Origin: Vineibacter terrae
Lineage (GTDB): Bacteria > Pseudomonadota > Alphaproteobacteria > Reyranellales > Reyranellaceae
DNA length: 64,000 bases
Reading direction: 5' to 3'
Assembly: GCF_008039615.1 (NCBI RefSeq)
Contig: NZ_VDUZ01000021.1
Location: 1-64,000 of the forward strand
The translations under genes and the position numbers were made by a program. Of this stretch, positions 1 through 64,000 are shown piece by piece (the stretch's first letter is position 1; each line of letters begins with the position of its first letter). The notes beneath the pieces are model-generated. The model was not told the origin of the DNA and did no database searches. It was given only the letters and a program-made list of their open reading frames with translations.

Positions 1-2
1 AT

Positions 3-566
3 GCACGCACCGGCGACGGCCGGCCCCTGCCGCCGTTCCTCAAGCAGGAGATCCTCGACGAGCTTGAGCGCCTGCAGGTGCTGCAACGGCAGATCGATCG
101 CCTCGAGGCCCAGGCCAAGGCCGAGCGCGCCGACGCCGAGGACGGCACCATGGCCGCCAAGATCAACCAGCTGGTCGATCTCAAGGGCATCGGGCCGGTG
201 GGCGCCCAGCTGCTGGTCGCCGAGGTGTTCTGGCGCGGCTTCGACAACCGGCGCCAGGTCGGCGCCTACTTCGGCCTCACCGGCTCGCCCTACAACAGCG
301 GCCAATCCGTCCGCGAGCAAGGCATCAGCAAGGCCGGCAACGCCCGCGCCCGCAGGGTCGCCGTCCAGCTCGCCTGGCTGTGGCGCCGCTACCAGCCGGG
401 CAGCGCCTTGAGCCGCTGGTTCGAAGAGCGTGCCGGCACCCAGAAGGGCCGCACCCGGCGCGTCGCCATCGTCGCCTTGGCACGCAAGCTCATGGTCGCC
501 CTGTGGCGCTTCCTGGAGCATGGCCTGCTGCCTGAGGGCGCCGTCTTGAGCGCACCGCAGCGCTAA
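3..566 (+). CDS. IS110/IS1111-family transposase, C-terminal part (cut by window edge)
   Basis: The open frame enters from the left edge, so only the C-terminal part (about 187 residues) is visible. A coiled, charged linker (KQEILDELERLQVLQRQIDR) is followed by the Transposase_20 region: LKGIGPVGAQLLVAEVF, then YNSGQSVREQGISKAGNAR, which carries the serine cluster that in IS110-type recombinases supplies the nucleophile. Known of the family: these are DEDD/serine recombinases guided by a structured RNA from the element's own non-coding end. The N-terminal RuvC-like DEDD domain would lie outside the window. The visible part has no frameshift, so the element may be intact. The IS1111 subgroup is likely from the sequence style but not proven. 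Confidence 0.9.
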   Translation, partial: ARTGDGRPLPPFLKQEILDELERLQVLQRQIDRLEAQAKAERADAEDGTMAAKINQLVDLKGIGPVGAQLLVAEVFWRGFDNRRQVGAYFGLTGSPYNSGQSVREQGISKAGNARARRVAVQLAWLWRRYQPGSALSRWFEERAGTQKGRTRRVAIVALARKLMVALWRFLEHGLLPEGAVLSAPQR

Positions 567-1172
567 TCCCGCGGCGGCAAGCGCTTACCAAGGGGGACGG
601 ATGATGACCGTTGTCATCCATGGACCATACAGCACCGCTGTCTCAGATGGGTCTCATCGTCTCCTGGGCAACCCCGCCCGCGGTCACTGCCGCGTGCATG
701 AGGAATTAGGGTGCAGAGTGCTGCGACACTCGACCGGATATAAGGTGATGCCGTCAGCTCGACGCGCTACAGCCCAATGCCCAGCGTCCCACAGCCGTAA
801 GCCAAGCACTGCCGCCTGGCGCTCCCTCAACACCCCACTTCAACCGGCATCGATGAACCGGCCTTTCCCCCGACCACCACAGCTTAGCGCCGTGCTCGAC
901 GCCTCAAGGCCGCTTCGCGCCGCCTGCGGCGGTGGCCTGCGGCCAGCCTTGACCCGTCTTGCGCGCGGCGCTCTGCAATCTTCATGGTCGGGACGAAGGG
1001 ATGGTCTGTGCCGATCAAACAAAGGGATGCTTTGTCGATGAATGCCTCTTGACTTCCAAATGCTCATATAAGGATGACAGACGACTGCTTCACGTAAGAC
1101 GCGTCCACTCCATAGCGCGCTGGCGAGAAGAAAGGAGAAGTCGATCCCTCGCTGCGCTGCGCCAGCGGGACG
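567..1172. other. Non-coding end of the IS110-type element and unassigned DNA
   Basis: About 600 bases without a convincing gene. Short open frames here lack recognisable motifs and good ribosome-binding sites. A hairpin (599-604 pairing with 614-619, GGATGA/TCATCC) lies 33 bases after the transposase stop, in the position where IS1111-subgroup elements carry their guide (bridge) RNA. The right boundary of the IS cannot be placed from this copy alone. Confidence 0.4.
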
Positions 1173-2087
1173 TCACGGCGGCAGCCGGTCGAGCATGTCG
1201 GGCAGCATGGCGTTGAACGCGTCGGCGCGTTCGTAGGCCACCCAATGGCCGGCGCCTGAAATGTAGCGCAGGTCGATGTCGGGCTGGTGGCCGCGCAGCA
1301 AGGTCTCGCGCTCGGCCATGAAGGGATAGGCGGTCACGTCGAACTCGCCCCAGATCGCGTTCAGCCGCGTGCGGATGCTGGGCAGGACGTCGCTCAGCAC
1401 GCCGGCCTTCGACATCGACCGGCTGCGGGTGAGCGCACGGGTCGAGTTCAGGATCTGCATGTGGATGGCGACGCCGTCGATCGCGGCCGGATCAGCCACC
1501 ATCAGCACCTCGAGATTGTGGCGCGCCTGGGCCGCCAGCTCGGCCGGCGGCATGTCCGCCGTCAGCCGCGCCATGGTTCCGCGGGCTTGGCGCCGCAGGC
1601 GGAAGCCACCGGGGCCGACCAGGGTCACGCTGCGCAGCCGCTCATCGAGCAGGGTCGCGACATGGCCACCGATCATGCCGCCGAACGAGAAGCCGCAGAT
1701 ATCGTAGCGGCAATCGCGCGGCATGATCTGATCCATCGCGGCCTTCACGCAGCGCGTCACCGACCAGACGTCGCGCACGTCGTCGGGCGGATCGCTGTCG
1801 CCCAGGCCGGGCAGGTCTGCAGCGTAGATGGTGTAGCGCTGCGACAAGGGCAGGACGTTGCGGATCCAGTGGATCCACGAGCCCGAGCCGCCATGCAACA
1901 GCACCAGCGGCGGCCGACCGCTGCCGCCGCCCCAGACATGCCACATCATGCGCCCGCCATTGGGCATCGGCACGCGCAGCGCCTCGCCCTGGGCCGCGAC
2001 CTCGGCGATATGCTCGGCCGCGGCGCGGCCATCCGCCATGCGGGGCACGCCGGAGAAGTCCGGCGTGAAGGAAACTGCGACGTTCAT
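1173..2087 (-). CDS. Alpha/beta hydrolase
   Basis: 304 residues, the usual length for a MhpC/BphD-like alpha/beta-hydrolase. The oxyanion-hole segment LVLLHGGSGSWIHW (about 61-74) precedes the nucleophile elbow CGFSFGG, with the catalytic Ser near 134. The C-terminal SGAGHWVAYE supplies the catalytic His. No signal peptide, so cytoplasmic. The ATG is preceded by an AGAGG ribosome-binding site. It is divergent from the CoA-transferase gene, with about 160 bases between them for promoters. The substrate cannot be told; esters or C-C bonds of ring-cleavage products are typical for the family. Confidence 0.85.
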   Translation of the reverse strand: MNVAVSFTPDFSGVPRMADGRAAAEHIAEVAAQGEALRVPMPNGGRMMWHVWGGGSGRPPLVLLHGGSGSWIHWIRNVLPLSQRYTIYAADLPGLGDSDPPDDVRDVWSVTRCVKAAMDQIMPRDCRYDICGFSFGGMIGGHVATLLDERLRSVTLVGPGGFRLRRQARGTMARLTADMPPAELAAQARHNLEVLMVADPAAIDGVAIHMQILNSTRALTRSRSMSKAGVLSDVLPSIRTRLNAIWGEFDVTAYPFMAERETLLRGHQPDIDLRYISGAGHWVAYERADAFNAMLPDMLDRLPP

Positions 2088-2249
2088 ATCGCCTCTGTAT
2101 CACGCGGCGAACGGACTGATCGCGGCCCGGCATATGCTCCAGACGCAAAGCACCTTTCGACGCGCGGCAACCGCTGTGCGGCCGGACATGCTGGTGCTCG
2201 ACGGAAGCGTTTGCTGTAGTGGCGAGGAAACGCGTTGCAGGAGATGACG

Positions 2250-3380
2250 ATGCTGCCGCTGGCCGGCATCAAGGTGATCGAGATCGGGCAGGCCTATGCC
2301 GGGCCGCTGGCCGGCGCCATCCTCGCCGACATGGGCGCCGACGTCATCAAGGTCGAGAAGGCCGACGGCGGCGACGATGCACGGCTGTGGGGCCCGCCTT
2401 TCGTGGGCGACGACAGCGCCATGTTCCACGCCAACAACCGCGGCAAGAAGTCGATCACGCTCGACATCAAGGCCGCGGGCGACGTCGCGCGGCTGTTCAA
2501 GCTGGCGGGCGAGGCCGACATCCTGATCCAGAACCTGCGGCCGGGCATCGTCGAGGATTGCGGCATCGGCCCCGACGCCATGCTGGCGGCCAACCCGCGG
2601 CTGATCTACTGCTCGATCTGGGCTTTCGGCTCCCAGGGCCCGCTGAAGCGCGCCCCCGGCTTCGACCCGCTGCTGCAGGCCTATGGCGCGGTGATGACCC
2701 TGACCGGCCGGCCGCAGGACCCGCCGACCTTCTGCGCCCCGGCGATCAACGATGCCGCGACCGGCATGTGGTGCGTGATCGGCGCGCTGGCGGCGCTGCA
2801 GCAGCGCCATGCCACCGGCCGCGGCTGCGTGATCGATACGTCGCTATTCGAGACCGCCGCGAGCTGGGTCTCCGGCGCGCTGAACAACTATCACCTCACC
2901 GGCAACGTACCGGCGCGCCACGGCACCGCCAGCGCCATACTGGCGCCGTACCAGGTGTTCGACACGTTGGACCTGCCGATCTGCATCGCCGCCGGCAACG
3001 ACCGGCTGTTCGTGAAATGCGCCGCCGTGCTGGGCCGTCCCGAATGGGCCCGCGACCCGCGCTTCGAGGACGGGCGCAAGCGCGTGGTGAACCGCGCGGC
3101 GCTGATCGAGGCGATGCAGGACGTGCTGCGCACCCGCCGCCGCGACGACTGGATCGCGGCGCTGGAGAAGGCCGGCGTGCCATGCGCGCCCGTCAACGAC
3201 ATCGCCGACCTCGCCAGGAGCGAGCAGATGCAGGCCGTCGACCTGATGCGCACCCTGCCGGGCAGCGGCATGAAGGTCGTAGGCCTGCCGATCTCCTTCG
3301 ATCGCCAGCGGCCGCATCCACGCAGCGACTCGCCCCGGCTTGGCGAACACAACGCGGAGGTGCTGGGCAAGATCGAGTGA
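2250..3380 (+). CDS. CaiB/BaiF (family III) CoA-transferase
   Basis: About 376 residues. It begins with the family's N-terminal signature (LAGIKVIEIGQAYAGPLAGA), followed by LADMGADVIKVE, NNRGKKSITLDIK and ILIQNLRPG. The segment CVIDTSLFETAA lies where family III enzymes carry the catalytic Asp (D within VxDxSxxE/D). These enzymes move CoA between carboxylic acids through an aspartyl-CoA anhydride. The ATG at 2250 is chosen because GGAG at 2240-2243 is spaced 6 bases from it; TTG (2235) and ATG (2244) are poorer starts. A hydrolase is divergent upstream and an ABC binding protein follows, suggesting acid uptake and activation. Specificity unknown. Confidence 0.9.
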   Translation: MLPLAGIKVIEIGQAYAGPLAGAILADMGADVIKVEKADGGDDARLWGPPFVGDDSAMFHANNRGKKSITLDIKAAGDVARLFKLAGEADILIQNLRPGIVEDCGIGPDAMLAANPRLIYCSIWAFGSQGPLKRAPGFDPLLQAYGAVMTLTGRPQDPPTFCAPAINDAATGMWCVIGALAALQQRHATGRGCVIDTSLFETAASWVSGALNNYHLTGNVPARHGTASAILAPYQVFDTLDLPICIAAGNDRLFVKCAAVLGRPEWARDPRFEDGRKRVVNRAALIEAMQDVLRTRRRDDWIAALEKAGVPCAPVNDIADLARSEQMQAVDLMRTLPGSGMKVVGLPISFDRQRPHPRSDSPRLGEHNAEVLGKIE

Positions 3381-3394
3381 GGTTGCCTGCGCCC

Positions 3395-3483
3395 CTGTCA
3401 TCCCGAGCGCAGCGAGGGATCTCCCGCGAAAGACGCACGGTGCACCCGTCGCAGGAGATCCCTCGCTGCGCTCGGGATGACAG
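3395..3483. repeat. Family A inverted repeat, copy 1 (30-bp perfect arms)
   Basis: Left arm 3395-3424 and right arm 3454-3483 are perfect 30-bp inverted repeats starting CTGTCATCCCGAGCGCAGCG, separated by a 29-base loop. Further copies lie at 28482-28571 and 62875-62940. It sits between the CoA-transferase and the binding-protein gene and could end or stabilise transcripts. It looks like a dispersed intergenic palindromic element. Confidence 0.9.
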
Positions 3484-3513
3484 TTTGATCGAAATAAAAG
3501 GAGGAAACGACAT

Positions 3514-4704
3514 ATGATGCATTTTGCTCGTTCGCTCGCCGGCGTGGCCGTGCTGGCGCTGCTGTCCGGCACGGCGCTGGCGCAGAAGCAATACGGTCCC
3601 GGGGTCAGCGACACCGAGATCAAGGTCGGCCAGACCGCGCCGCTGAGCGGCCCGGCTTCGGCCTACGGCCAGCTCTCGCGCGCCGAGGCGGCCTACTTCA
3701 AGACGCTCAACGACAAGGGCGGCGTCAACGGCCGCAAGATCACGCTGCTCACCCTGGACGACGGCTACAGCCCTGCCAAGGCGGTCGAGGGCGTGCGCCA
3801 GCTCGTCGAGAGCGACAATGTCGCCTTGATCTTCAATGTGCTGGGCACGCCGATCAACACCGCCGTGCGCCCGTACCTCAACCGCCGCCAGGTGCCGCAC
3901 CTGTTCATCGCCGCCGGCTCGATCAGCTTCGCCGACCCGGCCAAGTACCACTGGACGATCGGCTGGCAGCCCAACCTGCTCGACGAGGCCCGCTTCTATG
4001 CCCAGCACGCGCTGAAGACCAAGCCTGACGCCAAGATCGGCGTGCTCTACCAGGACGACGATTTCGGCAAGGAGATGGTGCACGGCCTGAAAGCCGGCCT
4101 CGGCGACAAGGCCGCCAAGATGATCGTCTCCGAGCAGAGCTTCATGGCCACCGACCCGACCATCGAGTCGCAGGTGATCGCGCTGCGCGGGGCCGGGGTC
4201 GACACGCTGTTCCTGTTCACCTACGCCAAGCAGGCGGCGCAGGCGATCCGCAAGCTCGACGACCTGCAGTGGAAGCCGGCGACCTACCTGCATCTGGGCG
4301 CCGCTTCGGTCGGCGCCACCTTCAAGCCGGCCGGGTTGGAGGCGTCGGCCGGCATCATGACCGCCGGCTTCATGAAGGACCCCAACGATCCGAAATGGGC
4401 CGACGATCCCGATATCAAGGTCTGGGCCGAGTGGATGAAGGCCAACATGCCGGGCGCCGACATGTCCGACACCCTGAACCTGGCGGGCTACGCCTACGCC
4501 ATGACCCTGGAGCAGGTGCTGCGCCAGGCCGGCGACAACCTCACCCGCGACAACATCATGAAGCAGGCCGCCAACCTGAAGGATTTCCGCATCCCGGTGC
4601 TGCTGCCCGGCAGCCTGATCAACACCAGCCCGACCGACTACAAGGTGATCGAGACGGTGCGCCTGCAGCGCTTCAACGGCAAGAGCTGGGACTTCGTGGA
4701 GTGA
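3514..4704 (+). CDS. Periplasmic substrate-binding protein of a LivK-type ABC transporter
   Basis: 396 residues. A Sec signal peptide covers about residues 1-23 (hydrophobic core VAVLALLSGTALA, cleavage after ALA). The mature protein starts QKQYGPGVSDTEIKVGQTAPLSGPASAYG, the standard opening of Peripla_BP_6 proteins. Later landmarks are NDKGGVNGRKITLLTLDDGY and KIGVLYQDDDFGKE. A strong AAGGAGG site is spaced well before the ATG. No permease or ATPase genes are next to it, so it is an orphan in this window. This subfamily often binds amino acids, aromatic acids or other small carboxylates. The CoA-transferase upstream hints at an organic acid. Confidence 0.92.
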   Translation: MMHFARSLAGVAVLALLSGTALAQKQYGPGVSDTEIKVGQTAPLSGPASAYGQLSRAEAAYFKTLNDKGGVNGRKITLLTLDDGYSPAKAVEGVRQLVESDNVALIFNVLGTPINTAVRPYLNRRQVPHLFIAAGSISFADPAKYHWTIGWQPNLLDEARFYAQHALKTKPDAKIGVLYQDDDFGKEMVHGLKAGLGDKAAKMIVSEQSFMATDPTIESQVIALRGAGVDTLFLFTYAKQAAQAIRKLDDLQWKPATYLHLGAASVGATFKPAGLEASAGIMTAGFMKDPNDPKWADDPDIKVWAEWMKANMPGADMSDTLNLAGYAYAMTLEQVLRQAGDNLTRDNIMKQAANLKDFRIPVLLPGSLINTSPTDYKVIETVRLQRFNGKSWDFVE

Positions 4705-4714
4705 ATTATCGTTA

Positions 4715-4812
4715 GGACCGCGCGCGTCCACGCGCGCATCGGCGCGTCAGCGGCGACGTATTTCGCTCTTCGCTTCGCTACGAGCAAATGCGCGCGTGGA
4801 CGCGCGCGGTCC
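4715..4812. repeat. GC-rich inverted repeat between convergent genes
   Basis: A perfect 25-bp inverted repeat: 4715-4739 (begins GGACCGCGCGCGTCCACG) against 4788-4812, with a 48-base loop. It lies between the convergent binding-protein and LacI genes and probably acts as a bidirectional transcript end. No U-tract follows. No other copy was noticed in this window. Confidence 0.8.
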
Positions 4813-4826
4813 GAAAACGCAGCCGC

Positions 4827-5912
4827 TCATCGTGCCGGCCGCACCGACGAATCGCGCACGCGCAGCTCGGCCTTCAGCCGCACGACGCGCGGCGGCAGGG
4901 CGCGCGCGGTCGCGTCCTTCAGCCGCTCCAGCAGCAGCAGCATCGCCTGCACGCCGATGGCCTGCGTCGGCTGCGCCACCGTCGTCAGGCGGGGATGGAA
5001 GACGTTGGCCCAGTCGAAATCGTCGAAGCAGGCCACGGCGATGTCGTCAGGGCAGCGCAGCCCGGCATCGTGGATCGCACGCATCAGGCCGATGCCGGAG
5101 AGATTGTTGCAGGCGAAGATCGCGGTCGGGCGGTCGGCCAGCGACAGCAGCTTGGCGGCCGCCTTGTAGCCGTCGTCGGCGCCGAAGCGGGCGCTGCCGA
5201 CCAGCGCGGGCTCGAAGGCGATGCCGGCCTCCTCCAGCGCCTGGCGATAGCCCTCGTAGCGCTCGCGGCCGGTCGACAGCGTGCGCCGCCCCGTGATCAG
5301 GCCGATGCGGCGGTGGCCGGCGGCCGCGAGATGGCGCACCGCATCGCGCGTGGCGGCCACGTTGTCGATGACCACGGCGTCGGTCTCCAGGCCATCCACG
5401 AGGCGGTCGATCAGGACCACCGGCGTGCGCCCGCCTTCGACCAGCGCCCGCAGCTCCGGCGTCTCGCCGGCGCTCGCGACGATGAAGCCGTCGACCATGC
5501 GGTCGGCCAGCAGCCGCAGATGCATACGCTCCTTGTCGGCATCCTCGTCACTGCAGCACAGCATCACGCCGTAGCCGTGGCGATGCGCCAGCTCCTGGAT
5601 GGCGTGGATGGTGGTGGTGAAGAACGGGTTGGTGATGTCGGCGACCATCAGGCCGATGGTCGAGGTGGTCCCGGTCTTGAGGCTGCGCGCGATGGCGTTG
5701 GTCTTGTAGCCGACCTGCCTGATCGCCTTGTGGATGCGCCCCTTGAGCGCGGCGCTGACCGGAGCCGAGCCGTTGACCGCGGCCGACACGGTGGCCAGTG
5801 ACACGCCGGCGGCCTTGGCGACGTCGACCATGGTCGGCGCACGATGCGACCCCGACGCGCGCCGTACCCTCGATGGGGATGGCGCAGCAGCTTTATCTAA
5901 TCGTTTCGGCAT
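4827..5912 (-). CDS. LacI-family transcriptional regulator of the adjacent sugar locus
   Basis: About 361 residues. After a basic N-terminal extension (about 27 residues) the LacI helix-turn-helix is clear: TMVDVAKAAGVSLATVSAAVNG with the hinge helix near ARSLKTGTTSTIG. The rest is a Peripla_BP_3-type sensor domain (GLMVADITNPFFT, DGFIVASA, HRRIGLITG, FACNNLSGIG). The start is the only Met shortly before the HTH. It is divergent from the GH172 gene. A perfect 14-bp palindrome in the shared promoter region (6049-6062) is a probable operator, so it likely represses the glycosidase/importer operon until a sugar inducer is present. Confidence 0.93.
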   Translation of the reverse strand: MPKRLDKAAAPSPSRVRRASGSHRAPTMVDVAKAAGVSLATVSAAVNGSAPVSAALKGRIHKAIRQVGYKTNAIARSLKTGTTSTIGLMVADITNPFFTTTIHAIQELAHRHGYGVMLCCSDEDADKERMHLRLLADRMVDGFIVASAGETPELRALVEGGRTPVVLIDRLVDGLETDAVVIDNVAATRDAVRHLAAAGHRRIGLITGRRTLSTGRERYEGYRQALEEAGIAFEPALVGSARFGADDGYKAAAKLLSLADRPTAIFACNNLSGIGLMRAIHDAGLRCPDDIAVACFDDFDWANVFHPRLTTVAQPTQAIGVQAMLLLLERLKDATARALPPRVVRLKAELRVRDSSVRPAR

Positions 5913-6039
5913 GAAATCCGCTTGGTTCCTTCTCTGCTCCCCAACCAGACATCGTGATTTTCCCTTGATTTCATTGATCGCATAATCGACCGCTGCCTTC
6001 AACTCCACGTCGCGCTCGGCCGTTGCTACAGCAAGCTGA

Positions 6040-6069
6040 TTGACGTCGTCGAAACGTTTCGATACGAAT
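6040..6069 (+). promoter_or_regulatory. Promoter with LacI-type operator in the spacer
   Basis: A -35-like TTGACG (6040-6045) and a weak -10-like TACGAAT (6063-6069) are 17 bases apart. The perfect palindrome TCGAAACGTTTCGA (6049-6062) fills the spacer. Its central CG and flanking A/T runs are typical of LacI/GalR operators. Binding here would block RNA polymerase on the GH172 operon. Confidence 0.7.
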
Positions 6070-6113
6070 TGCATCAAAGCTGAAGACAAACCGCTCCTGG
6101 GAGGGAACGGCAA

Positions 6114-7220
6114 ATGCCAGGGTTCAACGGGCTCGGACTCCATCTCGGCAATCTCTCGCGCCTGTCCGACGCCAGGACGCGCTCCATCAGCCCGGAGAAT
6201 TTCACCGGCGCGCCGGGCCAGGGCGGCGTGGCGATCGAGGGCACCGGCGCTTCGCCGGCGCGCTCGCTGGGCCAGGGCTGGAAGGTATCGCCCTCGATCG
6301 ACGTCGCGCCGGGCACCACAGCGGTGCTGGCCGATATCGCGGGGCCGGGCGCGATCCAGCACATCTGGGCCACGATCCGCGGCGGCCGCTGGCGGTTCCT
6401 GATCCTGCGCATCTACTGGGACGACCAGGAGAATCCCTCGGTCGAATGCCCGATCGGCGATTTCTTCGCCAACGGCTGGGAGCGCTATGCGCCGGTGAGC
6501 TCGCTGCCGGTGTGCGTCAATCCCGGCCGCGCCTTCAACTGCTACTGGGAGATGCCGTTCCGCCAACGCTGCCGCATCACGCTGACCAACCTCGACGAGG
6601 TCGAGACGCGCATCTACTACCAGGTCGACTACACGCTGACCGACGTGCCGGCGGACGCGGCATATTTCCACGCCAGCTTCCGGCGCTCCAATCCGCTGGC
6701 CTACAAGACCGACCACGTCATCATCGACGGCATCAAGGGCAAGGGCCATTATGTCGGCACCTACATGGCCTGGGGCAGCAACAACACCGGCTGGTGGGGC
6801 GAAGGCGAGATCAAGTTCTTCATGGACGGGGACCGGCAGTTCCCCACCATCTGCGGCACCGGCACCGAGGACTATTTCTGCGGCGCCTACAATTTCGATG
6901 TCGGCATCTGCGAGCCCGACCAGCCGCACGCCTACAGCACCTTCTCGACCGCCTATGCCGGGCTGTGCCAGGTGATCCGGCCCGACGGCGTCTACAGATC
7001 GCAGCAGCGCTTCGGCATGTACCGCTGGCACATCATGGACCCGGTGCGCTTCGAGAGCGAACTGCGCGTCACCATCCAGGCGCTGGGCTGGCGGCCGGAC
7101 AAGGAGCGCCGCTACCTGCCGCTGCAGGACGACATCGCCTCGGTGGCGTTCTGGTACCAGGCGCTGCCGCACGCGCCGCTGCAGGCGCTGCCGGATCGCG
7201 ACTTCCTCGAGGTGATCTGA
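6114..7220 (+). CDS. GH172 (DUF2961) glycoside hydrolase
   Basis: 368 residues, matching DUF2961/GH172 in length and motifs: ISPENFTGAPGQGG near the N-terminus, GPGAIQHIWATIRGGRWRFLILRIYWDDQ, then PIGDFFANGWERYAP, FNCYWEMPFRQRCRITLTN and the acidic GTGTEDYFCGAYNF motif. Characterised GH172 enzymes act on difructose dianhydride I or on alpha-D-arabinofuranosides. There is no signal peptide, so it should be cytoplasmic and act on imported oligosaccharide. It is the first gene of the locus, under a LacI-type operator. The FucU, aldose-dehydrogenase and lactonase genes downstream favour a D-arabinofuranose-type substrate (inference). Confidence 0.85.
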   Translation: MPGFNGLGLHLGNLSRLSDARTRSISPENFTGAPGQGGVAIEGTGASPARSLGQGWKVSPSIDVAPGTTAVLADIAGPGAIQHIWATIRGGRWRFLILRIYWDDQENPSVECPIGDFFANGWERYAPVSSLPVCVNPGRAFNCYWEMPFRQRCRITLTNLDEVETRIYYQVDYTLTDVPADAAYFHASFRRSNPLAYKTDHVIIDGIKGKGHYVGTYMAWGSNNTGWWGEGEIKFFMDGDRQFPTICGTGTEDYFCGAYNFDVGICEPDQPHAYSTFSTAYAGLCQVIRPDGVYRSQQRFGMYRWHIMDPVRFESELRVTIQALGWRPDKERRYLPLQDDIASVAFWYQALPHAPLQALPDRDFLEVI

Positions 7221-7274
7221 GAGGGCGGGGTCGTCGCGGATGAAAACCGACCACCGAGGCACAGAGCGGCCGCT

Positions 7275-7473
7275 CCCTTCTCCCCGCGCAGGCGGGGAGA
7301 AGGTGCCCGAAGGGCGGATGAGGGGCTTCGCGATCGAGGTGACAAGTCCAATCTCGTCAGCAACATCGTGTTCCTTGCCGACATCGCGAAGCCCCTCATC
7401 CGGCCGCCGCTCCGCGGCGTCCACCTTCTCCCTCGGGCGCGCTTCGCGCCCCTAACCTGCGCGGGGAGAAGGG
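7275..7473. repeat. Family B composite palindrome, copy 1, supplying an RBS
   Basis: Outer arms CCCTTCTCCCCGC (7275-7287) and GCGGGGAGAAGGG (7461-7473) enclose a perfect 20-bp inner inverted repeat (7315-7334 against 7383-7402). The left arm can also pair locally with 7292-7303. The right arm is the ribosome-binding site of the permease gene, 11 bases before its ATG. A second full copy has the same placement at 13011-13242. Confidence 0.85.
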
Positions 7474-7484
7474 AAAGATCGCAG

Positions 7485-8486
7485 ATGGCCCGCCACGCGC
7501 GCTTCCTGATCGGCCGGCTGGCCGGCTACGTGGCCGTGGTGCTGGTCGGCATCACGTTCATCTTCATCATCCCGCGCCTGCTGCCGGTGAACCCGGTGGA
7601 AGCCATGCTGGGCCGCATGATGTCGCAGGGCGCCTACATGCAGGAGGACCAGGTCAAGGCGCTGCGCGAGGCGCTGTCCGATGCCTTCGGCCTGAACGGC
7701 ACGCTGCTGGAGCAGTATCTCGGCTTCCTGCGCCGCACGCTGCTGAGCCAGGATTTCGGCCCGTCGCTGGCGATGTACCCGACGCCCGTGAAGGAGCTGA
7801 TCGGCCAGGCGCTGCCCTGGACCTTCGGCCTGCTGCTGGCGTCGGTGCTGATCGCCTGGGTCGTGGGCAACGCGCTGGGCCTGATCATCGGCACCATGCC
7901 CGACAGCCGCACCTCCAGGATGCTGGAGGCCGTGGCGATCATCTTCTACCCGATCCCCTACTTCATCCTGGCGCTCGTGCTCAGCATCCTGTTCAGCTAC
8001 GTGTGGAAGGTGTTCCCGCTGACGACGACGGTGCGCGGCGCGCCGTGGAGCTGGGAGCTGGTCTGGAGCATCGTCTACCACTCGTTCCTGCCGGCCGTAT
8101 CGATCATCGCCGTCACCTTCGGCTGGTGGATGCTGTCGATGCGGGCGCTGTCCTCGACCCTGATGGACGAGGATTTCGTGGTCTATGCCCGGCTGAAGGG
8201 CCTGGCGCGCTCGCGCGTCCTGCTGCGCTACGTGCTGCCCAACGCCATGCTGCCGCAGGTGACGTTCCTGGCGCTGCAGCTGGGCCTGATGTTCAACGGC
8301 TCGATCATCGCCGAGATCGTGTTCAGCTATCCCGGCGTCGGCTCGCTGATCTACACCGCCATCCTGCAGGGCGACTACAACCTGCTGATGGGCACGGTGT
8401 CGCTGTCGATCGTCGCCGTCGCCACCGCCACCCTGCTGGTCGACCTGCTCTATCCGCTGCTCGACCCGCGCATCCGGCACCGATGA
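7485..8486 (+). CDS. ABC transporter permease, DppB/OppB type
   Basis: 333 residues. The N-terminus RLAGYVAVVLVGITFIFIIPRLLPVNP is the typical first membrane helix plus TM_PBP1_N region of OppB/DppB proteins. The permease core follows, with the EAA-like cytoplasmic loop ARLKGLARSRVLLRYVLPNAMLPQ. About six membrane segments. The ATG is placed by a GGGGAGAAGGG ribosome-binding site that is itself the right arm of the family B palindrome. Its stop overlaps the next permease start (ATGA). In this locus it most likely carries an oligosaccharide rather than a peptide. Confidence 0.92.
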   Translation: MARHARFLIGRLAGYVAVVLVGITFIFIIPRLLPVNPVEAMLGRMMSQGAYMQEDQVKALREALSDAFGLNGTLLEQYLGFLRRTLLSQDFGPSLAMYPTPVKELIGQALPWTFGLLLASVLIAWVVGNALGLIIGTMPDSRTSRMLEAVAIIFYPIPYFILALVLSILFSYVWKVFPLTTTVRGAPWSWELVWSIVYHSFLPAVSIIAVTFGWWMLSMRALSSTLMDEDFVVYARLKGLARSRVLLRYVLPNAMLPQVTFLALQLGLMFNGSIIAEIVFSYPGVGSLIYTAILQGDYNLLMGTVSLSIVAVATATLLVDLLYPLLDPRIRHR

Positions 8487-9313
8487 TGCGCCTGCCCGGC
8501 AAGCTCGCCCTCGGCGCCGTCCTGATCGGCCTGATCATCCTGGTCGGGCCGCTGGCCGCCCTGGTGGCGCCGGAGGATCCGCGCGTCTGGCAGACCCATC
8601 CGCGCAACCAGTGGCCCAGCGCCGAACACCTGCTGGGCACCACGGCGCTGGGCCAGGACACGTTCTGGCTGCTCAGCTGGTCGGTGCGCAACTCGCTGAT
8701 GCTGGGCGTCAGCGTGGCAGCGCTGGCCACCCTGATCGGCGTCGGCATCGGGCTGCTGGCGGGCTACCGCGGCGGCATGGTCGATCGCGTGCTGTCGTTC
8801 CTGATGGACGCGCTGATCGTGATCCCCAGCCTGCCGCTGCTGATCCTGCTGTCGTCGATGACCAAGGGCCAGACCTCGCTGCTGGCGGTCGGGATCATCC
8901 TGGTGATCTTCAACTGGCCGTTCCCGGCGCGCCAGATCCGGGCCGTGGCGCTCTCCATGCGCGAGCGCGACTTCGTGAACCTGGCCTGGTACTCGGGCGA
9001 GTCGGTGGGCCGCATCCTGTGGCGCCAGATGGTGCCCTATCTGCGCGGCTGGGCGGTGGCCAACTTCATCAACACCATCCTGGTGGTGGTGGCCGTCGAG
9101 TCGAGCCTCGCCTTCCTGGGACTGTCCAACGACAACGTGCCCACCATCGGCACCATGATCTACTGGGCGCTGAAGTACCAGGCGCTGATCGCCGGACGCT
9201 GGTGGTGGCTGCTGCCGCCCATCATCTCGATCATCGTGATCTTCGTCGGCTTCTTCCTGCTGTCCAACGCGCTGGCCGACCGGCTGCGCGTCAACCCGAT
9301 GGCAGCGCGATGA
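8483..9313 (+). CDS. ABC transporter permease, DppC/OppC type
   Basis: 276 residues starting at an ATG that overlaps the upstream stop by four bases. After the first helix come HLLGTTALGQDTFWLLSWSVRNSL, the family's GTDxxGRD-like region, and about five more membrane segments. The EAA-loop region is MRERDFVNLAWYSGESVGRILWRQMVPYLRGW. It pairs with the preceding permease to form the membrane channel. The GTDxxGRD motif is degenerate (GTTALGQD), as seen in divergent sugar-type members of the family. Translational coupling suggests equal amounts of the two permeases. Confidence 0.92.
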   Translation: MMRLPGKLALGAVLIGLIILVGPLAALVAPEDPRVWQTHPRNQWPSAEHLLGTTALGQDTFWLLSWSVRNSLMLGVSVAALATLIGVGIGLLAGYRGGMVDRVLSFLMDALIVIPSLPLLILLSSMTKGQTSLLAVGIILVIFNWPFPARQIRAVALSMRERDFVNLAWYSGESVGRILWRQMVPYLRGWAVANFINTILVVVAVESSLAFLGLSNDNVPTIGTMIYWALKYQALIAGRWWWLLPPIISIIVIFVGFFLLSNALADRLRVNPMAAR

Positions 9314-10269
9314 TCGTGGTCGACAACGTGGTAGCGGGCTACCGCACGCCTGCCGGCCTGGTGAAGGCGGTGGACCGCGTGTCGCTCGAAGTGCGCGACG
9401 GCGAGATCCTGGGCATCGCGGGCGAATCGGGCTGCGGCAAGACCACGCTGCTGAAGCTGCTCTACGGCAGCTTCGGCGACGGGCTGGAGATCTTCTCCGG
9501 CCGCGTCTACTGGCGCGATCCCGACGGCAGGCGCACCATCGACTGCGCCGACTTCCATCGCCACTGGTGGGAGATCTTCTCCTACGTGCCGCAGGGCTCG
9601 ATGAGCGCGCTCAACCCGCTGATGCGCATCGCGCCGCAGATGCTGGACGCCGGCACCGGCGCCAACCGGGCCGACATGGCGGCGCGGCGGGCCCGCATCG
9701 CGCGCACGCTGGCCGAGCTCGACCTGCCGGCGCGCACCCAGCGCCTCTATCCGCACCAGCTGTCAGGCGGCATGCGCCAGCGGGTGATGATCGGGTTGGC
9801 GGCGTACGTCGATCCTGACGTGGTGCTGGCCGACGAGCCGACCACGGCGCTCGACGTGGTGGTGCAGCGCCAGATCCTGGAGAACCTGGTGCGCCTGCAG
9901 CGGGCGCGGCGCAACACGATCGTGATCGTCTCGCACGACCTGGGCCTGCATCGCCAGGTCGCCGACCGCGTCGCCGTGCTCTATGCCGGCCGCCTGGCCG
10001 AGATCGGCAGCAACGACGCCGTGCTGGGCCGGCCGGCGCATCCCTACACCCAGGGCCTGGTCGACTCGCTGCCGCGCCTGGGCGACCGGCAGCCACGCCA
10101 GGGCATCGACGGAAGGCCGCCGGATTTCATGGCCATGCCACCGGGCTGCCGCTTCGCGCCGCGCTGCCGGCGCGCGATCGCGGCCTGCGCCGGCAGCGAC
10201 CCCGATCCGCGCCCGCACGGCAGCGACCGCACCGCTGCCTGCATCCAGCTGGAGGAGGTCGCGGCATGA
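9310..10269 (+). CDS. ABC transporter ATP-binding protein, DppD/OppD type
   Basis: 319 residues. Walker [10 protein letters not shown] (about 38-46), a Q-loop at [12 protein letters not shown], the signature LSGGMRQR, Walker [13 protein letters not shown] and the switch His in IVSHDLG. The C-terminal oligopeptide/dipeptide region contains the Cys pair [11 protein letters not shown], which in this family can bind a 4Fe-4S cluster together with other Cys residues. The start overlaps the previous stop by four bases. It energises the importer together with the next gene's product. Confidence 0.94.
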
Positions 10270-11096
10270 CAGGCACGGCGCCGCTGCTGGAGGTGCGCAA
10301 CCTGCGCAAGGTCTACCGGCGCGGCGGCCTGTTCGGCGGCGGCAGCGGCGGCGGGCCGGCGGCGCTGGACGACGTGTCGCTGACGCTGCGCCCGGAGGAC
10401 GGCAAGGTGCTGTCGATCGTGGGCGAATCGGGCAGCGGCAAGACCACGCTGGCGCGCATCGTGCTGCGCCTGGTGACGGCGGATTCCGGCACGGTGAGCG
10501 TGGCGGGCGAGCCGATCATGGCACAAGGCGGCCGCACCATCGACAACCGGGCGCTGCGCAAGCTGGTGCAGCCGATCTTCCAGAACCCGTTCGAGGCCTT
10601 CAGCCTGCAGCTGCCGGTCGAGGAGTACCTCTTCCGCACGGCCATCAATCTCGGCGACGCCGCCATGCGACGCGACCCGCGGCCAGCGATCGACGAGGCG
10701 CTGGCCGCGGTCGGCCTCAGCTACAGCCGGGTCGCGGGCAAGGGCATCCGCGCCTTCTCGGGCGGCGAGCTGCAGCGCCTCTCGGTGGCGCGGGCCCTGA
10801 TCGCCAGGCCGCGGCTGATCGTGGCCGACGAGCCGGTGAGCATGGTCGACGCCTCGCTGCGCATGACCATCGTCAACCTGTTCAAGGAGCTGAGCCAGAA
10901 GCTGGGCGTGGCGTTCGTCTACATCACGCACGACCTCAGCACGGCCTACTACCTGTCGGACGTCATGGCGATCATGCGGCAGGGCGCGCTGGTCGAATTC
11001 GGCCGGCCCGAGGCGATCCTGCAATCACCGAGCAACGACTACACACGCGCCCTGCTGGACGCGATCCCGACGCTGGATCGTCGTTGGAGCATTTGA
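10266..11096 (+). CDS. ABC transporter ATP-binding protein, DppF/OppF type
   Basis: 276 residues, overlapping the previous gene by four bases. Walker A GESGSGKTT, Q-loop FQNPFEAFS, signature FSGGELQRLS, Walker B LIVADEPVSMVD, switch His YITHDLS. A glycine-rich insertion (LFGGGSGGG) replaces part of the loop between the first strands. It lacks the long C-terminal Cys-rich extension of its partner, ending soon after LLDAIPTL. This is usual for shorter DppF proteins. Confidence 0.93.
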   Translation: MTGTAPLLEVRNLRKVYRRGGLFGGGSGGGPAALDDVSLTLRPEDGKVLSIVGESGSGKTTLARIVLRLVTADSGTVSVAGEPIMAQGGRTIDNRALRKLVQPIFQNPFEAFSLQLPVEEYLFRTAINLGDAAMRRDPRPAIDEALAAVGLSYSRVAGKGIRAFSGGELQRLSVARALIARPRLIVADEPVSMVDASLRMTIVNLFKELSQKLGVAFVYITHDLSTAYYLSDVMAIMRQGALVEFGRPEAILQSPSNDYTRALLDAIPTLDRRWSI

Positions 11097-11123
11097 GCGG
11101 AAACGAGGGAGGGAGGAAACAGC

Positions 11124-13004
11124 ATGAGACTGCGCACATGGATCGCCGCGGCGGCGCTGGCCGCGATCGGCTGGGCGGAGGCCGCCTGGTCGCAGGGCAT
11201 GACCGACGTCGGCACGCCGCGCAAGGAAACGCTGGTGGTCGACATCCTGACCGGAAGGGTGGGCAATCCGCGCCGGATGAACCCGTACCTGGAGGGCAAC
11301 GCCCTGGTGCAGGGCCTGCACCAGCTTGGCTACAGCATCCTGTGGGAGATCGACACGGTCAAAGGCACGCAGTACCCGGCGCTGGCCGCGACCCTGCCCG
11401 AGGCGCTCGACGACAGCTTCACCAAGTGGCGCTTCAAGGTGCGCAAGGGCCTGGCGTGGTCGGACGGCGCGCCGTTCAGCTCGGCCGACGTGGTGTTCAC
11501 CGCGCGCATGGCGCTGGACAACCCGAAGCTGCCCTACCACCGCTTCATCGTGAACAACATCAAGGACATCCGCGCGACCGACGACGAGACGGTCGAGCTG
11601 GAGACCGTCAACCCGCTGCCCAAGCTCACCTATTCCTTCGGCGCGGTGATCTTCGGCAACTCGTTCCGCGTGGTGCCCAAGCACATCTGGGAGAAGGTCG
11701 ATCCGCTGACCTTCGAGAACTATCCGCCGGTGACCATCGGGCCGTACAAGCTCAAGGACTCCGATCCCAACGGCTTCTGGTTCCTGTGGGAGAAGCGCGA
11801 CGACTGGCAGCGCACCGACGTCGGCCAGCTCGTAGGCGAGCCCAAGCCGAAATACGTGCTGTTCCGCTCCTACGGGCCGGAGGAGAAGCGCGTCATCGCC
11901 ATGGCGCAGAACGAGATCGACATCCTCACCGACATCACGCCCGAGGCGCTGGAGATCCTGCGCCTGCGCAATCCCAAGGTGAAGGCCTGGTACGATGCCT
12001 TCCCCTGGGCCAACCTGGACGACCCCTGTCAGCGCGGCATCTCGTTCAACGCCACCACGGCGCCCTACGACAAGTGGGAGGTGCGCTGGGCGCTGGCGCT
12101 GGCCACCAAGATCGACGACGTCAGCATCGCCACCTTCTCCGGCATGCTGCGCGCCTCGCCCATCCACGTGCCGCCGATCTCGATCCTGATGAAGAGCTAC
12201 CACGAGCCGATGACGGCGTGGCTGAAGGGCTTCGCGCTGCCGGACGGCTACAAGCCGTTCGATCCGGACTACGCGCTGCGCATGGGCAAGCGCCTGGCGG
12301 CCGAGCGGATCGAGGGCCTGCCCAAGGACGAGGCCGGGCTGCGCCAGCTGTTCGGCGTCGGCTGGTGGAAGCACGACCCGGCCAAGGCGCGCCAGCTGCT
12401 GGAAAGCGTGGGTTTCAAGAAGAACGGCAACGCCTGGCTGCTGCCCGACGGCACGCCGTGGAAGATGACGATCAACGCGCCGGCCGACTTCGAGATCCAG
12501 TCGCAGCGGCTGGCCTTCGCCGTGGCCAACGAGTGGAAGAAGTTCGGCATCGACGTCAACGTGCAGCAGCAGCAGGGCGGCGTGTTCGCCACCGAGTACG
12601 CCACCGGCAACTTCCAGGCCGGCTCCTACTGGAACCAGAACTGCGCCATCGGTCCCGATATCTGGGTGCGGCTGGAGTGGTGGCATGAGCGCTATGTCAG
12701 CCCCAACGGCCAGCCGGCGTCGTTCAACCGCGAGCGCTACAAGAACCCCGAGGTCAGCCGCATCATCGAGCAGATGGCGCGCCTGCCGGTGACCGACCCG
12801 AAGAACGTCGAGCAGGGCACGGCGCTCTTGCAGGAGCTGGTCAAGGGCATGCCGGTGATCCCGATGTTCGGCACGTCCAAGTTCGTGCCGGTCAACACGA
12901 CGTACTGGAAGAACTACCCGTCGGCCTCCAACTACTACGAAGGGCCGTGGTGGTGGTGGTCGAACTTCAAGTACATCGTCGCCCGGCTGGAGCCGGCGCA
13001 GTGA
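11124..13004 (+). CDS. ABC transporter substrate-binding protein, SBP_bac_5 family
   Basis: 626 residues, longer than most DppA proteins (about 530). An N-terminal Sec signal peptide (about 1-25, core IAAAALAAIGWAEAAWSQ) directs it to the periplasm. The SBP_bac_5 motifs are visible: KWRFKVRKGLAWSDGAPFSSADVVFT and later RQLLESVGFKKNGNAWLLPDG. GGGAGGGAGG lies just upstream of the ATG. It comes last in the transporter set instead of first. Long members of this family in sugar loci often bind oligosaccharides, which fits the GH172 neighbour. Confidence 0.92.
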   Translation: MRLRTWIAAAALAAIGWAEAAWSQGMTDVGTPRKETLVVDILTGRVGNPRRMNPYLEGNALVQGLHQLGYSILWEIDTVKGTQYPALAATLPEALDDSFTKWRFKVRKGLAWSDGAPFSSADVVFTARMALDNPKLPYHRFIVNNIKDIRATDDETVELETVNPLPKLTYSFGAVIFGNSFRVVPKHIWEKVDPLTFENYPPVTIGPYKLKDSDPNGFWFLWEKRDDWQRTDVGQLVGEPKPKYVLFRSYGPEEKRVIAMAQNEIDILTDITPEALEILRLRNPKVKAWYDAFPWANLDDPCQRGISFNATTAPYDKWEVRWALALATKIDDVSIATFSGMLRASPIHVPPISILMKSYHEPMTAWLKGFALPDGYKPFDPDYALRMGKRLAAERIEGLPKDEAGLRQLFGVGWWKHDPAKARQLLESVGFKKNGNAWLLPDGTPWKMTINAPADFEIQSQRLAFAVANEWKKFGIDVNVQQQQGGVFATEYATGNFQAGSYWNQNCAIGPDIWVRLEWWHERYVSPNGQPASFNRERYKNPEVSRIIEQMARLPVTDPKNVEQGTALLQELVKGMPVIPMFGTSKFVPVNTTYWKNYPSASNYYEGPWWWWSNFKYIVARLEPAQ

Positions 13005-13010
13005 GGAAAA

Positions 13011-13242
13011 CCCTTCTCCCCGCGAAGGCGGGGAGAAGGTGCCCGATAGAGGCGTTTCGACGCGAAGCGTCGAAACGCCGGAGGCGGATGAGGGGCTTCC
13101 TTCTGCCCGACGCCAATCGTGCAAGGAGGCTTCACATGATCTATCGCGATAATCGCGAAGCCGCGAAGCCCCTCATCCGGCGCTTCGCGCCATCTTCTCC
13201 CTCGGGCGCGCTTCGCGCCCCTGACCTTCGCGGGGAGAAGGG
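13011..13242. repeat. Family B composite palindrome, copy 2, supplying an RBS
   Basis: Same architecture as copy 1. Outer arms CCCTTCTCCCCGC and GCGGGGAGAAGGG-type ends, an inner pair around GGATGAGGGGCTTC (about 13085-13098) and GAAGCCCCTCATCC, plus an added hairpin at 13051-13079 (GGCGTTTCGACG/CGTCGAAACGCC). The right arm ends 9 bases before the aldo/keto reductase ATG and forms its ribosome-binding site. Confidence 0.85.
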
Positions 13243-13251
13243 ACGGCTGTC

Positions 13252-14253
13252 ATGACCCAGCCCATTCCGCGCCACCGCCTGGGCCGCACCCCCATCGAGA
13301 TCACGCGCCTCGGCCTGGGCAGCGCGCCGCTGGGCGGGCTGTTCTCGCCCGTCAGCGACGCCGACGCCGCGGCGACGGTGGCGCGGGCCTGGGATCTGGG
13401 CATCCGCTATTTCGACACCGCGCCGCTCTACGGCTTCGGCCTGGCGGAGCAGCGGCTGGGCGCGTTCCTGCGCACGCAGCCGCGCGACTCCTTCGTGCTC
13501 TCGACCAAGGTCGGTCGGCTGCTGCGGCGCACGACCGCGGGCGAGCCGCCGCCGGATCCCGCCTACAAGGGCACGCCGCCCGAGCGGCCGGTGTTCGACT
13601 TCAGCTATGACGGCGTCATGCGCTCGGTGGACGAGAGCCTGGCGCGGCTGGGACTGGAGCGCATCGACATCCTCTTCATCCACGATCCCGACGACCACTA
13701 CGACGCGGCGATCGGCGGTGCCGTCCGCGCGCTCGACCGCCTGCGGCGCGACGGGACCGTGCGGGCGATCGGCGCCGGCATGAACCAGCACGGGATGCTG
13801 GCGCGCTTCGCCGCGGAAGCGCCGGTCGACGCCTTCCTGCTGGCCGGGCGCTACACGCTGCTGGACCAGAGCGCGCGCGCTGGCCTGATGGCGACCTGCG
13901 CCGCGCGTGGCATCGGGCTGGTGCTGGGCGGCGTCTACAACAGCGGCATCCTGGCCAACCCGCACGAGGGCGCGACCTTCAACTACCAGCGAGCCGCCCC
14001 GGCCCTGCTGGCGCGCGCTCAGCGCCTCGACGGGCTCTGCCGTGCCCACGGCACAGCGCTGAAGGCCGCCGCCATCCGCTTCGCCCTGGCCCATCCCGCC
14101 GTCAGCGGCATCGTGCTGGGCGCGCGCTCGGCGCAGGAGATCGACGAGAACGTCGCGATGGCGCGCATGGACGTGCCGGACGCCTTGTGGGCCGAGATAC
14201 AGCGCGAGGGGCTGGTCGATCCCGAGGCGCCGGTGCCGGGAGGCGGGCCATGA
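13252..14253 (+). CDS. Aldo/keto reductase, D-threo-aldose (L-fucose/D-arabinose) dehydrogenase-like
   Basis: 333 residues, AKR TIM-barrel. The catalytic tetrad is in place: Asp55 and Tyr60 in YFDTAPLYG, Lys86 in LSTKVGR and His144 in LFIHDPDDHY. The N-terminus (RLGLGSAPLGGLF) and the PVFDFSYDGVMRS segment are typical of D-threo-aldose 1-dehydrogenases, which oxidise L-fucose and D-arabinose to lactones using NAD(P)+. Upstream is the importer; the amidohydrolase gene overlaps its stop. This would be the first oxidation step of the imported sugar (inference from family and context). Confidence 0.88.
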   Translation: MTQPIPRHRLGRTPIEITRLGLGSAPLGGLFSPVSDADAAATVARAWDLGIRYFDTAPLYGFGLAEQRLGAFLRTQPRDSFVLSTKVGRLLRRTTAGEPPPDPAYKGTPPERPVFDFSYDGVMRSVDESLARLGLERIDILFIHDPDDHYDAAIGGAVRALDRLRRDGTVRAIGAGMNQHGMLARFAAEAPVDAFLLAGRYTLLDQSARAGLMATCAARGIGLVLGGVYNSGILANPHEGATFNYQRAAPALLARAQRLDGLCRAHGTALKAAAIRFALAHPAVSGIVLGARSAQEIDENVAMARMDVPDALWAEIQREGLVDPEAPVPGGGP

Positions 14254-15119
14254 GCAGCCCGACCATCGACGCCCACCAGCATTTCTGGGATCCGGCGCGC
14301 GCCCATTATCCATGGATGGACGATGCGGCGCTGGCGCCGATCCGCCGCGCCTTCGGGCCTGGCGACCTCGCGCCGCTGCTGGCCGCCAACGGCGTCGATG
14401 CCAGCATCGTGGTGCAGTGCCGATCCTCGCGTGCCGAGACCGAAGAGTTCCTCGCCATCGCGGCGGCGACGCCGTTCGTGATCGGGGTGGTGGGCTGGGT
14501 CGATCTGACCGCGGCCGATGCCGGCGCCAGTATCGATCGCCTGCGGGCCCTGCCCGGCGGCGCCAAGCTGGTCGGCATCCGCCACCAGGTGCATGACGAA
14601 GCCGATGCCGACTGGCTGTCGCGTGCCGATGTGCGACGCGGCCTTCAGGCCGTGCTCGCGCGCGGGCTGGCCTACGACCTGCTGGTGCGCACGCGCGAGC
14701 TGCCGGCCGCGATCGCCGCCGCGCACGACCTGCCACAGGGCCGGTTCGTGCTCGACCATGCCGCCAAGCCGCCGATCACATCAGGCTTCGATCAGCGCTG
14801 GGCCGACCAGCTCGCGGCGCTCGCCGCCTGCCCCAATGTCTGGTGCAAGATCTCGGGCCTGGCCACGGAAGCCGATTGGCGGGCCTGGGACGCCGCGCGC
14901 CTGCAGCCCTACATCGCGCATGCCGGCCGCTGCTTCGGCGCCGACCGCCTGATCTTCGGCTCGGACTGGCCGGTCTGCCTGCTGGCCGGCAGCTATGCCG
15001 AGATCACGGCAGCGGCCGAAGCGGGCCTCGCGGCGCTGGGCGCCGAGGCGCTGCAGAAGGCGCGCGGCGCCAACGCCGCGGCAGCGTATCGGCTGGCGAT
15101 CGGAGAGACCTCATGCTGA
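14250..15119 (+). CDS. Amidohydrolase (COG3618), probable sugar-lactone hydrolase
   Basis: 289 residues, metal-dependent TIM-barrel of the amidohydrolase-2 family. The HxH motif opens the protein (IDAHQHFWDP), another His follows in FVLDHAAKP and the conserved Asp in FGSDWPVC. Members of COG3618 include L-fucono- and L-rhamnono-lactonases. It overlaps the dehydrogenase gene by four bases and the mutarotase gene by seven. That order (dehydrogenase, lactonase, mutarotase) matches the oxidative fucose/arabinose route. It would open the lactone to an aldonate. Confidence 0.87.
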   Translation: MSSPTIDAHQHFWDPARAHYPWMDDAALAPIRRAFGPGDLAPLLAANGVDASIVVQCRSSRAETEEFLAIAAATPFVIGVVGWVDLTAADAGASIDRLRALPGGAKLVGIRHQVHDEADADWLSRADVRRGLQAVLARGLAYDLLVRTRELPAAIAAAHDLPQGRFVLDHAAKPPITSGFDQRWADQLAALAACPNVWCKISGLATEADWRAWDAARLQPYIAHAGRCFGADRLIFGSDWPVCLLAGSYAEITAAAEAGLAALGAEALQKARGANAAAAYRLAIGETSC

Positions 15120-15544
15120 TCGGACTCGACCCGCTGCTGGGCCCGGACCTGCTGCAGGCGCTGCGCGCCATGGGCCATGGCGACGACATCGTGCTGGCGG
15201 ACGCCAACTTCCCGGCGCAGTCGGTGGGAAGGCGCCTGATCCGCTGCGACGATTGCGGCCTGCCGCGCCTGCTGGCGGCCGTGCTCAAGGTGCTACCGAT
15301 CGACCAGGTCGAGCCCGCCGCCGTCGTGGGCATGGAGGTGGTGGGCGCCCCCGGCCGGCGCGAGCCGGTCCATGACGACATCGCACGGCTCCTGGCGACG
15401 CAGGCGCAGCCAGGGGCAGGCCTGGAGCTGATCGAGCGCCACGCGTTCTACGCCCGGGCGCGCGATGCCTTTGCCGTCGTCGCCACCGGCGAACGACGCT
15501 TCCACGGCAACGTCATCCTGCGCAAGGGCACCATCGCGCCGTGA
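15113..15544 (+). CDS. RbsD/FucU-family sugar mutarotase
   Basis: 143 residues, the family's usual length. The signature MGHGDDIVLADANFPAQSVG near residue 20 contains the His and Asp of the active site. The C-terminal ERRFHGNVILRKG resembles FucU. These decameric enzymes interconvert sugar anomers. The gene overlaps the amidohydrolase stop by seven bases and closes the operon. The FucU branch acts on L-fucose; D-arabinose has the same ring stereochemistry without the methyl group, so either sugar fits. A pyranase role (RbsD) is the alternative. Confidence 0.88.
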   Translation: MLIGLDPLLGPDLLQALRAMGHGDDIVLADANFPAQSVGRRLIRCDDCGLPRLLAAVLKVLPIDQVEPAAVVGMEVVGAPGRREPVHDDIARLLATQAQPGAGLELIERHAFYARARDAFAVVATGERRFHGNVILRKGTIAP

Positions 15545-15560
15545 GCGGCAGCCGCCCGTG

Positions 15561-16022
15561 CTATCGGGTGAAAGTGTTCCGCACCCGGACCGATGCGAAG
15601 ACGTACCAGACCCACAGCCCGGTCGTGACGATGGGCGACAGGATCTTGCGAAGTTCGATCTGCTCGCCGAGCGCCCACGGCGACCTGTTGGCCTCGATGG
15701 AAAACAGCAGGATGTCGCCAATGCCCATCACAATCATGGCGAACCACTGAAGCAGGAACAACGTCGGGAAATTCTTGCTTCGCCTGTACATCGCCAAGGT
15801 GCAGCTAATCTGGATGTACAGGAAAGCGGCGCTGAACGCGGCTTCTCCGAAGAATGCGATCGCACCATCCGACGTCGCCATCATGCGCGAATAGGCGGTC
15901 ATGCTGAGCGCCGCGTTGAGGATGGTCGCGACCGGCGCCATCGTCTGACCAATCACGACCAGCATAAACCATCCGCCGAATCCCGAGGGACCGACCCGCA
16001 CGTCTGACACCTCCGATGTCAT
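15561..16022 (-). CDS. DUF2569-like membrane protein
   Basis: About 153 residues with four predicted membrane helices: FGGWFMLVVIGQTMAPVATI, an AAFLYIQISCTLAMY segment, TLFLLQWFAMIVMGIGDILL and a last helix before the C-terminal SVRVRNTFTR. The GGW...SxRVxxTF bookends are those of DUF2569. The start at 16022 is chosen because GGGGAGG precedes it; a longer frame to 16109 has no such site. Convergent with the sugar operon. Lower GC upstream. Function unknown. Confidence 0.72.
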   Translation of the reverse strand: MTSEVSDVRVGPSGFGGWFMLVVIGQTMAPVATILNAALSMTAYSRMMATSDGAIAFFGEAAFSAAFLYIQISCTLAMYRRSKNFPTLFLLQWFAMIVMGIGDILLFSIEANRSPWALGEQIELRKILSPIVTTGLWVWYVFASVRVRNTFTR

Positions 16023-16233
16023 CGACGCCTCCCCAGCTTCACAGCGCTTTGCACGCTCCTTATTCAACCAGAGATAATATAGCACATTGAAGATAATTTT
16101 CAAATACACACTTTATACGTGTAGCACGACATACATCGATCGCAGTTCGCCAGCGTCGCCAAACGCGCAAAAACAGTACTTCTACAGCGATATCATCAAG
16201 CGCAAGGGTGCGATCGCGCGGCTCATACCGCTC

Positions 16234-16303
16234 CGACGTTTCGACGAGAGGCGTCGAAACGTCGTTATCGCGCCGCCTTCTCCCCGCCTTCGCAGGGAGA
16301 AGG
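16234..16303. repeat. Family B fragment (copy 3) and hairpin
   Basis: A hairpin built on GACGTTTCGACG/CGTCGAAACGTC (about 16236-16263) is followed by CCTTCTCCCCGC and GGGAGAAGG (16276-16303), the left-end hairpin of the family B element. The inner 20-bp repeat and the right half are missing. The rest of 16023-16233 is comparatively AT-rich intergenic DNA in which no gene is seen. Confidence 0.65.
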
Positions 16304-16311
16304 ACAGGACC

Positions 16312-19300
16312 TCACCACCCGTCGACGCAGGGCCGCTTCTTGCTGGTGCGCGGCGGCGGCGGCGGCATCGAGCGCAGGCCGGTCATGATCCACTTGCGCG
16401 TCTCGGCCGGGTCGATCACGTCGTCGAGCTCGAACAGGGAGGCGGTGTTGAGCGCCTTGCCGCGCTCGTACATCTCCGCGACCATGCGCTCATAGGCTTC
16501 CATGCGCTTGGCGGGATCCTCGATGGCCGCCAGCTCCTTGCGCCGGCCCAGCTTCACCTGGCCCTCCAGGCCCATGCCGCCGAACTCGCCGGTGGGCCAG
16601 GAGATGGCGAACACCGACGCGTGGAAGCTGCCGCCGGCCATGCCCAACGCCCCCAGGCCATAGGCCTTGCGGATGACCACCGTGAAGGTGGGCACGGAGA
16701 CATTGGCGCCCACGAGATAGGTGCGGCAGCAATGGCGCACCAGCGCCGTCTTCTCGTGCTCCGGCCCCACCATGTTGCCGGGCGTGTCGCACAGGAACAG
16801 CAGCGGGATGTCGTGCGCATCGCACAGCTGCATGAAGCGCGCGCCCTTGTCGGCGGCGGGGCTGTCGATGGCGCCGGCCAGATGCGCCGGGTTGTTGGCC
16901 ACGACGCCGATCGGCTGGCCCTCGATGCGGATCAGCGCCGTGATCATGCCGGCGCCGAAGCCGCGGCGCAGCTCCAGCACCGAGCCTGAATCGGCCAGGG
17001 TCTCGATCAGCGCCCGCATGTCGTAGGCGCGCAGCCGGTTGAGCGGCACGGCATGGCGCAGGTGGCGCTGGTCGGCGCACGTCCAGTCGGCCACCGCCCC
17101 CTGGAAGTACGACAGGTACTGCCGCGCTGCCTTGATCGCCTCGGCCTCGTCCTCGACCGCGAGGTCCACGACGCCGTTGGGCACCTGCACCGACATCGGC
17201 CCGACCTCTTCCGGCCGATAGACGCCCAGCCCGCCGCCCTCGATCATCGCCGGACCGCCCATGCCGATGGTCGAGTTGGCGGTGGCGATCACGACATCGC
17301 AGCAGCCCAGCAGCACGGCGTTGCCGGCGAAGCAGCGGCCCGACGTGATGCCGACCAGCGGCACCAGGCCGCTCAGGCGCGCGAAGCGGTGAAAGGTGTC
17401 GAGCTGCAGGCTGCCCACCGACACCGTGTCGGTGTCGCTGCCGCGGCCGCCGCCGCCTTCGGCGAGCATCACCAGCGGCAGGCGCCATTGCTCGGCGAGC
17501 TTGAACATCCGGTCCTTCTTCTCGTGACCCTTCTTGCCCTGGGTGCCGGCCATCACGGTGTAGTCATAGGCGACGACGGCGACGCGGCTGTCCTTGTGCG
17601 GGAACAGCGCGCCGTTGACGCGGCCCAGGCCCATGATCAGCGAATCGGCCTGGGTGGTCCTGATCAGGTCCGGCATCGGCGTGGTGCGCCGGCGCGCGGC
17701 CACCACCAGCGCGCCGTACTCGACGAAGGAACCGGGATCGCACAGATCGGCGATGTTCTCGCGCGTGGTGCGCTGGTTGGTCTTGCGCCGCCGCGCCACG
17801 GCATCGGGCCGGTTCGCATCGCGCGTGCCGGCATGACGCGCCAGCACCTCGGCGAGGTCGGGGCGGATCTCGTCGAGGTCGATCTCGGCCGCCTCCTCCA
17901 CCGCCGCGCCCACCGCATCACTGGGCTCGACGAACAGCAGCGGATGGCCTTCGAAGACGGTATCGCCCTTGGCCACCGTCAGCACCCGCACCGTGCCGCC
18001 GACCGTCGCCTTGATCACGTGCTCCATCTTCATGGCGTCCATCACCAGCACCTGCTGGCCGATGCGCACGACATCACCCTCGGCGATGGAGAGGTTGACG
18101 ATGGTGCCCTGCATGGGCGCCGACAGCGGCACGGTGCCATCCGGTCCCGCGATATCCGCCGGCTCGGCGCCGACTGCGACGGGGAGAAAATCGGCGCCAC
18201 CCGACGGCGCGCCTTGCGTGCGGCCGTGGTTGAGGACAGCCAGCGGGTCGGCGGCATCGACACGCGCGCCGGCCAGGCGCGGCGTCGGCGCGGATGGCGG
18301 TGTGAAATAGCGGCTGGGGTGAGCGGGGCCGGCCAGCAGCTCGCCGATGCGCTCGTCGATGAAGCGCGTATGCGTGCGGTTGGCCTTCACGTCGGCGTGG
18401 CTGAGCAGGCTCTGCAGGAACCCGGTGTTGGTGGGCACGCCGGTGATCTTGAACTCCGACAGCGCGCGGCAGGCTTTGGCGGCGGCGTCGCCGAGCTTGC
18501 CGGACGCGACGTGCACGATGACCTTGGCCAGCAGCGAATCGAAGCGCGGGCTGGTGCGATAGCCGGCATAGCCGAAGGCATCGACGCGGATGCCCGGGCC
18601 GCTGGGCGGCTCGAAGGCGGCGAGCGTGCCGCCGGCCGGCTTGGCCGCGCCGTCGGCCGTCATGGTCTCCATGTTGACGCGGACTTGCAGCGCCATACCG
18701 CGCGGTTCAGGCACGGAGGCCTGATCCAGGCCGAGATCTGCCAGGGTCGCGCCGCCGGCGATCTCGAGCTGGGCTCGCACCAGGTCGATGCCCGTCACCT
18801 CCTCGGTCACGGTGTGCTCGACCTGCAGCCTGGCGTTGGCCTCGATGAAGGCGATGGCCGCGTCGGCACCGGAAGCGGCGGCATCGACCAGGAACTCGAA
18901 GGTGCCGACGCTGCGGTAGCGGGCTTCCGAGGCCAGGCGCACGGCTGCTTCGAGCAGGCGCGCCCGCACGACAGGATGCAGCCCGGGCGCCGGCGCGATC
19001 TCGATCAGCTTCTGGCGCTGGCGCTGGATGCTGCATTCGCGTTCCCAGAGATGGCTCGCGGCGCCGCTGCCGTCGCCGACCACCTGGACCTCGATGTGGC
19101 GGGCCTGTGGGAACAGACGCTCGACATAGACATCGCCGTTGCCGAAGGCCTGCGTCGCTTCCGAGCGGCAGCGCGCATAGGCCTCGTCGAGCTCGTCAAG
19201 CCGGAACACCGGGCGCATGCCGCGCCCGCCGCCGCCGGCGATGGCCTTGATCATGACGGCGCCGCCCTGGCCCAGCGCCTCGAAGAAGGCGCGCGCCTCG

Positions 19301-19716
19301 GCGAGGCTGGCGGCTTTCGACAGGCCCGGCACCACCGGCACGCCGCAGCGTTCGGCCAAAGCCCGCGCCTGCGCCTTGTCGCCGAAAAGGTCGAGCGTCT
19401 CGGGCGAGGGCCCGACGAAGGCGATGCCCGCGCCGGCGCAGGCGCGCGCGAAGGCGGCATTCTCGGCCAGGAAGCCGTAGCCGGGATGCACGGCGTCGCA
19501 GCCGGCTTCGCGCGCGATCGCCACGATCTGCGCCATGTCGAGATAAGGCGCCACGCCGACGCCCTTGAGAGGGCGCGTCTCGTCGGTGCGGCGGGTGTGC
19601 AGGGATAGCGCGTCGTCCTCGGCATGCACGCTGACCGTGCGGATGCCCATGTCCGCCGCCGTGCGCGCGATACGGATGGCGATCTCGCCGCGGTTGGCGA
19701 TCAACAGACCCTTCAT
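16312..19716 (-). CDS. Single-chain acyl-CoA carboxylase (BC-BCCP-CT fusion)
   Basis: 1134 residues combining all parts of a biotin-dependent acyl-CoA carboxylase. The biotin carboxylase domain is about 1-450 (MKGLLIANRGEIAIRI; ATP-grasp loop KAIAGGGGRGMR; EANARLQVEHTVTE). The biotin carrier domain is about 530-597, with Lys563 in AMKMEH. A carboxyltransferase of beta- plus alpha-type halves runs from about 620 to the end (GRCFAGNAVLLG, STIGMGGPAMIEGGG, ANNPAHLAGAI, CDTPGNMVGPE). Fused enzymes of this size are known as long-chain acyl-CoA carboxylases in mycobacteria. The start overlaps the upstream stop (ATGA). Substrate unknown; acetyl-, propionyl- or a longer acyl-CoA are all possible. Confidence 0.92.
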   Translation of the reverse strand: MKGLLIANRGEIAIRIARTAADMGIRTVSVHAEDDALSLHTRRTDETRPLKGVGVAPYLDMAQIVAIAREAGCDAVHPGYGFLAENAAFARACAGAGIAFVGPSPETLDLFGDKAQARALAERCGVPVVPGLSKAASLAEARAFFEALGQGGAVMIKAIAGGGGRGMRPVFRLDELDEAYARCRSEATQAFGNGDVYVERLFPQARHIEVQVVGDGSGAASHLWERECSIQRQRQKLIEIAPAPGLHPVVRARLLEAAVRLASEARYRSVGTFEFLVDAAASGADAAIAFIEANARLQVEHTVTEEVTGIDLVRAQLEIAGGATLADLGLDQASVPEPRGMALQVRVNMETMTADGAAKPAGGTLAAFEPPSGPGIRVDAFGYAGYRTSPRFDSLLAKVIVHVASGKLGDAAAKACRALSEFKITGVPTNTGFLQSLLSHADVKANRTHTRFIDERIGELLAGPAHPSRYFTPPSAPTPRLAGARVDAADPLAVLNHGRTQGAPSGGADFLPVAVGAEPADIAGPDGTVPLSAPMQGTIVNLSIAEGDVVRIGQQVLVMDAMKMEHVIKATVGGTVRVLTVAKGDTVFEGHPLLFVEPSDAVGAAVEEAAEIDLDEIRPDLAEVLARHAGTRDANRPDAVARRRKTNQRTTRENIADLCDPGSFVEYGALVVAARRRTTPMPDLIRTTQADSLIMGLGRVNGALFPHKDSRVAVVAYDYTVMAGTQGKKGHEKKDRMFKLAEQWRLPLVMLAEGGGGRGSDTDTVSVGSLQLDTFHRFARLSGLVPLVGITSGRCFAGNAVLLGCCDVVIATANSTIGMGGPAMIEGGGLGVYRPEEVGPMSVQVPNGVVDLAVEDEAEAIKAARQYLSYFQGAVADWTCADQRHLRHAVPLNRLRAYDMRALIETLADSGSVLELRRGFGAGMITALIRIEGQPIGVVANNPAHLAGAIDSPAADKGARFMQLCDAHDIPLLFLCDTPGNMVGPEHEKTALVRHCCRTYLVGANVSVPTFTVVIRKAYGLGALGMAGGSFHASVFAISWPTGEFGGMGLEGQVKLGRRKELAAIEDPAKRMEAYERMVAEMYERGKALNTASLFELDDVIDPAETRKWIMTGLRSMPPPPPRTSKKRPCVDGW

Positions 19717-21989
19717 TGCAATGACCCCATGACAGCCCGCGTGCCGATCACACCATCGGCCTCCAGCGCGGCAAACTCGTTGCGCGACAACCCCAGATCG
19801 CCCATCAGCACCGGCCCGTTGTGCTCGCCCAGCGTCGGCGACGGGCAGACGAGCGGCGGCGTCCGGCCGTCGAGCCGATAGGGCGCCAGCGGCGTGATGT
19901 GCGTGCCGATGAAGCGCCGCTCGGCGCGGCGCCAGAAGCCGGCGGCCACGAGCTGCGGATCCGCGAGCAGATCCTGCGCCGCGTAAACCGGGCCGGCTGG
20001 CACGCCGGCGCCCTGCAGCCGATCGACCGCGTCGCGCGCCTCGCGCGAGGCAGCCCAGGCCCGCAGCCGCGCCTCCATGTCCGGCTCGTTCTCCTTCAGC
20101 GGCGCCAGGCCGGGGCAGCCGATCAGCGCCGCCAGCGCCGTCCATTGTGCCGGCGTCTCGACTGAAACGGCGATCCAGGCCGCGGGCGCCACAGTGCCGG
20201 CCACGGCACGCAGCAGCGACAGCGGATGGCGGCTGCCGCTGCGGGCGAGCAGGTCCGTCTGCGTCGACTGCGCAACGATCGCATCGGCACAGAGCTGGAA
20301 CAGGCATTCCACCTGGCTGAGATCGATCACCGCGCCGCCGCGCCCGTGGCGCCGTCCATAGAGCGCCACCAGGCAGGCAGCGGCGCCGTACAGGCCGCCG
20401 ATGGGATCGCCGTAGGCGACATGCTGCATCGTGGGCGGATCATCGGGCTCGCCATTCACGAAGGGCAGGCCCGACGCCTGCTCCACCGTCGAGCCATAGG
20501 CGCGAAAGCCGCTCCAGGGACCGGCAGCGCCGAAGGCGCCCATGGAGATGCCGATCAGCCCGGGTGTCGCGCCGGCCAGGGCCTTGGGCCCGATGCCGAG
20601 CTTGTCGAGCGTGCCAGGCGCATAGTTCTCGATCATGATGTCGGCGCGGGCCGCCAGCCGGCGCACCAGCGCCTTGCCGGCGTCGGTCTTCAGGTCGAGC
20701 GTGATGCCGCGCTTGTTGCGGTTCACCATCAGGAAGGACGGACGCGTCTCGTACGGCGGCGGATCGCCGTCCATCGGGCCATCGAAGGCACGCCACCAGT
20801 CGAAATGCGTGCACGACTCGACCTTCACGATGTCGGCGCCAAGGTCGGCGAAGTGGCGCGTCGCCAGCGGCCCGGCCCAGCCCATCGTCAGGTCCAGCAC
20901 GCGCACCCCGCGCAACGGCAGGTCGGGTGCGGTCGCTGGTTCCGTCGCCGCACTCTGGACGGCAGGCGACGGCTCGATCCGAAATGGCTGGGTCGGGCCA
21001 ACCGCGGATGCCGTGCCGGGCACGGGCGCGAAGCTGCCGCGTCCCTGCCAATGCGGCGTGCGCGGCAAGGCCGCAAGGTCGGGCACCGGCGCCAGCGGGA
21101 TGCGCCGGCCCTGGCCTTCGATGAGCCAGTAGGCCGCCGGCCGCGTCTTGAACGCGGGAACCAGAACGCGGTCGAACGCGTCGGCGGCGTTCAGCCGCTG
21201 CAGCGTCACCAGGCTCGCCGGATCGCGTGCCAGCTCGGGGTGCCCGATCATGTCGCACAGCGCCGTCCATTGCGGCGGCGTGAGCGCGGTGACACCGATC
21301 CAGCCGTCGCTGGCCTGGTAGATGCCGCCCGGAAACGTGGGCGTGAAGCGGTTGACGCCGCGCCGCACGACCTTGTCGCCGGTCAGCGCCAGGCCGGCCG
21401 CACCGCTTTCCGAGAAGCACAAATTGGCGTCGAGGATGTTGACGTCGATGCGCCGGCCGCGCCAGCCCGCGTCACGACCGATCAAGGCCGCCATGGCCAC
21501 GATGAACGCGGTCGCGCCGCCCACGACCTGCGGCGCATGTCCGCGCGGCAGCATCGGCGCACCGTCCTTCGGGCCGGTGGCATAGGCGACGCCGCTCATC
21601 GCCTGGATCAACGCATCGCAGCCGCCCCAGCCTGCATACGGCCCGTCCGGAGCGAACCATGTCAGTCCCAGCCGGATGGGGTTCGACGCGCCCGCAGCAC
21701 CCAACGCCGCATCGACAGCCGCGACATCGGCCGGCCGCTGGCCGGCGATGACGAGGTCGACCGCCTGACCCAGGGCCTGCCTAAGATCGCGCGCCACCGG
21801 ACGCTTGCCGTGATCGAGCCACGCCGCGTACGCCGCGCTGGCGCTGCCGCCATAGCCGACACCGGTCGCGTCGGGCGGACCGGCCTGCAGCACGGTGGCG
21901 CCGTGGGCAGTGAACAGCCGGCCGCAATAGCGCGTGGCGACACCGTCCGGACATTCCAGGACGGTCAATCCGGCAAGCGGACCGCTCAT
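19713..21989 (-). CDS. Double-domain CaiB/BaiF CoA-transferase
   Basis: 758 residues, twice the family length: two family III CoA-transferase units (about 1-325 and 358-758) in one chain. The first carries RRIDVNILDANLC with Asp187 at the catalytic position. The second opens with LPLRGVRVLDLTMGWAGPLATR and has AVIDLSQVECLFQ, placing Glu561 where Asp is usual. The first half is shorter and more divergent. The start codon overlaps the ATPase stop upstream, and its own stop overlaps the carboxylase start. It would convert an imported acid to its CoA ester for the carboxylase (inference from order). Confidence 0.88.
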   Translation of the reverse strand: MSGPLAGLTVLECPDGVATRYCGRLFTAHGATVLQAGPPDATGVGYGGSASAAYAAWLDHGKRPVARDLRQALGQAVDLVIAGQRPADVAAVDAALGAAGASNPIRLGLTWFAPDGPYAGWGGCDALIQAMSGVAYATGPKDGAPMLPRGHAPQVVGGATAFIVAMAALIGRDAGWRGRRIDVNILDANLCFSESGAAGLALTGDKVVRRGVNRFTPTFPGGIYQASDGWIGVTALTPPQWTALCDMIGHPELARDPASLVTLQRLNAADAFDRVLVPAFKTRPAAYWLIEGQGRRIPLAPVPDLAALPRTPHWQGRGSFAPVPGTASAVGPTQPFRIEPSPAVQSAATEPATAPDLPLRGVRVLDLTMGWAGPLATRHFADLGADIVKVESCTHFDWWRAFDGPMDGDPPPYETRPSFLMVNRNKRGITLDLKTDAGKALVRRLAARADIMIENYAPGTLDKLGIGPKALAGATPGLIGISMGAFGAAGPWSGFRAYGSTVEQASGLPFVNGEPDDPPTMQHVAYGDPIGGLYGAAACLVALYGRRHGRGGAVIDLSQVECLFQLCADAIVAQSTQTDLLARSGSRHPLSLLRAVAGTVAPAAWIAVSVETPAQWTALAALIGCPGLAPLKENEPDMEARLRAWAASREARDAVDRLQGAGVPAGPVYAAQDLLADPQLVAAGFWRRAERRFIGTHITPLAPYRLDGRTPPLVCPSPTLGEHNGPVLMGDLGLSRNEFAALEADGVIGTRAVMGSLQ

Positions 21990-22948
21990 GCTCCCTCCGC
22001 AAGGTGGCAGGCACCGGCATGATCGCGCCCCAGCGACCGCCATGCCGGCACCTCGACGGCGCAGCGGTCGATGGCGCGCGGGCAGCGCGGATGGAACTTG
22101 CAGCCCGACGGCGGCGCCATGGCGCTGGCGATCTCGCCGCGGATCGCGTCCAGCGGCGGCTGGTGATCGGGATCCGGGCGCGGCACCGATGCCAGCAGGG
22201 CCTGGGTATAGGGATGACGCGGACGGTCGAAGACCGCGTCGGTCGGTCCGGCCTCGACCATGTTGCCCAGGTACATGACGCCGACGCGGGTGCTGAAATG
22301 CTCCACCAGCGCCAGGTCATGGGCGATGATCAGGTAGGTGAGGCGGAAGCGCTCCTGGATGTCGGCGAGCAGGTTCAGGACCTGGGCCCGGATCGAGACA
22401 TCCAGGGCCGAGATCGGCTCGTCCAGCACGATGCAGCGCGGGTTGACCGCCAGCGCCCGCGCAATGGCGATGCGCTGCCGCTGGCCGCCGCTGAACTCAT
22501 GCGGAAAGAGGTCGGCCGCGGCCGCCGGCAAGCCGACGACGTCCAGCACCTCCTCGACGCGCCGGCGCAGCGCCGCACGCCCGGAACGCTCATGCGCCAG
22601 GATCGGCTCGGCGATGATCGTGCGCACCCGCAGTCGCGGATTGAGCGAGGCGTAGGGATCCTGGAACACGGCCTGCACCTGGCGGCGATAAGCCTTCAGC
22701 CCGGCGCCCGACATGCCGGCAAGATCCTTGCCGTCGAACAGGATGGCGCCGGCCGTGGGGCGCTCGAGCATCAGCACCATCCTGGCGATGGTGGTCTTGC
22801 CGCAGCCTGATTCGCCCACCAGCGCGAAGGTCTCGCCCACATCGACCGAGAAGCTGACGCCATCGACGGCGCGCACGGCGCCCGATGCGCGCAGCAGCCC
22901 GCTGCCGACCGGGAAATGCTTCTTCAGATCGCGGACCTCGAGCAGCAT
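21986..22948 (-). CDS. ABC transporter ATP-binding protein, DppF/OppF type
   Basis: 320 residues. Walker [11 protein letters not shown]-loop VFQDPYASLNPR, signature FSGGQRQRIA, Walker B CIVLDEPISALD, switch His IIAHDLA. The C-terminal oligopeptide/dipeptide domain ends with the Cys-containing GCKFHPRCPRAIDRC. Starts are translationally coupled on both sides by four-base or near overlaps. It is the second ATPase of an Opp-type importer whose other genes precede it on the minus strand. Confidence 0.94.
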   Translation of the reverse strand: MLLEVRDLKKHFPVGSGLLRASGAVRAVDGVSFSVDVGETFALVGESGCGKTTIARMVLMLERPTAGAILFDGKDLAGMSGAGLKAYRRQVQAVFQDPYASLNPRLRVRTIIAEPILAHERSGRAALRRRVEEVLDVVGLPAAAADLFPHEFSGGQRQRIAIARALAVNPRCIVLDEPISALDVSIRAQVLNLLADIQERFRLTYLIIAHDLALVEHFSTRVGVMYLGNMVEAGPTDAVFDRPRHPYTQALLASVPRPDPDHQPPLDAIRGEIASAMAPPSGCKFHPRCPRAIDRCAVEVPAWRSLGRDHAGACHLAEGA

Positions 22949-23934
22949 CAGGCGGCCTCCGGGCCGGGCCGCCAGCACGCCACCTTGTGTCCGGACGCCA
23001 GCTCGACCTCGGGCGGATACTCGGCATCGCACTGCGCCGTGCGGCGCGAGCAGCGCGCGGCGAAGCGGCAGCCGACGGGCGGATCGATCAGGCTGGGCGG
23101 CTGGCCGGCGATGGCGTGCAGGCGACGGCGCCGCTGGCCCAGGTGCGGGATCGCGTTCAGCAGCGCCTGGGTGTAGGGGTGCGCCGGGCTGCGGTAGATC
23201 GTGCGCACGTCGCCGACCTCGACGATGCGGCCGGCATACATCACCGCGACGCGCTGGCAGATCGATGCCGCGACACCCAGATCGTGGGTGATCAGGATGA
23301 TGCCCAGGCCGCTGTCGCGTTGCAGCTCGCGGAACAGCGCGATCATCTGCACCTGGATGGTGACGTCGAGGTTGCTGGTGGGCTCGTCGGCGATCAGCAG
23401 CCGCGGGGCGCAGGCAATCGCCATCGCCGCCACGACGCGCTGGCGCATGCCGCCGCTGAACTGGTGCGGATAGTCGTCCAGCCGCTTCTCGGGCGACGGG
23501 ATACGCACCCGCCGCAGGACCTTCACCGCAGCCTCGCGCACGGCGCGGGCGCCATGCGCCAGGCCATGGTAGCGGAAGGGCGCGCCGACCTGATCGCCGA
23601 CCGTGAACACCGGGTTGAGCGAGGTCATGGGGTCCTGCGACACCATCGAGACGCGCCGCCCGCGCCAGTCACGCGCCATCTCCTCTTCGCTGAGTGAGGC
23701 CAGATCGACACCGTCGACCCAGATATGGCCCTCGACGATGCGGCCGCTCTGCCGCGGCAGAAGACGCAGGATCGACAGGCTGGTCATGCTCTTGCCCGAT
23801 CCGGACTCGCCCACCAGGCCCAGCGTCTCGCCGGCATCGACATGCAGGTTCACGCCGTCGACCGCCTTCACGACGCCGCGCTTGAGGAAGAGATGGGTGC
23901 GCAGGTTCTCGACGCGCAGCAGCGGTTGCGACAT
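22948..23934 (-). CDS. ABC transporter ATP-binding protein, DppD/OppD type
   Basis: 328 residues. Walker [13 protein letters not shown]-loop [12 protein letters not shown], signature [10 protein letters not shown], Walker [13 protein letters not shown] (Asn replaces the usual Ala), switch His LITHDLG. The C-terminal region has the family's Cys motif [15 protein letters not shown]. Its stop overlaps the DppF-type start by one base. Together the two ATPases drive import through the two permeases upstream. Confidence 0.94.
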
Positions 23935-23935
23935 G

Positions 23936-24835
23936 TCAGAGCTGCCGCCGCTTGGGATCGAGGGTGTCGCGCAGCCAGTCGCCCACCATGTTGGCCGACA
24001 GGCAGGTAAGCATGATGGCGATGCCGGGCATGGTGATCGCCCACCAGGCATTGGTGAGATAGTTGCGCGCGTCCGACAGCATCAGGCCCCAGGACACGTC
24101 GGGGGCCTGGATGCCCAGGCCGAGGAAGCTCAGCGACGCCTCGAAGATGATCACCTGCCCCACCTGCAGGGTGGACAGCACCAGCAGCGTGTTCATGATG
24201 TTGGGCAGCAGGTGGCGGAAGAAGATCGTGCCGGTGCCGCAGCCCGCGACCTTGGCCAGCGCCACGTACTCGCGCTCCTTCAGCGACAGGATCTCGCCGC
24301 GCACGATGCGGGCGTACCACGTCCAGTAGGTGACGATGATCACCACGATCACGGTGCCGAAGTCGGCGCCGAACACGGCCGCGATCACCAGCGCCAGCGC
24401 CAGCGCCGGGATCGAGAGCTGGATATCGACCAGCCGCATGATGACGGCATCGACGATGCCGCCGAAATAGCCGGAGATCATGCCGATCAGGCCGCCGATA
24501 CTGCCGGCGAAGACAATGGCGTACAGCGCCGACACCACCGACACGCGCGCGCCGGCGATGATGCGGCTCAGGATGTCGCGGCCGAGATTGTCGGTGCCCA
24601 GCGGATAGGCCCAGCTGCCCTTCTCGGCCCAGGCCGGCGGCCGGAAGGCGGCGCCGAGATCGAGGCCGTTGGGATCGTGCGGCGCCAGCGCCTCGCCGCC
24701 GATCGCGGCCACGATGACGATCGCCAGCATCAGCATCGACAGCCACGGCAGGCCGCGGCCGCGCAGCCGCGCCATCAGCAGCGCCAGCGGCCCCCGCGCC
24801 GGCAGCGTCGCGAGCGCCCCGGCGTCAGCGGTCAT
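23936..24835 (-). CDS. ABC transporter permease, DppC/OppC type
   Basis: 299 residues. A cytoplasmic N-terminus precedes the first helix (LSMLMLAIVIVAAIGGEALAPHDP). The canonical motif YPLGTDNLGRDILSRI follows, then a set of membrane helices with EAA-loop sequence LKEREYVALAKVAGCGTGTIFFRHLLPN. It ends DWLRDTLDPKRRQL, as DppC proteins do. It overlaps the upstream permease gene by eleven bases. Confidence 0.94.
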   Translation of the reverse strand: MTADAGALATLPARGPLALLMARLRGRGLPWLSMLMLAIVIVAAIGGEALAPHDPNGLDLGAAFRPPAWAEKGSWAYPLGTDNLGRDILSRIIAGARVSVVSALYAIVFAGSIGGLIGMISGYFGGIVDAVIMRLVDIQLSIPALALALVIAAVFGADFGTVIVVIIVTYWTWYARIVRGEILSLKEREYVALAKVAGCGTGTIFFRHLLPNIMNTLLVLSTLQVGQVIIFEASLSFLGLGIQAPDVSWGLMLSDARNYLTNAWWAITMPGIAIMLTCLSANMVGDWLRDTLDPKRRQL

Positions 24836-25745
24836 AGCGGATCCTCGGATCGATCAGGCCATAGGACAGGTCGACCAGTAGGTTCGACGTGACGAACAGG
24901 ATCGAGGTCAGCAGCACGCCGGCCTGCACCACCGGGAAGTCACGCGAGAACACGGCCTCGACCACGGTGCGGCCGACGCCGGGCCAAGCGAAGATGGTCT
25001 CGACCACGAAGGCGCCGCCCAGCATGGCGGCGAAATAGACGCCCAGGATCGTGACCAGCGGAATCGCGGCGTTGCGCAGCGCGTATTTCCAGATCAGCAC
25101 GCGCTCGCTGGCGCCGACGGCACGGCCCATGCGGATGTAGTCGCTGTCGAGCACGTCGAGCATCGCCGAACGCACGATGCGAGTCTGCGCCGCCACCGGA
25201 TACCAGCCCAGCGCGATCGCCGGCATGATGATATGGGCCGGCGTGCCATAGCCGTAGGCCGGCAGCAGGTTGAACCCGATGGCCAGCACCAGGATCAGCA
25301 GCAGCCCGACCCAGAAATTGGGCATCGCCTGGCCCAGCATGGCGAAGCCCTTGCCCAGCGTGTCGATCCAGGAGCCGCGATAGACGGCCGACAGCACGCC
25401 GAAGGGCACCGACAGCAGGATGGAGAACAGCAGCGCCGCCAACGCGAGGTAGATGGTGGCCGGCAAACGGTCCAGCACCAGCGACAGCGCCGGCGCCTGC
25501 CAGCGGTAGGAGTTGCCGAAATCGCCGGTCAGCGCGTTGCCGGCGAAGATCAGGTACTGGCGCCACAGCGGCTCGGCCAGGCCCATGTCGCGACGCACCT
25601 GCTCGACCACGGCCGGCGGCGCTTCGGTCGGCAGCAGCAGCACGATCGGATCGCCGCTCAGCCGCGAGACGAAGAAGATCACGATGCTGGCGCCGACGAT
25701 GCTGATCAGCCCCTGGCCGACGCGCTTGAGGATGTAGAGGAGCAT
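24825..25745 (-). CDS. ABC transporter permease, DppB/OppB type
   Basis: 306 residues. It starts MLLYILKRVGQGLISIVGASIVIFFVSRLSGDP, the classical OppB/DppB first helix, with the EAA-loop MGRAVGASERVLIWKYALRNA and the C-terminal LVDLSYGLIDPRIRYDR. About six membrane segments. The binding-protein gene lies 136 bases upstream, separated by a GC-rich intergenic stretch with a family C repeat. Confidence 0.94.
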   Translation of the reverse strand: MLLYILKRVGQGLISIVGASIVIFFVSRLSGDPIVLLLPTEAPPAVVEQVRRDMGLAEPLWRQYLIFAGNALTGDFGNSYRWQAPALSLVLDRLPATIYLALAALLFSILLSVPFGVLSAVYRGSWIDTLGKGFAMLGQAMPNFWVGLLLILVLAIGFNLLPAYGYGTPAHIIMPAIALGWYPVAAQTRIVRSAMLDVLDSDYIRMGRAVGASERVLIWKYALRNAAIPLVTILGVYFAAMLGGAFVVETIFAWPGVGRTVVEAVFSRDFPVVQAGVLLTSILFVTSNLLVDLSYGLIDPRIRYDR

Positions 25746-25851
25746 CAGCGACGGTCCTAGCGCGCCGGCCCGCAGGGCCGGCTCATGTTCCGGCGTCCGC
25801 CATGACCCGGCCCTGCGCGCATAGGCGAAAGCATTCGCTTTCGCCGGAGGT

Positions 25852-25877
25852 GCGCCACTGGAGTGGCGCGCTCCCGG
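25852..25877. repeat. Family C repeat, half copy
   Basis: GCGCCACTGGAGTGGCGCGC plus CTCCCGGC. The first 18 bases form a small palindrome. The same sequence forms the arms of a full inverted repeat at 34464-34578. Here only one arm is seen, just beyond the binding-protein stop. It lies between the binding-protein and permease genes and may lower downstream expression. Confidence 0.7.
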
Positions 25878-25881
25878 CCCG

Positions 25882-27456
25882 TCATTGCTTGAGCCCGATC
25901 TCCTGGAAGCCGCGCCAGTAGCCGGGATAGGGCCAGGGCTTGAAATCGACCTTGGCGTCGCGCCAGGCGAGCGTGATCATCGGGCGGTAGGTGGTCAGGC
26001 CGCCCAGCACCTTCTCATGCTTGTAGCGTGCGATCTTGCGGGCAAGCTCGTCGCGCTTCTGCGGATCCATGGTGAGCTTCAGCTGCTCGACCATGGCGTC
26101 GGCCTCGGCGTCCTGGGCAAAGGAATAGCTGCCCCAGCCCTTGCCGGGCACGAAGCTGTGCAGATGGCCGGCCCAGGCCGTGCCGGGATCGCCGGGCAGG
26201 TTCTGGCTCCACATCATGCTGATCACGCCGTCCATCTCCGGCGGCCCATTGCGGCCGCGCCGCATGAGGTTGATCCAGGCGCCATACTCCAGGCCCTGCA
26301 CCTTGCAGCGGATCCCCGCGGCCGTGAGGTACGCGAACATCGCCTCGCCCACTTCCTTCACATTGGGTTCGCGCGGCGTCGTGAGATTGTAGCAAGGTGT
26401 CTCGAATCCGTTGGGATGCCCGGCCTGGCGCAGCAGCTCGCGCGCCTTCTTAGGGTCGAAAGGATAGGGCTTGAGCTCGGGATCGTAACCGATGCCGCCC
26501 TTGCCGACCTCCACGTAGCGCTCGCCCTGGCCGAACAGCACGCTCTTGATGATCGCATTGACGTCGATGGCATGCGCCGCCGCCTGCCGCACCCGCACAT
26601 CGCGGAAGGGGGAGTTGGGCTGGTCCGTATTGAAGTCGAGAAAGAGGTTGTTGCCCGACACGACACTGACCGTCTTCACGCCGGGCATCTTCTTGAATTC
26701 CTCGACCATCGCCAGCGGCACCGCGTCGACCCAGTCGACGGCGCCGGTCTTGAACGCCGCGACGCGCGTGAGATCCTCGGGGATGATCTTGATGGTGAGG
26801 TTCTTGACTGTGGGCCGGTGTTCCTTGTTCCAGTAGTCGTCGAACGCCTCGAGCTTCAGCTCGTCCTTCACGACACGCGAGACGAACTTCCACGGCCCCG
26901 TGCCCACCGGCGCCTTGGCGAAGCCCTCCTCGCCGACGCGCTCGTAGTAGGCTTTGGGGACAGCCCACAACTGCAGCTGGCCCGAGATGTAGGAACCGTC
27001 GCCTTCCTTGAAATGCAGGCGGAAATGGTGGTCGTCGACGATCTCGAAGCGTTCGACCGAGGCCTGCAGGTGCGACCAGCGCGATATCTTGGGATCGCGC
27101 AGCTTGCTGAAGGTGAACTCGAAATCGGCGCTGGTCAGCGGATCGCCGTTGTGGAACTTCACGCCCTTGCGAATGTGGATGTCGATGATCGGCTTGCCGT
27201 TGTCCTCTATAACCTTCCACGATTCGGCGAGCCAATTGACGCTGCGCAGCGTCGGGTCGGGGCGCACCAGCTGCTCGAACATCTGGCCCATGAAGTAGTG
27301 GTCGACGCCGGCCGAATACTTCAGCGGGTCCATCACCGTCGGTTCAGCCGCAAACGCAACGGTCAGGCTGCCACGCGCTGGCGCGCTCTGCGCCAAGACG
27401 GGACCGGACAACAATGACAGCGACAGCGCCAAGCAGAGCGTCGACGTCCTGGGCAC
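25882..27456 (-). CDS. ABC transporter substrate-binding protein, SBP_bac_5 family
   Basis: About 524 residues. The GTG at 27456 is preferred: GGAGGA is five bases upstream, and the protein then begins with a compact Sec signal peptide (PRTSTLCLALSLSLLSGPVLAQ). An ATG 48 bases further upstream is open but has no clear ribosome-binding site. Family motifs: GSLTVAFAAEPTVMDP, IHIRKGVKFHNGDPLTSADFEFT, ARELLRQAGHPNG. It is the first gene of the importer/CoA-transferase/carboxylase operon and lies divergent from the FCD-type GntR gene. Ligand unknown; the enzymes downstream suggest a carboxylic acid or peptide-like compound. Confidence 0.92.
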   Translation of the reverse strand: MPRTSTLCLALSLSLLSGPVLAQSAPARGSLTVAFAAEPTVMDPLKYSAGVDHYFMGQMFEQLVRPDPTLRSVNWLAESWKVIEDNGKPIIDIHIRKGVKFHNGDPLTSADFEFTFSKLRDPKISRWSHLQASVERFEIVDDHHFRLHFKEGDGSYISGQLQLWAVPKAYYERVGEEGFAKAPVGTGPWKFVSRVVKDELKLEAFDDYWNKEHRPTVKNLTIKIIPEDLTRVAAFKTGAVDWVDAVPLAMVEEFKKMPGVKTVSVVSGNNLFLDFNTDQPNSPFRDVRVRQAAAHAIDVNAIIKSVLFGQGERYVEVGKGGIGYDPELKPYPFDPKKARELLRQAGHPNGFETPCYNLTTPREPNVKEVGEAMFAYLTAAGIRCKVQGLEYGAWINLMRRGRNGPPEMDGVISMMWSQNLPGDPGTAWAGHLHSFVPGKGWGSYSFAQDAEADAMVEQLKLTMDPQKRDELARKIARYKHEKVLGGLTTYRPMITLAWRDAKVDFKPWPYPGYWRGFQEIGLKQ

Positions 27457-27548
27457 AACGTTCCTCCATCTCACGCGGCGCTGCTGCCGTGAATTACCGT
27501 TCATTGACCCGAAAGCAGCACGAACCCGATATCAATGTCAAATGTCAC

Positions 27549-27558
27549 TTGTCGACAA
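27549..27558. promoter_or_regulatory. Probable GntR operator
   Basis: TTGTCGACAA, a perfect 10-bp palindrome in the 179-base divergent region between the importer operon and the GntR gene. The spacing and TTGT/ACAA ends resemble operators of FCD-type GntR regulators. It could control both directions. Confidence 0.5.
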
Positions 27559-27635
27559 TTCTACTTCCTGAAATGCATCGAGCTTGGTAGAGAGCGCGAA
27601 TCGCGGCGCTCGCCGCGGCATTGCAGAGCGCAGTG

Positions 27636-28403
<768 letters not shown>

Positions 28404-28481
28404 CCGGCCGGCGCGCATCGGGCCGAGGGGTTCGTGTTCCGGAGATCGCCCCGCGGCAGTGGGGCTACGGTATTCACACAT

Positions 28482-28571
28482 CTGTCATCTCGAGCGCCAG
28501 CGAGGATCTCCCGCAAGTGGCGCACCGTGCGTCCTTCGCAGGAGATCCCTCGCTGGCGCTCGGGATGACAG
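28482..28571. repeat. Family A inverted repeat, copy 2
   Basis: Left arm from 28482 (CTGTCATCTCGAGCGCCAGC) and right arm 28541-28571, near-perfect inverted repeats. They match the copy at 3395-3483 except for a few substitutions and one added base per arm. It lies between the convergent GntR and flavoprotein genes, consistent with a bidirectional transcript end. Confidence 0.85.
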
Positions 28572-28638
28572 TCCTATTTTCCGGGTGCAGCGGGGCGAGG
28601 AGGCAGCATGCGTGCGTCCCCGCAGCGCCGTTGCCGTG

Positions 28639-30054
28639 TCAACCGAACACCACGCGGGTGAGGGTCTGGAACCAGGCCTCGGCGTGGCGGGCCTCGTCCT
28701 GGCGCGATGCAGGCGGCACCTCGGCCGCGCTGGTGCGGCCGGTGACCTCGGTGAGCGCGCCGTTTGCCGGACGATAGATGCCGGCGACCGAAATGCCGTA
28801 GTCCGGTGCGACCAGGCTGTAGCTGGTGTTGGTCAGCCGGTGATCGACGGGCGCCAGGCCACGCACCAGGCTCGCGACGGCGCCGGCGCAGACATTGGCC
28901 TGGGCATGAGCCGCGAAGGCCGACTTGGGCATGGCGCCTGCAATCGCGGCATCGCCGATCACGTGGATGCCGGATTGCAGGGAAGATTCGAACGAGACTG
29001 GGTCGATCGGACACCAGCCGGTGCGATCGACAATCCCGGCGGCGTGCGCGATCGCACCGGCAAGCTGCGGCGGGATGACGTTGATGACACTGCCGCGGTG
29101 GCTGCCGCGCTCCGTCCGCAGGATGCTGCCGACGGCATCGACCTCGACGACCTTGCCACCGCCGGCCAAGGACACCCATTCCAGGTGGCGCGGATACAGC
29201 GCCTTCCAGGCGGCCTGGAACAGGTGCTGGTTGGAGAATGTGTCCTTGGCGTCCAGCACGACGAGCTTGGAGCGCGGCTTTCGCGTCTTGAGGAAATGCG
29301 CGATGAGGCTGGCGCGCTCGTAAGGTCCCGGGGGGCATCGGAACGGATCGGCCGGAACGGACATCACGACGATGCCGCCGTCTTCCATCGCTTCCAATTG
29401 GCTGCGCAGGGCCAGGATCTGCCGCCCGCCCTTCCAGGCATGCGGCATGACCTGTGCCGCCGCGCGGTCATAGCCGGGCAAGGCATCGAAGCGCAGATCG
29501 ATGCCGGGCGCCAGCACGAGCCGGGCATAGGCAAGCGTGCTGCCATCGTCCAGCGTCACACGCCGAGCCTGCGCGTCGATCGCGACGGCGCGGCGGCGCA
29601 CGACGGTGATGCCGTCCCGCGCCAAGGCCTCGTAGCCGAATTGCTGCAGCTCCAGATCGCGCAGGCCGGCGACCACGGCATTGGCGAACGGAAAGGCGGT
29701 GAAGCGCGACTGCGGCTCGACCAGCGTGATCGCCAGCCGCCCCCCGTGGCGCTGCAGCTCGCGCGCGCAGCTGGCGCCGGCAAAGCCACCGCCAACCACC
29801 ACGATCGGAATCGGCCGCAGCGCCAGCACCTGCGGCGCGCCTATCAGGGGCGCGCTGCCGGTAGCAAACGCCTTCAGCAGAAGACCGTGATCGAGGGCGG
29901 CGTGGCGCCGCGCCTCGACAGTCGACGCACCGCCGAGCGACGGCACGGGCGGCGCCATCCGTGAATCCCCCGGAAGATCGCGCCTGCCGGTGGTCGCGAA
30001 GAGCGCGTTGGTCAGCCGGACCATGCCGAACCTCGTCGATCGGGTGGACACCAA
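28639..30054 (-). CDS. Flavocytochrome c sulfide dehydrogenase-like flavoprotein
   Basis: About 471 residues. An FAD-binding Rossmann motif IVVVGGGFAGASCARELQRHG begins near residue 83. Conserved FCSD-type segments include FSNQHLFQAAWKALYPRHLEW, IHVIGDAAIAGAMPKSAFAAHAQ and the C-terminal NTSYSLVAPDYGISVAGIYRP. Family members oxidise sulfide with a c-type cytochrome partner (FccA); no such gene is adjacent. The first 80 residues are unclear: LLLKAFATGSAPLIGAPQVLA looks like the hydrophobic part of an export signal, but no twin-Arg consensus precedes it, so start and location are uncertain. A composite regulatory site lies about 90 bases upstream. Confidence 0.82.
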   Translation of the reverse strand: MVSTRSTRFGMVRLTNALFATTGRRDLPGDSRMAPPVPSLGGASTVEARRHAALDHGLLLKAFATGSAPLIGAPQVLALRPIPIVVVGGGFAGASCARELQRHGGRLAITLVEPQSRFTAFPFANAVVAGLRDLELQQFGYEALARDGITVVRRRAVAIDAQARRVTLDDGSTLAYARLVLAPGIDLRFDALPGYDRAAAQVMPHAWKGGRQILALRSQLEAMEDGGIVVMSVPADPFRCPPGPYERASLIAHFLKTRKPRSKLVVLDAKDTFSNQHLFQAAWKALYPRHLEWVSLAGGGKVVEVDAVGSILRTERGSHRGSVINVIPPQLAGAIAHAAGIVDRTGWCPIDPVSFESSLQSGIHVIGDAAIAGAMPKSAFAAHAQANVCAGAVASLVRGLAPVDHRLTNTSYSLVAPDYGISVAGIYRPANGALTEVTGRTSAAEVPPASRQDEARHAEAWFQTLTRVVFG

Positions 30055-30111
30055 ATATCAGCGGGACGCTAGGCGGGAGCTGTCGCAGAAGGTTGTCCCC
30101 CGGCGCCCGCG

Positions 30112-30158
30112 ATTGTCGCGAACTGTCTCCGGCCGGTGTGCTGACACACTTTGATACA
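30112..30158. promoter_or_regulatory. Composite regulatory site, copy 1
   Basis: ATTGTCGC (30112-30119), 23 bases, then GACACACTTTGATACA (30143-30158). The same two boxes with exactly the same spacing occur at 31027-31073. This copy lies upstream of the flavoprotein gene (minus strand). Confidence 0.6.
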
Positions 30159-30187
30159 AATGCCGGGCATGTCCCGCGACATCGGCA

Positions 30188-30937
30188 TCACGCCGCGTCC
30201 GTCCGGCACAGCGCGAGCCGGGTCTGCGCGTCGCGGCTGTGGCGCATGACCCAGACGTCGACCGGGCGGCGCCGGCCACGCACGGTCAGGCTCAGCGGGC
30301 TTCGCCGGCACACGTCCAGGCCGATATTGAAAGGCGCATTGCGGCAGGCCGCCCGCATCAGATCGTCCGAGACGATGAGCGCGGCGCCGTGCTGGCGGGT
30401 CGCGCGCTCGAGCCGGCTGGCGACGTTGACGGCATCGCCCAGCACCAGCAGCTTGGCGCGCTGCGCATCGCCGCTGTTGCCGATCATCGCCTGGCCCGTG
30501 TGCAGGCCGATGCCGATGCGGATCGAGCGCGCCGGGTCGGTGGTGCTCCGGTCGCTCCAACGCGCGACCGCATCCAGCATGGCGACGGCGCAGCGCAGGG
30601 CGCGGGCTGCGTCGTCGGATGCGTCGCGCATGCCACCCCAGACGGCCATGACACCGTCACCGATATAGTCGTCGATCCCGGCGCCGTGGGCGGCGATGAT
30701 CCGCGCCATGCGGCGATGGAAATCGCCCAGCAAGGAGATCGCATCGGCCGGCGCCAGCTCCTCGCACAGCCGGGTGAAGCCCACGATATCGGCGAACAGC
30801 ACCGTCACGGTAGCCTGGCGTGGCACGTCGAACGCGGCCGGATCAATCGCCAGCAGCGGTGGCACAAAGCGCGACAGATTGTCTTCCGCGCCGTTCTGGC
30901 TCGACCATGTCGCACGGCGTAGTGCTGAGCTCAGCAT
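30188..30937 (-). CDS. Class III adenylate/guanylate cyclase
   Basis: 249 residues, a nearly bare catalytic domain. The metal-binding Asp50 (VTVLFADIVGFTRLCEEL) and Asp94 (IDDYIGDGVMAVWG) are present, as are GIGLHTGQAMIGN and LGDAVNVASRLERAT. No membrane segment or sensor domain is visible; only about 40 residues precede the cyclase domain. It should make cAMP or cGMP in the cytoplasm. It is divergent from the two-component system, and the shared region carries the composite site. Confidence 0.88.
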   Translation of the reverse strand: MLSSALRRATWSSQNGAEDNLSRFVPPLLAIDPAAFDVPRQATVTVLFADIVGFTRLCEELAPADAISLLGDFHRRMARIIAAHGAGIDDYIGDGVMAVWGGMRDASDDAARALRCAVAMLDAVARWSDRSTTDPARSIRIGIGLHTGQAMIGNSGDAQRAKLLVLGDAVNVASRLERATRQHGAALIVSDDLMRAACRNAPFNIGLDVCRRSPLSLTVRGRRRPVDVWVMRHSRDAQTRLALCRTDAA

Positions 30938-31026
30938 TTGGGCACCTGCGGTTGGAGGGGAATGACCCTGGGACGCCGCGATAGTGCCGCCAAGCTATGG
31001 CAGGACTTTGCCATCGGTCCTGTTGA

Positions 31027-31073
31027 ATTGTCGCAGCGTGCCGCAGAAGGCCGTGACGACAAACTTTGATACA
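31027..31073. promoter_or_regulatory. Composite regulatory site, copy 2
   Basis: ATTGTCGC (31027-31034), 23 bases, then GACAAACTTTGATACA (31058-31073), 15 of 16 bases the same as the second box of copy 1. It lies in the 194-base region between the divergent cyclase and response-regulator genes, so it may serve both. The neighbouring OmpR-type regulator is the obvious candidate binder (inference). Confidence 0.6.
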
Positions 31074-31131
31074 GTTTTGTCGGCGCCCCGCCTGTCCCGC
31101 CGTGATAGCTTCAGGGTGCGAGAGAATACCG

Positions 31132-31851
31132 ATGGAACCCACACCGCATGTCGCCGTGGTCGACGACCACCGGGATATCCGCGAGCTCGTCGGCCGCTAC
31201 CTGACCCAGAACGGCTACCGCGTCAGCGTGGCTGAAAGCGCGGCGGCGTTCCGGCGCATGCACGAGCGCAGCGCGCTCGATCTGGTCGTGCTCGACATCA
31301 TGATGCCGGGCGAGGACGGCCTGCAGCTCTGCCGCCATCTGCGCGCGACCACGGACCTGCCTATCATCCTGCTGACCGCGGTCACCGAGGATACGGACCG
31401 CATCATCGGCCTCGAGATGGGCGCCGACGACTACCTCACCAAGCCGTTCAATCCGCGCGAGCTGCTGGCGCGCATCCGTGCCGTGCTGCGGCGTGCCAAC
31501 AGCCTGCCGCCGCGCCAGCGGCGCCGGCCGGCCGATGTCGTGCGCTTCGATCGCTGGACCTTCGAGCTGGGCCGGCGCGAGCTGGTCGACAGCGACGGTG
31601 TCGCGGTACCGCTGAGCACGGCGGAGTTCCGCCTGCTGCATGTCTTCCTCGATCATCGCGGCCTGGTGCTGTCACGCGAGCAACTGCTCGACCTCACGGT
31701 CGGCAAGGCCGCGGACGTCTTCGACCGCAGCATCGACAACCAGGTGAGCCGCCTGCGCAAGAAGATCGAGACCGATCCGAAGAACCCGATCCTGATCAAG
31801 ACCCATTGGGGCGGCGGCTACAGCTTCGAGGGCGAGATATGCGCGCCCTGA
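31132..31851 (+). CDS. OmpR-family response regulator
   Basis: 239 residues. Receiver domain 1-120: acidic pair DD11-12, phospho-acceptor Asp55 (LVVLDIMMPGEDG), Lys in YLTKPFNPRELL. The winged-helix DNA-binding domain is about 140-235 (LSTAEFRLLHVFLDHRGLVLSREQLL, SIDNQVSRLRKKIE, THWGGGYSFEG). The start is the Met directly before the receiver fold. The gene overlaps the histidine kinase by 13 bases. It probably controls its own promoter region and perhaps the cyclase and flavoprotein genes through the composite site. Confidence 0.93.
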   Translation: MEPTPHVAVVDDHRDIRELVGRYLTQNGYRVSVAESAAAFRRMHERSALDLVVLDIMMPGEDGLQLCRHLRATTDLPIILLTAVTEDTDRIIGLEMGADDYLTKPFNPRELLARIRAVLRRANSLPPRQRRRPADVVRFDRWTFELGRRELVDSDGVAVPLSTAEFRLLHVFLDHRGLVLSREQLLDLTVGKAADVFDRSIDNQVSRLRKKIETDPKNPILIKTHWGGGYSFEGEICAP

Positions 31852-33266
31852 TCCGGCACCTGCTGCCGCGTAGCCTCACCGGCCAGATGGTGGGGCTGCT
31901 GCTGCTGGCGCTGGCGCTGTCGCAGGCCATCGCGTTCGTCGTCGTCAGCGACGAGCGCATCGTCATGCTGAAGGGCGCCGCCAAGGAAGAGTTCCTGATG
32001 CGCAGCGCCTCGACGGCGCGCCTGCTGGAAGCCACGCCGCCGGCGCTGCACGCCGAGATCCTGCGCGCCGTCGGCGCCAGCTACACGCGCTATTGGGTGG
32101 CCACCGAGAACACCACCGACGCCGGCAAATGGACACGCGAGGCCTGGAACCAGCTCGCCGAAGGGATGATGACCAGGACCCGGCACGGCCATCCCATACC
32201 CGACCCGCTGGCGGATGGCTGGGCATCCTGGATCGCCACCGCAGCGGCGGCGACGAACGCCGCCGCCTGGCGCGATCTTCCGCCGCGTGCAGGGCTCTTC
32301 ACCGGGCCGGCGCGGTTCCTCTACCTGGAAGAAGCCAACGCGATGGGGCTTACGGTCCAGCTCGGCGACGGACGATGGCTGAACGCCTTCTTCGCCAAGC
32401 GGATGCCGTCGATGTGGTCGTCGCAATCCTACCTGTCGCTGGGTCTGACGGCGCTGGCGCTGTCGATCATTGCCGTCTTCATCGCGCGGCGCATCGCCCA
32501 GCCGCTGCAGCAGCTCGGGAATGCGGCCGAGAAGCTCGGCCGCGGCGAGGACGTCGCGCCGCTGCCGGAACGCGGGCCGCTCGATGTGCGCCGCACCGCC
32601 GAGGCGTTCAACCGCATGCAGACCCGGCTGCGGCGCTTCGTGGAGGATCGCACGCGCATGCTGGCCGCCATCGGGCACGATCTGCGCACGCCGCTGACGT
32701 CGCTGCGCCTGCGGGCCGAATTCGTGAGCGACGAGGAGACGCGGGAAAAGCTGCTGAGCACGGTCGAGGAGATGCAGGCCATGACCGAGGCCACGCTGGT
32801 GTTCGCGCGCGAGGACGCAACCGGTGAAGCGACCCGGACGGTCAACTTCCCTGCCCTGCTGGAAAGCACCTGTGCCGACCTCGCCGACCTCGGCTGGAAC
32901 GTGAGCTTCGCCGAGGCCGAGCCGATGACCTATCGCTGCCGGCCCGACGCGCTGCGGCGCGCGCTGCGCAACCTCGTCGAGAACGCCGTGCGCTACGGCG
33001 GCCAGGCACGCGTCGCGCTGAGCCAGGCCACGGACGGCATCGAGATCACCGTCGACGATGCCGGACCGGGAATCCCCGACTGTGACCTCGACCGCGTGTT
33101 CCAGCCCTTCGTGCGGCTGGAGCATTCGCGCAACCGCGAGACCGGCGGCGTCGGGCTGGGCCTGTCGATCGCCCGCAGCATCGCCCGCGCCCATGGCGGC
33201 GATGTCGTGCTGGCCAATCGCTCCGGCGGATTGCGCGCCCTCATCCGCCTGCCGCGCAGCGCCTGA
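31839..33266 (+). CDS. Sensor histidine kinase (EnvZ-like)
   Basis: 475 residues. Membrane helix about 15-36, a periplasmic sensor region about 37-195, second helix about 197-216, then HAMP (ARRIAQPLQQLGNAAEKLGRG). The phospho-acceptor is His280 (AAIGHDLRTPLTSLRLR). The ATPase domain has the N box NLVENAVRYGG, G1 DDAGPGIPD and G2 GGVGLGLSIA. The start overlaps the regulator's end, so the pair is translationally coupled. The periplasmic domain gives no clue to the signal. Confidence 0.92.
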   Translation: MRALIRHLLPRSLTGQMVGLLLLALALSQAIAFVVVSDERIVMLKGAAKEEFLMRSASTARLLEATPPALHAEILRAVGASYTRYWVATENTTDAGKWTREAWNQLAEGMMTRTRHGHPIPDPLADGWASWIATAAAATNAAAWRDLPPRAGLFTGPARFLYLEEANAMGLTVQLGDGRWLNAFFAKRMPSMWSSQSYLSLGLTALALSIIAVFIARRIAQPLQQLGNAAEKLGRGEDVAPLPERGPLDVRRTAEAFNRMQTRLRRFVEDRTRMLAAIGHDLRTPLTSLRLRAEFVSDEETREKLLSTVEEMQAMTEATLVFAREDATGEATRTVNFPALLESTCADLADLGWNVSFAEAEPMTYRCRPDALRRALRNLVENAVRYGGQARVALSQATDGIEITVDDAGPGIPDCDLDRVFQPFVRLEHSRNRETGGVGLGLSIARSIARAHGGDVVLANRSGGLRALIRLPRSA

Positions 33267-33379
33267 AGCCGCCAGCCACCTTCGCGAGCGCAGCGGGTTG
33301 GCACGCATATTGCGGCATCCCTATTGACTAAGCCGGCCGGAGGATATCGAGTCCACAGACCTGTTGGGGGAGGCCAGCC

Positions 33380-34429
33380 ATGCTGCGATGGTTCACATCT
33401 GGCATTGCGCTCGCGACGGTGATGACCGTCGGCGCCAATGCGCAGGACCTGCCGAAGACCCAGTTCAAGGTTGTCGGCCTCAACGGCCCGACCGTCGCCT
33501 CGATCGTCGACGAGGTGCCGTTCTGGCGCGAGACGGTGCCCAAGGCATCGAACGGCGCCATCACCGCCGACATCACGCCGCTCGACCAGGCCGGCATCGA
33601 CGACAAGACCATGCTGCGGCTGCTCAAGCTGGGCGTCATGGACTTTGCCGGCATGGACATCTCCAAGATGGCGGGCGACGACCCGCGCTTCGAGGGCTGC
33701 GATCTCGCCGGCCTGACCCTGGATGCCGACAAGGCACGTGCCGCCTGCAATGCCTGGCGCGAGGTCATCGACCGGCAGATGCAGAAGAACTGGAACGCCA
33801 AGCTGCTGGCGTTCGGCGGCAACCCGCCCCAGGTGTTCTGGTGCCGCAACGTGCTGAGCGGGCTGGACGACCTGAAGGGCAAGAAGATCCGCGTGTTCAA
33901 CAACACCATGCGCGACTTCCTGGGCGGCGTCGGCGCCACCGCGGTCAGCATGGCGTTCGCCGAGGTGGTGCCGGCGCTCAACAACGGCGTCGTCGATTGC
34001 GGCGTCACCGGCAGCCTGTCGGGCAATACGGCCGGCTGGCCCGAGGTCACCAAGTCGCTCTACCCGATGTCGCTAGGCTGGAGCATCAACGTGCTCGCGG
34101 TGAACCTCGGCACCTGGAAGCGGATCGATCCCAAGGTGCAGGCCTTCCTGCAGGAGCAGGTCAAGGCCTACGAAGACAAGATGTGGGCGACACTGAAGAA
34201 GGCTGCCGAGGAAGCCGACAACTGCAACACCAACAAGCAGCCCTGCACCATGGGCAAGCTGGCCAGCATCACGATCGTGCCGGTGAAGCCGTCGGAGGCC
34301 GAGACCCACAAGAAGCTGGTCGAGGGCGCGGTGCTCGCCAACTGGGCCAAGCGCTGCGGCAAGGAATGCGTGGCGGAGTGGAACGACACCGTCGGCAAGC
34401 TGCTCGGCCTGAAGGCGCCGATGCCGTGA
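33380..34429 (+). CDS. dctP: TRAP transporter solute-binding protein (DctP family)
   Basis: 349 residues with a Sec signal peptide (about 1-21, ending ANAQ). DctP landmarks: QAGIDDKTMLRLLKLGVMDFAGMD, LKGKKIRVFNNTMRDFLGGVGA (the Arg that pairs with the ligand carboxylate lies here) and NNGVVDCGVTGSLSGN. Two Cys pairs occur, one near the C-terminus (CGKEC). GGGGGAGG precedes the ATG. It starts the TRAP operon. The ligand is probably an organic acid; it belongs to the divergent branch that retains the binding Arg. Confidence 0.9.
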   Translation: MLRWFTSGIALATVMTVGANAQDLPKTQFKVVGLNGPTVASIVDEVPFWRETVPKASNGAITADITPLDQAGIDDKTMLRLLKLGVMDFAGMDISKMAGDDPRFEGCDLAGLTLDADKARAACNAWREVIDRQMQKNWNAKLLAFGGNPPQVFWCRNVLSGLDDLKGKKIRVFNNTMRDFLGGVGATAVSMAFAEVVPALNNGVVDCGVTGSLSGNTAGWPEVTKSLYPMSLGWSINVLAVNLGTWKRIDPKVQAFLQEQVKAYEDKMWATLKKAAEEADNCNTNKQPCTMGKLASITIVPVKPSEAETHKKLVEGAVLANWAKRCGKECVAEWNDTVGKLLGLKAPMP

Positions 34430-34463
34430 TGTGCACCGTCTGCCTTTCTGAACACAAAGGACC

Positions 34464-34578
34464 GCCGGGAGCGCGCCACTCCAGTGGCGCACCGGCGCGT
34501 AGCGCCGGATGATGATGGACGCCAAAACAAGAGCCGGCCCTTCGGGCCGGTACGCCACTGGAGTGGCGCGCTCCCGGC
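34464..34578. repeat. Family C inverted repeat, full copy (25-bp perfect arms)
   Basis: Arms 34464-34488 (starts GCCGGGAGCGCGCCACTCCA) and 34554-34578 are perfect inverted repeats. Two smaller hairpins lie within the loop (ACCGGCGCGTAGCGCCGG and GCCGGCCCTTCGGGCCGG). It separates dctP from dctQ and ends 7 bases before the dctQ start, a position suited to making far more binding protein than membrane protein. Confidence 0.85.
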
Positions 34579-34585
34579 AAGAGAC

Positions 34586-35170
34586 ATGACCTGGCTCCGC
34601 CGCTTCACCCAGATCGGGCTGTGGTTCGGCGGCGCGCTGGTGCTGCTGGCGGCGGTCCTGATCGGTATCGACGTCATCCTGCGCAAATTCTTCGCGGCTT
34701 CGATCGGCGGTGCCGACGAGCTGGCCGGCTATGCCCTGGCCATCGGCACAGCCTGGTCCCTGGGCGCCGCCCTGGTCGACCGGGCCCATATCCGCATCGA
34801 CTCGCTTTATGTGCGTTTCCCGATGCGGTTGCGCCTGGTGCTGGACGTCGTGGGCGTGCTGGCGTTGTTGGGCTTCTTCGGCCTGGTCGCCTGGCATGGA
34901 TGGGGTGTGGTCGAACAATCCTGGGTCTCCGGCTCGCGCAGCCAGTCGGCGCTCGAGACGCCGACGGTGATCCCGCAGTTGATCTGGATCCTGGGCCTGA
35001 TCAGCTTCGTCATCGTGGGAATCGTCCTGCTGGGGCATGCCCTGGCGCTGGCTGCCCGCAGTGAGCTCAACGGCATGGCGCGGCTGATCAGCACGCGCTC
35101 GGCGGAAGAGGAGGTCGAGGACGAGATCCGCGATCTCAAGCAGCGCCAGTCGAGCGAGCGCAGCACATGA
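34586..35170 (+). CDS. dctQ: TRAP transporter small permease (DctQ family)
   Basis: 194 residues with four membrane helices: GLWFGGALVLLAAVLIGIDV, ADELAGYALAIGTAWSLGAA, LVLDVVGVLALLGFFGLVAW and IPQLIWILGLISFVIVGIVLL. The conserved DVILRKFF and RAHIRID segments of DctQ are present. A charged C-terminal tail (about 30 residues, rich in Glu and Arg) is longer than usual. Its stop overlaps the dctM start by four bases. Confidence 0.9.
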   Translation: MTWLRRFTQIGLWFGGALVLLAAVLIGIDVILRKFFAASIGGADELAGYALAIGTAWSLGAALVDRAHIRIDSLYVRFPMRLRLVLDVVGVLALLGFFGLVAWHGWGVVEQSWVSGSRSQSALETPTVIPQLIWILGLISFVIVGIVLLGHALALAARSELNGMARLISTRSAEEEVEDEIRDLKQRQSSERST

Positions 35171-36456
35171 TGATCTGGGCGGCGCTGGTGATCCTGATCG
35201 TCGTGCTGGCGGTGGCGGTGCCGGTCGCGGCAGGATTGGGCATCCTCGGCCTGGGCCTGTCCGAGCTGTTCTCCAAGCTGCCGCTGTCGCTGGCGATGGG
35301 CGAGATGGCGTGGGGCACGTCCAACAACTTCCTGCTGGTCGCGATCCCGTTCTTCGTGCTGCTGGGCGAGATCCTGCTGCGCTCGGGCATGGCCGAACGC
35401 ATGTACAACGCGCTGGTGCTGTGGATGCCGTGGCTACCCGGCGGCCTCATGCACTCCAACATCGCCGCCTGCGCCATGTTCGCGGCCACCTCCGGCTCCA
35501 GCGTCGCAACCGCGGCCACGATCGGCACCGTGGCGATGGACGAGATCGAGAAGCACGGCTACTCCGAACGCCTGTTCCTGGGCACGATCGCCGCCGGCGG
35601 GACGCTGGGCATCCTGATCCCGCCCTCGATCAACATGATCGTCTATGGCGTGCTCACCGACACGTCGATCCCCAAGCTCTACCTGGCCGGCATCATCCCC
35701 GGCCTGCTGCTGGCCGGCCTGTTCAGCCTGACCGTGCTGATCTTCTGCCTGGCCCGCCCGGCCCTGGGCGGCCGGCGTGTGGCGACCAGCTGGGACGCGC
35801 GCATCCGCGCCCTGCCCGACCTGCTGCCGCCGCTGGTGATCTTCCTGGCGGTGATCGGCTCGATCTATGCCGGCTGGGCGACCGCCACGGAGTCCGCCGC
35901 GCTGGGCGTGATCGCGGCGCTGGGCGTCGCCGCCTGGCGCGGCCGCCTCACCCCGCGCATGCTGCTGCAAGCCTTCGAAGGCACCATGCGCACCACGGCG
36001 ATGATCATGGCCATCCTGATCGCCGCCTATTTCCTGAACTTCGTCATCACCTCGATCGGACTCACCGGCCAGATCAACAGGTACATCACGTCGCTGGGCC
36101 TGACCCCGGTCGAGTTGCTAGTCGTCGTGGTGATCTTCTACTTCATCCTGGGCATGTTCATGGAAACGCTGTCGATGATGGTGGCGACCGTGCCGATCAT
36201 CGCGCCGATCATGTTCAAAGCCGGCTATGACCCGATCTGGTTCGGCATCCTGGTGGTGATCCTGATGGAGCTGGCCATGATCACGCCGCCCGTCGGCATC
36301 AACCTCTACGTCGTGCAGGGCCTGCGCCAGCGCGGCAAGATCGACGACGTGATCATCGGCTCGGCACCGTTCGTCGTCACCATGCTGGTGATGATCGCGA
36401 TCCTGTCGCTCTGGCCCGGGATCGCCCTCTGGCTGGCACGAGCGGTGTCGAACTGA
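35167..36456 (+). CDS. dctM: TRAP transporter large permease (DctM family)
   Basis: 429 residues, about twelve membrane helices. DctM signatures: NNFLLVAIPFFVLLGEILLRSG, the CAMFAATSGSSVATAATIGTVA loop, GTLGILIPPSINMIVYGVLTDTSI and ITPPVGINLYVVQG near the C-terminus. It makes the sodium-coupled channel with DctQ. It converges on hyuA with only three bases between stops. Confidence 0.93.
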   Translation: MMIWAALVILIVVLAVAVPVAAGLGILGLGLSELFSKLPLSLAMGEMAWGTSNNFLLVAIPFFVLLGEILLRSGMAERMYNALVLWMPWLPGGLMHSNIAACAMFAATSGSSVATAATIGTVAMDEIEKHGYSERLFLGTIAAGGTLGILIPPSINMIVYGVLTDTSIPKLYLAGIIPGLLLAGLFSLTVLIFCLARPALGGRRVATSWDARIRALPDLLPPLVIFLAVIGSIYAGWATATESAALGVIAALGVAAWRGRLTPRMLLQAFEGTMRTTAMIMAILIAAYFLNFVITSIGLTGQINRYITSLGLTPVELLVVVVIFYFILGMFMETLSMMVATVPIIAPIMFKAGYDPIWFGILVVILMELAMITPPVGINLYVVQGLRQRGKIDDVIIGSAPFVVTMLVMIAILSLWPGIALWLARAVSN

Positions 36457-36459
36457 GCG

Positions 36460-38547
36460 CTACCCCAGCTCGATCACGATGTTGCCGCCGGCATCGAGGC
36501 TGGCCCTGGCGCCGGGCGGAACGACGCAGGTGGCGTCGTACTCCTCGACGATCAGCGGCCCGGCCTGCGCCGCCGCGAGATCCGACCGCCGCAGGACGGG
36601 TGTCTGCATCCAGCCATGCGCCGGCCCGAAATAGGCGCGGCGCGGCGGCGGCGGCACCGGCTCCGCACGGCTTGATCGCACGCGCTGCGGCACGCCACCG
36701 CCTTCGCGCAGCCCCAGGCCCACGACCTGGATCGATACGAGCTCGACCGGCTCCTCGGGACCGGCCCGGTGGCCATAGGTCTTCTCGTGCTCCTGGCCGA
36801 ACGCCTCTTCCAGATGCGCCACCATCGCTGCGTCGATCGGCCCGTCGGGCACCGCCACCGTCAGCTCGTAGCTCTGTCCGTGATAGTGCAGCGCCGCGGC
36901 GCGCCGCAGGCGCATCCTGGCGCCGGTGAAGCCTTCGGCCGCGAGCTGCGCCGTGGCCTGTGACGCAAGCGCGTCCCAGGCACGCTGGATCTCGTCGAGG
37001 TCGCTCTTGCGCAAGAGGCGGCGAAACGTCCGCGCGTAGTGGTGCTCGACATCGGCGTAGAGCAGCCCGAACGACGAGAACAGCCCGGCCGACGGCGGCA
37101 CGACGACGCGGCTCATGCCCAGCGCCGATGCCATGCCGCAGGCGAACACCGGACCGTTGCCGCCGAAGGCGAACAGCGCGAAGTCGCGGGGATCGCGGCC
37201 ACGCTCGGTCGACACCGCCTTGATGGCGCGGATCATGTTCGACGCCGCGATCAGATGCGCGCCATGGGCCGCCTGATCGAGCGGCAGGCCCAGCGGCGTC
37301 GCCACCTTCTTGACGAAGGCCTGCTCGGCCTTGGCGGCGTTGAGCCTGACCGCGCCGCCGACCAGGTGCGCCGGGTTGAGATAGCCCAGCAGCAGGTTGG
37401 CGTCGGTGACGGTCGGGATCTCGCCGCCCTTGTCGTAGCAGACCGGCCCCGGTGCGGCGCCGGCGCTTTCCGGCCCGATCTGCAGCGAGCCGGCGGGATC
37501 GATCCAGACCAGCGAGCCGCCGCCGGCACCGACTTCCGCCAGGTCGATCGCGGGCACCTTGAGCGTGTAGCCGGCGCCGGTCAGCAGGCGCGAGCCGATC
37601 ATGATGCCGGCGCCGACGGAGTACTCGGCCGCCCGTGTCACGGTGCCGTCCTCGACCATGGCCGCCTTCGCGGTCGTGCCGCCCATGTCGAAGGTGATGA
37701 TCTTGGGCAGCTGCTTGGCCCGCGCCAGCGCCTGGGCGCCGATCACGCCGCCGGCCGGGCCGGATTCGATGATGTTCATCGGCCGTTCGGCCGCGGCCTG
37801 GTCGGTGGTGAGGCCGCCGTTGGACTGCATCAGCAGCAGGCGTGCCGGGATGCCGGCGGCATCGAGGCCCTGGCGCAGCGCCCGCAGATAGCGCGCGACG
37901 ATGGGCATGACATAGGCATTCACCACCGTGGTCGAGGTCCGCTCGTATTCCTTGATTTCGGGCAGCACCTCGCAGGACACGCTGAGCGGCAGGCCGGGCG
38001 CCTTGCGCTCGACGATGGTCTTGATGGCGAGCTCGTGCGCAGGATTGGTGAAGGAATGCAGCAGGCAGATCGCGATCGCCTCGACCTTCTGCGCCAGCAG
38101 CGCATCGACGGCACGTTCGGCGTCCGCCGGATCGAGCGCACGGTCGACTTTGCCGAACGCATCGACGCGCTCGTCGACCACCTGCCGCAGGTAGCGCTCG
38201 ACCAGCGGCGGCGGCTTGCTCCAGGCCAGGTCGTACAGCCGCGGCATCCGCAAGGTGCGGATCTCCAGCACGTCGCGGAAGCCCTTGGTGGTGATCAGCC
38301 CGACGCGCGCGCCCTTGTGCTCCAGGATGGCGTTGGAGGCGACCGTGGTGCCGTGCCGCAGCTCGGCGATCGCGGCGCCGTCCAACCCGGTCTCGCGGAA
38401 GACCTCGGCGAGGCCGTCGACAATCGCCTGGGCGTAGTTGCCGACGCTGGAGGAGATCTTCTTGGTGTGGATCGTGCCGTCATCACCCAGCAGGACGATG
38501 TCGGTGAAGGTGCCGCCGATATCGACGCCGACGCGGTACTGCACCAT
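36460..38547 (-). CDS. hyuA: Hydantoinase/oxoprolinase family protein, A subunit
   Basis: 695 residues. The N-terminal ASKHA-type nucleotide site is VGVDIGGTFTDIVLLGDDG; further motifs are HGTTVASNAILEHKGARVGLITTKGFRDV, a second phosphate loop ITFDMGGTTAKAAMV, and AFGGNGPVFACGMASALG. The C-terminal domain carries LHYHGQSYEL. Relatives include N-methylhydantoinase A and acetone or acetophenone carboxylase subunits, which use ATP to activate an amide or ketone. It works with the B subunit, whose gene lies six bases upstream. The exact substrate cannot be told from sequence. Confidence 0.92.
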   Translation of the reverse strand: MVQYRVGVDIGGTFTDIVLLGDDGTIHTKKISSSVGNYAQAIVDGLAEVFRETGLDGAAIAELRHGTTVASNAILEHKGARVGLITTKGFRDVLEIRTLRMPRLYDLAWSKPPPLVERYLRQVVDERVDAFGKVDRALDPADAERAVDALLAQKVEAIAICLLHSFTNPAHELAIKTIVERKAPGLPLSVSCEVLPEIKEYERTSTTVVNAYVMPIVARYLRALRQGLDAAGIPARLLLMQSNGGLTTDQAAAERPMNIIESGPAGGVIGAQALARAKQLPKIITFDMGGTTAKAAMVEDGTVTRAAEYSVGAGIMIGSRLLTGAGYTLKVPAIDLAEVGAGGGSLVWIDPAGSLQIGPESAGAAPGPVCYDKGGEIPTVTDANLLLGYLNPAHLVGGAVRLNAAKAEQAFVKKVATPLGLPLDQAAHGAHLIAASNMIRAIKAVSTERGRDPRDFALFAFGGNGPVFACGMASALGMSRVVVPPSAGLFSSFGLLYADVEHHYARTFRRLLRKSDLDEIQRAWDALASQATAQLAAEGFTGARMRLRRAAALHYHGQSYELTVAVPDGPIDAAMVAHLEEAFGQEHEKTYGHRAGPEEPVELVSIQVVGLGLREGGGVPQRVRSSRAEPVPPPPRRAYFGPAHGWMQTPVLRRSDLAAAQAGPLIVEEYDATCVVPPGARASLDAGGNIVIELG

Positions 38548-38553
38548 GTCCGG

Positions 38554-40350
38554 CTACTCCGCCGCGCGCGCCAGCGGCTGCGGGTCGTGCCACTGCACCT
38601 TGGGCACCGCTTGCCAGCCACGGGCGCGGCGCATCGCCTCGCGCCGCCGGGTTGTGGCCGCCACATCGATCGTCCAGCGCGCGGTGTCGATCACCACGCC
38701 ATAGTCGGCCAGCGCCTTGGCCGGCGACAGCAGCTCGTTGCGCACGTCCTTGAGCACGGCGGCTGGGTCGCGCTCCAGCGGATCGCCCCAGCCACCGGCT
38801 CCGGCCAGAACGTGGCGGAACACGTCGCCGCGCCTGATGGTCATGGTGAGCTTGCTGGGCAGGACACGGTTCTCGCCATCAGGGTTGAGATAGTTTTCCG
38901 AGGGCATGCCGGGATTGCCGCCATACAGGCCGAACGGCCGGTGGTCGCGCCGGTCGGAGCGGACCTGCAGCATGCCCTCGGCTTCGAGGAAGCGGTAGTC
39001 GCGGCGGAACGGCACGCCGCCGCGATATCTGCCGGCCCCGGCCTTGTCGGCGACGAACTCGTAGGCCGTGATCTGGATCGGCTGCTCGACCTCGGTCACC
39101 TCGATCGAATGCGAGGCCATGTTGGCCATCATGTGCGAGTTGCCGTCCAGCCCGTCCTCCCACGGGCGCGCACCCCAGGCGCCGCACGTGAAGTCGACAT
39201 AGATGAAGGGCGAGCGGTCGGCGTGGTAGCCGCCGATCGAGATGCCGGTGTTGCCGCCGTCGCCTGCCGCCTTGACCTTGTCGGGCAGCATCATGGCCAG
39301 CACGCCGAACATGCAGTCGGTCATGCGAAAGCCGGTGAGCCCGCGCGCCGCGCAGGCCGCCGGCAAAACGCCGTTGCCCACGGTGCCGGGCGGGCAGATC
39401 ACCTCGATGGCGCGGAACACGCCCTCGTTGTTGGGGATGCCCGGCGGCAGCACCGAGCGCACGCCGGTGTAGGACGCCGCCTTGGTGAACGAGAGCGTGT
39501 TGTTGATGGCGCCCTTCACCTGGGGATGGGTGCCGGTCCAGTCGACCACCATGTGGCCGCCTGTCTTGCGGATGGTGACGAACAGGCGGATCGGCACGCC
39601 GTAGTCGACACCGTCGTCGTCGATCCAGTCCTCGAAGCTCCATTCGCCATCCGGCAGCTTCTCCAGCGCCGCCCGCGTCAGGCGCTCGGCGTAGTCGATC
39701 GTCTCGCGCATGAAGGACCTGGTCTGGGATGCACCGTATTTCCCCACCAGGTCGGCGAACTGCGTCTCGGCGATGTGACAGGCGGCGAGCTGCGCCCGTA
39801 GGTCGCCGAACACCCGCACTGGCAGGCGCACGTTCTTCTCGATGAAGCTCATCAGGGTCTTGTTGACCTTGCCGGCCTCGTAGAACTTCATCGGCGCGAT
39901 GCGCAGGCCCTCGGCGTAGATCTCGGTCGAGTCCGAGGCGTTGGAGCCGGCGACCCGGCCACCGACATCGGTATGGTGGCAGACCGTGCAGGCGAAAGCC
40001 AGGCGCTCGCCCTCATGGTACAGCGGCTTGAAGACGAAGATATCCGGCAGGTGCATGCCGCCGTCGAACGGGTCGTTCATGATGAACACGTCGCCCGGCG
40101 CCATGTCGTCGCGGAAATGCCGCATGATGGCTTCCATCGCCGTCGGCACGCTGCCGAGATGCCCGGGCAGGGTCAGGCCCTGCGCCACCAGCTTGCCTTC
40201 GGCGTCGGCGAAGCCGGTGGAGAAATCCATGTTGTCCTTCAGCACGCCGGAATAGGTCGTGCGCACGACGGTGAGCGCCATCTCGTCGGCGATCGAGAAG
40301 ATCGCGTTCTTGAACAGCTCGAAGGCGATCGGATCGGGCGTAGTTGCCAC
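38554..40350 (-). CDS. hyuB: Hydantoinase/oxoprolinase family protein, B subunit
   Basis: About 598 residues. A GTG start at 40350 is chosen because GGGAGG lies 8 bases upstream and the protein then begins at the family's N-terminus (TTPDPIAFELFKNAIFSIADEMA). Motifs: MDFSTGFADAEGKLVAQGLTLPGHLGS, DVFIMNDPFDGGMHLPDI, HHTDVGG, and the C-terminal GAGGWGDPLERDP. Longer frames upstream lack conservation signs. It is the first gene of a two-gene hyuB-hyuA operon, divergent from an aldo/keto reductase gene. Confidence 0.92.
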   Translation of the reverse strand: MATTPDPIAFELFKNAIFSIADEMALTVVRTTYSGVLKDNMDFSTGFADAEGKLVAQGLTLPGHLGSVPTAMEAIMRHFRDDMAPGDVFIMNDPFDGGMHLPDIFVFKPLYHEGERLAFACTVCHHTDVGGRVAGSNASDSTEIYAEGLRIAPMKFYEAGKVNKTLMSFIEKNVRLPVRVFGDLRAQLAACHIAETQFADLVGKYGASQTRSFMRETIDYAERLTRAALEKLPDGEWSFEDWIDDDGVDYGVPIRLFVTIRKTGGHMVVDWTGTHPQVKGAINNTLSFTKAASYTGVRSVLPPGIPNNEGVFRAIEVICPPGTVGNGVLPAACAARGLTGFRMTDCMFGVLAMMLPDKVKAAGDGGNTGISIGGYHADRSPFIYVDFTCGAWGARPWEDGLDGNSHMMANMASHSIEVTEVEQPIQITAYEFVADKAGAGRYRGGVPFRRDYRFLEAEGMLQVRSDRRDHRPFGLYGGNPGMPSENYLNPDGENRVLPSKLTMTIRRGDVFRHVLAGAGGWGDPLERDPAAVLKDVRNELLSPAKALADYGVVIDTARWTIDVAATTRRREAMRRARGWQAVPKVQWHDPQPLARAAE

Positions 40351-40506
40351 TGGAGAAGCCTCCCGCGATATCCGGCACAGTCTGAGGGGATTCGGTGACC
40401 CCGGGCAAGGCGCTGAATGCAACCCCGATGCCACCTGCATGAAGGGCTCCGGAATGGCGTATGCTTCCAGCGGCCCGCATCACCATGACCATCCGATGGA
40501 GGTCGC

Positions 40507-41535
40507 ATGACTACACTCCCGCGCCGCCGGATCGGCCGCACGGCCCTGGACGTCACCGAGCTGGGCCTCGGCGGCGCCCCGATCGGCGGCTTCCGTGTCA
40601 CGATTCCCGATGCCGACGCCGTCGCGCTGGTGAATGCGGCCTATGACGCCGGTGTCAACTTCTTCGACACATCGCCCTTCTACGGCTATGGCCGCAGCGA
40701 GCTGCGGATGGGCGCGGCGCTGCGCGAGAAGCCGCGCGCCAGCTACGTGCTGTCGACCAAGATCGGCCGCGTCATGCGCACGCTGCGGCCCGGCGAGACC
40801 GTCGCGGACCTGCGGCCCAACTGCCTGCCCGGCTTCGCGCCGACCTTCGACTATACCTATGACGGTGTCATGCGCTCGCTGGAGCAGTCGCATCTGCGCA
40901 TGGGCATCTCCCGCATCGATGTGGCGCTGGTGCACGACGTCGATTTCTGGACCACCCAGGATCGCGCCGTCCTCGAGGAACGGTTCCGCACCGTCATGGA
41001 CAGCGGCTTCAGGGCGCTCGACGAGCTGCGCCGCGCCGGCGTGATCGGCGCGATCGGCATCGGCCTGAACGAGTCCGACACCAGCCTGCGCTTCCTGCAG
41101 GCTGGAGACTTCGACTGCGTCCTGCTCGCCGGACGCTACACGCTGCTGGAGCAGGGGGCGCTGGCAGCCTTCATGCCGGCCTGCGTGCAGCGCGGCGCTT
41201 CCGTGATCCTGGGCGGACCGTTCAACTCGGGCATCCTGGCCGGCGGCGCGAAGCCGGGAGCCACCTACGACTATGCCGCCGCCCCGCCCGCCATCGCCGA
41301 GCGGGCGCAGCGGATCGAGGCGGTCTGCGCCCGCCATCGCGTGCCGCTCGCGGCCGCGGCGCTGCAGTTCCCGCTGGCCCATCCCGCGGTGTGCTCGGTG
41401 ATCCCCGGCGCGCTGAGCATCGCCGAGGTCCAGCAGAATACCAGGCACATGCAGCAGCCGATCCCGCCCGACCTGTGGGCCGAGCTGGTGCGCGAGGGGC
41501 TGCTCGACCCGGCCGCGCCCGTGCCGGCGGGCTGA
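40507..41535 (+). CDS. Aldo/keto reductase, D-threo-aldose dehydrogenase-like
   Basis: 342 residues, a paralogue of the enzyme encoded at 13252. The tetrad is intact: Asp54 and Tyr59 in FFDTSPFYGYG, Lys85 in LSTKIGR, His143 in LVHDVDF. It shares the TFDYTYDGVMRSLEQS segment with the first copy and ends in the same DPAAPVPAG-like tail. GGAGG precedes the ATG. It is divergent from hyuB with no transporter of its own nearby. It could oxidise a fucose-like sugar or act as a pyridoxal 4-dehydrogenase-type enzyme. Confidence 0.87.
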   Translation: MTTLPRRRIGRTALDVTELGLGGAPIGGFRVTIPDADAVALVNAAYDAGVNFFDTSPFYGYGRSELRMGAALREKPRASYVLSTKIGRVMRTLRPGETVADLRPNCLPGFAPTFDYTYDGVMRSLEQSHLRMGISRIDVALVHDVDFWTTQDRAVLEERFRTVMDSGFRALDELRRAGVIGAIGIGLNESDTSLRFLQAGDFDCVLLAGRYTLLEQGALAAFMPACVQRGASVILGGPFNSGILAGGAKPGATYDYAAAPPAIAERAQRIEAVCARHRVPLAAAALQFPLAHPAVCSVIPGALSIAEVQQNTRHMQQPIPPDLWAELVREGLLDPAAPVPAG

Positions 41536-41659
41536 CCGCCTCAAAGCCGGCGCCCCGACTGACCCCTGCCTGACGCGCCAAGCCAAGAATCAGTCGCATT
41601 GTGATTTTAACGTCGTGCCGTCCGAAGAGACGAAAGCAGACGCCGCACAGGAGAGGATC

Positions 41660-42274
41660 ATGACTATCCAGCCCCGCCGATGGATGACCGTCACCTTGAG
41701 CCTGGCTCTGGTCGCAGCCCCGATCAGCCTTGCCTCGCCGCTGACGCTCGATGGCAAGGCGGCATTCGCCCGTGGTGGCGGTGGCGGAGGCGGAGGAAAT
41801 GGTGGTGGCGGTGGAAACGGTGTGGGAAACGGCAATGGCGCAGGGAACGGGAACGGCAATGCAGTGGGCAACGCGACCGGCAACGGCGGCGGGCACAGCG
41901 CGGCTGTCGCGACCACGAACGGCACGGACAGCGGCCGTGGCGCGGCCCCGGCGAGCGGCGCTGGCCGGAGCGCGGCGCCGGCCAGCAACGGTCGATTGGC
42001 AAGCGCGCTGGGCGCCTTGAATGCTGCGCACGCGTCGGCTCAGGCGCGCAGCGTCGCCGCGCCGAACTCCCGCGTCGGCATGATCGCCGCCTACGACAAG
42101 GCCATGGCGCAGGCCCTGGCGATGCCGCTGTCGACACGCGATGCCGCGATCGTCAGCGCACGCCGCCAATTGGCCGCAGCCTCGAACAAGGTGCTGACGG
42201 CCCCTGTTGTGGCACGGGTCGATTCGTTGCTGGGGCTACCGCCGACGGACCCCAATCTGGGCGTCACCCGCTGA
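41660..42274 (+). CDS. Exported Gly/Asn-rich protein, copy 1
   Basis: 204 residues. N-terminal signal (about 1-33, core VTLSLALVAAPISLASPL), then a tract of Gly/Asn repeats (GNGVGNGNGAGNGNGNAVGN) from about 38 to 77. The C-terminal domain of about 90 residues contains LASALGALNAAHASAQARS and ends SLLGLPPTDPNLGVTR. AGGAGAGG precedes the ATG. A paralogue with the same plan and identical C-terminal end is at 47199. They bracket the RND efflux genes. I do not recognise the family; an envelope or cell-surface role is a guess from the signal peptide and low-complexity region. Confidence 0.72.
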   Translation: MTIQPRRWMTVTLSLALVAAPISLASPLTLDGKAAFARGGGGGGGGNGGGGGNGVGNGNGAGNGNGNAVGNATGNGGGHSAAVATTNGTDSGRGAAPASGAGRSAAPASNGRLASALGALNAAHASAQARSVAAPNSRVGMIAAYDKAMAQALAMPLSTRDAAIVSARRQLAAASNKVLTAPVVARVDSLLGLPPTDPNLGVTR

Positions 42275-42279
42275 CCACA

Positions 42280-45200
42280 TCATTCCGCCGGCAGCCGCTG
42301 CTCGCCGGAATGCGGGTGATCGCGCGTCTCAGCCGACCGTCCTGCTGAGCGGTCACGCGCCAGCAGGGTGTAGACCGTGGGCACGACAAAGAGGGTTAGC
42401 ACCGTCCCCAGGACGAGGCCACCGACGATCACGAGCCCGATCTGGTTGCGGCTTTCGGCGCCGGCGCCGCCCGCCGTCACCAGCGGCACCGCGCCCAGGA
42501 CCATGGCCGCCGTGGTCATGAGGATGGGCCGCAGCCTCAGGGTCGCGGCCTCGATCACCGCGTCCAGGCGCGAGCGGCCCTGATCCTGGAGCTGGTTGGC
42601 GAACTCCACGATCAGGATGCCGTTCTTGGTGATGAGCCCGACCAGCGTGACCAGGCCGACCTGGCTGTAGATGTTCATCGTGCCGCCGCCGAGCTTCAGC
42701 GCCAGCAGCGCGCCCGTCATCGACAGCGGCACCGTCAGCATGATGATGAGCGGATCGATGAAGCTTTCGAACTGCGCCGCCAGCACGAGATAGATGAACA
42801 GCAGCGCCAGGACGAACGTGAAGTAGATGTCCCCAGATGCCTGCTTGTACTCGCGGGATTGCCCGATGTAGTCGATCTGCACCGAGGCCGGCAGCACGCC
42901 GCGCGCCGCCCGCTCGAGGGCCGCCAGGGCCTCGCCCTGAGAGTAGCCGGGCGCGATATTGGCGGTGATGTCGGCGGCACGCAGCTGGTTCATGCGGCCC
43001 AGCTCGCGCGGCGCAACCGATTCGCGCACATCGACCAGGTTGGAGAGCTGGATCATCTGGCCCTGGCGGCTGCGCACGTAGATCCGCGAAAGATCGTCCG
43101 GATTGGTCCGGTCGATATCGGCGATCTGGACGATGACGTCGTACTGCTTGCCGTTCTGCTTGAAGCGCGTGACCTGGCGGCCGCCCAGCATGGTCTCCAG
43201 GGTGCGCCCGATGGTCTCGACCTCGGCGCCGACGTCGCTCGCCTTGTCGCGATTGACCGCCACCTTGATCTCGGGCTTGTTGAGCTTCAGCCGGGTCTCG
43301 AGGTTGGCCAGCGACGGCTCCTTCTCGGCGGCCAGCATCACCGCCTCGACCATGCGGTTGAGCCCGGCGTAGTCGCCCGAAGACTGGATGGCGATCCAGA
43401 CCGGCTTGGAGCTCGCGTTCTGCCCCAGCGAGGGCGGGTTGGAGGCGAAGGCCATCACGCCCGGCAATTCGGCCATCTGCGGGCCAAGAAGGTTGACGAT
43501 CTCCTGCTGCTTGCGGCTGCGCTCGCCCCACGGCGTCAGCCGTGTGAAGGTGATGCCCTGCGATATGATCGGCGTGCCCGATACCGCGAAATAGCCCTGC
43601 GCCTCGGGGATGCCATGGAGAATGCCTTCGATGCGATGGGCGTACTTCTCCATGAACTTGAGCGTGGCGCCTTCGGGCCCGATGAAGATCGCGATGATGG
43701 TGCCACGGTCCTCGACCGGCGACAGCTCCGGCTTGATCGTGCGGAAGACGAAATAGCTGCTGCCGGCCACCGCCAGTCCCAGGAGGATGACCACGAGCCG
43801 CACGTGCAATGCGGCGCCGAGCGCCGACCGGTAGCCCCGGACCAGGCGCTCGAGCGCGTTCTCCACGAGATTATAGGCCCAGCCATGCCGGGCATCGTGG
43901 CGCAGCAGGCGCCCGCACATCATCGGGCTGAGCGTCAGGGCCACGAAGCCCGAGATCAGCACGGCGCCGGCCAGCGACCAGGCGAACTCGGTGAACAGCC
44001 GGCCGGTCGTTCCGGACATGAAGCCGATCGGGGCGTAGACCGCCGCCAGGGTCAGCGTCATGGCGATGACGGCGAAGCCGATCTCCTTGCTGCCCTTGAA
44101 GGCGGCCGCCATGGGCGACATGCCCTCTTCGACATGGCGATAGATGTTCTCCAGCACGACGATCGCGTCATCGACGACGAGCCCGATCGCCAGCACCATG
44201 GCAAGCAGGGTGAGCGTGTTCACCGAGAAGCCGAGCGCGTACATGATCGCGAACGCGCCCAGCAGGGAGGCTGGAATCGTCACGACCGGGATGAGCGTGG
44301 CGCGCACGTTGCGCAGGAAGAAGAAGACCACGATCACGACCAGCACGACGGCTTCCCCGATCGTGCGATAGACGGAATCGATCGACGCCTGGATGAAGAC
44401 CGAGGTGTCGTGGGCAACCTCGACCTTCATGCCGGCCGGCAGGCTGGCCTCGATGCGCGGCAGCTCGGCGCGCACATTGCGGGAGATATCGAGCGGATTG
44501 GCCACTGCCTGTTTGACGATCCCGAGCGCGACCGCGGGCTTCTGGTTGAAGCGCACGCTGACGCGCTCGTCGGCCGCGCCCAGCTCGGCACGGCCGACGT
44601 CGCGCAGGCGGACGGGATAGCCCGACACCTCCCGGATGATGATCGCCCCGAACTGCTCCGGCACCCGCAGGTCGGTCTCCGCCAGGACCGTGAATTCCGT
44701 TTCATTGCTCTCGATGCGCCCGGCCGGCACCTCGACATTCTGCCGCCGCAGGGCGTTCTCGACATCCTGCGGCGTCAGGTTGTAGGCCGCCAGGCGCGCC
44801 GCATCGAGCCAGATGCGCATGGCGTAGCGCCGCTCGCCGAAGATCCGCGCCTCGGCCACGCCGTCGATCGACTGCAGGCGGTCCTTGACGTAGCGATCGG
44901 CAAAATCCGTGATCTCCAGCGGCGTATGCCGGCTGGAAGAGAAGGCGAGGTAGAGGATGGGCTGCGCGTCGGCCTCCACCTTCGAGATCACCGGCTCGTC
45001 GATCTCGTCGGGCAGGCGCCCGCGCACCCGGCCGACGCGGTCGCGCACGTCGTTGGCGGAGGCGTCCGGATCGCGCGACAGCGTGAAGCGCACCGCGATC
45101 TGGCTCTCCTCCTGCCGCGTCGTCGAGCGCATGTAGTCGATGCCCTCGATGCCGGCGATGGACTCCTCGAGCACGCGCGTGACCTGGCTCTCCATCACCT

Positions 45201-45369
45201 CCGCGCTCGCGCCGCGATACACGGTCTTCACGAGCACGACGGGCGGGTCGATGTTGGGGTATTCGCGGACCGTGAGGCGGTTGAAGGAGACCAGGCCGAC
45301 CAGGACGACGACCAGGCTCAGCACCGTCGCGAAGACCGGCCGCCGGATGCAGATGTCGGACAGGACCAT
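42280..45369 (-). CDS. RND-family efflux transporter, inner-membrane subunit
   Basis: 1029 residues, the usual HAE1 length. It opens MVLSDICIRRPVFATVLSLVVVLVG, has two large periplasmic loops and twelve helices. The proton-relay Asp pair is in TM4 (GLVVDDAIVVLENIYRH). Other signatures: AVYAPIGFMSG and AAQFESFIDPLIIMLTVP. It forms a drug or metabolite efflux pump with the adaptor encoded three bases upstream. No outer-membrane channel gene is adjacent, so a TolC encoded elsewhere is probably used. A TetR repressor is divergent from the pair. Confidence 0.95.
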   Translation of the reverse strand: MVLSDICIRRPVFATVLSLVVVLVGLVSFNRLTVREYPNIDPPVVLVKTVYRGASAEVMESQVTRVLEESIAGIEGIDYMRSTTRQEESQIAVRFTLSRDPDASANDVRDRVGRVRGRLPDEIDEPVISKVEADAQPILYLAFSSSRHTPLEITDFADRYVKDRLQSIDGVAEARIFGERRYAMRIWLDAARLAAYNLTPQDVENALRRQNVEVPAGRIESNETEFTVLAETDLRVPEQFGAIIIREVSGYPVRLRDVGRAELGAADERVSVRFNQKPAVALGIVKQAVANPLDISRNVRAELPRIEASLPAGMKVEVAHDTSVFIQASIDSVYRTIGEAVVLVVIVVFFFLRNVRATLIPVVTIPASLLGAFAIMYALGFSVNTLTLLAMVLAIGLVVDDAIVVLENIYRHVEEGMSPMAAAFKGSKEIGFAVIAMTLTLAAVYAPIGFMSGTTGRLFTEFAWSLAGAVLISGFVALTLSPMMCGRLLRHDARHGWAYNLVENALERLVRGYRSALGAALHVRLVVILLGLAVAGSSYFVFRTIKPELSPVEDRGTIIAIFIGPEGATLKFMEKYAHRIEGILHGIPEAQGYFAVSGTPIISQGITFTRLTPWGERSRKQQEIVNLLGPQMAELPGVMAFASNPPSLGQNASSKPVWIAIQSSGDYAGLNRMVEAVMLAAEKEPSLANLETRLKLNKPEIKVAVNRDKASDVGAEVETIGRTLETMLGGRQVTRFKQNGKQYDVIVQIADIDRTNPDDLSRIYVRSRQGQMIQLSNLVDVRESVAPRELGRMNQLRAADITANIAPGYSQGEALAALERAARGVLPASVQIDYIGQSREYKQASGDIYFTFVLALLFIYLVLAAQFESFIDPLIIMLTVPLSMTGALLALKLGGGTMNIYSQVGLVTLVGLITKNGILIVEFANQLQDQGRSRLDAVIEAATLRLRPILMTTAAMVLGAVPLVTAGGAGAESRNQIGLVIVGGLVLGTVLTLFVVPTVYTLLARDRSAGRSAETRDHPHSGEQRLPAE

Positions 45370-45372
45370 GGG

Positions 45373-46464
45373 CTACGGCGCCTTTGACGCGGCACGACGC
45401 ACCGCAACGCCGTCACGCAGCTTCATCGCGCCTTCGGTGACGATCATGGCATCGGCCGTCAGGCCGTCGACGATCTCGACCTTGCCGCCGCGGCGCTGGC
45501 CAAGCCGGACCTTGGTCAGGACGGCGTTGTCGTCGACCACCCGGTACACGAACTTCTCGTCGCCGACGGGCACGAGCGCGGTCTCGGGAATCATGATCGC
45601 ATCGTCGCGCTCGTCGATGAGCAGGGTCACGCGCGCGAACATGCCGGAGCGCAGGTGGCCCTTGCTGTTGGAAATGCGCGCGCGCAGGATCACCGCGCGG
45701 CCATTGGGGTCATGCGCCGGGTCGATCGCGTAGACCTTGCCGTCGAAGGCCGAGTCCGGAATGGCATCGAGCACGACCTTGATGGATTGGCCCGTCGCCA
45801 GCCGCAGCGCGTGGATCTCCGGCACGCGGAAATCGACCTTCAGCGTGTCGATGTTCTCGATGTTGACGAGGTCCTGCCCGGGATTGACGTAGTCGCCCAC
45901 GCTCACCCGGCGAAGCCCCAGCACGCCGTCGAACGGCGCGACCAGCGTCGTCTTGTCCAGTGTGGCCTGCGCCAGGGCAAGCGCTGCCTCGTCGGCGCGC
46001 AGCTTGGCGAGCGCCTCCTCGTAGGCCCGCTGGGTGCCGACGCCCTTGCGCACCAGGTCAGCGGCGCGCTCGTGGTTGGCGCGGCTCAGGATGAGGCTCG
46101 CCGTGGCCTGGTCCACCTGCGCCTGGGCAATGGCGGCATCCAACCGCACAAGCGGGTCGCCCTTGCGCGCCTTCTGACCTTCGTCGAACAGGATCTGGGT
46201 GATGCGCCCGGCGATCTCCGGGCGGATCATTACCGCTTCATTGGAGCGCAGGCTGCCGACGGCCTGCAGTTCCCGCTGCACGGTGCCACGCCCCACCGGC
46301 GTGATCTCGACCGCAACCGGGGCCGGCCCGGCATTGGCCGACGGCGCCGGCTTCCCCGCCTGCCCCGGCGGCATCAGGGACAACCAGACATACCCGGCGA
46401 CAGCCAGGCCACCAATGAGGCCTATCGCGGTCAACCAGCTTGGCTTCACCTTGCACCCTCGCAC
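45373..46464 (-). CDS. RND efflux periplasmic adaptor (membrane fusion protein)
   Basis: About 363 residues. An N-terminal membrane helix (LTAIGLIGGLAVAGYVWLSL) anchors it. The lipoyl half-motif RPEIAGRITQILFDEGQKARKGDPL, a helical hairpin (about 100-165) and a second lipoyl half (APFDGVLGLRRVSVGDYVNPGQ) follow, then beta-barrel and membrane-proximal domains. The start is a GTG; a second GTG five codons downstream is also reasonable. The promoter lies in the short region shared with tetR, which contains a strong palindrome. Confidence 0.92.
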   Translation of the reverse strand: MRGCKVKPSWLTAIGLIGGLAVAGYVWLSLMPPGQAGKPAPSANAGPAPVAVEITPVGRGTVQRELQAVGSLRSNEAVMIRPEIAGRITQILFDEGQKARKGDPLVRLDAAIAQAQVDQATASLILSRANHERAADLVRKGVGTQRAYEEALAKLRADEAALALAQATLDKTTLVAPFDGVLGLRRVSVGDYVNPGQDLVNIENIDTLKVDFRVPEIHALRLATGQSIKVVLDAIPDSAFDGKVYAIDPAHDPNGRAVILRARISNSKGHLRSGMFARVTLLIDERDDAIMIPETALVPVGDEKFVYRVVDDNAVLTKVRLGQRRGGKVEIVDGLTADAMIVTEGAMKLRDGVAVRRAASKAP

Positions 46465-46483
46465 GCACCGGCTATAGTTGGGA

Positions 46484-46502
46484 AAACGATACTGTATAGT
46501 TT
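46484..46502. promoter_or_regulatory. TetR-type operator between adaptor and tetR genes
   Basis: AAACGATACTGTATAGTTT, a 19-bp palindrome of form AAAC-n-ATAC-n-GTAT-n-GTTT with full symmetry outside the three marked positions. It ends 5 bases before the tetR start, in the 43-base region between divergent genes. A second TATAGTT lies at 46473-46479. Confidence 0.75.
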
Positions 46503-46507
46503 AGAAA

Positions 46508-47185
46508 ATGACCGACAACAAGCGGCGGCCAGGGAACCAATCTCCTCGTTTGAAGAATGGTGTCCTCGATGATCGGCCCGGCCGTGGCCGGCCGCTGAGC
46601 CGCGCCAAGCACGCGCGCATGCTGGGCGCCGCGACACAGATCTTTCTCGAGCGTGGCTACGATGCCGCCAGCATGGACATGGTGGCCCTCCATGCTGGCG
46701 TTTCCAAGGCGACCATCTACTCGCACTTCACCAGCAAGGACGCCCTGTTCGGCGCCATCATCGACGCGCTGGTGAAGGGCATGGTGATCGATATCGGGCG
46801 TCTGGCCGTCGACCAGGCGCCGCCCGAGCAGGTGCTCACGCAGGTCGGCAGGGCCTACCTAGACCTCGCGCTGGCGGCGCGGTCGCTGGCGCTGCACCGC
46901 CTGGTGGTCGTCGAAGCGGCCAGGACCACGGGGTTGGGAAAGCTGATCTACCGTACGGGGCCGGCGCGCCTTGCCGATGCCCTGGCCACGTATCTCGAAC
47001 GGCAGCCAGCCCTGATGGTTGCCGATGTCCGGCTGGCGGCCGAGCAGTTCCTCGGCATGGTGCTCGGCCACGCCCAGCTCCGCCTGCTACTCAAGGCGGC
47101 ACCGCCCCAGCACGCGCGCGCCGATATCGACCGCCTGGTGGCGCAAGCGGTCGCCACCTTCCTGCGCGGGGCGTTTGCAGCGTGA
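46508..47185 (+). CDS. TetR/AcrR-family repressor of the efflux pump
   Basis: 225 residues. The TetR HTH is at about 38-84 (MLGAATQIFLERGYDAASMDMVALHAGVSKATIYSHFTSKDALF), after a basic N-terminal tail of about 35 residues. The rest is a helical ligand domain, ending VATFLRGAFAA, close to the AcrR-C family that often follows this HTH. It is divergent from the adaptor/pump genes and its start is five bases from the probable operator, so it likely represses both itself and the pump. Confidence 0.92.
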   Translation: MTDNKRRPGNQSPRLKNGVLDDRPGRGRPLSRAKHARMLGAATQIFLERGYDAASMDMVALHAGVSKATIYSHFTSKDALFGAIIDALVKGMVIDIGRLAVDQAPPEQVLTQVGRAYLDLALAARSLALHRLVVVEAARTTGLGKLIYRTGPARLADALATYLERQPALMVADVRLAAEQFLGMVLGHAQLRLLLKAAPPQHARADIDRLVAQAVATFLRGAFAA

Positions 47186-47198
47186 GCAGCAGATACCG

Positions 47199-47897
47199 AT
47201 GCAGGACAAACTGCGCAGCGCCGCTGATCGCTACCTGACCACCCGAGCCAAGATGCAGTCGCAATGTCGCCCTACGATCCGATGCATCCGATGGAGCTCC
47301 TGCTGCATCAGCGTTGCCCTGGGACTGGCCCTTGTCGCGGCACCCGTTGGCTTCAACTCATTGCTGACGCTGGACGGCAAGGCAGCTGTTGCACGCGGCG
47401 GCGGAGGAGGAGGTGGTGGAGGCGGTTCAGGGAATGGAAACGGGAATGGCGCGGGGAGCGGCAACGGAGTCGGCAACGGCAATGCCCTGGGCAACGCCGA
47501 TGGCAGCGGCGCCGGGCATGGGGCTGCCGTCGCGACGGCGAACGGAGCGGGCAACGGCCGTGGCGCCGTTGCCCACAGTCCCGGTGGTCGGGGGCCCGTG
47601 TCGGCCAGCAACGCTCAGCTGGCCAGCGCGCTGGGTGCGTTGAACGCCGCGCATGCGTCAGCCCAGGCGCGCAGCGTTGCCGCGCCGAACTCGCGGGTCG
47701 GCACAATCGCGGCCTATGACAAGGCCATGCTGTCGGCGCTTTCCATGCCGCTGTCGAGCCGCGATCCCGCGATCGCCGGCGCTCGCAGGCAGCTGGCCGC
47801 CGCGTCGAACAAGACGCTGACGCCCGCCGTCGTGGCGCGCGTCGATTCACTGCTGGGACTGCCGCCGACGGACCCCAATCTGGGAGTCACACGCTGA
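47199..47897 (+). CDS. Exported Gly/Asn-rich protein, copy 2
   Basis: Up to 232 residues from the ATG at 47199. An ATG at 47253 gives a shorter n-region and may be the true start; neither has a strong ribosome-binding site. Hydrophobic core (SVALGLALVAAPVGFNSLL), then LTLDGKAAVARGGG, a Gly/Asn tract (GNGNGNGAGSGNGVGNGNAL) and the same C-terminal domain as copy 1 (LASALGALNAAHASAQARS; end SLLGLPPTDPNLGVTR). The N-terminal region is Cys-rich (QSQCRPTIRCIRWSSCC), unlike copy 1. It starts 14 bases after tetR and may be co-transcribed with it. Confidence 0.7.
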   Translation: MQDKLRSAADRYLTTRAKMQSQCRPTIRCIRWSSCCISVALGLALVAAPVGFNSLLTLDGKAAVARGGGGGGGGGGSGNGNGNGAGSGNGVGNGNALGNADGSGAGHGAAVATANGAGNGRGAVAHSPGGRGPVSASNAQLASALGALNAAHASAQARSVAAPNSRVGTIAAYDKAMLSALSMPLSSRDPAIAGARRQLAAASNKTLTPAVVARVDSLLGLPPTDPNLGVTR

Positions 47898-47906
47898 TGT
47901 CAGCGG

Positions 47907-47928
47907 ACGGGCGCCGTTCGGCGCCCGT
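47907..47928. terminator. Hairpin between convergent genes
   Basis: A perfect 9-bp stem (ACGGGCGCC/GGCGCCCGT) with a 4-base loop lies 9 bases after the Gly-rich protein's stop and 16 before the aldolase stop. It has no U-tract, but its strength and place suit a bidirectional transcript end. Confidence 0.6.
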
Positions 47929-47943
47929 TGCGCCTGCAACGCG

Positions 47944-48726
47944 CTACGGCGCCGCCACGTCGCCGGCGGCCTTGCGCGTGGCCTGCACCGCCTCGCGGGC
48001 GGCCTTGGCCATCAGGCCGCTGTCGTTGGCGATGGTTACGAACTGGAAGCCCATGGCGATCATGCGCGCGGCGTAGGCCGGGGTGCCGTTGTGCAGGCCG
48101 GCGAACTGGCCGCGCTTCCTGGTCTCGTGCACCAGCTTTTCGTAGATCGCCAGCACCTGCGGCTCGTCACGATCGAGCATCGGCTTGAGGCCGAGCGACA
48201 GGCCAAGATCGCTGGGGCCGACATAGACGCCGTTGACGCCGGGCACGTCGAGGATGGCCTCGAGGTTGTCGATCGCCTCCTGGGTCTCGATCATCGGGAT
48301 CACCAGCACCTCGTCGTTGGCGGTCGCCTGGTAGGGCGTCGCCTCGCCGTAGGCACCGGCGCGGATCGGGCCGTTGCTGCGTTTGCCCTTGGGCGGGTAG
48401 AGGCTGTAGGAGACCAGCGCCTTGGCCTCGGCCGCGGTGTTGATCATCGGGCAGATCACGCCCCAGGCGCCGCCGTCGAGCACGCGGCCGACGATGCCCG
48501 GCTCGTTCCAGGGCACGCGCACCAGCGGCGTCACCGGATGGCGGTCCATGGCCTGGAAGCAATGCACCATCGACTGGTAGTCCTGCACGCCGTGCTGCAT
48601 GTCGACCGTGACGCTGTCCCAGCCGCACTGGGCCATGGTCTCGGCCGAGAAGCCGTTGGGGATCGCCAGCCAGCCGTTGACACACGCTTTGCCCGCCTTC
48701 AGCCGCTGCTTCAGCTTGTTCGCCAT
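47944..48726 (-). CDS. HpcH/HpaI-family aldolase
   Basis: 260 residues. Class II pyruvate-type aldolase of the HpaI/RhmA group: WLAIPNGFSAETMAQCGWDSVTVDMQHG contains the catalytic His region, and GGAWGVICPMINTAAEAKALV and NGVYVGPSDLGLSLG are the metal and phosphate-loop regions. Metal ligands are likely the Glu in IPMIETQEA and the Asp in GPSD. The start at 48726 has AAAGGA upstream. It stands alone. Family members cleave 2-keto-3-deoxy acids or hydroxy-keto-diacids to pyruvate and an aldehyde; a role in finishing the sugar-acid pathway encoded at 6-15 kb is possible but not shown. Confidence 0.9.
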   Translation of the reverse strand: MANKLKQRLKAGKACVNGWLAIPNGFSAETMAQCGWDSVTVDMQHGVQDYQSMVHCFQAMDRHPVTPLVRVPWNEPGIVGRVLDGGAWGVICPMINTAAEAKALVSYSLYPPKGKRSNGPIRAGAYGEATPYQATANDEVLVIPMIETQEAIDNLEAILDVPGVNGVYVGPSDLGLSLGLKPMLDRDEPQVLAIYEKLVHETRKRGQFAGLHNGTPAYAARMIAMGFQFVTIANDSGLMAKAAREAVQATRKAAGDVAAP

Positions 48727-48868
48727 GTCGCGTTTCCTTTCTCGCCACTCGCACTCGCCGCTCGAAATCTGCCCCGGCCCGCGCCGGCATGCCACCGGCG
48801 ATTGATGGACTGGCGTCCGATCTCCTATGCGCACCCTGCCTTGCTGCGCCGGTCGCCGTCAAAGCCGC

Positions 48869-48888
48869 GCTGGAGCGGCCGTTCCAGC
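48869..48888. terminator. Hairpin downstream of the esterase gene
   Basis: GCTGGAGCGGCCGTTCCAGC is self-complementary apart from one G-T wobble. It lies 12 to 31 bases beyond the esterase stop (minus strand). No U-tract is seen. Confidence 0.4.
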
Positions 48889-48899
48889 GCTGGCGGCAG

Positions 48900-50018
48900 C
48901 TATGCCTCCGCCGACGCGGATGCAGCAGCCGTGCCCAGGAACCAGTCGAGGATCGCTGCGTTCTCGTCGCGCGGGTAGGTGTGCGAGAGGTCGGCGATCT
49001 CGCGATAGACCACGGCCGCACCAGCCTGCGTCAGCGCCAGCTGCGCGCCGCGGGCCATTTCCGGCGGGAACATCCAGTCCTGCGCGCCGTGCACGATATG
49101 GACCGGCAGCCCGCGCACGCGATCGGCGTCGGCGAAGGCCATCAGCATCGGGTGGAAGCTGGCGGCGATCGGCGCCAGATGGGTGAAGCGGCATTCCTGG
49201 CGCAGGCCCAGCACGTAGGTGAACGTGCCGCCATCGCTCATGCCGGTCAGCAGCCGACGCGTCGCGTCGATCGACCACTGGCCGGCCACCTGCTCGACCA
49301 TCTGGTCGATGCTCGGCCCGTCCATCTCCGGCTCCATCAGCGACCAGGTCGAGCCGCTGGCGGTGGGCGCCATCAGGATGAAGCCACGGGTGCGCGCCTC
49401 GCGCAGCCAGCTCCACAGGAATGCCCCGCCATTGCCGCTGCCGCCATGCATCGCCACGACCAGCGGCCAGGCGCGGGCGGCGTCGTACCACTCCGGCACG
49501 TACAGCGAGAACGCGCCGCGCGTGCCGGGCGGGCCGCCGACATGCATCACCCCGACATGCTCGCGCCGCGGGTCGATCGCGGCCAGGCGTTCGGCCAAAG
49601 CAGCGTCATCACGCGCGGGCGACTCGAGGAAGAACTGGCTGACGGGCCGCAGGTGCGCCGCCATGGGGTAGATCGCCTCGGCGGCGCGGGCGTAGGCCCG
49701 CAAGGCACGATAGGCCGCGAGCATCGGCTGCGGCGCATCGCCCGCGGCAAGCAGCCCGGTGATGCCCTCGCCAGCCGCCGCAGCAGCACGCTCCAGGCAA
49801 TCCCGCACCGGGCCCAGGCGCTCCGGCCAGGCCAGCGCCTGCGACGCCTCCAGGGCCGCCGCCACATCGCTCTCGCGACCGGCGACGGCATCGATCAGCT
49901 GGCGCAAGGTCGCGGGCGCGAGATGGCGGCCGGTGAACTCCAGCGCATGCAGCGCCCGCAGGGTCGCGGGCACAAGCCGCGCGATGGCATCCACGGCCGG
50001 TTCGTCTTGCCTCTTCAT
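48900..50018 (-). CDS. Alpha/beta hydrolase, PHB-depolymerase/phospholipase-esterase like
   Basis: About 372 residues. An N-terminal helical region of about 150 residues (Ala/Leu/Arg-rich, no known domain) precedes an alpha/beta-hydrolase: WPLVVAMHGGSGNGGAFLWSWL (oxyanion region), RRLLTGMSDGGTFTYVL (nucleophile elbow with Ser), HIVHGAQDWMFPPE (acid) and DLSHTYPRDEN (His). ATG 50018 is preferred because GAGG lies nine bases upstream; in-frame ATGs at 50027 and 50054 are alternatives. No signal peptide. The extra N-terminal domain is unusual for the family. Substrate unknown. Confidence 0.78.
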   Translation of the reverse strand: MKRQDEPAVDAIARLVPATLRALHALEFTGRHLAPATLRQLIDAVAGRESDVAAALEASQALAWPERLGPVRDCLERAAAAAGEGITGLLAAGDAPQPMLAAYRALRAYARAAEAIYPMAAHLRPVSQFFLESPARDDAALAERLAAIDPRREHVGVMHVGGPPGTRGAFSLYVPEWYDAARAWPLVVAMHGGSGNGGAFLWSWLREARTRGFILMAPTASGSTWSLMEPEMDGPSIDQMVEQVAGQWSIDATRRLLTGMSDGGTFTYVLGLRQECRFTHLAPIAASFHPMLMAFADADRVRGLPVHIVHGAQDWMFPPEMARGAQLALTQAGAAVVYREIADLSHTYPRDENAAILDWFLGTAAASASAEA

Positions 50019-50165
50019 GGCCGCCATCCTCACGCTCGCGTGGCCTCGAGGCAATCACCGTTTCAGGCAGCGATGCCGGATCGCGTATTGACATTGCTGT
50101 GTGGCAGCAGCACGGGCTGCAGGGTCGGCGCCGCGCAGGTTCCATGGCGGCGAGGGAGGGAAACG

Positions 50166-51236
50166 ATGGATTTCGGTATCGCACTGCCCACGGCGGCGGA
50201 TTCCTGGAAGGTGGTGCAACGCGCCGAGGAGCTCGGCTTCACGCACACCTGGTTCTATGACACGCAGATGCTGAACGCCGATTGCTTCGTGGCCATGGGA
50301 GCGGCAGCGGTCAACACGAAGCGCATCCGGCTGGGCACCGGTGTGCTGGTCCCATCGAACCGCATCGCGCCGGTTGCCGCCGGCGCGCTGGCCTCGCTCA
50401 ACCAGCTGGCGCCCGGCCGTATCGACTTCGGTGTCGGCACCGGCTTCACCGCCCGCCGCGCCATGGGGTTCGGCGCGATGAAGATCAAGGCGATGGAGAC
50501 CTACATCAACCAGGTGTACGGGCTCCTGCGCCGCGAGATCGTCGATTTCGAGATGGAAGGCCAGCAGCGCAGAATCCGCTTCCTCAATCCCGAGATGGAC
50601 CTCTTCAACACCCACGACCCGATCGCGCTGCACCTGTCGGCTTTCGGCCCCCGTACCCGCGCGCTGACGGCCAAGCTTGGCGCCGGGTGGATCGATTTCG
50701 TCGGCAATGTCGAGACCGGGATCAAGGAAGTGACGGCGATGCAGGAGGAATGGCGCAAGGCCGGACGTGCCGGCAGCGACCTGCTCGCCACCGCCTTCGC
50801 CCTGGGCTGCGTGCTGCAAGAGGGCGAGCCGGCCGATTCGGCGCGAGCCATGGCGCAGGCCGGGCCGCGTGCGGCTGTGATGCTGCATCGGGCCGCCGAC
50901 GAGGCGCTGTCCGGCCTGACGCCCGGCGTCAGCATGCCGACCAAGCGCCGCGCCGAGCTGGATGGCTATATTGCGCTGGCGCGCACCTTCGAGCCCGCCG
51001 ATGCCCGCTACCTGCAGAACCATCGCGGGCATCTGATGTTCATCAAGCCGGAAGAAAAATCCTTCGTCACGGCCGACCTGATCCGCGCAACCTCGTTCAC
51101 GGCGACCGAGGCAGAGATCAAGCAGCGCATCGATGCGCTGCGCTCTGCAGGCTACACCCAGTTCACGATCCAGCTCGTGCCCGGCCAGGAGCAGGCGCTC
51201 GCCGACTGGGCCCGCATCCGGCAGGCGTTCGCGTAG
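50166..51236 (+). CDS. LLM-class (luciferase-like) flavin/F420-dependent oxidoreductase
   Basis: 356 residues, bacterial luciferase-like TIM-barrel. It begins MDFGIALPTAADSWKVVQRAEELGFTHTWFYDTQ and has IRLGTGVLVPSNRIAPVAAGALASLNQLAPGRIDFGVGTG, the typical cofactor-binding core. Strand/loop HLSAFGPRTRALTAKLGAGW follows. The sequence style is that of the F420-dependent subgroup, though FMN cannot be ruled out. GAGGGAGGG precedes the ATG. The neighbours are unrelated, so its substrate is open. Confidence 0.87.
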   Translation: MDFGIALPTAADSWKVVQRAEELGFTHTWFYDTQMLNADCFVAMGAAAVNTKRIRLGTGVLVPSNRIAPVAAGALASLNQLAPGRIDFGVGTGFTARRAMGFGAMKIKAMETYINQVYGLLRREIVDFEMEGQQRRIRFLNPEMDLFNTHDPIALHLSAFGPRTRALTAKLGAGWIDFVGNVETGIKEVTAMQEEWRKAGRAGSDLLATAFALGCVLQEGEPADSARAMAQAGPRAAVMLHRAADEALSGLTPGVSMPTKRRAELDGYIALARTFEPADARYLQNHRGHLMFIKPEEKSFVTADLIRATSFTATEAEIKQRIDALRSAGYTQFTIQLVPGQEQALADWARIRQAFA

Positions 51237-51322
51237 GCTCGTTGCAATCTTGCGATGCCAAGCTGTCGGCGGGCGGGGCGCTGTTGCCGACAGCGGTTCA
51301 AGAAGGCATTCTGGATAGGCCC

Positions 51323-52096
51323 ATGCGCGCACGTCCCACGACCGGGTGGCCTCGCATCGTGCTGATCGCCAGCATCGCGGTGGGCGTTTGCCTGTCGAAC
51401 CCGGCAGCAGCCCAGCAGCGATCGGCGACAGAGCAGCAGCCGGCAGCCGGCGAGCAGGCCGCACGCAGCCTGGCGTTGAGGGCGGGCTACTGCGCCGCCT
51501 TCTTCGAGCCCAACGGGGACGCGGCGCAGAAGCTGCAATTGTCCGGCCGCGTCCCGCAGTCGGAAGCGACACGGTTTCTCCTCTGGTTCTATTTCTCCGC
51601 TTCGATGTCCATCCCCGATGCGTGGCGGCAACCCTACGCCCTGGCCGGCCGCCATGGCGGCGAGGAGGCCCGCTCGGCCGACCTCAACCGGATCGTCGAG
51701 GTCTACGGTTTCTGCAAGCCCGTCACGCCACCATCGGCCACCGGCGAGCCGCGGCCAATGGCGGATACGGCCGCCGCGGCCGCGGAGCCCCTGGCGACGG
51801 GCGAGAATACCCAGATGGTGCGCAAGCTGAAGCGCTGCTGGCAGGTCAGGAACGCAGGCGGCGATCCGGCCCAGATGACCGTCCTCGTCATCGTCGACAT
51901 GACATCCGATGGCCGGGTCGACGATGCGAAGCTCGCGGGCGAAACCCAGGCGGCGCTGGCGCAGAACGCGCCCCTGCGGGCTTTCGCGGCAGCGGCGCTG
52001 CGGGCCGTGCTCGACCCGCGCTGCCAGCCCCTGCCGAGCACGGGGGAAGCGCGCAAGCCCTTCGTCCTGAAGCTCGATCCTCGCGAGCTGCGATAG
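51323..52096 (+). CDS. Exported protein of unknown function
   Basis: 257 residues with a signal peptide (about 1-30, core IVLIASIAVGVCLSNPAAAQ). A central region holds WFYFSASMSIPDAWRQPYALAG; the C-terminal part (about 165-257, MVRKLKRCWQVRNAGGDPAQMTVLVIVDM...AALRAVLDPRCQPLP) resembles the TonB/TolA C-terminal fold, including the pattern of a TolA-like periplasmic domain. No ribosome-binding site of note; the start is chosen by the signal peptide. It precedes a methyltransferase gene by 33 bases. Confidence 0.65.
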   Translation: MRARPTTGWPRIVLIASIAVGVCLSNPAAAQQRSATEQQPAAGEQAARSLALRAGYCAAFFEPNGDAAQKLQLSGRVPQSEATRFLLWFYFSASMSIPDAWRQPYALAGRHGGEEARSADLNRIVEVYGFCKPVTPPSATGEPRPMADTAAAAAEPLATGENTQMVRKLKRCWQVRNAGGDPAQMTVLVIVDMTSDGRVDDAKLAGETQAALAQNAPLRAFAAAALRAVLDPRCQPLPSTGEARKPFVLKLDPRELR

Positions 52097-52129
52097 GCGG
52101 ATAGAGGCGGGGACGCCGGGAGAGTATCG

Positions 52130-52939
52130 GTGGGTTCGTTCTACGACGGCGTCGGATCGATCTTTGTCGAAGCCTATGACGCGTTCCACGGCGCCGGCCA
52201 GCATCCGCTTGCCGGCGACATCGCCTTCTACGAGCGGCTGGCACGCGCGACAGGCGGGCCGGTGCTCGAGCTGGGATGCGGCACGGGACGCGTGGCCCTG
52301 CCCCTGGCGACGGCGGGGCTGGACATCACGGGCGTCGACACCGCCGAGGCGATGCTGGCGATCGCGCGCGGCAAGCGGCAGGCCGCGCCGGCGCCGGTGC
52401 GCGACCGGCTGACGCTGCTGCACGGCGACATGACCCGGCTCGACCTCGGGCAGCGCTTCGGCTGTGTGATCGTGCCCTTCCGGTCATTCCAGCAGCTGCT
52501 GACCGCCGACCTGCAGCGCCAGGCCCTGCACGTGATCCGCCGCCACCTGCGGCCCGCGGGCCGGCTGGCCCTGCATCTGTACGATCCGCGGCTGGACGTG
52601 CTGATCGGCGACGGCGGCGTGGGGCCGGTGCTGGCCGGCATGCATCCCGCGACCGGCCGGTACTACGAGGCCGACGTCCTGAGCTGCCGTCTCGACCATG
52701 TCGCCCAGGTGCGCCACGACCTGTGGCGCTACACCGAGCACGACGGCAACGGCGCGGTGATCGCCTCGGCCACGCGCGAGCTGGCGGTGCGGTGGACCTA
52801 CCGGTGGGAGCTGCGCTACCTGCTGGAGCTCTGCGGCTTCAGCGTCAGGACCGAGCATAGCGATTTCTTTGGCGCTCCGCCGGCATACGGCAAGGAGCTG
52901 ATCGTGGTCGCGGCGCTCGGCGACGACGGTGACGGATAG
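52130..52939 (+). CDS. Class I SAM-dependent methyltransferase
   Basis: 269 residues from a GTG start with GGGAGAG just upstream. Motif I is PVLELGCGTGRVALPLATAG (about 45-64), followed by the acidic end of strand 2 (ITGVDTAEAMLAIAR) and the HGDMTRLDLGQRFGCVIVPFRSFQQL post-motif region. The C-terminal part has WTYRWELRYLLELCGF, common in small-molecule methyltransferases. Substrate unknown. It converges on a response-regulator gene. Confidence 0.88.
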   Translation: MGSFYDGVGSIFVEAYDAFHGAGQHPLAGDIAFYERLARATGGPVLELGCGTGRVALPLATAGLDITGVDTAEAMLAIARGKRQAAPAPVRDRLTLLHGDMTRLDLGQRFGCVIVPFRSFQQLLTADLQRQALHVIRRHLRPAGRLALHLYDPRLDVLIGDGGVGPVLAGMHPATGRYYEADVLSCRLDHVAQVRHDLWRYTEHDGNGAVIASATRELAVRWTYRWELRYLLELCGFSVRTEHSDFFGAPPAYGKELIVVAALGDDGDG

Positions 52940-52952
52940 ATGAGCCAGCGGT

Positions 52953-53423
52953 TCAGACGCCTGCCGCGAGCAGCCGCTTGATGTGCGCGGCGAGCGCCTC
53001 ATAGGAGTACGGCTTCTCCAGGAACGAACCCTCGGCACAAACCTGCTCCGCATTCCGGGCAGTGCTCGCGATGCCGGACGTCAGGATGATCCTGACATCG
53101 GGGTATTCCTGGCGGACCCACTGCGCCAGGGCGAACCCGTTCATCCCGCCCGGCATGTTCACATCCGAGAAGACAATCTCGATCGGCTCGCTGGCCCTGA
53201 ACAAGGCCTGGGCCTCCGCCGCATTCGACGCCTCGAGCACGCGGTAGCCACAGTCGCGGAGATAGTCGGCGACCGGCATGCGGATGAGTATCTCGTCCTC
53301 CACGACGAGGACGGTCGACGGACGCTGGTGGCCGTTGCCAGGCTGCTCGGTTGTCGTCTTGCTCGCGATATGCCCGGCCCGCCGGGGTGGACCGGCGGGT
53401 ACAAGCCTCAGCAGAGCGTTCAT
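52953..53423 (-). CDS. Single-domain response regulator (CheY-like)
   Basis: 156 residues. A 35-residue N-terminal tail precedes one receiver domain: acidic residues in LVVEDEILIRMPVADYL, phospho-acceptor Asp87 (IVFSDVNMPGGMNG), Thr/Ser in ILTSGIA and Lys in FLEKPYSYEALAAHI. There is no output domain. Such regulators often serve stress-response phosphorelays in alphaproteobacteria. GGGGGG is upstream of the ATG. No kinase gene is adjacent. Confidence 0.87.
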   Translation of the reverse strand: MNALLRLVPAGPPRRAGHIASKTTTEQPGNGHQRPSTVLVVEDEILIRMPVADYLRDCGYRVLEASNAAEAQALFRASEPIEIVFSDVNMPGGMNGFALAQWVRQEYPDVRIILTSGIASTARNAEQVCAEGSFLEKPYSYEALAAHIKRLLAAGV

Positions 53424-53653
53424 GATTATTCGCCCCCCAAAAGCGCGAATGCGTCGTAGGTCCCTGTGAGGGTCGCAACGAAATGAAGCCCGTCCGGTTC
53501 CCGGCGTGCAAGCGGGGCAAGGGGGCCGACCGCCCGCAGCCGGCCGGGCGGTGTTACAGCGGTTCGGTGCGACAGCGGGCTCTGGCGCCAACCCGCCGGC
53601 GGGCGTATTGTCCCTGGCAGGGCTACGCGATGCCGCGGTCAGGGAAGCAACCG

Positions 53654-53836
53654 ATGAAGGCACTTGCGGGCGCGTTCATATACCTTGCGCCGTTCTTCAT
53701 CATCGGCGTGATCGCCAGGATGATCATCCGGAAGCGGATGGAAGGCTCAAGCCTGTCCGACATGCAAGACCTTGCCGGGCAGAACCGGCGCCGACGAAAG
53801 GTGTTCCTCCTGGGAAGCTGGCGCAACGAGGAGTAG
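53654..53836 (+). CDS. Small single-helix membrane protein (putative)
   Basis: 60 residues. One hydrophobic helix (LAGAFIYLAPFFIIGVIARMII) near the N-terminus, then a strongly basic stretch (RKRMEG, RRRRK). AGGGAAG lies just upstream of the ATG. Its codon pattern is plausible but the gene is too short for family recognition. It converges on the glutaredoxin-DinB gene with 22 bases between stops. Confidence 0.45.
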   Translation: MKALAGAFIYLAPFFIIGVIARMIIRKRMEGSSLSDMQDLAGQNRRRRKVFLLGSWRNEE

Positions 53837-53858
53837 GACACCTCGGCACCATCGGGCA

Positions 53859-54608
53859 TCAGCCGTCCCAGACATCACGCGGCATGGGCAGCTTGGCGAA
53901 GTCGCCGTCGACCAGCGGGCGGTGATGGTCCACGCCCTCCAGCTCCAGCAGCATCATCCATTGCCGCACGTGCTGGCCGGCATGCCAGGTCGTCCGCTCA
54001 AGCAGCTCGTGCAGGCTTTGCGGCCCATAGTAGGTGCTCAGCACCCGGGTGGCCGTGGTGTCGCCGGACGCCCACCAATCACGGAAGCGCCGGCGCACGT
54101 CCTCACCATAGGCCACGAGGGAAGCGGTGCCGGCATCGGCCGCGGGCTCCTCGCGGAAGCTGGCCTGCTCCAGCGTCGCCCCATCGCCGGCATCGAGGAA
54201 CGCAACCACGACTCGGAAAAGATGGAAGCCGAGCGCGCGGTAGCTGCGCGGCCGCCCCGGGACATGGATGCCAAGCCGGTCGTGCGGCATCAGCGGCAGC
54301 AGCTCCAGCGCCGCCGTCAGGAACTTGTCGAGCCGCGCGTGCAGCTCGGCTGTCGAAAGCGCTGGTCCGCCGGCTTCGTCAAGGCCCAGGAACGCGATGA
54401 TCTGCGGCAGGCTCTGGCCGAAGACAAAGGCATCGCCGCGCGACAGCACCGGGATCGAGCGCGCGCCCAGCCGCTCCAGCTCGGCGCGGCCGGCCGGATC
54501 CTCAAGCACGTTCACCGATACGAATTCGATCTCACGGATCGATAGAAACTCCTTGAGCCTCAGACAGCTGGTTCAACCAGGCTGCCAGAAGACCTTCAAC
54601 GGCAGCAT
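53859..54608 (-). CDS. Glutaredoxin-DinB fusion with in-frame UGA at the redox Cys (probable selenoprotein)
   Basis: Read from the ATG at 54608, which has GGAGGA four bases upstream, the protein begins MLPLKVFWQPG, then a TGA codon (54573-54575), then TSCLRLKEFLSIREIEF and continues open to 53859 (250 codons in all). Relatives carry WxPGCTSCxxxKEFL here, so TGA replaces the first Cys of CxxC, giving U12-T-S-C15. The N-terminal 75 residues form a glutaredoxin-like fold (ARSIPVLSRGDAFVFGQ holds the cis-Pro loop). From about 90 to the end is a DinB-like four-helix domain (HLFRVVVAF, LHELLERTTWHAGQHVRQWMMLLE). Both sides of the TGA are intact and in one frame. Alternatives are a nonsense mutation or translation only from an internal GTG at 54515. 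Confidence 0.68.
54526..54542 (-). promoter_or_regulatory. Candidate bacterial SECIS hairpin
   Basis: In the mRNA, UCGAUC and GAUCGA form a perfect 6-bp stem around the 5-base loop CGUGA. The stem begins 30 bases after the UGA codon, so the loop is 36 bases away. A G in the first two loop positions and this distance fit my recollection of the bacterial SECIS consensus, near its upper distance limit. Confidence 0.45.
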
Positions 54609-54929
54609 GCGTTCCTCCATGGGCAGCGATAAAGCCTATCGTACGCTCCTGCTCCGGGCAGCGCCATCCGATGAGACCGGAACCGTCGAGCATCGGCGCT
54701 CTTACAGGAGCCGCGATGGTGCGCATCCTTGTCGCCTGGGACGCAGCAAGGTGGGCGCGCAGAAGTCCGCCCGGCCTTCCAGCCGCGCTGGCCGCACCTC
54801 AGGCGCATTGAACAACTGCGTTGGGGTGCTGGCCTGCGGTCAACGCCTCGTTCACAGCATGGCACACTCGTTCGTCGGCTGGCGAGCGATCCGCGCGCGG
54901 ACGGTGGGCGCCGCATTCTAACGCTTTCA
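54609..54929. other. Intergenic stretch without a recognised gene
   Basis: About 320 bases between the glutaredoxin-DinB start and the promoter region of the GntR gene. Short frames on both strands show no motif, signal peptide or good ribosome-binding site. It should hold the promoter of the minus-strand gene. GC content falls toward its right end. Confidence 0.5.
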
Positions 54930-54939
54930 TTGACATAAC

Positions 54940-54953
54940 GACGTCATGATGTC
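54940..54953. promoter_or_regulatory. Probable GntR/UTRA operator beside a -35-like TTGACA
   Basis: GACGTCATGATGTC is a 14-bp near-palindrome (two mismatched positions), ending 11 bases before the GntR start. TTGACA at 54930-54935 is a consensus -35 hexamer. No good -10 is seen. Autorepression of the GntR-TauE-DUF1634 genes is likely. Confidence 0.5.
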
Positions 54954-54964
54954 ACCACCTCTTC

Positions 54965-55708
54965 ATGAGCAACGAACTTGAGAACAGGCCGTTATACGCC
55001 AAGGTAGAAGCGACTCTGGCTTCCGACATTTCGATGGAGATCCTCCCTCCGGGCAGCCAGCTCCCGCCGGAAGATCGTTTGATCGAGCGCTTCAGCGTCA
55101 GCCGTACGACGGTTCGCAAAGCGATTGAAAATCTCGTGGCGCGCGGCCTGGTAGAAATCCGGCGCGGCAAAGGCACCTTCGTCGCGCAGCCCAAGATCAC
55201 CCAGGAACTGACTAATCTGACCGGCTTCGTCGAGGACATGCAGGCGCTCGGCCGCACGCCAACCGCCCGGCTGCTGGATAAGCGGGTTGTGCCAGCCGAT
55301 ACCGACGTTGCCCGGCAGCTCGCCGTGCCCCCTGGCAGCCTCGTCATGAGAATTCAGCGCGTGCGGCTGGCCGATGGCGTTGCCATGTCCTTCGATGAAA
55401 CCTACCTGCCGCGCGAGATCGGGGAGAAGGTCGTCACTCACGATCTGGACGCCGAGCCGATCTTCTCGCTGCTTGAAGGCAAATACGATGTGCCGCTCAC
55501 CGAGGCGGAATATCGGCTTGAAGCCATCACCGCCGCGCCGGGTGTAGCCCAGGCCCTCGCCGTCGAACCCGGCAGCGCGGTCTTCCTGATCGAGCGCACG
55601 TCATACACAAAAGGGCATCGGCCCATCGACTACGAAAAGCTCCACTATCGCGGCGACTTGATCAGCTTCGTCACTCGCTTGGCCCGACGTCCGCGCGAAC
55701 GTTCATGA
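54965..55708 (+). CDS. GntR-family regulator (HutC/UTRA type)
   Basis: 247 residues. Winged HTH at about 8-75 (PLYAKVEATLASDI, LPPEDRLIERFSVSRTTVRKAIENLVARGLVEIRRGKGTFVAQP). UTRA ligand domain from about 90 (LTGFVEDMQALGRTPTARLL, MRIQRVRLADGVAMSFDETYLP, VFLIERTSYTKGHRPIDYEKLHYRGD). The ATG has only a weak ribosome-binding site. It is followed within 15 bases by the TauE/SafE gene. GC is clearly lower than in the surrounding genes, suggesting separate origin. Confidence 0.92.
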   Translation: MSNELENRPLYAKVEATLASDISMEILPPGSQLPPEDRLIERFSVSRTTVRKAIENLVARGLVEIRRGKGTFVAQPKITQELTNLTGFVEDMQALGRTPTARLLDKRVVPADTDVARQLAVPPGSLVMRIQRVRLADGVAMSFDETYLPREIGEKVVTHDLDAEPIFSLLEGKYDVPLTEAEYRLEAITAAPGVAQALAVEPGSAVFLIERTSYTKGHRPIDYEKLHYRGDLISFVTRLARRPRERS

Positions 55709-55723
55709 CCCGAAGGCGGAGCG

Positions 55724-56569
55724 ATGGAAATCTTGTGGCTATCCGTAGCCGCTTTCGGCGCAAGTGCCCTCGGCGGCGTGCTTGGCATGGCCAGCGGCAT
55801 CTTTATCGTGCCGATCCTGACGCTGGTTTTCGGCGTAGACATTCATGTCGCGATCGGGGCGAGCATCGTTTCGGTGATCGCCTGCTCATGCGGTAGCGCA
55901 GCTCCCTTCCTGAAAGGTCGCTTGACCAACATCCGGCTTGCCATCGTCCTTGAGACGGCCACCACGCTCGGCGCGCTTACCGGCGTGTTCCTGATCGGCA
56001 TCGTCTCGACTTCGCTTCTGTATGGCCTGTTTGCGGCCATTCTGGCGCTTTCCGCGAAACAGATGCTTGTGCGGCGGCGTGAGGTGGTCGACGCGAATGC
56101 CCCGAACGTGAAGAACTGGGCCGCGGCATTGCGCCTGCACTCGAGCTTTCCCGATCATGTGTCGGGACAGCAGGTGCCGTATCAGGTTGCCCGAGTCCCG
56201 CTCGGCATGGTGCTAATGTACGGGGCGGGCCTGATCTCTGCGCTGCTGGGCATCGGCTCCGGCGTCCTGAAAATCCCGGCGATGGACACTGCCTTGCGGC
56301 TCCCCATCAAAGTCTCATCCGCCACATCAAACTTCATGATCGGGGTGACGGCGGCCGCAAGCGCGGGCGCATACTTCGTGCGGGGCGATATCGACATGGG
56401 TATTGCCGGTCCCATCGCGCTTGGCTCGGTCGTCGGCGCGCTTGTCGGCGCACGTCTGCTGATGGGGCTTCCAGCCGACAAGGTGCGCATCTTCTTCGTG
56501 ATCGTTCTCGCGCTGTTGGCGGTTCAGATGCTCCTGAGCGCCTTCGGCATCCATATCCTCGGAGCGTGA
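55724..56569 (+). CDS. TauE/SafE-family anion exporter
   Basis: 281 residues with about eight membrane helices in two repeats. The first repeat starts LSVAAFGASALGGVLGMASGIFIVPILTLVFGVDIHVAIGASIVSVIACS, the second GMVLMYGAGLISALLGIGSGVLKIPAMDTALRLPIKVSSATSNFMIGVTA; both carry the family's G-G-x-x-x-P pattern. Family members export sulfite or other C2-sulfonate-derived anions. The DUF1634 gene follows at once, a pairing known for this family. Lower GC than the window average. Confidence 0.92.
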   Translation: MEILWLSVAAFGASALGGVLGMASGIFIVPILTLVFGVDIHVAIGASIVSVIACSCGSAAPFLKGRLTNIRLAIVLETATTLGALTGVFLIGIVSTSLLYGLFAAILALSAKQMLVRRREVVDANAPNVKNWAAALRLHSSFPDHVSGQQVPYQVARVPLGMVLMYGAGLISALLGIGSGVLKIPAMDTALRLPIKVSSATSNFMIGVTAAASAGAYFVRGDIDMGIAGPIALGSVVGALVGARLLMGLPADKVRIFFVIVLALLAVQMLLSAFGIHILGA

Positions 56570-56571
56570 GC

Positions 56572-56889
56572 ATGAAGCCTACGGCAGACAATTTTGAGCG
56601 CGGGGATCAGATCATTGCCGGGCTGCTCTGGTACGGAACATGGTTCGCTTCCGCTCTGATTGCTGTCGGCGTCCTCTTAACGGCGGTCGAGCCACTCCAG
56701 GATTCGCTTGTCGTTCCTCTGAGTGGGCATGACGCGGTGAAGGCCGGCGTTGCGGTATTCATTCTCCTGCCGGTTGCTCGGGTGGCGCTGATGCTGATCA
56801 TCTTTCTGCGCGAGCGCGACTACCCCTACATCGTTATTTCGGCTCTTGTACTGGCAATCATCGCAACCGGGATCATCGTTGAGGTATGA
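56572..56889 (+). CDS. DUF1634 membrane protein
   Basis: 105 residues, three helices: GLLWYGTWFASALIAVGVLLTAV, AVKAGVAVFILLPVARVALMLIIF and IVISALVLAIIATGIIVEV. This is the size and layout of DUF1634, usually encoded next to TauE/SafE and probably a partner subunit. ATG 56572 has GGAG upstream; a GTG six bases earlier overlaps the exporter stop and is an alternative. It ends the low-GC cassette. Confidence 0.88.
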   Translation: MKPTADNFERGDQIIAGLLWYGTWFASALIAVGVLLTAVEPLQDSLVVPLSGHDAVKAGVAVFILLPVARVALMLIIFLRERDYPYIVISALVLAIIATGIIVEV

Positions 56890-57092
56890 ACATCTCTTCA
56901 GGTGCAACGGCTCTCGGGATTTCTGCGAAGGTCCAACTCGGCAAAAGTGGTGAGGATGTTGATACCTTCGCGGACATGGACAACGGCCTGCTGCCCTACG
57001 TAACCGAAAGTCCGAAGGTGCCTAACACCGCCCGGTGCAGCTTGGCGCAGTCGATCGAAGGGAAACGCTGACTCGGCGGAGCTTGGCGCCAT

Positions 57093-58955
57093 TCAGGGTT
57101 CGAACACGACCGTGTGGCGGATCTGGAAGCCGCCCAGCAGATCACCGCAACGCGCCACGATCGCATCCCTGGGCATGGCCGCGCCGGCCGGCACGCGGAC
57201 TTCCGCCAGGGTGCCGTGCGTCGGGTCGTTGCGCACCGTCACGGTGGCGGCAACGCCGTCGGCGTGCAGCGGCGCCAATGCCGCATCGAAGGCACGCTTG
57301 GCCGCTTCCAGGCGCAGAGCCGGCTTGAAGATCTTGCCGACCCCGGTCAGCGGCATGACCGGGATCGGCACGACCTGCACCGGCACCGCGGCCCGTTCCG
57401 GAATCTCCTTGCGGCAGAACTCGCGCAGCTCCTCCGCCGTGGCGGTGGCGCCGGGGCGCAGCTGCACGAAGACCATCGGCAGCTCGCCGGCATAGGTGTC
57501 GGGCAGGCCGACCGCGGCCGCGGTCTCGACCGCGGGATGGCGGTTCAGCGCCTCCTCGATCACCGCCGGATCGATGTTGTGGCCGCCGCGAATGATGAGG
57601 TCCTTCGAGCGGCCGGTCAGCCAGACATAGCCCTCGGCATCGAGCCGGCCGAGATCGCCCGAATCGAGCCAGCCATCGGCCAGCATCGCGCCCCGGTCGT
57701 GGCGGGGGTCGAGGTAGCCGGGCGTCACCTGCGGCCCCCGCATCAGGACATGGCCGATCTCGCCGATGGCGCAGTCGCGGCGGATGGTGCCGTCGGGCGC
57801 GACGTCGGCGATGCGAACGGCCGTATAGGGCACGCGCAGCCCGACCGATCCGGTGCGACGCTCGCCGTGCAGCGGGTTCATGGTCGAATAGCAATGCACC
57901 TCGGTCATGCCGTAGCCTTCGACCACCGGCGTGCCGATCTCGCGCTCGATGCGGCGGATCAGCTCCACCGGCACGGTCGAGCCGCCGGTGACGAAGCATT
58001 TGAGCGACGAGATGTCATGATCCTCGCGCGGCACATTCATGATCGCGGCCAGGCTGGTCGGGACGGCGCCGCCGATTGTGACGCGGTTGCGCGCGACGAT
58101 GCCCCAGTAGTCGCGCACCACGTTGGGATTGCGCGCGCCCAGCGGCGTCGGGATCACGACCGTCCAGCCATTGGCGATCGGCGCCAGCGCGCCGAACAGG
58201 GAGCCGCCGACATGGAACTGCGGCAGCGGGTTGAGCAGCACGGTGCCGGGACCGAGATCGAACATCAGCGTGTTGGTCCAGGCCATCAGCGTGAGCGCGC
58301 CGTGCGTATGCTTCGCCAGCTTGGGCAGCCCCGTCGTGCCGCCGGTATGGAACAGCGCCGCCACCGTGTCGCGATCGGCAGGCTTGGGCGCCACCAGCCG
58401 GTCGGCGGGCTGCTCATCGAGGCCGCTTTCGTAAGCGATCACGCCCGGGATGCGCGTGTCGCCGCCGCCGACGCGGAACACCTTCAGGTCCGGCATCGCG
58501 GCCCGGATCGTGTCGACCTTGGGCCAGATATCGGGGAAGATCGACGCATCGGCGGCGATCAGCGCCTTGGCGCCGGCCTCCTTCATGATGCCCGCGATCT
58601 GCGCGGCATCGAGGAAATAGTTCACCGGGTTGGCGACGGCGGCAATCTCGGCGCCCCACAGCGCGAAGAAGGTCTCCGGCACGCTGGGCATCAGCAGCGT
58701 GACGACATCGTCCGGGCCGATGCCGTGCGCGCGCAGCAGGTTGGCGGTCTGGGTCACGCGCCGCTGCAGCTCGGCATAGGTGATGTCGCGGACGGGATCG
58801 GACGGGCCGGTGCCGGACAGATAGCGGAACGCGACGCGGTCAGCGTTCTGCTTAGCGGTATCGCGCAGCAGGTCGACGACGTTGGCGTGGCGGATGCGCT
58901 CGGTGACGGGCACGCGCTCCAGCGCGTCGATATCGGCCTGTGTGCTGATCTTCAT
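57093..58955 (-). CDS. AMP-forming acyl-CoA synthetase
   Basis: 620 residues, ANL superfamily. The ATP/AMP motif is AALFHTGGTTGLPKLAKHTH, with the motif GYGMTEVHCYSTMNP, the hinge region DGWLDSGDLGRLDAEGYVWLTGRSKDLIIRGGHNIDPAVIEEAL and catalytic Lys in LTGVGKIFKP. An extra C-terminal segment of about 60 residues follows the Lys, longer than typical. It activates a carboxylic acid as acyl-AMP then acyl-CoA. The closest pattern is the fatty- or aromatic-acid CoA ligases; the substrate is not clear. Confidence 0.92.
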   Translation of the reverse strand: MKISTQADIDALERVPVTERIRHANVVDLLRDTAKQNADRVAFRYLSGTGPSDPVRDITYAELQRRVTQTANLLRAHGIGPDDVVTLLMPSVPETFFALWGAEIAAVANPVNYFLDAAQIAGIMKEAGAKALIAADASIFPDIWPKVDTIRAAMPDLKVFRVGGGDTRIPGVIAYESGLDEQPADRLVAPKPADRDTVAALFHTGGTTGLPKLAKHTHGALTLMAWTNTLMFDLGPGTVLLNPLPQFHVGGSLFGALAPIANGWTVVIPTPLGARNPNVVRDYWGIVARNRVTIGGAVPTSLAAIMNVPREDHDISSLKCFVTGGSTVPVELIRRIEREIGTPVVEGYGMTEVHCYSTMNPLHGERRTGSVGLRVPYTAVRIADVAPDGTIRRDCAIGEIGHVLMRGPQVTPGYLDPRHDRGAMLADGWLDSGDLGRLDAEGYVWLTGRSKDLIIRGGHNIDPAVIEEALNRHPAVETAAAVGLPDTYAGELPMVFVQLRPGATATAEELREFCRKEIPERAAVPVQVVPIPVMPLTGVGKIFKPALRLEAAKRAFDAALAPLHADGVAATVTVRNDPTHGTLAEVRVPAGAAMPRDAIVARCGDLLGGFQIRHTVVFEP

Positions 58956-59055
58956 GGACGTTTCCCCGGTCTGTCTGCACCGCCGATAAGAGCAGAGCCG
59001 GAGGATCGTGTCAGCGGCCTTGGATGGCTCGCGCCATGACGGATGACAGCGAAGC

Positions 59056-60015
59056 CTAGTAGCCGGCGTCGCGGTCGACGACCTCCTTCAGCGGCGCGCC
59101 GCGCAGGAACCTGTCCAGGTTGTCCACGAACAGGCGGGCGACGATCTTGTCGCGCTGCGGGTGCGGGCCACCGATATGCGGCAGCACGATGATGCCCTCG
59201 GTCGTCCAGAACGGATGGTCCGCCGGCAGCGGTTCCTGCCGGAAGACGTCGAGCATGGCGCCGGCGATCTTCCTCTGCCTCACGGCGGCGATCAGGTCGT
59301 TGTCGTTGATCAGGTGGCCGCGGCCGAAATTCAGCAGCCATGCCGAGGGCTTCATCAGGCCCAGGCTGCGGGCATCGATCAGGTTCTCGGTGGCAGGCGT
59401 CGCCGGCAGCAACAGCAGCAGGATGTCGGATTGCGCCAGCACTGTATCGGTGTGATCGGGCGGCAGAATCTCGGCGACATGCGCCATCGGCGCCGGCCGG
59501 CGACGCGTGCCGATCACGCGCATGCCCAGCGCCGCGGCGATCCGGGCGACCTCCTGGCCAATGGCGCCGAGGCCAAGGATGCCCAGGGTCTTGCCGGTCA
59601 GCGGCTGCGCCACGGTGCCGACCCAGGCGCGCCGCTTCTGGTTCTCGACCGCCATCGCATACGGCTTGCTGACGTAGAACAGCGCGCCGATGATGTTCTC
59701 AGGCATCGATTCGCGATGCGTACCGCGCGCGCAGGTGAGCACGAGACCGGGCGGCAGGTCCGGCAGCGCCAGCCAGCCCTCGACGCCGGCGCTCATCGCC
59801 TGGACCCAGCGCAGCTTCGGCATCTCCGGCAGCAGGCCGGCCGGAACCGCCGGCGCCATCATGGCGACGGTGCGGGCGAGCTGCTCCGGTGACGGCCGGT
59901 CCTTGCGCGCGAGCGCGTCGATCACGACGCGATCGGACAAGCCCGCCGATGCGACGGCATCGAGGTAGGCGGCAGCGGAATCGGTCCACAGCAGGACATG
60001 GGCACGGTCGGTCAC
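59056..60015 (-). CDS. D-isomer-specific 2-hydroxyacid dehydrogenase
   Basis: 319 residues from a GTG start (GGAGC five bases upstream). Longer in-frame starts lack support. NAD(P)-binding Rossmann motif GILGLGAIGQEVARIAAALGM (about 147-167). Catalytic residues: Arg near NFGRGHLIND, Glu in FRQEPLPADHPFW, His in VLPHIGGPHPQR. The C-terminal catalytic half is in place. It reduces 2-keto acids to D-hydroxyacids. The gene points the same way as the acyl-CoA synthetase, about 100 bases upstream of it. Confidence 0.9.
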   Translation of the reverse strand: MTDRAHVLLWTDSAAAYLDAVASAGLSDRVVIDALARKDRPSPEQLARTVAMMAPAVPAGLLPEMPKLRWVQAMSAGVEGWLALPDLPPGLVLTCARGTHRESMPENIIGALFYVSKPYAMAVENQKRRAWVGTVAQPLTGKTLGILGLGAIGQEVARIAAALGMRVIGTRRRPAPMAHVAEILPPDHTDTVLAQSDILLLLLPATPATENLIDARSLGLMKPSAWLLNFGRGHLINDNDLIAAVRQRKIAGAMLDVFRQEPLPADHPFWTTEGIIVLPHIGGPHPQRDKIVARLFVDNLDRFLRGAPLKEVVDRDAGY

Positions 60016-60199
60016 GATGAGGCTCCTGGCATGTGCCGCCAGCGTAGCGGCTCGATGGCGTGCCGGCCAAGAGCGCCGGCACGGGATCGGGGCGACGACG
60101 CGAATTGGGTTGCCGAACGCGGACCAGCCCGCGACCATGCACTCCTCGAGCCGGGCCGCAGGTCGGACCCGACCGGAAGGCAGATCACGGAGGACCTCG

Positions 60200-60574
60200 A
60201 TGGCGGACAATGCATCGATGATCGTCGAGCTCGACAGGAAGCGCATGCAGGCGATGGCGACGAAGGACATCGCCATGCTCGAGACCGTGCTGGCCGACGA
60301 CCTGGTCTATACCCACTCCTCGGCGAGGGTCGACACCAAGCGGAGCCTGATCGACGCGATGGTGTCGGGCGCGACCGTCTACACCGGCGTCGACCCGTCG
60401 GATGTCACAGCGCAAGACCTCGGCGAGGCCGTGGTGCTGACCGGGCTCGCCCAGATCAGGGTCACCTCGAACGGCACGCCCAATGCCTTCGTCGTGCGCT
60501 TCACCGATGTCTACGCCCGGCGCGACGGACGCTGGCAAATGGTAACGTGGCAGTCGACGCGGCTGCCGACCTGA
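60200..60574 (+). CDS. NTF2-like protein (SnoaL/DUF4440 type)
   Basis: 124 residues, a single alpha+beta cone fold: ELDRKRMQAMATKDIAMLETVLADDLVYTHSSARVDTKRSLIDAM and FVVRFTDVYARRDGRWQMVTWQSTRL are the conserved ends. GGAGGA precedes the ATG. Members are small-molecule isomerases, dehydratases or binding proteins; most have no known role. It precedes the deazaflavin-type reductase gene by 31 bases and may share its transcript. Confidence 0.85.
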   Translation: MADNASMIVELDRKRMQAMATKDIAMLETVLADDLVYTHSSARVDTKRSLIDAMVSGATVYTGVDPSDVTAQDLGEAVVLTGLAQIRVTSNGTPNAFVVRFTDVYARRDGRWQMVTWQSTRLPT

Positions 60575-60605
60575 TGGCCGACCGCAAGCACATGAGGAGA
60601 CAACG

Positions 60606-61070
60606 ATGACCGACGTCAAGCTGGCCCCCAATCTCCCGCAGTGGATGAAGGACCATGTCGACCGCTACCTCTCGAGCGGCGGCACCGACGGCCACATGTA
60701 CACGATCACGCTGCCCAACGGCCCGACGCTGACCGTGCCGTCGCTGCTGCTGATCACCAGGGGGCGCAAGTCGGGCGAGAAGTACCTATTCCCGCTGTTC
60801 TACGGCGAGGACGGCGGCAGCTACTTCGTGGTCGCATCCAAGGGCGGCGCGTCGGAGCATCCCGGCTGGTATCGCAACATCCTGGCCAATCCCGAGGTCG
60901 AGGTCCAGGTCGGCACCGAGAAGAAGCGGATGCGCGCCCGGACCGTGACCGGCGCCGAGCGGACGCGGCTATGGGACGAGGCGGTCGTGTTCTGGCCGCC
61001 CTATGCCGACTACCAGCGCAAGGCGACCGCGCGCGAGATCCCCGTGGTCATGCTCGATCCCGTGGCCTAG
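60606..61070 (+). CDS. DDN-like deazaflavin-dependent nitroreductase/oxidoreductase
   Basis: 154 residues, the split beta-barrel of the deazaflavin-dependent nitroreductase (DDN) family: LLLITRGRKSGEKYLFPLFYGEDGGSYFVVASKGGASEHPGWYRNILANPEVEVQVG is the cofactor-binding core. The C-terminal RARTVTGAERTRLWDEAV is typical. The family uses F420 in actinobacteria; here the cofactor is inferred only. It sits between the NTF2-like and ThDP enzyme genes. GGAGACA lies just upstream of the ATG. Confidence 0.88.
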   Translation: MTDVKLAPNLPQWMKDHVDRYLSSGGTDGHMYTITLPNGPTLTVPSLLLITRGRKSGEKYLFPLFYGEDGGSYFVVASKGGASEHPGWYRNILANPEVEVQVGTEKKRMRARTVTGAERTRLWDEAVVFWPPYADYQRKATAREIPVVMLDPVA

Positions 61071-61133
61071 CCCGCAGGGGGCGGATCGCCCGGCGGCCCG
61101 GCGACGACACGCTGACAAATGCGGAGGACAGCG

Positions 61134-62846
61134 ATGAGCAGCGCGATCAGGCAAGAGGGCAACGTCCAACGGGTGCCGACCCACCAGATCCTGGCCGAGG
61201 ACATCAAGGCGCTCGGCGTCGAGCAGGTCTTCGGCCTGATGAGCGACGACACCGCCGTGTTCGCCACGGCCCTCGACAGCTCGGGCGTGCGCTTCTACGG
61301 CGCTCGTCACGAGAACAACGCCATCGCCATGGCGGAGGGCTTCGCCTCCGCCACCGGCAAGCTCGGCATCGCCGTGATCGGCCGTGGACCGGCGACCGCC
61401 AACAGCCTGCACGGCGCCACCTACGCCAACCGCACCGGCTCGAAGGTGCTGATCATCTATGGCGAGGCGGCGGCCGCCGCCGGCGCCGCCAACACGATGG
61501 GGCCGGACTACAAGAGCTTCAACGCCACCGGTGTGCTGGGCGCTGCCGGCATCCGGGTGTTCGCCGCCAGCAGTCCCGGCACGGCGCGCGCGGCGCTGGC
61601 CGACGCCGCCGGCACCGCGATGCAGGGCGGTCTGGCCGCGTTGCTGCTGCCGACCAGCGTGCAGCTCGCCGACATGGAGATTACGGCCGGCGTTCCGGCG
61701 CCGACGCCGCGGCCGCCGCGCGCAGCGCCGGTGGCACCACGACCGCAGGCCATCGCGGCCGCTGCCAGCCTGCTGCAGCAGAGCCGCAAGCCGCTGATCA
61801 TCGCCGGCGTGGGCGCCCACCGGGCCGGCGCCAAGGCCGCGATCGAGGCGCTGGCCGAGCGCATCGGCGCGCTGATGGTCACCACGGTGCGCGCCAAGGA
61901 CATGTTCCGCGGCCATCCCGGTGACCTCGGCATCATCGGCTCGTTCTCGCATTCGGCCGGACGCCGCCTGATCGACCAGGCGGACTGCGTCCTGGTGTTC
62001 GGCGCCAGCCTCAACCTGCTGACCATGAGCTTTGGCCATGCCTTGCCCAAGGTGCCGCTGATCCACGTCGATGCGGTGCGCGGCAATATCGGCCGCTGGC
62101 AAGCCGCCGACCTCGCCGTGGTCGGCGACGCACGCCTGGCGGCCGAGGCCCTGCTCGAAGCCCTGCCGGCGGGCTCCAATGCCGAGCGGCCGTTCCACGC
62201 CGAGGCGACCCGCCGGTTCCTTGCCGATTTCGACCCTGCCAAGGACTTCCAGCCCGCCAACACGCCGCGCACGCTCGATCATCGGTCACTGGGCGTCGCG
62301 CTCGACCGGCTGCTGCCGCAGCAGCGCAACCTGGTCTACGACGCCGGCAACTTCCTCGGCATCGTGCCGTACCTGTCGGTGCCGAACCCCGGGCACTTCA
62401 AGTTCACCAGCGATTTTGCGTCGATCGGCATGGGCTTCGGCACCGCGCTGGGCGTGGCGCGCGGCCGCCCCGACGAGACGACGGTGCTGGTGGTCGGCGA
62501 CGGCGGCTTCCTGATGACCATGGGCGAGCTGGAGACCGTGGTGCGCGAGGACCTGCCGCTGGTCATTGTGCTGATGAACGACTGCGCCTACGGCGCCGAG
62601 CTGCATTTCCTCAAGCTGCGCAACCTGCCGGTGGCGAAGTCGGTGTTCCCGGATGTCGACTTCGCGCCCATTGCCGAGGCTTTCGGCTTCCGCGCCGCGA
62701 CCGTCCGCACGCTCGACGAGTTGCAGTCGCTGGCGTCGCTGCTGGCCAAGCCGGACGGACCGGTGTTCCTGGACTGCAAATTGAATGCCGCCGTGGCGGC
62801 CCCGTTCATGAGCGAGGTCCACGAGCACGAGACGCGGCAGCGCTAG
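61134..62846 (+). CDS. Thiamine diphosphate-dependent enzyme (acetolactate synthase-like)
   Basis: 570 residues with the three ThDP-enzyme domains. N-terminal Pyr domain with catalytic Glu in FYGARHENNAIAMAEGFA; a central domain (LIIAGVGAHRAGAKAAIEALAERIG); C-terminal PP domain with the GDG-N motif VVGDGGFLMTMGELETVVREDLPLVIVLMND. The start has GGAGGA upstream. Acetolactate synthase, benzoylformate decarboxylase and oxalyl-CoA decarboxylase-like enzymes share this layout. Catalysis on a 2-keto acid is likely; the exact reaction is not. Confidence 0.88.
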   Translation: MSSAIRQEGNVQRVPTHQILAEDIKALGVEQVFGLMSDDTAVFATALDSSGVRFYGARHENNAIAMAEGFASATGKLGIAVIGRGPATANSLHGATYANRTGSKVLIIYGEAAAAAGAANTMGPDYKSFNATGVLGAAGIRVFAASSPGTARAALADAAGTAMQGGLAALLLPTSVQLADMEITAGVPAPTPRPPRAAPVAPRPQAIAAAASLLQQSRKPLIIAGVGAHRAGAKAAIEALAERIGALMVTTVRAKDMFRGHPGDLGIIGSFSHSAGRRLIDQADCVLVFGASLNLLTMSFGHALPKVPLIHVDAVRGNIGRWQAADLAVVGDARLAAEALLEALPAGSNAERPFHAEATRRFLADFDPAKDFQPANTPRTLDHRSLGVALDRLLPQQRNLVYDAGNFLGIVPYLSVPNPGHFKFTSDFASIGMGFGTALGVARGRPDETTVLVVGDGGFLMTMGELETVVREDLPLVIVLMNDCAYGAELHFLKLRNLPVAKSVFPDVDFAPIAEAFGFRAATVRTLDELQSLASLLAKPDGPVFLDCKLNAAVAAPFMSEVHEHETRQR

Positions 62847-62874
62847 TACTTGGAATCGCTGGTCGCTGACACAC

Positions 62875-62940
62875 CTGTCATCCCGAGCGCAGCGAGGGAT
62901 CTCCTGCCAGCGACGGACGGTGCGCCATTCGCGGGAGATC
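62875..62940. repeat. Family A inverted repeat, copy 3, broken
   Basis: The left arm (62875-62904) and loop match the copies at 3395 and 28482, but the right arm stops after GGGAGATC (62933-62940). The expected CCTCGCTGCGCTCGGG is replaced by intron sequence. The missing part should lie to the right of the intron, outside this window. Confidence 0.8.
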
Positions 62941-62978
62941 GCCGGGTAGGTGGGGACGTTTCCGCCCCCACCCCCCAC

Positions 62979-63013
62979 AGATCCGGACGTGCAGAATTAC
63001 CGCATCCGGTTCT
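62979..63013 (-). ncRNA. Group II intron domain V
   Basis: About 34 bases: a lower stem GAACCGGA/UCCGGAUC (one mismatch), a two-base CG bulge, and an upper stem UGCGG/CUGCA with loop UAAUU. This is the invariant catalytic hairpin of group II introns, placed 18 bases after the reverse transcriptase stop. Confidence 0.85.
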
Positions 63014-63030
63014 TCGCGCTGGAGCTTCGC

Positions 63031-64000
63031 TCACGTGGTGTAGCGATGGATGATGCTGGGCCGTGGCAACGGCAGCCGCTTGAGCAGCTCGTTCATGTCA
63101 CTCCAGCAGAACGTACTTTCGTTGTCCCGCCGTGACAGCCACTTCTTCCAGACCCGCACGAGCTCATGCCCGTACCACCCCACCCGCCGGAAGTTTCCCG
63201 ACATGCCATAGTAGGCATAGTGGCCTCGCGCCATCTGTGTCAGATGGCGGTGCTGCTCCGTGATCGACCGATGCCGGTGACGCCGGCACCAGTCGTCCAC
63301 CGCAGCCAGCCCCCGCGCCAGCCGGCTTTTGGCCGTCTGCTGCCGCACCACGTCGTAGCCTCGCCGTGACTTGCCCCACACGTGGGTGAAGCCCAGGAAG
63401 TCGAACGTCGTGCCGCCCGTGCCCGGGTGGGTGTCCCCACCCGACCGGGGAGGCCGGAAGTCGACGAAGCGCGTCTTCTCAGGATGGAGCATCAGCCCAT
63501 ACTTCGCCACGCGCTTGCCCAGCACCGCCAGCACCCGCTCGGCGTCGCGGACCGCCGCGAACGCCATCACGAAGTCGTCGGCGTACCGGACCAGGGTGCT
63601 CGGACCGCGCATCCGGGGCCGCACCGCCTTGACGTACCACTCGTCCAGCACGTGGTGCAGGAAGATGTTGGCCAGCAACGGCGATACGACCCCGCCTTGC
63701 GGCGAGCCCTGCGTCGGGTGCTGCAGGAGCCCGTCTTCCAGGACCCCTGCCTTCAGCCACTTGTCGATCATCCGACGGATCACACCGTCCGTGACCCGCT
63801 GGTCGAGGAAGGCTCGCAGATGCGGGTGCGAGATCGTGTCGAAGTACTTGCGTATATCGACGTCCAGCACCCAGCGCAGTCTCCGGTCCATGCAGGCATT
63901 GCGCAGATCCTGCAGCGCCTGATGGGCCGAGCGCCCCGGTCGGAAGCCATACGAACAGTCCACAAAGTCCTGCTCGTAGACCGCCTCCAGCACCATGACG
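63031..64000 (-). CDS. ltrA: Group II intron reverse transcriptase/maturase (N-terminus outside window)
   Basis: At least 322 residues visible; the frame runs off the right edge. RT landmarks: YGFRPGRSAHQAL, LDVDIRKYFDTISH, QGSPQGGVVSPLLANIFLHHVLDEW, and the catalytic YADDF (RYADDFVMAFAA). The maturase (X) domain follows, ending LKRLPLPRPSIIHRYTT, the kind of tail found in class C (IIC) proteins. No HNH domain. It splices and mobilises the intron in which it lies. Confidence 0.93.
   Translation of the reverse strand, partial: VMVLEAVYEQDFVDCSYGFRPGRSAHQALQDLRNACMDRRLRWVLDVDIRKYFDTISHPHLRAFLDQRVTDGVIRRMIDKWLKAGVLEDGLLQHPTQGSPQGGVVSPLLANIFLHHVLDEWYVKAVRPRMRGPSTLVRYADDFVMAFAAVRDAERVLAVLGKRVAKYGLMLHPEKTRFVDFRPPRSGGDTHPGTGGTTFDFLGFTHVWGKSRRGYDVVRQQTAKSRLARGLAAVDDWCRRHRHRSITEQHRHLTQMARGHYAYYGMSGNFRRVGWYGHELVRVWKKWLSRRDNESTFCWSDMNELLKRLPLPRPSIIHRYTT

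Follow-up and report, generated by a model that had tools for sequence, protein, structure and literature searches.

A probable selenoprotein gene for a glutaredoxin-DinB fusion protein in Vineibacter terrae and its relatives

The 2026 catalogue of selenoproteins comprises 119 families and subfamilies, in whose naming a generic selenoprotein glutaredoxin appears (PMC13188914). This entry (PF00462, motif UxxC) shares with the protein reported here the glutaredoxin fold and, as we propose, selenocysteine (Sec) at the first redox position. The known selenoprotein glutaredoxins are described there as small oxidoreductases of a limited number of bacteria, whereas our protein has an additional DinB/YfiT domain. 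For BstA-H of B. subtilis, three conserved histidines and an EDTA-sensitive thiol transferase activity have been reported (PMC5815605).

The gene studied here lies on contig NZ_VDUZ01000021.1 of Vineibacter terrae, of which 64,000 nucleotides (the window, i.e. the whole stretch of DNA analyzed) were available. Although seemingly broken, it very probably encodes, to judge from sequence comparisons, an intact protein with selenocysteine in its redox site.

Reading frame and domains of the predicted protein

The gene is defined by the following features.

53859..54608, minus strand: probable selenoprotein gene, glutaredoxin-DinB fusion (frame and translation; homologues over the full length)
54573..54575, minus strand: TGA inside the frame at codon 12 (motif PG-U-TSC), the proposed site of selenocysteine (105 distinct sequences have TGA here and 11 have TGC or TGT)
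54613..54618, minus strand: GGAGGA, possible ribosome-binding site (read directly; four bases 5' of the ATG)

Positions 54608..53859 form a single frame of 250 codons including the stop, which starts with ATG, harbors the TGA at codon 12 and ends with another TGA. Direct reading of the frame bore out an earlier note on this DNA, according to which it is broken solely by the TGA at 54573-54575; no other internal stop was present, and the predicted product comprises 249 residues with Sec at position 12 in the context FWQPG-U-TSC. The GGAGGA mentioned in the same note was found at 54618-54613, four bases before the ATG, and the proposed location of the TGA at the first Cys of a CxxC motif agrees with the Cys residing there in Cys homologues. 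An ordinary ORF list yields only a 218-aa part of the gene, beginning at the GTG at 54515, and routine annotation is therefore likely to truncate it.

Two domains and three conserved histidines were assigned to the product.

54378..54605, minus strand: glutaredoxin domain, about residues 2-77 (PF00462 with 37 bits, cut-off 22.9; fold matches 3zit, Z 13.6, and 7c10, Z 12.2)
53910..54362, minus strand: DinB/YfiT-fold domain, about residues 83-233 (fold match 6iz2, Z 15.2; PF12867 in relatives)
54222..54224, minus strand: invariant His129, proposed metal ligand (H128 of A1, 34/34)
53982..53984, minus strand: invariant His209, proposed metal ligand (H208 of A1, 34/34)
53970..53972, minus strand: invariant His213, proposed metal ligand, HxxxH with His209 (H212 of A1, 34/34)

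The structure was predicted with a pLDDT of 94.5 and a pTM of 0.90. A glutaredoxin of the UxxC type, as suggested by the earlier note, was corroborated by the PF00462 score of the window protein (37 bits versus the cut-off of 22.9), and all 34 aligned relatives matched this family at E <= 0.001. The DinB-like domain was likewise recovered, albeit by its fold: the match to 6iz2 (Z 15.2, rmsd 2.4, 142 residues aligned) is a four-helix bundle, and matches to YfiT (Z 13.8), mycothiol maleylpyruvate isomerase (13.9), mycothiol S-transferase (12.9) and S. aureus BstA (9.9) were also obtained, scores that have to be read with the fact in mind that helical bundles often score high by chance in fold matching. 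Of the nine best C-terminal rows, five have DinB or YfiT in their titles; the remaining four, which we take to be members of the same superfamily, are putative metal-dependent hydrolases, a metal-binding protein and maleylpyruvate isomerase. With 18.1 bits the window protein itself remained below the cut-off of DinB_2 (PF12867, 24.8), which was matched by 27 of the 34 aligned relatives at E <= 0.001.

Invariant in all 34 rows of alignment A1, whose numbering is one less than the count from Met1, are W7, C11 (the Sec position), S13, C14, H128, H208, H212 and 12 other positions. Alignments A1 (34 rows) and A2 (23 rows) were hand-picked for diversity from 57 loci (L017-L073).

Our best explanation as a whole, a selenoprotein gene with SECIS-directed insertion of Sec at codon 12, the product of which combines a Sec-glutaredoxin with a DinB/YfiT domain, appears highly likely. 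SelB and Sec-tRNA would decode the UGA of codon 12 as selenocysteine under the direction of a hairpin that lies 36 nt further on in the coding sequence. The product would consist of an N-terminal glutaredoxin with the redox site U-T-S-C, followed by a four-helix bundle of the DinB/YfiT type whose three invariant histidines conform to a pattern described for metal-dependent bacterial thiol transferases. The DinB domain might use a metal-activated low-molecular-weight thiol, probably glutathione, on a small electrophilic or catabolic substrate, whereupon the Sec-glutaredoxin domain might reduce or remove the mixed disulfide or thiol adduct so formed; Sec could make this step faster and less prone to over-oxidation. 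Such a two-step mechanism, in which a Sec glutaredoxin serves a metal-dependent thiol-transferase domain with glutathione as the thiol, is a tentative proposal that we place just short of an even chance.

A plain thiol-disulfide reductase (glutaredoxin or NrdH-like), whose DinB domain only binds the substrate, dimerises or senses metal, is a distinct possibility, though not one that we favor. As this reading expects, the glutaredoxin part is similar to NrdH and to dithiol glutaredoxins; against it stands the conservation of the other domain, whose histidines and WHxxQHxRQ region belong to the best-conserved parts of the protein, six positions from 204 to 215 of A1 being invariant.

The family could also have been counted before, within the Sec glutaredoxin or Grx-like families of the Sargasso Sea and GOS reads. 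The Sargasso set (PMC1088965) contained ten Sec glutaredoxins and GOS (PMC2398784) 42 Grx-like UxxC selenoproteins, and short reads could hide a second domain, so that the metagenomic glutaredoxin selenoproteins of 2005 and 2008 might include fragments of the glutaredoxin-DinB family. On the other hand, DinB does not occur in the main text of either paper or of the 2026 catalogue, and the fusion is absent from the 119-family table of the latter (PMC13188914). A literature search by title and start of the abstract, mostly of papers outside subscription, disclosed no glutaredoxin-DinB selenoprotein. That the family had already been counted is rather unlikely.

Much less probable is a true start downstream of the TGA, at the GTG at 54515 where the 218-aa ORF begins, with the upstream part untranslated: the codons before and just after the TGA specify a glutaredoxin's conserved first strand and active site, and a plasmid search (13 hits) provided four fetched Cys homologues, each annotated as one gene spanning both domains.

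TGA and Cys forms and the selenocysteine machinery

The two-part glutaredoxin-DinB protein is found in many alphaproteobacteria. Pooling of the loci from all (overlapping) sets resulted in 116 distinct gene sequences, 105 of which contain TGA at the codon and 11 TGC or TGT. Among 101 genomes searched (the own genome and relatives), 57 gave a match and 55 of these harbored a copy with one TGA. Within the window's family such a copy was present in 54 of 61 genomes, the call being the search's count of one TGA where a family genome had no fetched locus; in one genome (G052) the gene is divided between two contigs. The TGA codon was read directly in all 30 top family loci. A class-wide sample of 385 genomes yielded 32 with a match at E <= 1e-8, and 19 of these 32 have TGA. 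The 57 fetched loci of both sets split into 46 with TGA and 11 with TGC or TGT. In the phylum-wide sample of 398 genomes, matches at E <= 1e-15 came from two, that of the window itself and another from its family.

From 506 confirmed matches on named genome contigs, the best 80 were taken; 79 included the N-terminus (L149 lacks it), all 79 with TGA. As these loci were ranked by likeness to the Sec form, they are biased to close relatives, and Cys forms are under-sampled. TGA carriers among these best 80 of 506 included Reyranella soli, R. aquatilis, Enhydrobacter aerosaccus strains, Desertibaculum subflavum, Acidisphaera sp. S103 and a few metagenome bins with beta-proteobacterial names.

In relatives the frames are open on both sides of the TGA. 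The check on homologues that the earlier note had called for revealed the expected alternation, i.e., TGA in an open frame in close relatives and Cys in more distant ones (11 homologue rows and the four plasmid homologues). A tree of the distinct sequences required at least two Sec/Cys changes (bootstrap 2-4), while the well-supported branches alone force one; the direction of change is unsafe because of long branches. To judge from its neighbors in this tree, the window probably belongs to Reyranellaceae. Two TGA-form genomes contain second, stop-free copies (G053:C372:1398-2141 and G364:C25:5256-6005, with 38% and 41% identity), and Sec and possibly Cys paralogues may thus coexist there. Two of the plasmid Cys homologues (L165, L166) reside on betaproteobacterial plasmids of Variovorax and Caballeronia and are annotated as glutaredoxin domain-containing proteins.

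The earlier note had also recommended a search for selA, selB, selC and selD. In the genome (8.76 Mb, 135 contigs) all of them were detected on one contig (C5) above curated cut-offs: selB (431 bits, cut-off 242) followed by tRNA-Sec (75 bits, over its cut-off; ARAGORN also calls tRNA-SeC, anticodon tca), selA (575 bits, cut-off 268) and selD (269 bits, cut-off 125). Together with a formate dehydrogenase gene that lies among them, they occupy about 16 kb (about 15.5-31.3 kb) of this contig. The alpha gene of the formate dehydrogenase likewise contains one internal TGA and reads V-U-H at the site.

Across the class sample selB was present in 54 of 385 genomes (over cut-off and E <= 1e-70): in 18 of the 19 TGA genomes, in three of 13 with a stop-free copy only (these 13 include G394 and G424, so classed by the search match alone), and in 33 of 353 without the gene. 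The difference between TGA and stop-free genomes gave a Fisher p of 4e-5, or 3e-4 without the window's family, values which serve as guides, the genomes being related. The single TGA genome of the class sample without detected selB (G072) is 77% complete. In the window's family 36 of 37 genomes checked contained selB, the exception (G033) being 89% complete. Four genomes (G002, G013, G016 and G027) have selB and gave no match to the glutaredoxin-DinB gene, which is therefore not universal.

Attempts were also made to find associated genes. In 13 stretches inspected by a GC3-based view, and with one gene tested, no neighbor common beyond the window's group was found; clustering of open segments over 79 loci was discarded because spurious frames were merged. 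The gene tested, of the glyoxalase family (PF00903), is located upstream, at most 2.5 kb away and in the same orientation, in 31 of the 34 loci from the window's group (L074-L111) that had enough flank and in none of the 35 loci of L112-L153, and none was noticed among the window ORFs viewed by eye; it is no general partner. The plasmid Cys homologues adjoin isochorismatase-family and amidase genes in Roseomonas and transporter and dehydrogenase genes in Variovorax, with regulators nearby in Caballeronia and mixed genes in Rhizobium. Both kinds of neighborhood would fit small-molecule catabolism or detoxification, which is suggestive only. Elsewhere in the window, 62941-63014 (minus strand) matched the Rfam group II catalytic intron with 40.3 bits versus a gathering score of 40.

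Codon conservation and the hairpin downstream of the TGA

Codon conservation was measured as synonymous codon identity in comparable pairs using 14-codon windows, with about 220 codons scanned in the first set and about 64 in the other two. Among 29 Sec rows of equal length from L017-L049 (all of the window's group but L049, which belongs to another family), codons 4-17 downstream of the TGA reached 0.955 versus 0.615 elsewhere, the best non-overlapping 14-codon window having 0.764. In 13 Sec rows from other families the best window covered codons 6-19 (0.77 versus 0.44). No such peak was present in the 11 Cys rows, whose best window starts before the codon (0.574 versus 0.454). The data indicate that in Sec forms, not in Cys forms, selection acts at the RNA level just downstream of the TGA. 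Together, the conserved TGA in 105 distinct sequences and the frozen codons behind it are far beyond chance.

Within this region the following structure was recognized.

54526..54542, minus strand: apical hairpin of a putative SECIS, 6-bp stem, loop CGUGA, 36 nt after the UGA (compensatory changes; conservation in Sec segments)

The perfect 6-bp stem (54542-54537 paired with 54531-54526) and the loop CGUGA (54536-54532), 36 bases from UGA to loop, were confirmed as the earlier note had given them, and the spacing, which the note had placed in the range of bacterial SECIS elements, lies within the published 16-37 nt. The other published criteria are a loop of 3-9 nt, a stem of 4-16 bp and a G in the first two loop positions (PMC13188914), and the hairpin agrees with them in loop, stem, position of the G and spacing. 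The same paper sets an energy cut-off, a minimum free energy at or below -7.5 kcal/mol, which the local hairpin of the window (-6.3 kcal/mol) falls short of and 77 of 96 distinct Sec relatives reach, though the folded length behind the published value may differ.

A 61-nt segment of the window folded no better than its shuffles (z 0.63), and random synonymous recoding retained all six pairs in 4,800 of 20,000 cases. The hairpin of the window alone is weak evidence and not significant. Since z-scores of single-sequence folding were only 0.63 to -1.44 across the six sequences folded, conservation was used as evidence for a SECIS. All six pairs were found in 91 of 96 distinct Sec segments, five pairs in two and three pairs in three; the loop begins with CGUG in 93 of them. 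By comparison, none of 15 Cys segments possessed five or more pairs. In the 23-row alignment A2, 95.2% of the hairpin cells are paired versus at most 61.3% when the hairpin is slid. Three of its pairs, with nine cells, are changed on both sides, a number of pairs as high as which was reached by five of 500 shuffles. The covariation score (0.228 versus 0.159 shuffled and at most 0.091 slid) lies above all 500 shuffles and all slides, in a type of test that is inflated by the relatedness of the rows. Further pair types in the hairpin were not unusual (106 of 500 shuffles as high).

Three loci outside A1 and A2 (L138, L143 and L147) lack the common hairpin and exhibit instead an 8-bp hairpin with the loop GUU 23 nt after the UGA, that is 13 nt closer. 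In these genes the SECIS may have shifted to another place in the coding sequence without any change in the position of the Sec codon.

Two further structures are not claimed. An extra hairpin proposed by RNAalifold (columns 8-28) is unpaired in three to five of the 23 rows at three of its six pairs. An outer helix (columns 25-27 with 52-54) has 98.6% of its cells paired but little pair variation, and is unstable in the window sequence (-2.5 versus -6.3 kcal/mol without it).

Which residue is inserted cannot be revealed by sequence alone, and UGA might be decoded by suppression as another amino acid, Cys or Trp. This is very improbable: UGA also terminates the glutaredoxin-DinB gene and is thus not globally reassigned, carriage of TGA tracks selB, and the hairpin was found only in TGA forms. 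That residue 12 is selenocysteine we accordingly rate, on these comparisons, as close to certain. The earlier note's main rival, a pseudogene in which a Cys codon as present in distant homologues was mutated to TGA, giving a truncated protein, is excluded for practical purposes by the conservation of the TGA in 105 distinct sequences across families, the frames open on both sides of it and the frozen codons after it.

Comparison with known systems

If true, this reading adds a family of selenoproteins whose combination of domains is missing from the 2026 catalogue, and it ties selenium to the DinB/YfiT thiol transferases. The Sec machinery of a sizeable alphaproteobacterial group would gain a selenoprotein besides formate dehydrogenase, and Sec and Cys versions of one two-domain protein would offer a natural comparison of the benefit of selenium. 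A more far-reaching view comprises a new selenoenzyme class, a single-chain thiol-transfer machine whose Sec site and three-histidine metal site share one glutathione-linked substrate, and, as a separate matter, the relocation of the SECIS in three Sec genes; it seems possible but doubtful.

The UXX-star and HUGP/GUXX-star families of NCBIfam resemble the window protein in being glutaredoxin-like (seleno)proteins. Their models matched it over residues 6-62 only and far below the cut-offs, with 27 of 66 bits for NF041212, 20.2 of 100 for NF041211 and 16.9 of 97 for NF047338 (UXX-star), and 11.8 of 325 for NF045501 (HUGP/GUXX-star). No NCBIfam model reached its cut-off with the window protein, and the other 33 aligned relatives matched only generic glutaredoxin-type and UXX-star-type models.

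Glutathione S-transferases have a thioredoxin-fold N-terminus and a helical C-terminus. The same layout links our protein to the glutathione S-transferase-like selenoprotein (PF13409) of the catalogue (PMC13188914), from which it differs: PF13409 was not matched at E <= 1, and the C-terminus is a DinB bundle. Foldseek rows of glutathione S-transferases gave an rmsd of over 10 to the window protein.

The closest likeness of the C-terminal part is to the STL (DinB/YfiT) thiol S-transferases, i.e., BstA-H, mycothiol S-transferase and mycothiol maleylpyruvate isomerase, with which it shares the four-helix bundle and three conserved histidines. By pattern rather than superposition, H128, H208 and H212 (A1 numbering) would be equivalent to H67, H160 and H164 of BstA (PMC5815605). 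What sets the window protein apart from these enzymes is the fusion of the bundle to a glutaredoxin that probably contains selenocysteine.
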